33,620 nt of DNA from Frankia tisae (GTDB lineage Bacteria; Actinomycetota; Actinomycetes; Frankiales; Frankiaceae), in NCBI RefSeq assembly GCF_025403405.1, contig NZ_JANEZT010000022.1, positions 1 through 33,620 of the forward strand, written 5' to 3'. Position 1 is the first letter of the stretch. Each line of letters begins with the position of its first letter. The position numbers and the translations under genes were made by a program. Positions 1 to 33,620 of the stretch are shown one piece after another. The notes below the pieces were generated by a model, which was given only the letters and a program-made list of their open reading frames with translations, was not told the DNA's origin and did no database searches.

Positions 1-46
1 GCGTTGACGGCCGCGCGCCGGCGGGGCCGGGGGCGGCCGTCAACGC
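1..46. repeat. Perfect 14-bp inverted repeat (hairpin)
   Basis: Left arm 1-14 and right arm 33-46 are exact reverse complements (GCGTTGACGGCCGC / GCGGCCGTCAACGC) around an 18-base GC-rich loop. No T-run follows on either strand, so it is not a classical rho-independent terminator, but GC-rich actinobacterial terminators often lack one. It may end a gene lying to the left of the window. Confidence 0.6.
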
Positions 47-73
47 TGGTCCCCGACGCGCGGCGCCGGGGAG

Positions 74-101
74 GCCAGCCGGCGCGGGCGCGCCGGCTGG
101 C
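74..101. repeat. Perfect 13-bp inverted repeat, 2-base spacer
   Basis: Arms 74-86 and 89-101 are exact reverse complements (GCCAGCCGGCGCG / CGCGCCGGCTGGC), separated by only two G residues. It lies 27 bases beyond the hairpin at 1-46. The nearly spacerless arms look more like a protein-binding palindrome or cruciform than an RNA hairpin, which would have to open several central pairs. The role is unknown. Confidence 0.55.
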
Positions 102-328
102 GCGGCACCCCCGCGACCGCCGGAACGGGCCGGGAGCCGTGGCGGTCGGGTCGGGTCACTACTCCAGCCTAGCGCGTAGCTGATCATCAGGTGTCCCATG
201 CCTACCCGCCGACGGCCATCCACCGGGACAAACCGGGCGCGAAGCCCGGTGCGATGTGCACGATCCGCAGGACTCAGACCGCGCAAAACGCACCGTAACC
301 GGTGCCGCCCGGGTTCGGACTCACTGAT

Positions 329-1222
329 CTACAGGCCGACGCCCGCGCGCCAGAGCAGGTGGGCCATCCCGTGCACCAGGTGCAGGGCGCAGCGCCGCGC
401 GTCCACCTCGGCCATGCCGGCGACGATGGCGGCCGCGTCGACCGGCCAGACGCGGACCTCCCGGCCGAGCACCGTCAGTGGTGACGGATCGTCGCGTCCC
501 TCGAAGGCACGCCCGCTTGGCTCGACGAACAGGTGCAGCGACCGCCCGGCGGCCGGGAAGGATTCGCACCGCCAGTACAGCAGCGGCCAGGCATGAAGCC
601 GCTCGCGGCGATGCACCCGGCGCGGCGACTGCCCGCCGGTGGCCGGCTCGCCGCCGCCATCCGCCGCGACCCGCGGGGGGAGGCTCCCGTGCGGGTCGAC
701 GACCGCGCGCGGCCGGGGCCCGTGCCGACCCGCGGTCCGGCGCGCCACGGTGCCGCGGGCCCGCACGGTGACCGGCGGCACCAGACTTTCCGTGGCACAG
801 AAGTCCAGGAAGTCGCGGATCTGGGCATCGACGTGGTTCGCGACCGCGGCGGCGCGTTCGAGCCGCTGCGCCTCGGCGCGCTTCGAGCTGCGGATGGCGT
901 GGCTGCCTCGTAGCAGCACGTCGGTGAGGGTGTCCGGCAGCGCCTCGCCGGTGGGGGAGAACCCGACGGGCCAGGCATCGGAGTCGGTCGGGCGCAGGTA
1001 CCGGGGCCGCACCGCCGGCGCCCACAACGCCGGCCGGGTCTCCGTGACGGGCCGGGTCTCCGTGACGGGCCGGGTCTCCGTGACGGGCCGGGTGTCGGCG
1101 GTGACGGAGGCGGCCGGCGCCGGCATCTGGCCGGGCACGGAGTGATCGTCGCCGGACGGGCGGGACCCTGTACCGGCCACCGTCCTCACCCCCACCCGCC
1201 ATCGCTGAACGTGACCACTCAA
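329..1222 (-). CDS. Hypothetical protein with TRPVTE repeats
   Basis: I do not recognise the family. The frame encodes up to 297 aa. The N-terminal ~65 residues are low-complexity and include three exact copies of the hexapeptide T-R-P-V-T-E, from three identical 18-bp units at 1032-1085. From about residue 75 the composition becomes that of a folded, soluble protein: a helical stretch rich in Ala, Arg and Glu (SSKRAEAQRLERAAAVANHV), then a C-terminal part with aromatic and hydrophobic segments (LLYWRCESFPAAGRSLHLFV). No signal peptide or membrane helix is visible. The listed start is TTG and has no clear ribosome site, so the true start is uncertain and may be internal. The gene lies 79 bp downstream of purA on the same strand. 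An overlapping minus-strand frame at 321-1250 is only Arg/Ala/Gly-rich and is treated as a shadow. Confidence 0.6.
   Translation of the reverse strand: MSGHVQRWRVGVRTVAGTGSRPSGDDHSVPGQMPAPAASVTADTRPVTETRPVTETRPVTETRPALWAPAVRPRYLRPTDSDAWPVGFSPTGEALPDTLTDVLLRGSHAIRSSKRAEAQRLERAAAVANHVDAQIRDFLDFCATESLVPPVTVRARGTVARRTAGRHGPRPRAVVDPHGSLPPRVAADGGGEPATGGQSPRRVHRRERLHAWPLLYWRCESFPAAGRSLHLFVEPSGRAFEGRDDPSPLTVLGREVRVWPVDAAAIVAGMAEVDARRCALHLVHGMAHLLWRAGVGL
1032..1085 (-). repeat. Three exact 18-bp tandem repeats
   Basis: The unit GGCCGGGTCTCCGTGACG occurs three times without change at 1032-1049, 1050-1067 and 1068-1085. A diverged fourth copy begins at 1086. It is an in-frame coding repeat, adding one T-R-P-V-T-E hexapeptide per copy to the protein at 329-1222, so copy-number change would not break the frame. 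Confidence 0.9.
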
Positions 1223-1301
1223 GCGTCGATGGTAACGCCGTGTAATGCAAGTGCGGTGGGTGGATGGTGGGCCGGCCGGGCGGGAGTGATGCCGGGCGGG
1301 A

Positions 1302-2594
<1,293 letters not shown>

Positions 2595-2658
2595 TTACTA
2601 GGGATGGCACTCACGCGGGGCCGATCGCGCGATGCTCCTACCGCCCGACGCCGGTGTC

Positions 2659-3096
2659 TCACGGTGCGTCGAAGTCGAGTGCGCGGGCGGCGGCGGGATC
2701 GCTGTCGGCGAGGAATGCCTTGCAGCGGGTGGCTTCCTCGGTGTCCCCGATGGCCGCCGCGGCGCGCCCGAGCGCAGCCAGGGAACGCAGGAAGCCGCGG
2801 TTCGGCTCGTGCGACCAGGGAACCGGCCCGTTGCCCCGCCAGCCGGCGCGGCGCAGCGCGTCGAGCCCCCGGTGGTAGCCGGTGCGGGCGTATGCGTACG
2901 CCTCGACAGGCCGGTCGCCGGCCAGCGCGATCTCGGCCAGGGCGGCCCACGGGACGCTCAGCGCGGGCGAGGCGGCGGCCACGGCAGCTGGCGCTTCGCC
3001 CGCGGCCAGCGCGTCGGTGGCGATGGCGTCGGAAGGCAGCAGCGTCGGCGGCGGACCGGAGAGGAGGTTGCGGCCCGGATCGGACGGCGTTGTCAT
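2659..3096 (-). CDS. DUF3151 family protein
   Basis: The product (145 aa) matches the actinobacterial DUF3151 family in length and in its helical repeat-like core (AYAYARTGYHRGLDALRRAG, then the block WRGNGPVPWSHEPNRGFLR). The function is unknown. The ATG at 3096 is chosen because MTTPSDPGRNLLSGPPPTLL is the usual start of the family and an AGGA lies about 10 bases upstream. The frame stays open further upstream but with no conserved sequence. The gene sits 43 bp downstream of the Rpf gene (3140-3859) and 73 bp upstream of purA. The three could be one transcription unit. Confidence 0.85.
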   Translation of the reverse strand: MTTPSDPGRNLLSGPPPTLLPSDAIATDALAAGEAPAAVAAASPALSVPWAALAEIALAGDRPVEAYAYARTGYHRGLDALRRAGWRGNGPVPWSHEPNRGFLRSLAALGRAAAAIGDTEEATRCKAFLADSDPAAARALDFDAP

Positions 3097-3139
3097 GGGA
3101 GCATCCTGCCGCACGGCCGGGGCGATGCCTCGCGCCGGG

Positions 3140-3859
3140 TCAGGATCGGACGGTGACGTTCCACAGGTTCTGGCCGACGGCACCGGGCTGGCCGTCGCTG
3201 ACGCGGGTCAGGTAGCCGTAGAGGGCGGCGATGCCCTGGGACTGCGGACCGAACTTGCCGTCGACGGTGAGCACGAAGCCCTTGTTGCGCATCGCCGCCT
3301 GCCAGACGAAGGCGTCCGGGCGGACGTCGTCGCCATATCCGGCGTTGAGGACGGTGCCCTTGTAGGCGTTGTCGCCCATCTCCTGGCGGGCGCGGTCGAG
3401 CGTCATCGGCGGCTCTGCGGGGGTGAGGGCCTGCTCGATGACGTCGCCGGAACCGGAGCCGACCGAGGCCGGGCCGTTGTTCGTCAGGCCCATCTTCCGG
3501 GAGCAGGACGGCCAGGGGCTCCAGCCCCGGGCGTTGTAGAGCTTGGCGGCCGCCTCGTCCTGCGTGGCGGGGGACGCCTGGTAGGGCCGGCCGGAGTAGC
3601 CGAGGCCGTGCCACGTCTGGTCGTCGAACTGGTATCCGCCGGAAAAGCCGTTGTCGGTGTTGATGGAGTAGTTCCCGCCGGACTCGCACTGCCGGAGCTT
3701 GGCGAAGTCGTCGGCGGTGGCGGCGCCGGCGGGGGCTGCGGTGACCGCGAGCCCGCTGCCGACGATGGCCGTCACCGCACCGGTGGTGCGAAGGATACGA
3801 CCCGCGGTCGAATGGGCCTGCGGGGCCCGATGTTTACCACCACGCTGTCCTGACGGCAT
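3140..3859 (-). CDS. Secreted Rpf-type transglycosylase (copy 1)
   Basis: This is a resuscitation-promoting factor: a lysozyme-like lytic transglycosylase that cleaves peptidoglycan outside the cell. The 239-aa product starts with a basic stretch, a hydrophobic helix (about 24-42) and an APAGAA cleavage-type site near residue 46. The Rpf domain spans about 47-122, with LRQCESGGNY carrying catalytic Glu59, then GGYQFDDQTWHGLGYSG and a conserved Cys in WPSCSRKMG. The C-terminal ~85 residues resemble a diverged peptidoglycan-binding fold (VDGKFGPQSQ, then GQNLWNVTV). The ATG at 3859 places the signal peptide at the N terminus. The upstream open frame is riboswitch DNA, not protein. It is a paralogue of the gene at 4526-5206. 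Confidence 0.92.
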   Translation of the reverse strand: MPSGQRGGKHRAPQAHSTAGRILRTTGAVTAIVGSGLAVTAAPAGAATADDFAKLRQCESGGNYSINTDNGFSGGYQFDDQTWHGLGYSGRPYQASPATQDEAAAKLYNARGWSPWPSCSRKMGLTNNGPASVGSGSGDVIEQALTPAEPPMTLDRARQEMGDNAYKGTVLNAGYGDDVRPDAFVWQAAMRNKGFVLTVDGKFGPQSQGIAALYGYLTRVSDGQPGAVGQNLWNVTVRS

Positions 3860-3876
3860 GTCAGTCCAATCCCGAT

Positions 3877-4094
3877 CGCCTGCGGGGTGAGCTGTCGGGT
3901 GCGGGCTGGGATGGCCCGGCCGGTCCGCCCCGGGCCGTCGGTGGTGCGTGGGAATCGTTCTCCCCACCGGATGGCTGGGACGAGCCTGCTTAACCCCAAG
4001 GGCGTCTGGGACGCCCGCATTGGTGGGTCCCCCACTCCTGCCCGTTGCGGTGCGTACTAGTGCCGACCGCTCGTACGTCGGGCAGGACTCGGCG
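3877..4094 (-). promoter_or_regulatory. ydaO/yuaA c-di-AMP riboswitch upstream of rpf copy 1
   Basis: Reading the minus strand, the conserved blocks of the ydaO motif appear in order: ACGCCGAGTCCTGCC beginning at about 4095, GGGGGACCCA (4024-4033), TTGGGGTTAAGC (3988-3999), and the hallmark 3' block CCGACAGCTCACCCCGCAGG within 3877-3898. The outer stem pairs CGCC (4091-4094) with GGCG (3877-3880). The ligand of this class is cyclic di-AMP, and the motif is known in front of cell-wall hydrolase and rpf genes in actinobacteria. The aptamer ends 17 bases before the rpf ATG, which suggests control of ribosome access, though a terminator mechanism is not excluded. Confidence 0.88.
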
Positions 4095-4133
4095 TCCGTC
4101 CGAGCGGCCCCGCCAGGGTGGCGAGTGATCGGC

Positions 4134-4163
4134 ACTCTAGCGATCGCGGTCCAGGGGGCGCAA
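4134..4163 (-). promoter_or_regulatory. Candidate promoter of rpf copy 1
   Basis: On the minus strand a -35-like TTGCGC (4158-4163) and a -10-like TAGAGT (4134-4139) are separated by 18 bases. The predicted start would lie near 4127, about 33 bases before the riboswitch. The second rpf gene shows almost the same promoter-to-aptamer spacing, which supports the call. Confidence 0.5.
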
Positions 4164-4218
4164 ACCGGGTGGTTCGGAGTAACCAGGTTGGGACACGCGA
4201 ACGGCGGAGCCCGAGAGT

Positions 4219-4236
4219 GCCGCCCGATCGGGCGGC
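4219..4236. repeat. Perfect 18-bp palindrome
   Basis: GCCGCCCGATCGGGCGGC is identical to its own reverse complement. It lies about 290 bases beyond the stop of rpf copy 2 and about 55 bases upstream of the rpf copy 1 promoter, so it could be an operator for that promoter or a late terminator for copy 2. No T-run follows. Confidence 0.5.
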
Positions 4237-4525
4237 GGGGTGTGCCGGCGGCGCGGCTGGGGTATCCCGACCCCGCAGGGCGCATCCGGCGTGGAGAGGG
4301 TGGCCGACCGGCCCGTTTCGGAACGCGCAGCGGAGATCGTCCGGGCGTTCGGGCGGGCCGGTCGGGCCGAGTTGGTGAGCTTCCCTGCCGGTGTCACCGG
4401 GGTGGGAAGGTCGTCCGGGAGCCGTGACGCGCGTCCCCGCGTCCTGGGCCGGATGGACTATGTGTGGTACGTGCCGTTAGGCGGCGCGGCGATCGGCCGG
4501 ATGGCTACCGCGCGTGATGCGGCGC

Positions 4526-5206
4526 TCAGCCGAAGGTGGCGTGCCAGGTCGCTGGGCCGACGATGCCGTCGACGGCCAGACCATGGGAGCCCTGGAAGGA
4601 ACGGGCGGCGGCGGCGGAGCGTGGTCCGAAGTGGCCGTCGACCGCGATCGGGTAACCGAGCTGGCTCATCCGGGTCTGCCAGGCACGCACATCGGCGCGA
4701 TCCTGCCTGACCAGCGCGGCCGTGAGGGTGCGGGTGAACCGCGGGGTGGTGGAGGCGACGGGGCTGACGGTCAGCGCGGCCCGCTGCGCCGAGCGCGACG
4801 CCTGCACCGCGCCGCTCGACGACGTGCCCCCCGCGAGTTGGTCGGCGCCCATCCCGCGGCCGCAGACCGGCCACTGGCCGAAGCCGGAACGCTGGGCGAG
4901 CCGGAGAGCGGCCTCGTCCTGGACTGCCGGGGCCGCCTGGTGTGGCAGGCCGGAGTAGCCGAGGCTGTGCCAGGTGCTGGCCGAGAACTGAAAGGCGCCA
5001 AAATATTTGTTTCCGGTGTTGGCCGTGTAGTCACCGCCGGACTCGCACTGTCGCAGACCCGCCCAGGTTGTCGCCGCCTCGGCCGGCTGGCTGACCGCAA
5101 GGGTGCCGCCCACCGCCGCCGCGAGAACCGGAGCAACCATGAGGGCCCGTGCCCTGATGCGGGTGCCGGCGCTCCATTGTCGGCCACTAGTACGTGCGTC
5201 GGACAT
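4526..5206 (-). CDS. Secreted Rpf-type transglycosylase with PG-binding domain (copy 2)
   Basis: This second resuscitation-promoting factor has 226 aa. A basic N terminus and hydrophobic helix (about 19-38) precede QPAEAA, a likely signal-peptidase site near residue 44. The Rpf domain (about 45-120) contains LRQCESGGDY with catalytic Glu55, then FGAFQFSASTWHSLGYSG and the Cys in WPVCGRGMG. The C-terminal ~60 residues form a clear peptidoglycan-binding domain (LGYPIAVDGHFGPRSAAAAR, GLAVDGIVGPATW), better preserved than in copy 1. The ATG at 5206 follows a GGAAGGA ribosome site about 11 bases upstream. The protein would act outside the membrane on peptidoglycan. It shares domain order with the gene at 3140-3859, which suggests tandem duplication including the regulatory leader. 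Confidence 0.94.
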   Translation of the reverse strand: MSDARTSGRQWSAGTRIRARALMVAPVLAAAVGGTLAVSQPAEAATTWAGLRQCESGGDYTANTGNKYFGAFQFSASTWHSLGYSGLPHQAAPAVQDEAALRLAQRSGFGQWPVCGRGMGADQLAGGTSSSGAVQASRSAQRAALTVSPVASTTPRFTRTLTAALVRQDRADVRAWQTRMSQLGYPIAVDGHFGPRSAAAARSFQGSHGLAVDGIVGPATWHATFG

Positions 5207-5224
5207 ATATTTGTGGTCCTTCCC

Positions 5225-5439
5225 CACGCCTGCGAGGTGAGCTGTCGGATTCGGGCTGGGAACTGCCCGGCCGTGCCAGGTATTCCTGGGGACGCGTGCT
5301 CGCACCGAAAGACCCTCGTGCGACCGTCACTCACGGCTTCACCCCGAGAGCATCGAATCCTTTCGACGCTCGGAGATGGTTCCCCCGTTCCTGCCGCCCA
5401 GGCTGGTGAAATCGCCGGTCGGGGGCAGGATTCGGCGTG
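5225..5439 (-). promoter_or_regulatory. ydaO/yuaA c-di-AMP riboswitch upstream of rpf copy 2
   Basis: Minus-strand blocks in order are CACGCCGAATCCTGCC from 5439, GGGGGAACCA (5377-5386), TCGGGGTGAAGCC (5335-5347), and CCGACAGCTCACCTCGCAGG within 5228-5249. The outer stem pairs CACGCC (5434-5439) with GGCGTG (5225-5230). This copy is closer to the ydaO consensus than the one at 3877-4094. The 3' strand of the outer stem runs directly into GGGGAAGGA, the ribosome site of the rpf gene, so ligand-stabilised folding could directly hide or expose that site. Confidence 0.92.
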
Positions 5440-5480
5440 CCGCCCGACGAATGCCAGACGTTGTTGTCGGCACGGCGAAG

Positions 5481-5511
5481 ACCATAACCACGCCGCCCGG
5501 CGAGTCGCCAA
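5481..5511 (-). promoter_or_regulatory. Candidate promoter of rpf copy 2
   Basis: On the minus strand TTGGCG (5506-5511) and TATGGT (5481-5486) are 19 bases apart. The predicted start near 5474 lies about 35 bases before the aptamer, matching the spacing at rpf copy 1. The spacer is slightly long, so confidence is moderate. Confidence 0.45.
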
Positions 5512-6346
5512 GCATTGAATAGGGCACGTGAAAAAGAGCACAGTCGGCGCGCCTGCTTGAGTAGCCCTGGGGTGACTGGTAACGCGCGTGCGCGCCCGCT
5601 CATTAACCTGGCGGCATGGCTGGCGGGGGCATTTGTATCCGGCTGATCACCCTGTTTGCCGATGGGTGATGATAACCAGAGCGTGGTGAATCGCGCCGAT
5701 TGGGTGACCTGCGGAGAAGCAATATCGACTGCGGGCCGACGCGCCGGATGGACGGATTGGCCCGAATACCCCAGTTCGTCCGGTCCAGCCTACCTGTGTG
5801 AGAAAAGATACTGAAACCTGGCGGTGACTTACAAAGATGTCATTCGGGTGCGCCGCGCGTCCGGCCGGACACGTGGCGAGACGGGGGCGCCCGGAGGCCC
5901 AGGTCCCGAGGTTGGATGTCCTGGTTGACTCCCCGGGACGTCCGGTGCGGCCGCACGTCCGCCTCGTGTGGGTTGATCTGGCCGAAACCCGCTGTCGGTA
6001 AGCGTGACCGGGCAACGGACCCGATGGGGACCACTCGGGGAAAAACAGTGGTCCCCCAGTCGCATGGTGCAACTGGGGGACCGTGGGCGCCCGCACGATA
6101 CGGGACATCGTCGGGACCATCGCCGACGTGGAGCGTGCCGGCTGTCCGCTCGGCGCCGGTCCGGCCGGATCGGCAGGCCAGGCCGGCGATTCAGGTGAAA
6201 ACCATCCGACCGGCGGACCCGGACCGGCCCGATGTTGCCCGTTTCGGCCTGACAGCTCCCGGCGGTGCACCCCGGGCGACGATCACCGGTGTGGTCCTCC
6301 GGGCCTGGACGGTTGCGGTTGGGCCGGGTTCGGAAGCCGGCGGTGG
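5512..6346. other. 835-bp non-coding stretch upstream of rpf copy 2
   Basis: No gene is supported. Both strands have open frames, but their translations are Pro/Arg/Ser-rich and lack any fold-like pattern. The stretch is locally less GC-rich (for example 5800-5845) than its surroundings. It holds a 7-bp hairpin (5646-5652 with 5664-5670), a 12-bp palindrome GTGCGGCCGCAC (5945-5956) and two overlapping hairpins at 6026-6079. It also contains the 3' flank of fba. Confidence 0.45.
6026..6079. repeat. Two overlapping, mutually exclusive hairpins
   Basis: Hairpin A pairs GGGGACCACT (6026-6035) with AGTGGTCCCC (6047-6056) around an 11-base loop. Hairpin B pairs CCCCCAGT (6053-6060) with ACTGGGGG (6072-6079), also around 11 bases. 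Both stems are perfect and share 6053-6056, so only one can form fully at a time. They lie about 270 bases beyond the 3' end of fba and over 800 bases upstream of the rpf copy 2 start. The function is unknown. Confidence 0.55.
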
Positions 6347-7384
6347 CTATGCCTTGCTGAGAGACCGACCGGCGGAGCGGAGGTCCTCGCAGGCCTGGGC
6401 CACGCGGGCCGCCATGCCGGTTTCGGCGAGCTTCCCGTAGGTCCGCGGGTCGTACGCCTTCTTCGCCCCGACCTCGCCGTCCACCTTGAGTACACCGTCG
6501 TAATTCCTGAAAGCGTGGTCCACGATGGGGCGAGTGAATGCGTACTGGGTGTCGGTGTCCACGTTCATCTTCACGACGCCGTAGTCCAGGGTCTCCCGGA
6601 TCTCACTGAGGTCGGAGCCGCTGCCGCCGTGGAAGACGAGGTCGAACGGCTTTGCACCGGCCGGCAGGCCCAGCTTCTGGGCGACATGATCCTGGCCTTC
6701 ACGAAGAATCGTCGGACGAAGTTTGACGTTTCCCGGCTTGTACACGCCGTGCACGTTGCCGAAGGTGGCGGCCAGCAGGTAACGGCCCTTCTCGCCCGAG
6801 CCGAGGACCTCGGCGGTCCGCCACATGTCGCCCGGCGTGGTGTAGAGCTTCTCGTCGATTGCGCCGACGACGCCGTCCTCCTCGCCGCCGACGACCCCGA
6901 TCTCGACCTCGAGAACGATCTTCGCGGCAGCAGCGTCGGCGAGCAACTCCTCCGCGATCTTGAGGTTCTCCTCGAGCTCGACGGCCGAGCCGTCCCACAT
7001 GTGAGACTGGAACAGCGGCTCGCGCCCGGCCGCGACCCGCTCCCTGGAGATCGCGATGAGCGGCCGGATGTAGGTGTCGAGCTTGTCCGCCGGGCAGTGG
7101 TCGGTATGCAGCGCGATGGTGACCGGGTAAGCCTTCGCGACGTGGTGGGCGTACTCGGCCAGTGCCTCCGCGCCCAGGACCATGTTCTTGATCGTCGAAC
7201 CGGACAGGTACTCCGCACCGCCGGTGGAAACCTGCACGATCCCGTCGCTGCCCGCCTCGGCGAATCCCCGCAGGGCGGCATTGAGGGTCTGTGACGAGGT
7301 GACGTTGATCGCGGGGTAGGCGAAGGACTCGGACTTCGCCCGGTCGAGCATCTGGGCGTAGGTCTCTGGCGTGGCGATGGGCAT
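6347..7384 (-). CDS. fba: Class II fructose-bisphosphate aldolase
   Basis: It reversibly cleaves fructose 1,6-bisphosphate to dihydroxyacetone phosphate and glyceraldehyde 3-phosphate in glycolysis and gluconeogenesis. The 345-aa product has the normal length for the zinc-dependent class II, type A family. ALHTDHC places the catalytic Asp95 and zinc ligand His96. The Glu-rich loop LEVEIGVVGGEEDGV, the second zinc His in ATFGNVHGVYKPGNV, and the phosphate-binding FHGGSGS and NVDTDTQYAFT blocks are all present. The start ATG at 7384 has a strong AAGGAG eight bases upstream. It diverges from the DedA gene with a 461-bp gap. The same pair is adjacent in mycobacteria. Confidence 0.97.
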   Translation of the reverse strand: MPIATPETYAQMLDRAKSESFAYPAINVTSSQTLNAALRGFAEAGSDGIVQVSTGGAEYLSGSTIKNMVLGAEALAEYAHHVAKAYPVTIALHTDHCPADKLDTYIRPLIAISRERVAAGREPLFQSHMWDGSAVELEENLKIAEELLADAAAAKIVLEVEIGVVGGEEDGVVGAIDEKLYTTPGDMWRTAEVLGSGEKGRYLLAATFGNVHGVYKPGNVKLRPTILREGQDHVAQKLGLPAGAKPFDLVFHGGSGSDLSEIRETLDYGVVKMNVDTDTQYAFTRPIVDHAFRNYDGVLKVDGEVGAKKAYDPRTYGKLAETGMAARVAQACEDLRSAGRSLSKA

Positions 7385-7845
7385 CGGTGGGGCTCCTTGT
7401 CGAAGCTGTCGGGGCGCCGATCAGCCATGTACGGCGGCGCTGGGCAGCCCGATGGGACCTGCAGACCGCCGTTGGACTGTTGGTGGGCGAAGGGTATGAC
7501 GGCACGCCCCGTCGGCGTGGTCGGATGCGGCCGACGTCGCCGGGGCAAAGTCGGCTTCCGACGCGGCGCGGGCGCGCAGGTGCCGCGGCGCCGGTGCCTC
7601 CCGCGGCGGTCCGGTGGCCGGTGCGCGGCTCGCGGGGCGTCCGGGGCAGCGTCGTGGACTTATCCGGTTGGCCCGCCGGGCGGCGCATACGCCCGATGGC
7701 CGAAACGTGGCGCCCTTCCCGGTGCGGTCGCGCGCGGGCGTGGCCCGGTGATGGCCCGGACGGGTGTGGTCCGTCGGCGGGCCCGGGACGTCAACCGCGG
7801 CGGCGCGCCCGCCACCGGGGCGGGCCCGCCCGGCACACTGGTCAC
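7385..7845. other. Gap between divergent fba and DedA genes
   Basis: The DedA frame stays open leftward through this stretch, but the translation upstream of 7846 is Arg/Gly/Pro-rich and has no membrane or family character, so it is left non-coding. Promoters for fba and the DedA gene must lie here. I could not identify convincing hexamers. Confidence 0.4.
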
Positions 7846-8598
7846 GTGGACGTCGGCAGCCTGTCCGGGACGACGCTGTACATCGTCCTGTTCGCGATGA
7901 TTTTTACCGAGAGCGGGATCCTGATCGGGTTCTGGCTTCCCGGGGACACGATCCTGTTCGCAGCCGGTTTGGTCGCCGCGGATGCCGGCGCGGACGTCTC
8001 GATCTATGTTCTGTCGGTCGGCGTCGCCGTCGCGGCCAGTGCCGGCGCCGCGGCCGGGTATTACACCGGTCACCGGCTGGGCCGGCCCTTCCTGGAACGC
8101 CGGTACGCCTCGGCCCTGGCCCGGACGGAGGAGTTCTACCGGCGGTTCGGGGCCGTCACACTGGTGGCTGCCCGGTTTGTTCCCTGGGCGCGGACATTCG
8201 CCCCGGTCCTGGCCGGCGCCGTCGCCATGCCGTGGCACCGGTTTCTCGTCGCTGTGGTGTCCGGCGCGGCGGTGTGGGGCACCGGGCTGATCCTGCTGGG
8301 CTACGCGGCCTCCGCGATCCCTGGCCTGCGCGACGCCACGGGCTGGCTCGCGCTGGTGGTGGTGGTCGCCTCCGTCCTGGCGGGGGTCGGCGGCGAGCTG
8401 CTGCGCCGCCGCGCCGCCCGGAGCCGGGATGCCCGGGGGGAGTCGCTCCCCGGACCGGCTCCCGCGCCGGCCGCCGACCGGGAGCCGGCGAGTGATGATC
8501 CCCGCCCGGTCGACGGTCCGCCGGAACCGATTCCGGGGCCGGGGCCGGGGCCGGAACCTGACCCCTCGGCGGCCTCGGCGGTCGATCGCAAGCGGTGA
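7846..8598 (+). CDS. DedA family membrane protein
   Basis: DedA proteins are inner-membrane proteins related to undecaprenyl-phosphate and phospholipid translocation; the exact substrate here is unknown. The 250-aa product has the family pattern. A first hydrophobic segment contains the FTESGILIGFWLPGDTILF motif (residues about 19-37). A helix pair follows, then YTGHRLGRPFLERR, the conserved FYRRFGAVTLVAARFVPWAR block with its functional Arg residues, and two C-terminal membrane helices ending near residue 185. The last ~60 residues are a Pro/Gly/Glu-rich tail not typical of the family. The start is GTG at 7846 (MDVGSLSGTT); no ribosome site is visible, so it may be leaderless. Confidence 0.9.
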   Translation: MDVGSLSGTTLYIVLFAMIFTESGILIGFWLPGDTILFAAGLVAADAGADVSIYVLSVGVAVAASAGAAAGYYTGHRLGRPFLERRYASALARTEEFYRRFGAVTLVAARFVPWARTFAPVLAGAVAMPWHRFLVAVVSGAAVWGTGLILLGYAASAIPGLRDATGWLALVVVVASVLAGVGGELLRRRAARSRDARGESLPGPAPAPAADREPASDDPRPVDGPPEPIPGPGPGPEPDPSAASAVDRKR

Positions 8599-8651
8599 CC
8601 CGCGGGGTCTCCGCCGCAGGGACGTCGACGTTGTCCCTTTGTGCCCCCCGC

Positions 8652-8671
8652 GCCAGGGCTTCCGCCCTGGC
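8652..8671 (+). terminator. Candidate terminator of the DedA gene
   Basis: GCCAGGGC (8652-8659) and GCCCTGGC (8664-8671) form a perfect 8-bp stem with a four-base TTCC loop, 53 bases after the stop codon at 8598. No T-run follows, as is common in this GC range. Confidence 0.45.
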
Positions 8672-8700
8672 CGATTCGGCGGGTAATCTCCACCACATTG

Positions 8701-8721
8701 CTACCCGATCACATCGGGTAG
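8701..8721. promoter_or_regulatory. Palindrome upstream of the CAP gene (possible operator)
   Basis: CTACCCGAT (8701-8709) and ATCGGGTAG (8713-8721) are perfect arms around three bases. It lies 96 bp upstream of the CAP-domain start, following a TAATCT at 8684-8689 that could be a -10 element. The short spacer and AT-containing arms resemble a dimeric repressor site, but no cognate regulator is evident in the window. Confidence 0.4.
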
Positions 8722-8816
8722 GCGATGGGCGTCGAGGGTGGTAGTTCCTGACTACGCCCAGTTAGCCCTGATCGATCCAGGCACGAGGTCGGGGGGCCGA
8801 CCGAGCGAAGGGTTCG

Positions 8817-9548
8817 ATGCAACGCACGCGTAAGCGGCACCGGGCACCGCGGCGTTCGGTGGTGCCCGGGTTCGGCGTGGTGGGGGTCGTCCTGCTGGTG
8901 ATGCTCGTGTCCGTGCTGTGGGTCGTCGGCGGCTCGCCCCCGGGGAACGCCGACGAGGCGGCCGCAGGTGCATCCTCCGGCCGGGCCGGGTCGGGCAGCC
9001 TCACCGCGGCGCGTACCGGGGCCCAGGCGTTGGCGGCCCCCATCGGTGGCATCGCCGGTGCGCAGCCGTCCCCGCGGGCCGGTCCGGGTGCGACGGGAAT
9101 GGCCCCCGCGGGCGCCGCCGGTCTCGCCGCGCTCGGCCAGCCGGCCGCCCGGGCTCGACTGGTCGCCGATGCGATCACCGCCACGAACCGCGAGCGACGG
9201 GCGGCCGGCTGCCCGAACCTGGTGGCCGATCCGGTACTGACGGCGGTGGCCTGGGCGCACAGCGTCGACATGGCCGCATCGGGCTACTTCCGCCACGACA
9301 GCCCCGACGGTCGTAGCCCGTTCGACCGGATGACGGCTGCGGGCTTCGACTTCTCCGTCGCCGCGGAGAACATCGCCGCCGGGCAGCGCAGCGCCGCCGA
9401 GGTCGTCCGGGATTGGATGGACAGCCCCGAGCATCGGGCCAACATCCTCACCTGCTCGCTGACCCGGGTCGGCGTCGGCCTCGCGACGGGCGGCGTCTAC
9501 GGCTACTACTGGACGCAGGACTTCGCGACCCCCGGAACGGGCCCCTGA
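8817..9548 (+). CDS. Secreted or membrane-anchored CAP/SCP-domain protein (YkwD-like)
   Basis: CAP (SCP/PR-1) domain proteins are extracellular; the bacterial YkwD-like group has no settled biochemical role. The 243-aa product has a basic N terminus, a strong hydrophobic helix at about 19-39 (signal anchor or signal peptide), a low-complexity Ala/Gly linker to about residue 105, and a CAP domain over the last ~130 residues. Family hallmarks are WAHSVDMAASGYFRHDSPDG (the conserved His pair), FDRMTAAGF, AENIAAG with the conserved Glu, WMDSPEHRANIL with the second His, and a C-terminal VGVGLATGGVYGYYWTQDFA strand pair. The ATG at 8817 follows a GAAGGG close upstream. It stands alone, with the DedA gene before it and the SDR gene after it. 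Confidence 0.9.
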   Translation: MQRTRKRHRAPRRSVVPGFGVVGVVLLVMLVSVLWVVGGSPPGNADEAAAGASSGRAGSGSLTAARTGAQALAAPIGGIAGAQPSPRAGPGATGMAPAGAAGLAALGQPAARARLVADAITATNRERRAAGCPNLVADPVLTAVAWAHSVDMAASGYFRHDSPDGRSPFDRMTAAGFDFSVAAENIAAGQRSAAEVVRDWMDSPEHRANILTCSLTRVGVGLATGGVYGYYWTQDFATPGTGP

Positions 9549-9813
9549 GACGACACCCCGGTCCGATCACCGAGTGCGCCGTACCGCCCCCGGCACCGGC
9601 GGGTTCCGGTTGCGGGCGGGACCGGGGGCCGGCTGGCCGGGTGGACTCGCGCCGATGGTCCGCTGTCACGGGCCGGTCGATCCCGTAGGGTCGGGACGTC
9701 GTCGCCGACGGCAGCGAACGCGGCCCGGCCGGCGGAGCTGACTGCGGCGATCGCGACAGGATCGTCGACGCGGGTGACCCGGTCGTGGGTGATCCGGGTA
9801 GGAGGAGTGGGCC

Positions 9814-11079
9814 GTGGTTCGGGCGGTGGTCACCGGCGCGGCCGGGTTTCTCGGCGGAGCGCTTGCGCATGCCCTGCGTCGGCAGGGTGCCGACGTCGTC
9901 GCGCTGGATGTCCGGCGCGCACCCGGCGTGGTGCAGGCCGATATCAGCAGGCCAGGTGACTGGGAGCGGGCGCTCGACGGGGCCGGGCTGGTCATCCACG
10001 CAGCCGCGGTGGGCACCGGCGGCGTCGCGGAGCTCACCCCGGTACGCCCGGGTCGCGCGGGGGCGCCGCTGCGGGTCCCCGGCGCCGAGGTCCGGCGGGT
10101 GACCCTCGGTGGCACCGCCGCCCTGCTCGACGCGGCCGCCCGTGCCGGGGTCGCCCGCTTCCTGCATCTGTCCTGCGTGGACGTGTTGCCGCTGGTGGCG
10201 CCGCGCGGCAGCGAGCGGGCCGAAGCCGGGCTGGTGGGCGGCCCGCTGGTGGACGAGACCGCCCCGGTCGGCCTCACCGGGGATGCACGGGCCGACGCAC
10301 TCGCCGCCGCCGAGCAGGCGGTGGGCTCGGCCGCAGCGCACGGGCTCGGTGCCACCGTCATGCGTATCGGCGATGCCTACGGCCCCCGCGCGGGGCGCTG
10401 GACGCTGTGGCCGGTGCTTCTCATGCGGGCCGGGCGGTTCGTGCTGGTGGACGGCGGCCGTGGCGTCCTCAGCCCGGTCCACGTCGACGACGTGGTCGCG
10501 GCGGTGACGGCGGTCGCCGCCGCGGATCGCGCCGCGGTCGCCGGCGAGGTGCTGCACGTCACCGGGGGTGAGCAGGTCAGCGCCGCCGAGTTCTTCGGGT
10601 ACTACAGCCGGATGTTGGATCTGCCCTCGCCGCGGTCCGTGCCGGGCCGGCTCGTCGAGGCCGTGGACGCGTGGGATCGGGTCCGGGCACTCGGCGCGGG
10701 CCGCCTGGCGGCACCGAGGCCGTCGGCACCGGCGGGCGCTGTGCCTGAGGCGGAGGCACTGGAGCTGGCGGGGGCCGCCGAGGTGGCCGCACCGCCCGGC
10801 GCCGCCCCCTCGGCGTCCGTGCCGGGCCGACCCGCCGGTGCCCTGGTCCGCGATCTCGGGGCCCGGCTCGTGGCCGGCGTCGACCCGCGCGCCCGGGTGG
10901 ACCTCGGGGCGCTCGGTCTGCGTGAACTGACCCGCGACGCCGGCTTCTCCATTTCCCGGATCGGCCGGCTGGCCGGCTGGTCGCCCGCCGTGTCGCTCGC
11001 CGACGGCATGGACCGCACCGAGTCGTGGCTGCGGGAACGGGGTCTGCTCGGGGTCCAGGAGCCGTCCCGCCGTGGGTGA
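9814..11079 (+). CDS. Extended SDR (NAD-dependent epimerase/dehydratase-like), atypical
   Basis: The 421-aa product opens with a Rossmann motif TGAAGFLGG (residues 7-15) and shows the extended-SDR landmarks VIHAAA (60-65), VTLGGTAALLDAA (96-108), FLHLSC (116-121) and MRIGDAYGP (183-191). A substrate-side block LSPVHVDDVV matches epimerases and 3-beta-HSD-like enzymes. The catalytic YxxxK is missing: aligning LAAAEQAV with the usual KAAAE places Leu163 at the Lys and Arg159 at the Tyr. Residues about 290-345 form an Ala/Pro insertion. The start is GTG at 9814 with GGAGGA six to eight bases upstream. It overlaps the following GNAT-like gene by 8 bp, so the two are probably co-translated. The substrate is unknown, and a binding or regulatory role is possible given the lost residues. 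Confidence 0.8.
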   Translation: MVRAVVTGAAGFLGGALAHALRRQGADVVALDVRRAPGVVQADISRPGDWERALDGAGLVIHAAAVGTGGVAELTPVRPGRAGAPLRVPGAEVRRVTLGGTAALLDAAARAGVARFLHLSCVDVLPLVAPRGSERAEAGLVGGPLVDETAPVGLTGDARADALAAAEQAVGSAAAHGLGATVMRIGDAYGPRAGRWTLWPVLLMRAGRFVLVDGGRGVLSPVHVDDVVAAVTAVAAADRAAVAGEVLHVTGGEQVSAAEFFGYYSRMLDLPSPRSVPGRLVEAVDAWDRVRALGAGRLAAPRPSAPAGAVPEAEALELAGAAEVAAPPGAAPSASVPGRPAGALVRDLGARLVAGVDPRARVDLGALGLRELTRDAGFSISRIGRLAGWSPAVSLADGMDRTESWLRERGLLGVQEPSRRG

Positions 11080-11641
11080 AGGGCCGACCCTCACCACCCC
11101 CCGGCTGCTCGCCCTGCCACTCACCATCTGGAACGCCGGGTATGTCGCCGAGGAGCTCGCGCCCACGCTGGCGTTCACGGCGGTCGTCGCCCGGTCGGGC
11201 GGACGCGGCGGGGACGGAGTCGGCCCCCACGGCGGGATCGTCGGCACGGATCCGCACGCCGCCGCCCCGGACCCGCTCGACCCGGCCGGGTCGCTGCGCC
11301 GTGAGCTGCGCCGCCGGGCCGGCGCCGGCCGGTCGGTGCTGACCTGGGTGCTGCGGCTCAAGTCAGGGCCGGCGGCCGTCGGTCTGGTCGCCGCGGACAC
11401 CCAGGGGCGCCGCGCGGTCGTCGGCGTGTCGATTGTGCTCGGGTGCCGGCACGAGGGCTACGCGACCGAGGCGGTCCGCGCTGTCGCCGGCTGGTTCGAG
11501 TACCGCGGCGCTCTGGTGGAGACGAGGATCCGCCGCGGCGACGGGATCGGGAAGCGGCTGGGACAGGCGACCTCGTTCGTGCCTACCCCCGTCCTGATAG
11601 CCGACTGGTGGCGGATCTGGCTGCGCCCGCCAACGGGTTGA
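11072..11641 (+). CDS. GNAT-family acetyltransferase-like protein
   Basis: The 189-aa product has the layout of RimJ-type GNAT N-acetyltransferases. It begins with a TLTTPRLLALPLT strand, has a central WVLRLKSGPAAVGLVAADTQ strand pair, and an acetyl-CoA-binding-like helix in CRHEGYATEAVRAVAGWFEY. It ends with VETRIRRGDGIGKRLGQATSFV, resembling the 'N..S..vlekl' segment. The usual Asn-x-x-Ser is replaced by GDGIGKRLG, and a Gly/Pro-rich insertion occupies about residues 40-70, so activity is not certain. The GTG start at 11072 has AGGAG about 10 bases upstream inside the preceding gene, with an 8-bp overlap. The function is presumably linked to the SDR gene. Confidence 0.65.
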   Translation: MGEGPTLTTPRLLALPLTIWNAGYVAEELAPTLAFTAVVARSGGRGGDGVGPHGGIVGTDPHAAAPDPLDPAGSLRRELRRRAGAGRSVLTWVLRLKSGPAAVGLVAADTQGRRAVVGVSIVLGCRHEGYATEAVRAVAGWFEYRGALVETRIRRGDGIGKRLGQATSFVPTPVLIADWWRIWLRPPTG

Positions 11642-12077
11642 TCATCCAGGCGGTTACTCACCGTCATGTGGCTCGGCCGCTGCCCATCGGCGCGGCGCCA
11701 CCTCGGCCGTCCCGGCTGGTCACGCGCCCGGCCCGGCCCATTTCATCCTTGCCAGACCGAAAATCCCTGCCCACCGTCGTTGCATGTCCTCGCGTGGAGT
11801 TGTGTCGGTGTTGCTGCGGTGGTGGCCTTCTGTCAGCCTGGCGGCATCCGTCTTCTCGTAGTTTCGTCGGCACAGGGCGAGCGGTGGACACGCCGCGACG
11901 GCAGCCCCCTGTTCAGACCGTGATGCCCTGGGGCACCATGTAAAGCGATGTCGCGACCGTTGGCCGACGGGTCGAGTGAGGGCGGGGCGTCCGAGACGGT
12001 CCGTGGGAGGTCCGCCTCGCGTCCGGGGAGGGGAGCCCGAACGGTTCGGCGCTACCTGCGCCTGGGAGGTCAGCAGC
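11642..12077. other. Gap upstream of the CD-NTase-like gene
   Basis: No gene is supported. Around 11740-11880 the DNA is noticeably less GC-rich than its neighbours, and open frames there are short and unconvincing. The segment 11976-12077 is G-rich leader sequence ending in the strong ribosome site GGGAGGT (12064-12070). A TTCAGA at about 11913 and TGTAAA near 11940 could be weak promoter elements. I do not trust them as a pair. Confidence 0.4.
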
Positions 12078-13151
12078 ATGAGCGTGGATACCCCTCGGGG
12101 GACACCGGCCGGAATCCGGCCGGGAGAGGTCACCTACGACCATCTGATCATTCCGTCGCACTGGCGGCGGTCCAACGAGTCCACGCCTGGCGCGCCCAAC
12201 GCGTTGTTTCCACCCGATGGCGGGGCACCCGCCCAGTCATCCCTGCCGCCGATCAACCCGACGACCGGAGCGATGACCGGTCCCCTGTTGGTCGGGACGA
12301 CGGCACGGGCCTTCGCCAAGCTCGATGATCTGATCCGGCTCAGCGCCGAGGACAAGGCCGTCATCGCCGCCCGCCGGGACGAGGCCGAGCGGGCGCTGCG
12401 GGCGATCTTCCCGCCCCGGTGCGCGCTGCCGCTGGTCGGCGTCGCGACGATCGGGTCGGCCGGGCGGGACACCATGATCCGGCCGCTGGACGAAGTCGAC
12501 ATCTTCGCCGTCTTCTCCGCCGCGAACAGCGCCTGGAAGCGTTTTCGCTGGGACTCGCGCGACCTGGTGCTCTGCGTGCGCAACGCGATCGGCGGCGAGC
12601 GGATCCAGACGATCGGCAGCCGCGGCCAGGCGCTGCGCATCGTCTACGATTCGCCGCCCGACGTGCACCTCGTCCCCGCGTTCGACCACCCCCGGGCCGG
12701 CTATGTCATGCCCGACCGGGTCGGCGGCTGGCTGCCGACCCGCCCGGAGCGGCACACGAGCTGGACCGCCGACCTCGGCCCTCGGGTGATCTCGGCGGTG
12801 CGCCTGATCAAGGCGTGGAACCGGGTGTGCGGCAGCCATCTGCGCTCGTTCCACATCGAGGCGCTCGCCGGGCAGGTCCTCGCCGGGCGCGGGCTCAACA
12901 CCCGGCAGGGGCTCGCCGAGGTCTTCCGCCACATGGACGAGGTCGGTCTGGTGGCGGCGGACCCGGCGGACGTCGGCGGTGACCTGTCCGCCTACCTGCG
13001 CCCCGAGGACGTCGACGCGCTCGCGGAGACCATCCGGGCCGCCCGGATCTACTCGGTGAAGGCGGTCGAAGCGGAACAGGCCGGGGAGCACGAGGAGGCC
13101 GTGGCCCTGTGGGGCTCGGTCTTCGGCCCGGAGTTCCCGACCTTCGGCTGA
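12078..13151 (+). CDS. Stand-alone CD-NTase-like nucleotidyltransferase
   Basis: This 357-aa protein has the core pattern of the cGAS/DncV-like nucleotidyltransferases that make cyclic or linear oligonucleotide signals. GSAGRDTMIRPLDEVDIF at about 126-143 holds the Gly-Ser of the nucleotide-binding turn (126-127) and the first two acidic metal ligands (Glu139/Asp141, with Asp138 adjacent). DVHLVPAF at 195-202 gives the third acidic residue, Asp195. MPDRVGGWLPTRPERH and LIKAWN (243-248), followed by SFHIEALAGQVL, match the helical C-terminal lobe typical of SMODS/OAS-like enzymes. The ATG at 12078 has GGGAGGT seven bases upstream. No CBASS effector, Cap2/Cap3 or HORMA/TRIP13 gene adjoins it: the upstream neighbour is the GNAT-like gene and downstream is a convergent MMPL gene. 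The product and role are unknown. Confidence 0.75.
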   Translation: MSVDTPRGTPAGIRPGEVTYDHLIIPSHWRRSNESTPGAPNALFPPDGGAPAQSSLPPINPTTGAMTGPLLVGTTARAFAKLDDLIRLSAEDKAVIAARRDEAERALRAIFPPRCALPLVGVATIGSAGRDTMIRPLDEVDIFAVFSAANSAWKRFRWDSRDLVLCVRNAIGGERIQTIGSRGQALRIVYDSPPDVHLVPAFDHPRAGYVMPDRVGGWLPTRPERHTSWTADLGPRVISAVRLIKAWNRVCGSHLRSFHIEALAGQVLAGRGLNTRQGLAEVFRHMDEVGLVAADPADVGGDLSAYLRPEDVDALAETIRAARIYSVKAVEAEQAGEHEEAVALWGSVFGPEFPTFG

Positions 13152-13301
13152 GCGGTCAGGTCATCCACCGGTGGTCCGGTAGGGCCGTGCGGCGCCCCAG
13201 CCGGGAGCGCTCGGCCTGGACGGCGACCATCCGCAGTGCCTCGGCTGTCGATGCGCAGCCCGTCCGGCGACTCGGACACGGTGTACAGATAGCCCGCGGA
13301 T

Positions 13302-15524
13302 CTACACCCGATGGCGCGGCGGCCGTGGGCGCGGCGTCGAGATCGGTCCGCCGGGGGCGGCCGCCGGGGGAGTGCTACCGGTGTCGTTCGCGCGAGCCAA
13401 TCGGCTGGGCCACCAGATGCGTCGGCCGATGTCCAGCGTCAGCGCCGGCACGAGGATCGACCGCACGACCAGAGTGTCGAGCAGGACGCCGAACGCGACC
13501 ACGAAACCGACCTCGGTGAGCTGGACGAGCGGAAAGATGACGAGGGCGGAGAAGGTGGCGGCCAGCACGACACCCGCGGAAGTGATCACGCCGCCGGTGA
13601 CGGCCAGCGCGTGCAGCACGCCGGGCCGGGGACCGATCCGCTCGACCTCCTCGCGGACCCGGGTCATGAGGAAGATGTTGTAGTCCACGCCGAGCGCGAC
13701 CAGGAAGATGAACGCCAGCAGCGGCAGCGAGGGGTCGGCGCCGGGAAAGTTGAAGATCCAGCGATAGGCGACGGCGCTTGCGCCGAGCGCGGCGAGGTAG
13801 GACAGCACCACCGTCGTCATGAGCATCAGTGGGGCGACGATCGAGCGCAGCAGGAACATCAGCACCACGAGCACGACGGCGAGAACCAGCGGGATGATCA
13901 TCTTGCGGTCGCGCACCGCGGACTGCCGCACGTCGAGGTTCACCGCCGTGTTCCCCCCGACCAGCGTGCCCGCGGCCGGGATCCGGTGCAGCCTGGACCG
14001 TAGCTCGCGCACGGTGTCGAACGAACGTTGGCTGTCCGGCTGATCCCGCAGGGCGACGAGGAACTGCACCTGGTTGCCGGCGCGGCCGATCTCGGCCGTC
14101 CCCGCCACCCCCGGCGTCGCCCGGATCGCGACACCGACCTGCGCCGCCGCCCGCTCGGAGGCGACGATGTACGTCGGCGCCGCGACTCCCGGCGGGAAAC
14201 CTGCGGAGATCAGTTCGATGCCGCGCACCGACTCCACCCGGTGCCGGAAGCCCTGGTCCTGCCGCAGCGAGGTGTCCATCGTCAGCAGGCCGACGACGAG
14301 CGCCCCCAGCACCAGCGAGGTCCCCACCCATACCGCCCGCGGGCGCCGGTCGATCGCCGCGCCGATCCTGACCCAGCGCCCCGGCTCCTCGGCGAGGTCG
14401 AACTCGGTGAGATCCTCGTGACCGGGGGCGGTGGGCGCGGCCAGTGCGTTCAGGTGAGCGGTCCGCGCCGCAGGTCCCCGCAGGGCCGTGTCGGTGACCG
14501 GGGGATGTTCTCCGAAGCGGGGGACCAACGGCCAGAACAGCCGGCGTCCGCAGAGCACCATCGCCGCCGGCAGCAGCGTGGTCATCGTCACCAGTGCGGT
14601 CACGATGCCGATCGCGCCGACCGGCCCCAGCCCGCGGTCGGAGGCCAGTTCCCCGATCAGCAGGCAGAGCATCCCGATGACGACGGTGCCGGCGGAGGCC
14701 AGGATCGCGGGGCCAGCGCGCCGCATCGCCTCCCGCATGGCGTGGGCCGGATCCCGATGGCGGGTGAGTTCCTCCCGGTAGCGGGCGATGAGGAGCAGGG
14801 CGTAGTCCGTGCCGGCCCCGAAGACGAGTACCCGCAGGATGCCCGCACTCTGCCCGTTGACGGTCAGCCCGCTGTGCCGGGCGAGCAGGCTGATGATCCC
14901 GGCCGCGGTCTGGTCCGCGATGCCCACCGACACCAGGGGAACCAGCCACAGCAGCGGGCTTCGGTAGACCACCAGCAGGATCGCGGCGACGATCCCCGCG
15001 GTGACGATGAGTAGCCAGCTTTCGATCGTCCTGAACGTCTGGAAGGCGTCGGCGATCAGCCCCGCAGGCCCGGTGATCGCGATCTCGGTCCCGGCGGGGG
15101 AACGCCGGGCGGCGATCCGGCGCATCTCGCGCACGTTGTCGGTGAACTGGGCGGCGTCGTCGAGCTGGGCGAGGGGGACGGTGAGGATCAGCGCTCGCCC
15201 GTTGGGGGAGATGATCGGTCCGAGGACAGGGCCGGAGGCGAAGGGGCGCAGCGCCCCGCCGATGGCGGCGGCGGCGGACCGGTCCGCCGGGGTCAGGCCC
15301 GCCGGCCTGGTCATGACGACGATGGCCGGGACGGCCTCCCCCCCGGGGAAGTGGTGCTGCGCGGCGAGCAGGCGGGTCGACTCGGCGTCCGCCGGGAGGA
15401 AGGCGCTCGCGTCGTTCTTCTGGGCGTCCGCGAGGCGGAAGGCCAACGGGCTCGCCGCCGCGCCGACGGCGAGCCAGAAGGCAATGATCACCCAGGCCGA
15501 GCGGCGTCCGATCACCCATGACAC
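13302..15524 (-). CDS. MMPL-family (RND) transporter
   Basis: The 740-aa protein has the duplicated MMPL/RND layout. An N-terminal membrane helix (about 9-28) is followed by a periplasmic loop, a cluster of about five helices (about 165-320), a cytoplasmic linker, a second N-type helix (about 395-415), a second extracytoplasmic loop and a final helix cluster (about 540-700). The paired proton-relay motifs GAGTDYALLLIARYREEL and LGVDYNIFLMTRVREEV are both intact. Such proteins export lipids or hydrophobic compounds using the proton gradient; the substrate cannot be inferred. The start is GTG at 15524 with AGGAGG about 10 bases upstream. An overlapping ATG at 15519 is in a different frame. No regulator gene is adjacent. 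It is convergent with the CD-NTase-like gene. Confidence 0.93.
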   Translation of the reverse strand: MSWVIGRRSAWVIIAFWLAVGAAASPLAFRLADAQKNDASAFLPADAESTRLLAAQHHFPGGEAVPAIVVMTRPAGLTPADRSAAAAIGGALRPFASGPVLGPIISPNGRALILTVPLAQLDDAAQFTDNVREMRRIAARRSPAGTEIAITGPAGLIADAFQTFRTIESWLLIVTAGIVAAILLVVYRSPLLWLVPLVSVGIADQTAAGIISLLARHSGLTVNGQSAGILRVLVFGAGTDYALLLIARYREELTRHRDPAHAMREAMRRAGPAILASAGTVVIGMLCLLIGELASDRGLGPVGAIGIVTALVTMTTLLPAAMVLCGRRLFWPLVPRFGEHPPVTDTALRGPAARTAHLNALAAPTAPGHEDLTEFDLAEEPGRWVRIGAAIDRRPRAVWVGTSLVLGALVVGLLTMDTSLRQDQGFRHRVESVRGIELISAGFPPGVAAPTYIVASERAAAQVGVAIRATPGVAGTAEIGRAGNQVQFLVALRDQPDSQRSFDTVRELRSRLHRIPAAGTLVGGNTAVNLDVRQSAVRDRKMIIPLVLAVVLVVLMFLLRSIVAPLMLMTTVVLSYLAALGASAVAYRWIFNFPGADPSLPLLAFIFLVALGVDYNIFLMTRVREEVERIGPRPGVLHALAVTGGVITSAGVVLAATFSALVIFPLVQLTEVGFVVAFGVLLDTLVVRSILVPALTLDIGRRIWWPSRLARANDTGSTPPAAAPGGPISTPRPRPPRHRV

Positions 15525-15698
15525 GACCCGCCAGCCTCCTGTTCGGCAGTGCTGCGCCCGTCCGCCGGCAAACGGTGCCCGACGGTCACTCCCGCGATGC
15601 CGTCGCGATCTCCCGGCTCAGCCGGTGTCACGGCCCCGACGGAATCGTCGCAGCTCCGCGGCCCAGACGCCGAGTCGCGCGGGGCGCAGCCGGGGCGC

Positions 15699-16649
15699 TT
15701 ACGGCCGATACGTTCGATCTGCGGCGGCAGGGTCCGTGGCAGCCCAGGCGAGGGCGATGTCCGCCGCGACGGCGACGTTGTTCCGCACGGCGTTGATGTT
15801 GACCTCCAGGCTCGCGCCGTCGGTCTCCCGGTGAAAGGTCTCCAGGAGGAACGGGGTGACGGCCTTTCCTCGGATGCCACGTTCCGCGGCCCAGGCCAGA
15901 GCGTCGGCCAGCACCTTGTCGTGCAGGGCCGGGTCGAGGGCCTGGTCGCTGGGCAGCGGGTTGGCCACGACAATCGCCGAGGTGAGCCCCAACGTGTCGG
16001 CCGCCGTCATCGTCGTGGCGACCTGGCTCGCGTCGCCGACCCGCCAGTCCAGGTCGTAGGTGGTGTGCGGCAGGTAGAAGCCGGGGAAGGTCGACGTCCG
16101 ATAGCCGATGACGGTGATTCCCAGCGTCTCGAGCCGTTCGAGGGTCGCGCTGATGTCGAGGATCGACTTGACCCCGGCGCTCACGACGGTGATCGGCGTG
16201 CTCGCCAGGGTCACCAGGTCGGCGGATTCGTCGAAGCTGTCCCCGGCGCCGCGGTGCACCCCGCCGAGACCTCCGGTGGCGAACAGGCGAATCCCGACGC
16301 GGGACGCGAGCAGAGCGGTGGAGGCGACTGTCGTTGCTCCGGTCCACCCCGTGGCGCAGGCGACCGGCAGATCACGTACGGACAACTTCACCACGTGGGT
16401 GTCGTCGGCAATGCGGCGCAGATCCGGTTCGTCCAGGCCGATCCGGGGCACCCCGTCGATCACCGCGATCGTCGCGGGGGTCACGCCCCGGTCGCGGGCC
16501 TGTTGTTCCAGCTCCATGGCGACCTCACGATTGCGGGGCCGGGGCAGCCCGTGCGCGATCAATGTCGACTCCAGTGCGACTACCGGTGCCCCGCCGGCCA
16601 GCGCATCCCGCACGGCTGCCGAGACGACGATGTTCGATCTGCCCGCCAT
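15699..16649 (-). CDS. psuG: Pseudouridine-5'-phosphate glycosidase
   Basis: PsuG reversibly cleaves the C-C glycosidic bond of pseudouridine 5'-phosphate to uracil and ribose 5-phosphate. The 316-aa product matches the family (YeiN/IndA) in length and in its blocks: VALESTLIAHGLPRPRN near the N terminus, TPATIAVIDGVPRIGL, the KLSVRDLP segment with its catalytic-type Lys, GATTVASTALLASRVGI, FATGGLGGVHRGA, VVSAGVKSILDI, the long FPGFYLP segment, and IVVANPLP. The start ATG at 16649 gives the usual N terminus; the ribosome site is weak. No PfkB-type pseudouridine kinase (PsuK) gene is beside it, unlike many bacteria, so the substrate kinase must be elsewhere or absent. Confidence 0.95.
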   Translation of the reverse strand: MAGRSNIVVSAAVRDALAGGAPVVALESTLIAHGLPRPRNREVAMELEQQARDRGVTPATIAVIDGVPRIGLDEPDLRRIADDTHVVKLSVRDLPVACATGWTGATTVASTALLASRVGIRLFATGGLGGVHRGAGDSFDESADLVTLASTPITVVSAGVKSILDISATLERLETLGITVIGYRTSTFPGFYLPHTTYDLDWRVGDASQVATTMTAADTLGLTSAIVVANPLPSDQALDPALHDKVLADALAWAAERGIRGKAVTPFLLETFHRETDGASLEVNINAVRNNVAVAADIALAWAATDPAAADRTYRP

Positions 16650-16758
16650 GGGCTGACCCTACGTCGTTCCGCCTCCGCCCGATCAGTCGGAAATGGGCGG
16701 TCCGCCCGAGGTAACCGGGCGACGGCGGGCGGTGTCGCCGGCGTTCACCGCTCGTGCC

Positions 16759-17190
16759 TCACTGCCCGCGAGCGCGCTCGGCCCGAAACCGCAGCGGCAC
16801 GCTGTACAGAGTCGCGAACCGCTCGACCGAACCGAACACGTTCTTCGCCCACTCGCTGTACTTCGCGAGGTATCCGGGGTTCTGATCTGCGGGCACGGCG
16901 TCCAGGTCGGTGGTGAGCACGCCGGTGAGGACGACGAAGTCGCCCCCGCGGCCGTCGTCGTCCAGGTGCAGGGAGCTGCGCGGATTCGCCTGGATCCGGC
17001 TCAGTCGCCGCGCGGTGGGTTCGCTGTAAAGCTGGGCGCTGGCGGTGGCAGAGTCCCACAGGAACCAGATCGGCGCGGGCTGCGGGGTTCCCGACCGGTC
17101 GGTGGAGGTCAGCCAGGCGATCCGGTCCTCGTCCAACCGCCGGGCGACCTTCGCCCCGAACGCGGTGTCGGGATCGGGAAGTACGGACAT
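16759..17190 (-). CDS. PPOX-class flavin/F420-dependent protein (Rv3369-like)
   Basis: The 143-aa product belongs to the pyridoxamine-phosphate-oxidase-like split-barrel fold. The order of blocks matches the actinobacterial Rv3369-type subgroup: IAWLTSTDRSGTPQPAPIWF, LYSEPTARRLSRIQANPRSS, LHLDDDGRGGDFVVLTG, YLAKYSEWAKNVFG, and YSVPLRFRAERARG at the C terminus. Members bind F420 or FMN; the substrate is unknown. The ATG at 17190 has TAGGAG eight bases upstream. Its start is only nine bases from the clpB stop codon, so it is probably read through from clpB as part of the same transcript. Confidence 0.9.
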   Translation of the reverse strand: MSVLPDPDTAFGAKVARRLDEDRIAWLTSTDRSGTPQPAPIWFLWDSATASAQLYSEPTARRLSRIQANPRSSLHLDDDGRGGDFVVLTGVLTTDLDAVPADQNPGYLAKYSEWAKNVFGSVERFATLYSVPLRFRAERARGQ

Positions 17191-17199
17191 CGTCGGCTC

Positions 17200-19818
17200 C
17201 TACAGGGCCTTGGTGGTCGGCTTGATCGCGGCCGAGACGATCAGCCCGGAGCCACCGGGGACGGCGTCGACCAGCACGTCGTCACCGTCGCGGACCTGGC
17301 CGGCGAGCAGTTCCCGGGCGAGCTGGTCGCCGATCGCCGTCTGGACGAGGCGCCGCAGCGGCCGCGCCCCGAACACCGGGTCGTAGCCGACATCGGACAG
17401 CCAGGCCTTGGCGGGGTCGGTGACCTCAAGGCCGATCCGCCGCTCGTGCAGCCGCGCTCGCAGCCGGTCGAGCTGGAGATCGACGATGTGGGTCAGCTCG
17501 TCGCGGCCGAGCTGGTCGAAGACGAGGACGTCATCGAGCCGGTTGAGGAACTCCGGCTTGAAGGCGTCCCGCACCGCGACCATCACGGACTCGCGCCGCA
17601 CCTGCGGGCTCAGGGTGGGATCGGCGATGAACTGCGAGCCCAGGTTCGAGGTCAGGACGAGGATCGTGTTCCGGAAATCGACCGTGCGTCCCTGGCCGTC
17701 GGTCAGCCGCCCGTCGTCGAGGACCTGCAGCAGCACGTCGAAGACGTCCGGGTGAGCCTTCTCGACCTCGTCGAGCAGGATGACGCTGTAGGGCCGGCGG
17801 CGGATCGCCTCGGTGAGCTGACCGCCGGACTCGAACCCGATGTAGCCGGGCGGGGCCCCGATCAGCCGGGCGACCGAGTGCTTCTCGGCGTACTCGCTCA
17901 TGTCGATACGCACGACCGCCCGCTCGTCGTCGAACAGGAAGTCGGCCAACGCCTTCGCGAGCTCCGTCTTGCCGACGCCGGTCGGACCGAGGAAGAGGAA
18001 CGAACCGGTGGGCCGGTCGGGGTCGGCGATGCCGGCCCGGGCCCGGCGCACCGAGTCGGACACCGCCCGCACCGCCTCGTCCTGACCGATCACCCGGGCG
18101 TGCAGCTCGGACTCCATCCTCAGCAGCTTCGCCGTCTCACCCTCGAGCAGCCGGCCGGCCGGGATGCCCGTCCAGGCACCGACGACCTCGGCGACGTCGT
18201 CCGGGCCGACCTCTTCGTTGAGCATCGCCCCGCCGTGCGAGTCCGCGGCGGCCAACGCGTCGGTGGCGTCGGTCAGCCGCCGCTCCAGCGTCGGGATCGT
18301 GCCGTAGCGCAGCTCACCGGCCTTCGCCAGGTCGAGGTCGCGCTCGGCCAGCTCCGCGGCGCGGCGCACGTTCTCCAGCTCCTCCTTGATCTTCTGGACC
18401 TCGGAGATCGAGTCCTTCTCCCGGTGCCAGCGCGCCGTGAGGCTCGACAGCTCCTCGCGCCGGTCCGCCAGCTCGCGTTGCAACCGGCCGCGCCGCTCCC
18501 GGGAGGCCTCGTCGTTCTCCTTCGACAGCGCCAGGTCCTCGATCTCCAGCCGGCGCACGGCCCGCTCGAGCTCGTCGATCGCGACCGGGCGGCTGTCGAT
18601 CTCCATCCGCAACCGGGACGCGGCCTCGTCCATGAGGTCGATCGCCTTGTCCGGCAGGAAGCGGGCGGTGACGTAGCGGTCGGACAGGGTCGCCGCGGCG
18701 ACCAGCGCCGCATCGGTGATGCGCACCCCGTGGTGCACCTCGTAGCGCTCCTTGAGGCCGCGCAGTATGCCGATGGTGTCCTCGACGGTCGGCTCGCCGA
18801 CGAGGACCGGCTGGAAGCGCCGCTCCAGCGCCGGGTCCTTTTCGATCCTGGTGCGGTACTCCTCCAGGGTGGTCGCGCCGATCATGCGCAGCTCACCGCG
18901 GGCGAGCATGGGCTTGAGCATGTTGCCCGCGTCCATCGCGCCCTCGGCGCTGCCGGCGCCGACCACGGTGTGCAGCTCGTCGATGAACGTGATGATCTGT
19001 CCCTCGGCCTCGCGGATCTCGTTGAGAACCGAGGTCAGCCGCTCCTCGAACTCGCCGCGCAGCTTGGAGCCGGCGACCATCGAGCCCAGGTCGAGCGAGA
19101 CGATCCGCCGGCCGCGCAGCGACTCGGGTACGTCGCCCGCCACGACCCGCAGCGCGAGACCCTCGACGATCGCGGTCTTGCCGACGCCCGGCTCGCCGAT
19201 GAGGACCGGGTTGTTCTTGGTTCGCCGGGACAGCACCTGGATCACCCGGCGGATCTCCGCGTCCCGGCCGATCACCGGGTCGAGCTTGCCCTGCTGGGCC
19301 CGCTCGGTGAGGTCGATCGAGTACTTTTCCAGCGCGCGGTAGGACCCCTCGGGGTCGCGGCTGGTCACCCGCCGGGCACCGCCGCGGACCTTGTCGAAGG
19401 CGCCGCGCAGCGCGTCCGGGCTCGCACCGGCGGAGGTCAGGATGCGGCCGGCCTCGCCTCCCTCCTCGGCGAGCGCGACGACGAGGTGCTCGACCGAGGT
19501 GTACTCATCGCCCAGCCGGGCGGCCTGTCCCTCGGCGCTGTTGAGCACGGTGAGGAGCTGGCGGGACAGCTGTGGCGCCGAGACGCTCATCCCGGTGGCC
19601 CTGGGCAGCCGGGATACCGCGGCCTCGGCCTTCGTCCGGACCGTGTCGACGGAGGTGCCGGCCGAGGACAGCAGCGTCGCACCGACCCCGTCGGGAGCCT
19701 CGAGCAGGGCGGTGAGCAGGTGGAGGGGGTCGACGAGCGGTGACCCGTCGCCGGTGGCTCGACTGATCGCCGCGGAGAGAGCCTCCTGCGAGCGGGCGGT
19801 GAGGCGTTCAGCGTTCAT
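17200..19818 (-). CDS. clpB: ATP-dependent disaggregase ClpB
   Basis: ClpB is a hexameric AAA+ disaggregase that works with DnaK, DnaJ and GrpE to rescue aggregated proteins. The 872-aa product has every expected part. The Clp N-domain repeats lie at about 1-145. The first AAA+ module has Walker A GEPGVGKT at 208-215 and Walker [11 protein letters not shown] coiled-coil middle domain at about 400-535 (rich in Glu, Arg and Leu) identifies ClpB rather than ClpC. The second AAA+ module has Walker [15 protein letters not shown] near residue 610, [14 protein letters not shown], and a sensor-2 region GARPLRR. The ATG at 19818 starts the usual N-domain. A HAIR-type HspR site overlaps its promoter, and hspR is the next gene upstream. 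Confidence 0.98.
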
Positions 19819-19869
19819 GGCGGATCCCAGTGTGGTCAGGTGCGTGCAGTGTCATCCCTTGCAACGCTC

Positions 19870-19896
19870 AGCATAGCTGAGTCGTTCCCGCTCAAT
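19870..19896 (-). promoter_or_regulatory. HspR operator (HAIR) and -10 element of clpB
   Basis: On the minus strand ATTGAGC-N7-ACTCAGC (19876-19896) fits the HAIR consensus CTTGAGT-N7-ACTCAAG at five of seven positions in each arm, with exact spacing. It directly abuts TATGCT (19870-19875), a good -10 hexamer that also occurs at dnaK. HspR bound here would cover the -35/-10 region, making clpB heat-inducible by derepression. Confidence 0.85.
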
Positions 19897-19922
19897 GTTG
19901 AGGTGAGATTCGTGCCGGGCAG

Positions 19923-20489
19923 TCAACGGCGGGGAAGCGGCCGCCACACCACGATCGCCCCGCGGTCGACCGGGACGAGGTCGCGCCGGTGGCTGGCGTG
20001 CGCCTCGGCCACCTGGCGCTCCGCGTCGACGCGGGCCCGGGCGAGTTCCTCGGCAAGCTGGCGGACCTGTGCCTGCAGCGCCAGCACCTGAGCACTGAGG
20101 TGCAGGATCTGCCGGATGCCCTCCAGGTTGACGCCCTCCTCCTGGGACAGGCGCTGGACCTCCCGCAGCAGGGCGACGTCCCGGGCGGAATAGCGTCGCC
20201 CCCGGCCCGCGGTACGGCCCGGGGTGACCAGCCCGAGTCGGTCATAGGACCGCAGGGTCTGCGGGTGCATGCCCGCGAGCTGCGCCGCAATGGAGATGAC
20301 GTAGACCGGTGCGTCCTCGTCGTGAGCGGGGCCGGGCAGCGGACCGGTCGGGTAGTACCCCTCCGGCCGGACCTCGGCGGCCGAGGTCAGTGGGTCCGAC
20401 GGCGATCGTTCCCCCGGCCGTCGCGCCGGAGCCGTTTGTGCGTGTGGCGCGGCCGGCGGGTCGGACGTGCGATTCGGCCGCGCGGTCAT
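19923..20489 (-). CDS. hspR: Heat-shock repressor HspR (MerR family)
   Basis: HspR represses the dnaK operon and clpB in actinobacteria by binding HAIR sequences, with DnaK acting as co-repressor. The 188-aa product has a MerR-type winged helix near the middle: [40 protein letters not shown], then a coiled-coil dimerisation helix (about 130-165) rich in Gln, Ala and Glu. The first ~58 residues are a Pro/Ala-rich extension longer than in typical HspR (about 120-150 aa), so an internal start is possible, but none has better signals. The ATG at 20489 overlaps the dnaJ stop by ATGA, showing translational coupling. Confidence 0.95.
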
Positions 20490-21685
20490 CCCTCTGCCTC
20501 CATCCGTTCCATCAACGGCGCCCGTGGGTCTTCGGGATGGGCCTGGGCGAACTCGAGCAACGCCGTGCGTGCGCGCGGCGAGAGATCGGCCGGCTTGGGC
20601 ACAGTCACCTCCAGCGTCACGATGAGATCACCGTTTCCGCCGCCCGACGTCGGGACGCCGCGTCCACGCGCCCGTAGTCGCCGTCCGCTGGACGTGCCGG
20701 CCGGTACCTTCACCGTGAGCGGCGCGCCGTCGAGAGTCGGCACCCGGACCGACGCGCCCAGGGCCGCCTCGGTGATCGTGATGGGGAGCGTGATGGTCAG
20801 GTTGCTGCCCTCCCGGTCGAAGACGGGATGGCGGAGCACATGGACCGTCACCTCAAGGTCACCGGCCGGGCCGCCGCGCTCCCCGGGCGTGCCGCGGCCG
20901 CGCACGCGCAGTCGCTGCCCGTCACTGACGCCGGGTGGGATGCGGATGCGCTGCTCGCGCTCGCGGCGACCGGAGCCCCGACAGTCCGGACAGGGGTGGT
21001 CGATCAGCGTGCCCTTGCCCAGGCAGTCGCGGCAGGGCTCGGACAGCGCGAATCCGCCCTGGGAACGGGAGACGACGCCGAGCCCCCGGCAGGTCGGACA
21101 GGTCCGTGGGGATGTCCCCGGCCGGGCCCCGCTGCCTTCGCAGGTGTTGCAGGTCGCGGCGCCGGGCAGCCGGACCGACGCCTCCAGCCCGGTCAGCGAC
21201 TTCTCGAACGGGATGGTGACCTCGGCCTCGATGTCGCCGCCCCGGCGGGGCCCGCGGCCCGGCGACGACCGCTGAAACATGTCGAAGAAACCGCCGAGAC
21301 CGCCGCCCGCCCCGCCGAGGAGATCCTCGAAGTTGACGTTCGGTCCGCCGCCGTAACCCCCGCCGGGCGCGCCGAAGCCGCCGGGAGCGCCGAAGCCCCC
21401 GTAGCCGCCGGGCCGCCCGCCGTCGAGGCCACCCGACCGGCCGCCGGCCGCGAACAGCGCCCGAGCCTCGTCGTACTCTCTCCGACGACTCTCGTCGGAG
21501 AGAACGTCGTAGGCCTCGGACACCTCCTTGAACCGGGCCTCTGCCTTGGCGTCGCCCGGGTTCTTGTCCGGATGCAGCTCTCGGGCGAGCTTCCGGTACG
21601 CCTTCTTGATGTCGGCCGCCGAGGCGTCCTTAGGAACGCCGAGAGCGGCGTAATAGTCCTTCTCGACCATGTCGCGAACACTCAC
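20486..21685 (-). CDS. dnaJ: Co-chaperone DnaJ
   Basis: DnaJ delivers substrates to DnaK and stimulates its ATPase. The 399-aa product has a J domain (about 9-75) with the essential His-Pro-Asp in [13 protein letters not shown], and a Gly/Phe-rich linker with repeats of GFGAPGG. A zinc domain with four intact CxxCxGxG motifs follows ([32 protein letters not shown]), then two C-terminal substrate-binding beta domains. The start is GTG at 21685 with a strong AAAGGAGG about seven bases upstream; an ATG five codons later would also keep the J domain. It is third in dnaK-grpE-dnaJ-hspR. A 69-bp gap with a 14-bp hairpin separates it from grpE. Confidence 0.97.
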
Positions 21686-21710
21686 AGCGCCCCTCCTTTC
21701 CTCATCGTGT

Positions 21711-21743
21711 CGTCCCGCACGGGCTGCCCGCCCGTGCGGGACG
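21711..21743 (-). repeat. Perfect 14-bp hairpin between grpE and dnaJ
   Basis: CGTCCCGCACGGGC (21711-21724) pairs exactly with 21730-21743 around five bases. It occupies most of the 69-bp gap inside an operon whose other junctions overlap by four bases. No T-run follows. It could be a partial terminator or an mRNA-stabilising or processing site that sets a different dose of DnaJ/HspR relative to DnaK/GrpE. Confidence 0.7.
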
Positions 21744-21754
21744 GCCGGCCACCC

Positions 21755-22533
21755 TCAGTCGGCGCTGACAGTGGGCCCGCCGTGATCAGGGCGGGGGATA
21801 CTGCCGGTGTCGTCCGGGAGCGGACTCGGCCGCTCCGCCGGCTCGTCCGGCCGCCCGGACCCGCGGGCCGCTGCCTCGTCAGCTCGCGGCTCGGCTTCGG
21901 CTGGCGCCGCCACCTCGCCCGTGGGCTCCGCGACCGCCACCTGCGCGGGGCGCAGGACCCGGCCCGCGTGCGAATAGCCGGCCCGGAAGACGTCCACACA
22001 GGTCGGGCCGGTCACGTCGGCCCGGTAGGAGTGCATGAGCGCCTCATGGACGGACGGGTCGAACTCGTCGCCCGGCGAACCGTAGCGTTCGAGCCCGGCG
22101 GTTTCCAACGTCGTCTCGAGGGCCTCGGCGATGGCCTTGAACGGTCCTTCGAGATCCCCGTGGTCACGGGCACGACCGATGTCGTCGAGGGCTGGCAGCA
22201 GGCTGGCGAGCAGCTTGGCGGTCGCCTGTTCGCCGCTCTGCTGGCGGTCCCGCTCGACCCGCCGGCGGTAGTTGTCGAACTCCGCCTTCAGTCGCTGCAG
22301 GTCCGCCGTGCGCTCGGCGATCTGGTGTTGCAGGGAGGCGACGAGCTCACCGTCGACCTCCTGGGTGGGAGCGCCGGTGGGAGCAGTGCCCGCCGGTGCG
22401 TCGGGCACGGTGGCGGCATCCGCCCGCACCTCGCCGCTCTCCGGGTCGATCCGTCGCCGATCGCGCACGACCACGCGAGGCTCCTCCCCGTCGTCCCTGC
22501 CCGCACCCCACCAGTCGCTGGACTGACCGGAGG

Positions 22534-22537
<4 letters not shown>
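21755..22537 (-). CDS. grpE: Nucleotide exchange factor GrpE
   Basis: GrpE releases ADP from DnaK. The 260-aa product has an N-terminal charged extension, a long coiled coil (about 65-115; [20 protein letters not shown], then [10 protein letters not shown]), and the GrpE beta/helix domain ([64 protein letters not shown]). The last ~55 residues form an acidic, Pro/Ala-rich tail, so the protein is longer than typical GrpE (about 180-220 aa). The start is GTG at 22537, overlapping the dnaK stop codon by four bases (GTGA), so translation is coupled to dnaK. Confidence 0.96.
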
Positions 22538-24363
<1,826 letters not shown>

Positions 24364-24503
24364 GTCTGTGTGCCTCTCGATCCATGTCGGCGCCGCGAAC
24401 GGTGCATGCGAGCCGACCTCGTGGGGTGAAACCTCTCGGTGGACCGGCTCTCCGAGGGCCACCCGGAGAGTGCGGTCCTGCTAACGCTAGGGCGCATCAG
24501 GAG

Positions 24504-24524
24504 ATTGAGTCTACGTGACTCATG
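24504..24524 (-). promoter_or_regulatory. HspR operator HAIR-1 of dnaK
   Basis: ATTGAGT-N7-ACTCATG (24504-24524) matches the HAIR consensus CTTGAGT-N7-ACTCAAG at six of seven positions in each arm with exact spacing. It lies just downstream of the likely dnaK transcription start, about 140 bases from the ATG. Confidence 0.92.
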
Positions 24525-24536
24525 ATGACGGCTCCC

Positions 24537-24542
24537 AGCATA
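24537..24542 (-). promoter_or_regulatory. Candidate -10 element of the dnaK promoter
   Basis: TATGCT on the minus strand, the same hexamer as at clpB, lies between the two HAIR sites. The predicted start is near 24530, giving a leader of about 165 bases. The -35 (around 24560-24565) is weak and lies inside HAIR-2, as expected for a repressed heat-shock promoter. Confidence 0.5.
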
Positions 24543-24552
24543 ACCCGGCAGA

Positions 24553-24573
24553 GGTGAGTCATCCATACTCAAC
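24553..24573 (-). promoter_or_regulatory. HspR operator HAIR-2 of dnaK
   Basis: GGTGAGT-N7-ACTCAAC (24553-24573) matches the HAIR consensus at five and six of seven positions with exact spacing. Its centre is 49 bp from that of HAIR-1, close to whole helical turns, so two HspR dimers could bind on similar faces flanking the -10 element. Confidence 0.88.
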
Positions 24574-24627
24574 TTTGCGATGCCCGGTGGGATTCCCACT
24601 CGAGGCACTGCAAGGACCGCGGGCATG

Positions 24628-24661
24628 CCGCAGGCCCGACCCCGCGCGGGGTCGGGTGCGG
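24628..24661 (-). terminator. Hairpin downstream of the NERD gene
   Basis: A perfect 22-bp palindrome (24635-24656; CCCGACCCCGC followed by its exact complement) is flanked by CCGCA/TGCGG (24628-24632 and 24657-24661), which extend the stem past a two-base bulge. It sits 25 bases beyond the stop of the minus-strand NERD gene and upstream of the dnaK promoter, and so probably insulates the heat-shock operon from readthrough. Confidence 0.65.
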
Positions 24662-24685
24662 ACGTCGTTGCCGGGTGGGGCCCGG

Positions 24686-25942
24686 TCAGGAGCCGGCGGG
24701 CGGCGGCGGCTTCGATTCGCCGGGCGGGGAACCGTCGCCCGCGTCGCCCGCGCTGCCCGCGGCGCCGGTCCGGGGTGGCTGGGGGGCCTCCCTCGGCGGG
24801 CGCACGGCGGCCAGGATGCGGCCCCGGCGGGCGCTGGCGCGGGGCTGTGCGCCCCCGCTGCGCGGCGTAGCCAGGCCGATCGAGGCCACCGGACCGCCGG
24901 CGGCATCGGGCGGGCCGCCCGCGTCGAGGTCGGCCGCCGCGGCGGGGGCCCCGCGGCCCGGGACGGCCAGTGGCATCCCGGTCCGCTCGCTGGCGTCGGC
25001 CTGCCGGCCCAGGTCGGCCTCGATCTGGGCGAGCCGGTCGAGCATGTCGCTGGCGTCGCCGTCGCGCTCGCGGATGGTGCGCAGCGCGTCCATCAGGGTC
25101 AGCCACTGGTCACGGTCAACGGTGACCTGGTCGGCCAGCCGGTTGGCCGAGAAGGCCGGGAACAGCCGCTCCGCCGCGGCGACGATCTGCCGGACCTCGC
25201 CCGGGTTGAGGCGGCCGGGCTTCTTGCGGATGTAGTTGGCGGCGTCCTTGATGCTGATGATCGTCACACCGTCGAGGGCGCCGTCGCTCCACAGCACGTC
25301 GGCCTCGACCATCACCAGGATCGGGCTGACCGGAATCTTGAGCATCGGCAGCGCGGCCCGGACCTGGCTGCGGACCTCGCTCCCCAGCCAGGAGGCCCGG
25401 TCGATCACCGGCTTGAGCGACTCGCCGTCGCAGATCGCCCCGCCCTTGGTGTAGCGCACGGTCCCCTTGCTGTTGTCGCTGCCGATCACCATCACCCCGC
25501 CCGGACCGATCACGAGGTGGCCGATGGTCGCCTCGGAGTACGGCACGGCCCGGTCGTGGAGGATGATGTAGCCCTGCCGGCGCAGCCGGGCGATGGCCCG
25601 GGCGGTCCTGCGCTCGGCCTCGGCGCCCTCCCGCAGCGACTCGATGTCCGGCGCGGTGCCGTACGCGGCGATGACGATGCCGGCCGGCCAGGCCAGGAAG
25701 ACCAGGAAGAACACGGCGATCGCGATGCCCGGCTGCCCGACCCCGAAGCCGATGACCAGGGCGAGGACGAGGCCGACCACCGCCGCCCGCGCCGCGGTGC
25801 GCGGGACCTGCCGCGCCAGCCGGTCTCGCCGGACCAGTGCCTGGTTCTCCCGGGCCCGCTGGTACTCCGTCTGCAGGGACTGCCCGGGGCGGCCAACTCG
25901 GGTCATCGTCGGCCGGGTGATCGTTGCCATCGTGCCCACCAT
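24686..25942 (-). CDS. NERD-domain membrane protein
   Basis: The product of up to 418 aa has two adjacent membrane helices at about 49-92 (AAVVGLVLALVIGFGVG and IAVFFLVFLAWPAGIVIAA). These are followed by a NERD (nuclease-related) domain at about 103-230: EGAEAERRTARAIARLRRQG, YIILHDRAVPYSEATIGHLV, GPGGVMVIGSDNSKGTVRYT. The usual acidic/Lys nuclease core is only partly kept: Asp/Gln-x-Lys is replaced by GSDNSKG, so nuclease activity is doubtful. A helical region and a ~90-residue Pro/Ala/Gly-rich tail complete the protein. The start is either ATG 25942 or ATG 25930; neither has a strong ribosome site. NERD proteins occur alone or near DNA-processing and stress genes; the role here is unknown. 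Confidence 0.75.
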   Translation of the reverse strand: MVGTMATITRPTMTRVGRPGQSLQTEYQRARENQALVRRDRLARQVPRTAARAAVVGLVLALVIGFGVGQPGIAIAVFFLVFLAWPAGIVIAAYGTAPDIESLREGAEAERRTARAIARLRRQGYIILHDRAVPYSEATIGHLVIGPGGVMVIGSDNSKGTVRYTKGGAICDGESLKPVIDRASWLGSEVRSQVRAALPMLKIPVSPILVMVEADVLWSDGALDGVTIISIKDAANYIRKKPGRLNPGEVRQIVAAAERLFPAFSANRLADQVTVDRDQWLTLMDALRTIRERDGDASDMLDRLAQIEADLGRQADASERTGMPLAVPGRGAPAAAADLDAGGPPDAAGGPVASIGLATPRSGGAQPRASARRGRILAAVRPPREAPQPPRTGAAGSAGDAGDGSPPGESKPPPPAGS

Positions 25943-26582
25943 GGTTCGCAGGGGTCGTCAACGTCGGTAGGGGCCCGTCCGCCGCGAACGCCGGGCATCG
26001 TCGCGACAGCGCTGGCACCAGGCCCACACATGCCTCGGCGAAGCTTGCACCGCGGGACACACGATCGCCCGGTCACCGTGGGCGAAAGGCCGTCCCTATG
26101 GTGCGTCGAAGATCCTTGCAGCACAAGGGTTGACATCATCGACTTGGGTGCCCTCGCGGCGTGGACGAGGTCGAGGCATGGTCGGGACGGTGCTGGTGCC
26201 ACGACCGCCGCCGGCCGGCTGCCGAGGCCGGCGCGGTACGCGGATGCGTGACGGTGCGGTAGTCGTGGCGGTGCGAGACGTTGCGTGTCGGTTGAGCATC
26301 TGCCACTGAAAGTAGCAGTCCAGCGCACTCGGCGCGGGCGATCGGACCTTCGGACCCCCTATCTCGGGCCGCTCGGACCACGTCGTGGCAGGGTCGGTGG
26401 TAGGCGGGCTCGCCGCCGGCTACGAAGTCACCGCTGTCCCCATCGGGATCTGCGCGAACGACCTCGGCCGGCGGATGGGACAGGGCTCGCCGAACGGGTG
26501 GCACGGCTCACTCGTCCCGTTTTGTTACTGGCCGGTACGAGTAGGCTCACCCGCGACGGTGGGTGCCCAGATGGAGGATGCT
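25943..26582. other. Divergent gap between NERD and EtfD-like genes
   Basis: No gene is supported. Open frames crossing 25903-26504 on the minus strand and 26285 onward on the plus strand look like shadows. A consensus-perfect TTGACA occurs at 26129-26134 on the plus strand but lacks a -10 at the right distance. TAGGCT at 26542-26547 is a possible -10 for the EtfD-like gene, with only a weak GTTTTG 17 bases upstream. Confidence 0.4.
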
Positions 26583-28790
26583 GTGAGAATTGCGATCGGT
26601 GGAGCGATCACGCTGATCGCTCTCGCGGTTGCCGGCCGCCGGGTGTTCTGGCTGTTCCGGCTGATCAGGTCGGGCCAGCCAGTGCAGGGCCGGCTGGACG
26701 ACCTGCCGAAGCGTATTTGGACCGAGATCAGCGAGGTCGGCGGTCAGCGGAAGCTGTTGAAGTGGTCGGTCCCGGGGATCGCGCACTTGTTCACCTTCTG
26801 GGGCTTCACGATCCTGCTGCTGACCGTCATCGAGGCCTACGGCGGTCTGTTCGACGACGACTTCCACATCCCCTGGTTCGGTCACTGGGCGGCCATCGGT
26901 TTCCTGGAGGACTTCTTCTCCGTCGCGGTGCTCGCCGGACTGGCCGCCTTCACGATCATCCGGATCAAGAACGCCCCCGCCCGGCTGGAGCGCAAGTCGC
27001 GTTTCTACGGCTCGCACACCGGGCCGGCGTGGGTCATCCTCAGCCTGATCACGGCCGTCGTCGTGACCCTGCTGATCTACCGCGGCGCGCAGTACAACAC
27101 CGGGAATCTGCCGCAGGGCCAGACCAAGTGGGCCTTCGCCTCCTACGTCGTCAGCCGGATCTTCTCGGGTCTGTCGCACGGCGTGAACGAGAACATCGAG
27201 ACGGCCTTCCTGCTGCTCAACATCGCGGTCATCATGGGCTTCTCGGTGCTGGTGGTGTACTCCAAGCACCTGCACATCGGGCTGGCGCCGATCAACGTCG
27301 TGCTCAAGCGTGAGCCTGTCGCCCTCGGCCCGCTCGGCAGCACCCCCGACATCGAGAAGCTGATGGACGAGGACGAGCCGCTCGTCGGCGTCGGCAAGGT
27401 CGAGGACTTCACCTGGAAGGCGATGCTCGACTTCGCCACCTGCACGGAGTGTGGGCGCTGCCAGAGCCAGTGCCCCGCATGGAACACCGGCAAGCCGCTG
27501 TCGCCGAAGCTTTTGATCATGGACCTGCGCGACCACCTGTTCGCCAAGGCCCCCTACCTGCTGTCCACCAAGGGCGAGGCCGAGGGGGAGGCGGCGCCGG
27601 CGGCGGTCACCGGGGTCGAGGAGGACGCGCACGCCCACGCTCACCACGGTGTGCCCGAGTCCGGCTTCGGCCGGGTGCCCGAGCCCGGCCAGCCGCAGGT
27701 GGACCGGCCGCTGGTCGGGACCGCCGAGGAGGGCGGGGTCATCGACCCCGACGTGCTGTGGTCGTGCACGAACTGCGGTGCCTGCGTCGAGCAGTGCCCG
27801 GTGGACATCGAGCATGTCGACCACATCGTCGACATGCGCCGCTACCAGGTGATGATCGAGTCGGCGTTCCCGTCCGAGGCCGGCGTCATGCTGCGCAACC
27901 TGGAGAACAACGGCAACCCCTGGGGCGTGTCGCAGCGGACCCGCACCGAGTGGACCGAGGGCCTGCCCTTCGAGGTGCGGATCATCGGTGACGGCGAGCG
28001 GATTCCCGACGACGTCGAGTACCTGTACTGGGTCGGCTGCGCTGGGGCCATCGAGGACCGGGCGAAGAAGGTCGCGCGTGCCTTCGCCGAGCTGCTCCAC
28101 ACCGCCGGCGTCGAGTTCGCCATTCTCGGCACCAACGAGTCCTGCACCGGTGACCCGGCCCGCCGGCTCGGCAACGAGTACCTGTACCAGGAGTTGGCCA
28201 AGGCCAACATCGAGCTGCTGAACGAAACGGGCGTCAAGAAGATCGTCGCGACCTGCCCGCACTGCTTCAACAGCCTCGCCCGGGAGTACTCCTCGCTCGG
28301 CGGCGAGTACGAGGTCGTCCACCACACCCAGCTGCTCGGCAAGCTCGTCGAGGAGCGCAAGCTGGTGCCGATCACCCCGATCGACTCGTCGGTCACCTAC
28401 CACGACCCGTGCTTCCTCGGCCGGCACAACAAGGTCTACACCCCCCCGCGGGAGATCCTGGCGGCCATTCCCGGCATCCGGGGCCAGGAGATGCACCGCT
28501 GCAAGGAACGCGGATTCTGCTGCGGCGCCGGTGGCGCGCGGATGTGGATGGAAGAGAAGATCGGCAAGCGGGTCAACGTCGACCGGATGGAGGAGGCCCT
28601 CGGCCTCGACCCGGACGTCGTGTCCACCGCCTGCCCGTTCTGCATCGTGATGCTGACCGACGCCGTGACGGAGAAGAAGCTCTCCGGTGAGGCGAAGGAG
28701 AGCGTCGAGGTGCTCGACGTCTCGCAGCTGCTGGCCCGCTCGCTGGTGCCGGCGACGCCGGCGGCAACCCCCGCCGAGCCCGTCGGCTGA
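26583..28790 (+). CDS. EtfD-like membrane Fe-S (heterodisulfide reductase-type) oxidoreductase
   Basis: This protein (735 aa from GTG 26583) matches the actinobacterial family of M. tuberculosis Rv0338c, named EtfD and implicated in passing electrons from electron-transfer flavoprotein to the quinone pool during fatty-acid oxidation. An N-terminal cytochrome-b/NarI-like membrane part has about five or six helices (about 3-255). Two 4Fe-4S motifs follow, CTECGRCQSQCP and CTNCGACVEQCP, separated by about 100 residues that include a His-rich loop (DAHAHAHHGV). Two CCG domains come next: YWVGCAG...CPHC, and YHDPCFLGRHN...FCCGAGG...CPFC. The GTG is chosen because GGAGG lies five bases upstream; an in-frame ATG at 26571 lacks a ribosome site. 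The gene is monocistronic and convergent with dcd. Confidence 0.92.
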   Translation: MRIAIGGAITLIALAVAGRRVFWLFRLIRSGQPVQGRLDDLPKRIWTEISEVGGQRKLLKWSVPGIAHLFTFWGFTILLLTVIEAYGGLFDDDFHIPWFGHWAAIGFLEDFFSVAVLAGLAAFTIIRIKNAPARLERKSRFYGSHTGPAWVILSLITAVVVTLLIYRGAQYNTGNLPQGQTKWAFASYVVSRIFSGLSHGVNENIETAFLLLNIAVIMGFSVLVVYSKHLHIGLAPINVVLKREPVALGPLGSTPDIEKLMDEDEPLVGVGKVEDFTWKAMLDFATCTECGRCQSQCPAWNTGKPLSPKLLIMDLRDHLFAKAPYLLSTKGEAEGEAAPAAVTGVEEDAHAHAHHGVPESGFGRVPEPGQPQVDRPLVGTAEEGGVIDPDVLWSCTNCGACVEQCPVDIEHVDHIVDMRRYQVMIESAFPSEAGVMLRNLENNGNPWGVSQRTRTEWTEGLPFEVRIIGDGERIPDDVEYLYWVGCAGAIEDRAKKVARAFAELLHTAGVEFAILGTNESCTGDPARRLGNEYLYQELAKANIELLNETGVKKIVATCPHCFNSLAREYSSLGGEYEVVHHTQLLGKLVEERKLVPITPIDSSVTYHDPCFLGRHNKVYTPPREILAAIPGIRGQEMHRCKERGFCCGAGGARMWMEEKIGKRVNVDRMEEALGLDPDVVSTACPFCIVMLTDAVTEKKLSGEAKESVEVLDVSQLLARSLVPATPAATPAEPVG

Positions 28791-28814
28791 CCTGCCGCCA
28801 ACCCCGCCATCCCC

Positions 28815-28855
28815 GCGACCCGGGACTCTCGCCAGCCGCGAGGGTCCCGGGTCGC
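28815..28855. terminator. Bidirectional terminator between etfD-like gene and dcd
   Basis: A 17-bp stem (28815-28831 with 28839-28855) around seven bases is perfect except for one G-T pair. It lies 25 bases after the plus-strand gene and 52 bases after the minus-strand dcd stop. It is therefore placed to end both convergent transcripts, although neither side has a T-run. Confidence 0.8.
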
Positions 28856-28906
28856 TGTCGTTCGCCCGGCTTGCGGGTCACGCGGGTGGTGCGGCCACGC
28901 GGCAGG

Positions 28907-29506
28907 TCAGCTGGGCGGGAGTTCCCCGTTCGGGACGGGGGCGCGGGTGAAGTCCCGGTAGGCGCGGGACGGCGTCGGACCGCGCTGGCCCTGGTAGCGG
29001 GAGCCGTAGACGGCCGAGCCGTAGGAATGCTCGGCCGGTGAGGACAGCCGGAACAGACAGAGCTGGCCGATTTTCATGCCCGGCCAGAGCTTGATCGGTA
29101 GCGTCGCGACGTTCGACAGTTCCAGCGTGACGTGCCCGGAGAAGCCGGGATCGATGAAGCCGGCGGTCGAGTGCGTGAGCAGCCCGAGCCGGCCCAGGCT
29201 CGACTTGCCCTCCAGACGGCCCGCGAGGTCGTCCGGCAGGGTGATGATCTCCAGCGTCGAGCCGAGCACGAACTCGCCCGGGTGCAGCACGAACGGTTCG
29301 TCACCCTCCGGCGCGATGAGCTCGGTGAGATCCTCCTGCTCGACTGACGGGTCGATGTGGCTGTACCGGTGGTTGGCGAAGACCCGGAACCAACGGTCCA
29401 GCCTCAGATCGATGCTGGACGGCTGGATCAGGGCGGGGTCGTGGGGGTCAAGGCGGATCCGGCCCGCGGTGATCTCGGCCCGGATGTCCCGGTCGGACAG
29501 CAGCAC
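28907..29506 (-). CDS. dcd: dCTP deaminase (probably dUMP-forming)
   Basis: It converts dCTP to dUTP, and in the actinobacterial bifunctional type onward to dUMP, feeding thymidylate synthesis. The 199-aa product has the trimeric dUTPase-fold blocks [39 protein letters not shown] and [20 protein letters not shown] followed by [13 protein letters not shown], and a C-terminal [15 protein letters not shown] tail that closes the active site. The [14 protein letters not shown] form resembles the bifunctional dCTP deaminase/dUTPase group rather than the E. coli type. The start is GTG at 29506, giving the conserved MLLSDRDI; the frame is open 12 codons further. CTAACG eight bases upstream could be a -10 for leaderless transcription. 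Confidence 0.95.
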
Positions 29507-29549
29507 GCCGTGGACGTTAGAGCATCCGCGGTCGATCTTCACCGCCCGT

Positions 29550-29598
29550 CCACCTGGCCGAACCCCGGCCGACCACCGGCCGGGGTTCGGCCAGGTGG
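29550..29598. repeat. Perfect 22-bp inverted repeat in a divergent promoter region
   Basis: Arms 29550-29571 and 29577-29598 are exact reverse complements over 22 bp, with the five-base loop ACCAC. It lies between the starts of the divergent dcd (29506) and beta-phosphoglucomutase-like (29710) genes, so it ends neither. This is the longest perfect inverted repeat in the window. The role is unknown: a regulatory palindrome, a cruciform, a leader-RNA structure or a small repeat-element remnant are all possible. Confidence 0.85.
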
Positions 29599-29709
29599 AG
29601 TGAGACGTAGCGTGACAGGGGTAGGAGAGACGTGTCCGCTCGGGGAACGGTCGGCTGGAACGGGGCCGTCCCGGCGGAAGGTGGAAACGCGGACACAGGC
29701 GGGAGAAGC

Positions 29710-30507
29710 ATGCTGGGGCTACCCGATCACATTCAGGCGTGCCTGTTCGATCTCGACGGGGTGCTCACCAATACTGCGACGGTGCACGCGGCCGCGTGGA
29801 AGGAGATGTTCGACGACTTTCTGGAGAACTGGGCCAGCCGGTCCGGTGAACCGTTCGTCGCGTTCGACATCGGGGGGGACTACGGCGAATACGTTGACGG
29901 TCGGCCCCGAGCCGACGGGGTGCGTGCCTTTCTCACCGCCCGCCACATCCGGCTGCCCGAGGGAACGGCAGACGACCCGCCGTCCGCGCTGACCGTGAAC
30001 GCGCTGGCCAACCGCAAGAACATCCTGCTGCTGAAGCGGATCAGGACCGACGGTGTGGAGGTCTACCCGGGCTCGCGGGCCTATCTGGAGCAGCTGGCGG
30101 CGGGCGGAGGGCCCAGGGCCGTGGTCTCCTCCAGCGCCAACTGTGTGGAGGTGCTGCGGTCCACCGGCCTCGACATCTTCGTCGACGCGGTCGTCGACGG
30201 CGCGGTCGCGGCCCAGGAGCGCCTGGCTGGCAAGCCGGCGCCGGACACCTTCCTCGCCGGCGCCAAGCTGCTCGGCGTGCCCCCGGAGCGGGCGGTGGTG
30301 TTCGAGGACGCCCTGGCCGGTGCCGAGGCCGGCCGGGCCGGTGGCTTCGGCTACGTGGTGGGCGTCGACCGGGTCGGCCAGGGGCATGCCGAGCAGCTGC
30401 GCAGGCACGGCGCTGACGTCGTCGTCGAGGACCTGGCCGAGCTCCTCGCCCCGTCCGCCCCGTCCGTCTCGTCCGCGCCGTCCGGCCCCGGGCGCGGCCT
30501 GGCATGA
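29710..30507 (+). CDS. pgmB: HAD-family beta-phosphoglucomutase-like protein
   Basis: It probably converts beta-glucose 1-phosphate to glucose 6-phosphate. The 265-aa product has all four HAD motifs: [11 protein letters not shown] (nucleophile Asp and general-acid Asp), VVSSSANC (motif II), GKPAPDTFL (motif III Lys) and [13 protein letters not shown] (motif IV). A helical cap between motifs I and II carries [16 protein letters not shown], as in beta-phosphoglucomutases. The ATG at 29710 has GGGAG six to eight bases upstream and begins just before the nucleophile strand; an upstream ATG at 29632 would add 26 residues without family character. The stop overlaps the start of the GH65 gene (ATGA), so the two are translationally coupled. 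Confidence 0.92.
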
Positions 30508-32933
30508 TCGATAAGGCGTCCTACCTGATCGAACCGTGGTCGATCCGGGAATCCGGCGTCGACCTCTGCGATCTGGGTCGGTCCGAATCGCTGTTCGCGT
30601 TGTCCAACGGCCATATCGGGCTGCGCGGGAACCTCGACGAGGGCGATCCACACGGCCTGCCCGGCTCGTACCTGAACTCCGTGCACGAGCTGCGCCCCCT
30701 GCCGTACGCCGAGGCCGGATACGGCTATCCGGAATCCGGGCAGACGGTCATCAACGTCACCGACGGCAAGATCATCCGTCTGCTGGTGGATGACGAGCCG
30801 TTCGACATCCGGTACGGCGAGCTGCGGTCGCATCAGCGGGTGATCGATTTCCGGGAGGGTGTGCTCAACCGCGACGTGGAATGGGTCTCACCGGCCGGCC
30901 AGACGATCCGGGTGCATTCCGAGCGGCTGGTGTCGTTCTCCCAGCGGTCCATCGCCGCCTTCTACTTCGAGGTCGAAGCGGTCGATGAGCCGGCCCGGGT
31001 CGTCATCCAGTCGGAGCTGGTGGCCAACGAGCAGCTCCCGGCCCGGCGCGGCGACCCGCGGGCCGCCGCCGTGCTGGAGTCGCCGTTGGTCTCCGAACGC
31101 CACCGCGCCGACGGGACCAGGGTCGAAACCGTCCACATCACCCGGCACAGCGAGATCCGGGTCGCCGCCGCCATGGACCATTACTTCGAGGGCCCGGATT
31201 CGCTGGGCATCTCCTCGGAGAGCGAACCCGACGCGGGCCGGGTCACCGCGACGGTTGTGCTGCTGCCCGGCCAGAAGCTGCGGATGGTCAAGTGGCTCGC
31301 GTACGGCTGGTCCGAGCAGCGGTCCCTGCCGGCGCTGCGAGACCAGGCCGCGGCCGCGCTCGTCGCCGCCCGCCAGACCGGCTGGGGCGGCCTGGTGCGC
31401 GAGCAGAAGGAATACCTCGACGCGTTCTGGAACCGTGCCGACGTCGAGGTCGACGGCGACTCGGAGGTTCAGCAGGCCGTCCGGTTCGCGCTGTTCCACG
31501 TCCTGCAGTCGGCCGCCCGGGCGGAGCGGCGCGCCATCCCGGCGAAGGGCCTGACCGGTCCGGGCTACGACGGTCACGCCTTCTGGGACTCCGAGACCTA
31601 CGTGCTGCCGGTGCTGACCTACACCGTCCCCGACGCGGCCGGCGACGCGCTGCGCTGGCGGCACACGACCCTGCCGCTGGCCCGGGAGCGGGCCGAGCTG
31701 CTCGGCCTCGCCGGCGCCGTGTTCCCCTGGCGCACCATCCACGGCGAGGAGTGCTCCGGATACTGGCCGGCCGGGACGGCGGCGTTCCACGTCAACGCCG
31801 ACATCGCCGACGCGGTCGCCCGCTATGTCAACGTCACCGAGGACGAGCGGTTCGAACGCGAGGTCGGCCTGGAGATCCTGGTCGAGACGGCGCGCCTGTG
31901 GCGCTCGCTGGGCCACCACGACCTCGACGGCCGATTCCGCATCGACGGTGTCACCGGCCCGGACGAGTACTCGGCGATCGCCGACAACAACGTCTACACG
32001 AACCTGATGGCGCAGCGGAACCTCATCGCCGCCGCGGACGCCGCCCGCCGCCATCCCGCCCGCGCCGCCGAACTCGGCGTGGACGCCGAGGTGACGGCCT
32101 CCTGGCGGGACGCGGCCGAGGACATGTTCATCCCCTACGACCCCCATCTCGGGGTCCACCCGCAGTCCGAGGGGTTCACCGAGCACCAGGTCTGGGACTT
32201 CGAGCACACCACGCCCGAGCAGTACCCGCTGCTGCTGCACTTCCCCTACTTCGACCTTTACCGCAAGCAGGTCATCAAACAGGCGGACCTCGTGCTCGCG
32301 ATGCAGCGCTGCGGCGACGCGTTCACCATGGACGAGAAGATCCGCAACTTCGCCTACTACGAGGCGCTGACCGTCCGGGACTCGTCGCTGTCGGCCTGCT
32401 GCCAGGCGGTGATGGCCGCCGAGTGCGGCCACCTCTCCCTCGCCCACGACTACCTGCGCGAGGCCGCGCTGATGGACCTGCGCGACATCGAGCACAACAC
32501 CGGCGACGGCCTGCACATGGCCTCGCTCGCGGGAAGCTGGATCGCCCTCGTGGAGGGCTTCGGTGGCCTACGTGACAGCGGCGAGGTCATCGCCTTCTCC
32601 CCCCGCCTGCCCGAGGGCCTGACCAGGCTCGCCTTCGGGCTGTGCGTGCGCGGGCGCCACCTGCGGGTGGAGGTGTCCGACGCGACGGCCACCTACACCG
32701 TCTCCGAGGGGCCGGCGATAACCCTGCTCCATCACGGCCAGACGGTGCGCGTCCAGCCGAGCGAGCCGGTGAGCCTCGATGTGCCGCCCGCCCCCGTACT
32801 CGACCGCCCCAGGCAGCCCCCGGGCCGCGAGCCGCTGCGCTTCCTGCGCCCACCCGGCATCGGTGGCCAGCCGAGCGCCGGGAGCACCGCCGGTGCGGTC
32901 CCGCCCAGCATCGGTAGCAGCGCGGACGGCTGA
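30504..32933 (+). CDS. GH65 family disaccharide phosphorylase (maltose/trehalose/kojibiose type)
   Basis: GH65 inverting phosphorylases split alpha-glucosyl disaccharides with phosphate to glucose and beta-glucose 1-phosphate. The 809-aa product has the N-terminal beta-sandwich (ESLFALSNGHIGLRGNLDEG, GSYLNSVHE) and the (alpha/alpha)6 catalytic barrel with AKGLTGPGYDGHAFWDSETY and FPWRTIHGEECSGYWPAGTA. The general-acid Glu lies in RIDGVTGPDEYSAIADNNVY. KQADLVLAMQ and the phosphate-site LSACCQAVMA and HNTGDGLHMASLAGSW blocks follow, then a C-terminal beta domain. The last ~45 residues are a Pro/Gly/Ser-rich tail. Partner beta-phosphoglucomutase is the overlapping upstream gene, giving a complete route to glucose 6-phosphate. 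The exact disaccharide cannot be read from sequence. A similar pair is known in mycobacteria (Rv3400/Rv3401). Confidence 0.95.
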   Translation: MIDKASYLIEPWSIRESGVDLCDLGRSESLFALSNGHIGLRGNLDEGDPHGLPGSYLNSVHELRPLPYAEAGYGYPESGQTVINVTDGKIIRLLVDDEPFDIRYGELRSHQRVIDFREGVLNRDVEWVSPAGQTIRVHSERLVSFSQRSIAAFYFEVEAVDEPARVVIQSELVANEQLPARRGDPRAAAVLESPLVSERHRADGTRVETVHITRHSEIRVAAAMDHYFEGPDSLGISSESEPDAGRVTATVVLLPGQKLRMVKWLAYGWSEQRSLPALRDQAAAALVAARQTGWGGLVREQKEYLDAFWNRADVEVDGDSEVQQAVRFALFHVLQSAARAERRAIPAKGLTGPGYDGHAFWDSETYVLPVLTYTVPDAAGDALRWRHTTLPLARERAELLGLAGAVFPWRTIHGEECSGYWPAGTAAFHVNADIADAVARYVNVTEDERFEREVGLEILVETARLWRSLGHHDLDGRFRIDGVTGPDEYSAIADNNVYTNLMAQRNLIAAADAARRHPARAAELGVDAEVTASWRDAAEDMFIPYDPHLGVHPQSEGFTEHQVWDFEHTTPEQYPLLLHFPYFDLYRKQVIKQADLVLAMQRCGDAFTMDEKIRNFAYYEALTVRDSSLSACCQAVMAAECGHLSLAHDYLREAALMDLRDIEHNTGDGLHMASLAGSWIALVEGFGGLRDSGEVIAFSPRLPEGLTRLAFGLCVRGRHLRVEVSDATATYTVSEGPAITLLHHGQTVRVQPSEPVSLDVPPAPVLDRPRQPPGREPLRFLRPPGIGGQPSAGSTAGAVPPSIGSSADG

Positions 32934-32949
32934 CGGCGGGACAGCCGTC
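32925..32949 (+). terminator. Candidate terminator of the GH65 gene
   Basis: GACGGCTG (32925-32932) and CAGCCGTC (32942-32949) form a perfect 8-bp stem around nine bases. It overlaps the last codon and stop of the GH65 gene. No T-run follows. Confidence 0.4.
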
Positions 32950-33045
32950 GGCGGCCCACCGGGTTGCCGCCCGCGTCGTCGGCACCGGGGCGTGGACATG
33001 GGCTTTCCCGTGCCCCCGCCCCGCCGTGTCGACCCCTCCGTCCGG

Positions 33046-33051
33046 TACGAT
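33046..33051 (+). promoter_or_regulatory. Candidate -10 element of tRNA-Gly
   Basis: TACGAT fits TAnnnT and would start transcription near 33058, a few bases before the mature tRNA 5' end at 33065. No clear -35 was found. Confidence 0.4.
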
Positions 33052-33064
33052 GCGGATGCACCAC

Positions 33065-33138
33065 GCGGGCGTAGTTCAGAGGCAGAACACGAGCTTCCCA
33101 AGCTTGCAACGCGGGTTCGATTCCCGTCGCCCGCTCCA
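33065..33138 (+). tRNA. tRNA-Gly (anticodon CCC)
   Basis: The cloverleaf is complete. The acceptor stem pairs GCGGGCG (33065-33071) with CGCCCGC (33128-33134). The D stem is GTTC/GAAC, the anticodon stem CGAGC/GCTTG has loop TTCCCAA, and the T arm is GCGGG-TTCGATT-CCCGT. The anticodon at the loop centre is CCC, reading GGG glycine codons. The discriminator T and an encoded CCA (33136-33138) follow. A weak hairpin CCGGC/GCCGG at 33156-33169 downstream may terminate it. Confidence 0.97.
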
Positions 33139-33231
33139 CTCGGGGTAAGGCTTGTCCGGCGCTTGCCGGGTCTGATTGTTCTGCCGTCGCCCGACTCCAG
33201 TTCGGTAACCTCGCGGGAATGCCTGGATTTC
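33139..33231. other. Spacer between tRNA-Gly and the HAF-repeat frame
   Basis: This spacer holds the weak hairpin at 33156-33169 and the near-copy of the tRNA 3' end at 33184-33199. Nothing else was recognised. Confidence 0.4.
33184..33199. repeat. Near-copy of the tRNA-Gly 3' end
   Basis: CCGTCGCCCGACTCCA repeats the last 15 bases of the tRNA (33124-33138, CCGTCGCCCGCTCCA) with a single inserted A, 60 bases downstream. Such duplications mark attachment sites of elements that integrate in tRNA genes, but no integrase is in the window and chance similarity in GC-rich DNA is possible. Confidence 0.35.
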
Positions 33232-33594
33232 TCAGCGGCGCCGCGCAGGCCAGAGGGCGGCGTGCGCCGATGTGGAACCGGTCGGCATCGTCTCCCCAAC
33301 GATGTCACCCGCCTCGGTGATGGCCCAGGGGAGGCTGCCCAGGTCTCGGGGGCCAGGTCCTGGATCGGTGCCGTCGTCCCAGCGGAACGCGTGAAGTTCA
33401 CCCGAGCTCAGAACGGCGCCGCCGGTGACCCTCCCGCGGTTGTCTGCGTCGCCGCGCACGCCGACAGCAGGCCGACCGTCTGCGCGGCCGATTCGGACCG
33501 GTTGCCCGCCGGCGGTGCAGCGGGATCCCCGGGAGAGTACTAGCCCATTCTGAGCACCCATTCGCCGCGGATCTACCGTGGGCGCTCGGCTCAA
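33232..33594 (-). CDS. HAF-repeat protein, partial or degraded
   Basis: The C-terminal half contains a recognisable HAF-type extracellular repeat: GRVTGGAVLSSGELHAFRWD, then DLGSLPWAITEAGDIVGETM, then AHAALW just before the stop. This follows the family pattern of HAF-W..G, DLG-L, A-N-x-G-IVG and AF-LW. A weaker, eroded unit (PAVGVRGDADNRG) precedes it. The listed start is TTG at 33594; an ATG lies at 33561. The frame remains open to the right edge of the window, so the gene may begin outside. Only about one and a half repeats are visible, fewer than usual for such proteins, so it may be a fragment. It lies beside a tRNA gene. Confidence 0.45.
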   Translation of the reverse strand: MSRAPTVDPRRMGAQNGLVLSRGSRCTAGGQPVRIGRADGRPAVGVRGDADNRGRVTGGAVLSSGELHAFRWDDGTDPGPGPRDLGSLPWAITEAGDIVGETMPTGSTSAHAALWPARRR

Positions 33595-33620
33595 GCGGCT
33601 GATCGCGGACGGGGGCAGGT

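Follow-up and report, generated by a model that had tools for sequence, protein, structure and literature searches.

We analyzed a 33,620-nt stretch of Frankia tisae DNA (the window) in which a CD-NTase homologue is encoded downstream of an SDR gene and a GNAT-like gene on the same strand (Table 1). The CD-NTase gene runs from an ATG start codon to a TGA stop codon. A GGGAGG sequence lies 8 bases ahead of the ATG, confirming the strong ribosome site reported in an earlier note on this DNA; all 17 aligned leaders share its Shine-Dalgarno core GGAGG, and the ATG at 12078 is the preferred start codon. In a Pfam scan of ten neighboring window ORFs, we found no effector-like, Cap2 or Cap3 family, in agreement with the note's statement that no CBASS effector adjoins the gene. 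The ten comprise epimerase, GNAT, MMPL, CAP, VTT, Indigoidine_A, PNPOx and DUF3151 proteins and two transglycosylases. The remaining window genes were identified by inspecting their translations; those called purA, fba, clpB, hspR, dnaJ, grpE, dnaK and PsiG here are presumably these genes. The window also holds a c-di-AMP riboswitch (RF00379, 53.7 bits) at 5226-5437 on the minus strand, just upstream of a transglycosylase ORF (4526-5305, PF06737) whose mechanical start it overlaps, a known type of pairing, and a tRNA gene (RF00005 in Rfam, 65.5 bits) at 33065-33135 on the plus strand.

Table 1. Features of the CD-NTase locus, in window coordinates
Feature	Position	Strand	Evidence or distribution
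SDR, NAD-dependent epimerase family, first of trio	9814..11079	+	PF01370, E 3e-21; 20/20 loci
GNAT-like protein, gene overlapping SDR gene, second of trio	11072..11641	+	PF13302, E 3e-4, below its cut-off
Upstream region of ~220 nt, far more conserved than the DNA beyond; holds GGGAGG at 12064-12069	11858..12077	+	Nine cluster-1 strains
Frankiaceae core CD-NTase homologue, 357 aa	12078..13151	+	PF18144, PDLC00823; 33/35 order genomes
N-terminal conserved motif EVTYDHLIIPSHWRR, residues 17-31	12126..12170	+	Nearly invariant, 11 rows
GS motif G126, S127, expected donor phosphate contact	12453..12458	+	33/33 Frankiaceae genomes
E139-V-D141, first two catalytic positions; D141 corresponds to an LpCdnE metal B ligand	12492..12500	+	33/33
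D195-V-H197, His at the third catalytic-carboxylate column	12660..12668	+	33/33 Frankiaceae
Putative Lid 1 T221 to Lid 2 H226, spacing as in BcCdnD T150/H155	12738..12755	+	Invariant, 33/33

The protein matches the Pfam SMODS family over residues 76-232 with 39.8 bits, passing the curated cut-off of 26.5, and its best PADLOC model is the CBASS cyclase PDLC00823 (E 1e-62, residues 73-357); both bear out its proposed CD-NTase-like identity. Against the NCBI CBASS cyclase equivalog model NF041117 it scored 87.7 bits, below the threshold of 200. A better match to another nucleotidyltransferase class, which had been named as the finding that would speak against this identity, did not appear: the archaeal CCA model from NCBIfam gave 12.6 bits against a cut-off of 281.3, and neither Pfam nor NCBIfam yielded an MNT or aminoglycoside nucleotidyltransferase family. 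The predicted GS motif, LIKAWN block (K245, W247 and N248) and RSFHIEA block (S257) are present, as is a C-terminal FGPEFP. Because of the SMODS, PADLOC and CdnD sequence matches, the claim of CD-NTase homology stands. Judged from its sequence, the protein is a real CD-NTase (SMODS) homologue, nearest to clade D-type CBASS cyclases, and it is to be filed as a divergent CD-NTase homologue rather than as CBASS. Two AlphaFold runs with shallow alignments both gave poor models (mean pLDDT 47.2 and 50.7). A Foldseek search with the latter placed PaCdnD and EcCdnC at the top and DncV near the top, at a TM of about 0.40 and an rmsd of about 14; matches of a model of such low confidence offer at most support for the topology.

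We found one orthologue, at 66-100% identity, in 33 of the 35 genomes of the order, all of which belong to a single family, Frankiaceae. The two genomes without one are G015 (63% complete) and G018 (3.0 Mb, 94% complete); second matches are pieces in G009, G023 and G043 and weak matches to other cyclases in G045 and G049. Named records covering 23 loci place the gene in Frankia, Parafrankia, Pseudofrankia and cluster-2 'Candidatus Frankia'. Of 34 genomes searched with the SMODS family, 31 showed a match; in G004 and G008 the gene escaped this search but was recovered by protein and PADLOC searches. Wider searches scored the best few candidates per genome. Among 393 genomes of the class (E 1e-10), 36 had a match, namely the 33 and three at 28-31% identity, and a profile search of 396 genomes of the phylum returned the F. 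tisae genome and five weak matches. Outside Frankiaceae, the class search met ordinary cyclases only, at about 30% identity.

The order SDR-GNAT-CD-NTase on one strand is kept at 20 of 20 loci (20 of 22 matched genomes, with the F. tisae genome itself and G008 set aside). Where the sequence reaches far enough, the trio is flanked on one side by an fba-like gene and on the other by MMPL (18 of 20 loci), PsiG, clpB and genes of the dnaK region; G010 (L034) has no MMPL, and in G016 (L043) the contig ends first. A PsiG query in G015, G016 and G018 gave no match, an uninformative search. Instead of the patchy, mobile distribution typical of CBASS, we thus see near-universal presence and fixed synteny: the gene is core, not a stray defense gene, and its placement in conserved core genome holds. 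The SDR and GNAT genes are indeed its neighbors, but they look less incidental than was supposed. Among 197 genomes of the class, 16 of them listed Frankiaceae, the SDR (E 1e-40) and the GNAT (E 1e-10) each occur in the same 15, all Frankiaceae and all carrying the CD-NTase; the sixteenth, G018, lacks all three.

Substitution patterns point to strong conservation. Nei-Gojobori dN/dS was 0.09-0.27 for the whole gene and 0.02-0.13 for residues 113-265 (11 of 17 pairs). Across nine distant loci, mean identity was 77.5% for the CD-NTase, 54.2% for the SDR and 52.0% for the GNAT (nine loci each), 59.9% for MMPL (eight), 86.3% for clpB (six) and 87.0% for fba (eight). The CD-NTase value exceeds the inter-cluster AAI of 66.5-72.2 given in one study (PMC9680954). 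Apparent inserts in L074 and L077/L084, considered as broken gene copies, are runs of N and no real breaks.

Residues 1-70 have no match in Pfam or PADLOC, as the earlier note had said of the N-terminal ~70 residues, but the segment does have conserved features. Across 11 rows from four genera (Frankia, Parafrankia, Pseudofrankia and cluster 2), residues 17-31 and 67-84 hardly vary, in comparisons that also took in 21 of the 23 loci, L074 and L077 being omitted; G016, of a fifth genus, lacks the residues 17-31 motif. This motif is likely a docking or regulatory peptide. When we searched the F. tisae genome for a paralogue of the motif, the gene itself was the sole good match; the next best, at E 0.03 with an internal stop, we rejected.

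The region upstream of the gene shows a conservation of its own. In nine cluster-1 strains, 11858-12077 differs at 3-16 of 109-110 positions plus 4-11 of 98, and the DNA further upstream at 28-69 of 85-110; in strains of other clusters the differences are more numerous (27-51 of 94-110 and 28-37 of 85-91). A hairpin, GGCGC-GCGCC, lies ahead of the Shine-Dalgarno sequence. No Rfam family was hit (the best chance match had E 4.9), covariation was weak in the 13 pairs that RNAalifold proposed, and a scan for a sigma-70 promoter or terminator found neither. We also considered that the region might be coding: cluster 1 has an in-frame, mostly synonymous stretch, RVRGGEPERFGATCAWEVSS, which the other clusters do not keep and which has no consistent start codon.

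In multiple alignments with relatives, the catalytic columns fall on E139, D141 and H197, and each of these residues, as well as D195, was found in 33 of 33 Frankiaceae genomes by tblastn mapping (with partial coverage in G014, G020, G023, G016, G044 and G043). The 33 other rows, from plasmids, class and phylum genomes and two accessory Frankiaceae cyclases, have Asp at the first and second columns and Asp or Glu at the third. This alignment took one best ORF per locus and combined 31 loci (one of them core) with three plasmid and three core rows; 20 relative loci were drawn from 32 non-Frankiaceae genomes. Rows of an earlier alignment that were not carried over (L087, L088, L089/L129 and L131) are all D-D-D. 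An acid thus occupies the third column in 33 of 34 relatives, the exception being a Tyr in the viral-contig cyclase L193. Pairwise local alignments, which are noisier and cruder, aligned position 197 in 27 of the 33 outside rows, with D or E in 23 and F, P, H or V in the others; at position 139, the 27 outside rows had D in 24, E in 2 and G in 1.

Set against the three carboxylates of a catalytic CD-NTase (D/E, D, D/E), the Frankiaceae protein has E139 and D141, and its third residue is H197. The 'third Asp in DVHLVPAF' of the earlier note is D195, two residues before the catalytic column. The GS...DEVDIF core fares better, with both GS and E139-V-D141 in place, but its catalytic positions read Glu-x-Asp, not Asp-x-Asp. 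Human cGAS also has Glu at the first catalytic position. The key mechanistic claim of an intact active-site triad is wrong, E-D-H standing where D-D-D/E was expected; the finding is nonetheless a real one, and of greater interest than an orphan CBASS gene would be.

Published structures indicate what these changes could mean. In a report on LpCdnE, Mg-A is bound by Asp67 and the third Asp, Asp139, Mg-B is bound by Asp67, and the second Asp ligates both metals (PMC10442399). A study of BcCdnD gives its motifs as PDVDI and LDL and its lid residues as T150 and H155, a Thr/His pair described for cA3-making clade C/D enzymes; we assigned T221 and H226 as putative lids by their spacing from that account (PMC13424991). 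The same study calls the BcCdnD D73N mutant catalytically inactive and describes its co-crystallization with pppApA alone or with ATP (PMC13424991). The Frankiaceae protein shows no variation at the positions predicted to bind the donor nucleotide and metal B. Invariant donor-site residues beside an altered metal-A site suggest that the protein binds a nucleotide without efficient cyclization. H197 is itself invariant rather than drifting and may have a catalytic or metal-binding job, and D195 could reach the metal site; with both so strictly conserved, the protein may yet be an active enzyme of different chemistry.

We searched the Frankiaceae genomes for two CBASS effector families, SAVED and S-4TM, which occur in 6 of 34 (5 over cut-off) and 4 of 34 genomes, respectively. 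In G013, G044, G047 and G049, no more than 300 bases separate SAVED from a second SMODS match; these are ordinary accessory CBASS. Two S-4TM genes are at G000:C28:8285-9133 (L127), in the F. tisae genome itself, and G003:C1:1697500-1698348 (L128), and PADLOC found no cyclase match in one and three neighboring ORFs, respectively; the single SMODS match in each of these two genomes is the core gene. Neither SAVED nor S-4TM is a family-wide effector partner. The suggestion that the enzyme serves distant effectors does not hold as a general rule for these families, given how few genomes carry them compared with the 33 of 35 that carry the gene.

In a quick tree of 43 rows with long branches, the 10 core rows group as a single clade (SH-aLRT 100), whose sister (SH-aLRT 91) is a cyclase of the Arthrobacter plasmid pJ349-116 (L078). 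That cyclase adjoins an S-4TM effector and a second cyclase, the two cyclases lying around the S-4TM gene. We inspected the neighbors of eight relatives. A 4TM effector adjoins six of them (L078, L080, L081, L082, L173 and L174); next to L083 are E1-E2/E2 genes, and next to L079 a DncV-like gene and a hypothetical protein. A search of viral contigs for distant relatives yielded one locus, L193 (954-4304), with a DncV-like ORF, the second cyclase with Tyr at the third column, and then a 315-aa ORF that by eye resembles a membrane protein. L193 is possibly a two-cyclase CBASS with one inactive member. Loss of the third Asp alone does not amount to repurposing, because the Tyr-bearing cyclase of L193 sits between DncV-like and membrane-protein-like ORFs.

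In the Frankiaceae protein, a missing adjacent effector coincides with His in place of one catalytic acid, which suggests an immune enzyme turned housekeeping nucleotide-binding protein. On balance we favor, though by no means firmly, a domestication in the ancestor of Frankiaceae, by which a CBASS cyclase of the S-4TM type would have turned into a regulator that binds nucleotides, its effector and its catalytic metal-A site having been lost. The S-4TM-associated cyclase would have been captured at this chromosomal site in that ancestor; its effector would then have been lost and the cyclase become a vertically inherited core protein. By sequence it still belongs to the CD-NTase family and has the residues expected to bind a donor nucleotide with metal B (GS, D141, K245, S257 and the putative lid T221/H226), while its metal-A site is changed, the first Asp to Glu and the third Asp to His. 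Most likely, it would bind a nucleoside triphosphate, probably ATP, without efficient synthesis of a cyclic oligonucleotide, and its bound or unbound state would regulate a partner through the N-terminal motif, perhaps the adjoining SDR/GNAT pair.

An enzyme that is still active with an unusual site is the less likely case, yet one with a real chance. Here E139, D141 and D195 or H197 would hold the metal, and the enzyme, serving a housekeeping purpose, would either make a nucleotide signal or modify a protein or small molecule with a nucleotide. Invariance of E139, D195 and H197 in all 33 genomes is more than a pseudoenzyme under drift would require, and the Arthrobacter relative has the strand residues swapped, with HVD for DVH. 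Against this, the relatives keep an acid at the third column with the one exception given above, and the corresponding Asp of LpCdnE ligates metal A (PMC10442399). The trio could instead be a lineage-specific metabolic unit, for instance one for a modified nucleotide sugar, in which the CD-NTase fold would bind or produce the nucleotide-linked substrate. Its shared distribution, including the joint absence from G018, and its fixed order speak for such a unit. Because 436 bp and its own conserved 5' region precede the CD-NTase gene, however, this gene is not obviously co-transcribed with the SDR and GNAT genes; these two also evolve much faster than the CD-NTase, and the GNAT call is weak, so that we consider a metabolic unit improbable. 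Very little likelihood attaches to a normal CBASS cyclase with its effector elsewhere in the genome, for which the S-4TM gene on contig 28 in F. tisae, unlinked to the core gene, would be an example. The S-4TM genes of G000 and G003, with no cyclase match in their scanned neighbors and the core gene as the sole SMODS match, are what such an arrangement would look like, but the scarcity of S-4TM and SAVED disfavors it as a family-wide rule, and the altered catalytic column in 33 of 33 genomes and the low NF041117 score also count against it.

Domestication into a nucleotide-binding regulator can be carried further, into a version that we offer tentatively and hold to be rather doubtful in its entirety. 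An immune cyclase would have been domesticated once, at the base of this plant-symbiont family, into a non-cyclizing Glu-Asp-His nucleotide sensor, fixed beside an equally restricted SDR/GNAT pair and under conserved 5' control, as a prokaryotic counterpart of eukaryotic non-catalytic cGAS-fold proteins.

CD-NTases are known mainly as patchy, horizontally moving defense enzymes. If our reading is true, a family-wide, vertically inherited, effector-less and site-altered member would place the cGAS/DncV fold also in bacterial housekeeping use, and would provide a tractable case, in symbiotic, non-pathogenic hosts, for a role of a bacterial CD-NTase other than signaling cell death. For annotation pipelines, it would mean that a SMODS match does not equal CBASS. 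In a literature search whose coverage left out most subscription journals, we found no paper joining CD-NTases and Frankia, and none of the matches listed described a bacterial CD-NTase that is core, effector-less or inactive.

Among known systems, the protein resembles clade D CD-NTases (PaCdnD, 6P82/6P8J/6P8U; BcCdnD, 9SA4). By sequence, P. aeruginosa CdnD (6P82, 6P8U) is its nearest solved structure, matched at E 4e-7 with the protein alone and at E 3.6e-67 with a profile of the protein and seven relatives, in which the relatives dominate. Shared with clade D are the GS motif, the second Asp, the K/N block, the lid Thr and His, and the C-terminal FGP(E/K)FP. The Frankiaceae protein differs in having LDEVDI for PDVDI and VHL for LDL and in its 70-residue N-terminal extension, and its gene is core rather than patchy, with no effector or Cap gene seen beside it. 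Among S-4TM CBASS cyclases (PDLC00823), that of pJ349-116 aligns at 33.3% identity over residues 74-353, gap-free through the DVH/HVD strand; unlike the Frankiaceae protein, it is D-D-D and is encoded on a conjugative plasmid with an S-4TM effector as its neighbor. MiD51 and NF45/NF90 are CD-NTase-fold proteins that bind nucleotides and are considered non-catalytic. They belong to the same superfamily and appeared in the Foldseek search with our low-confidence model, NF45/NF90 from rank 19 and MiD51 from rank 38, but they are eukaryotic and of separate lineages, so the likeness is one of idea, not of descent.
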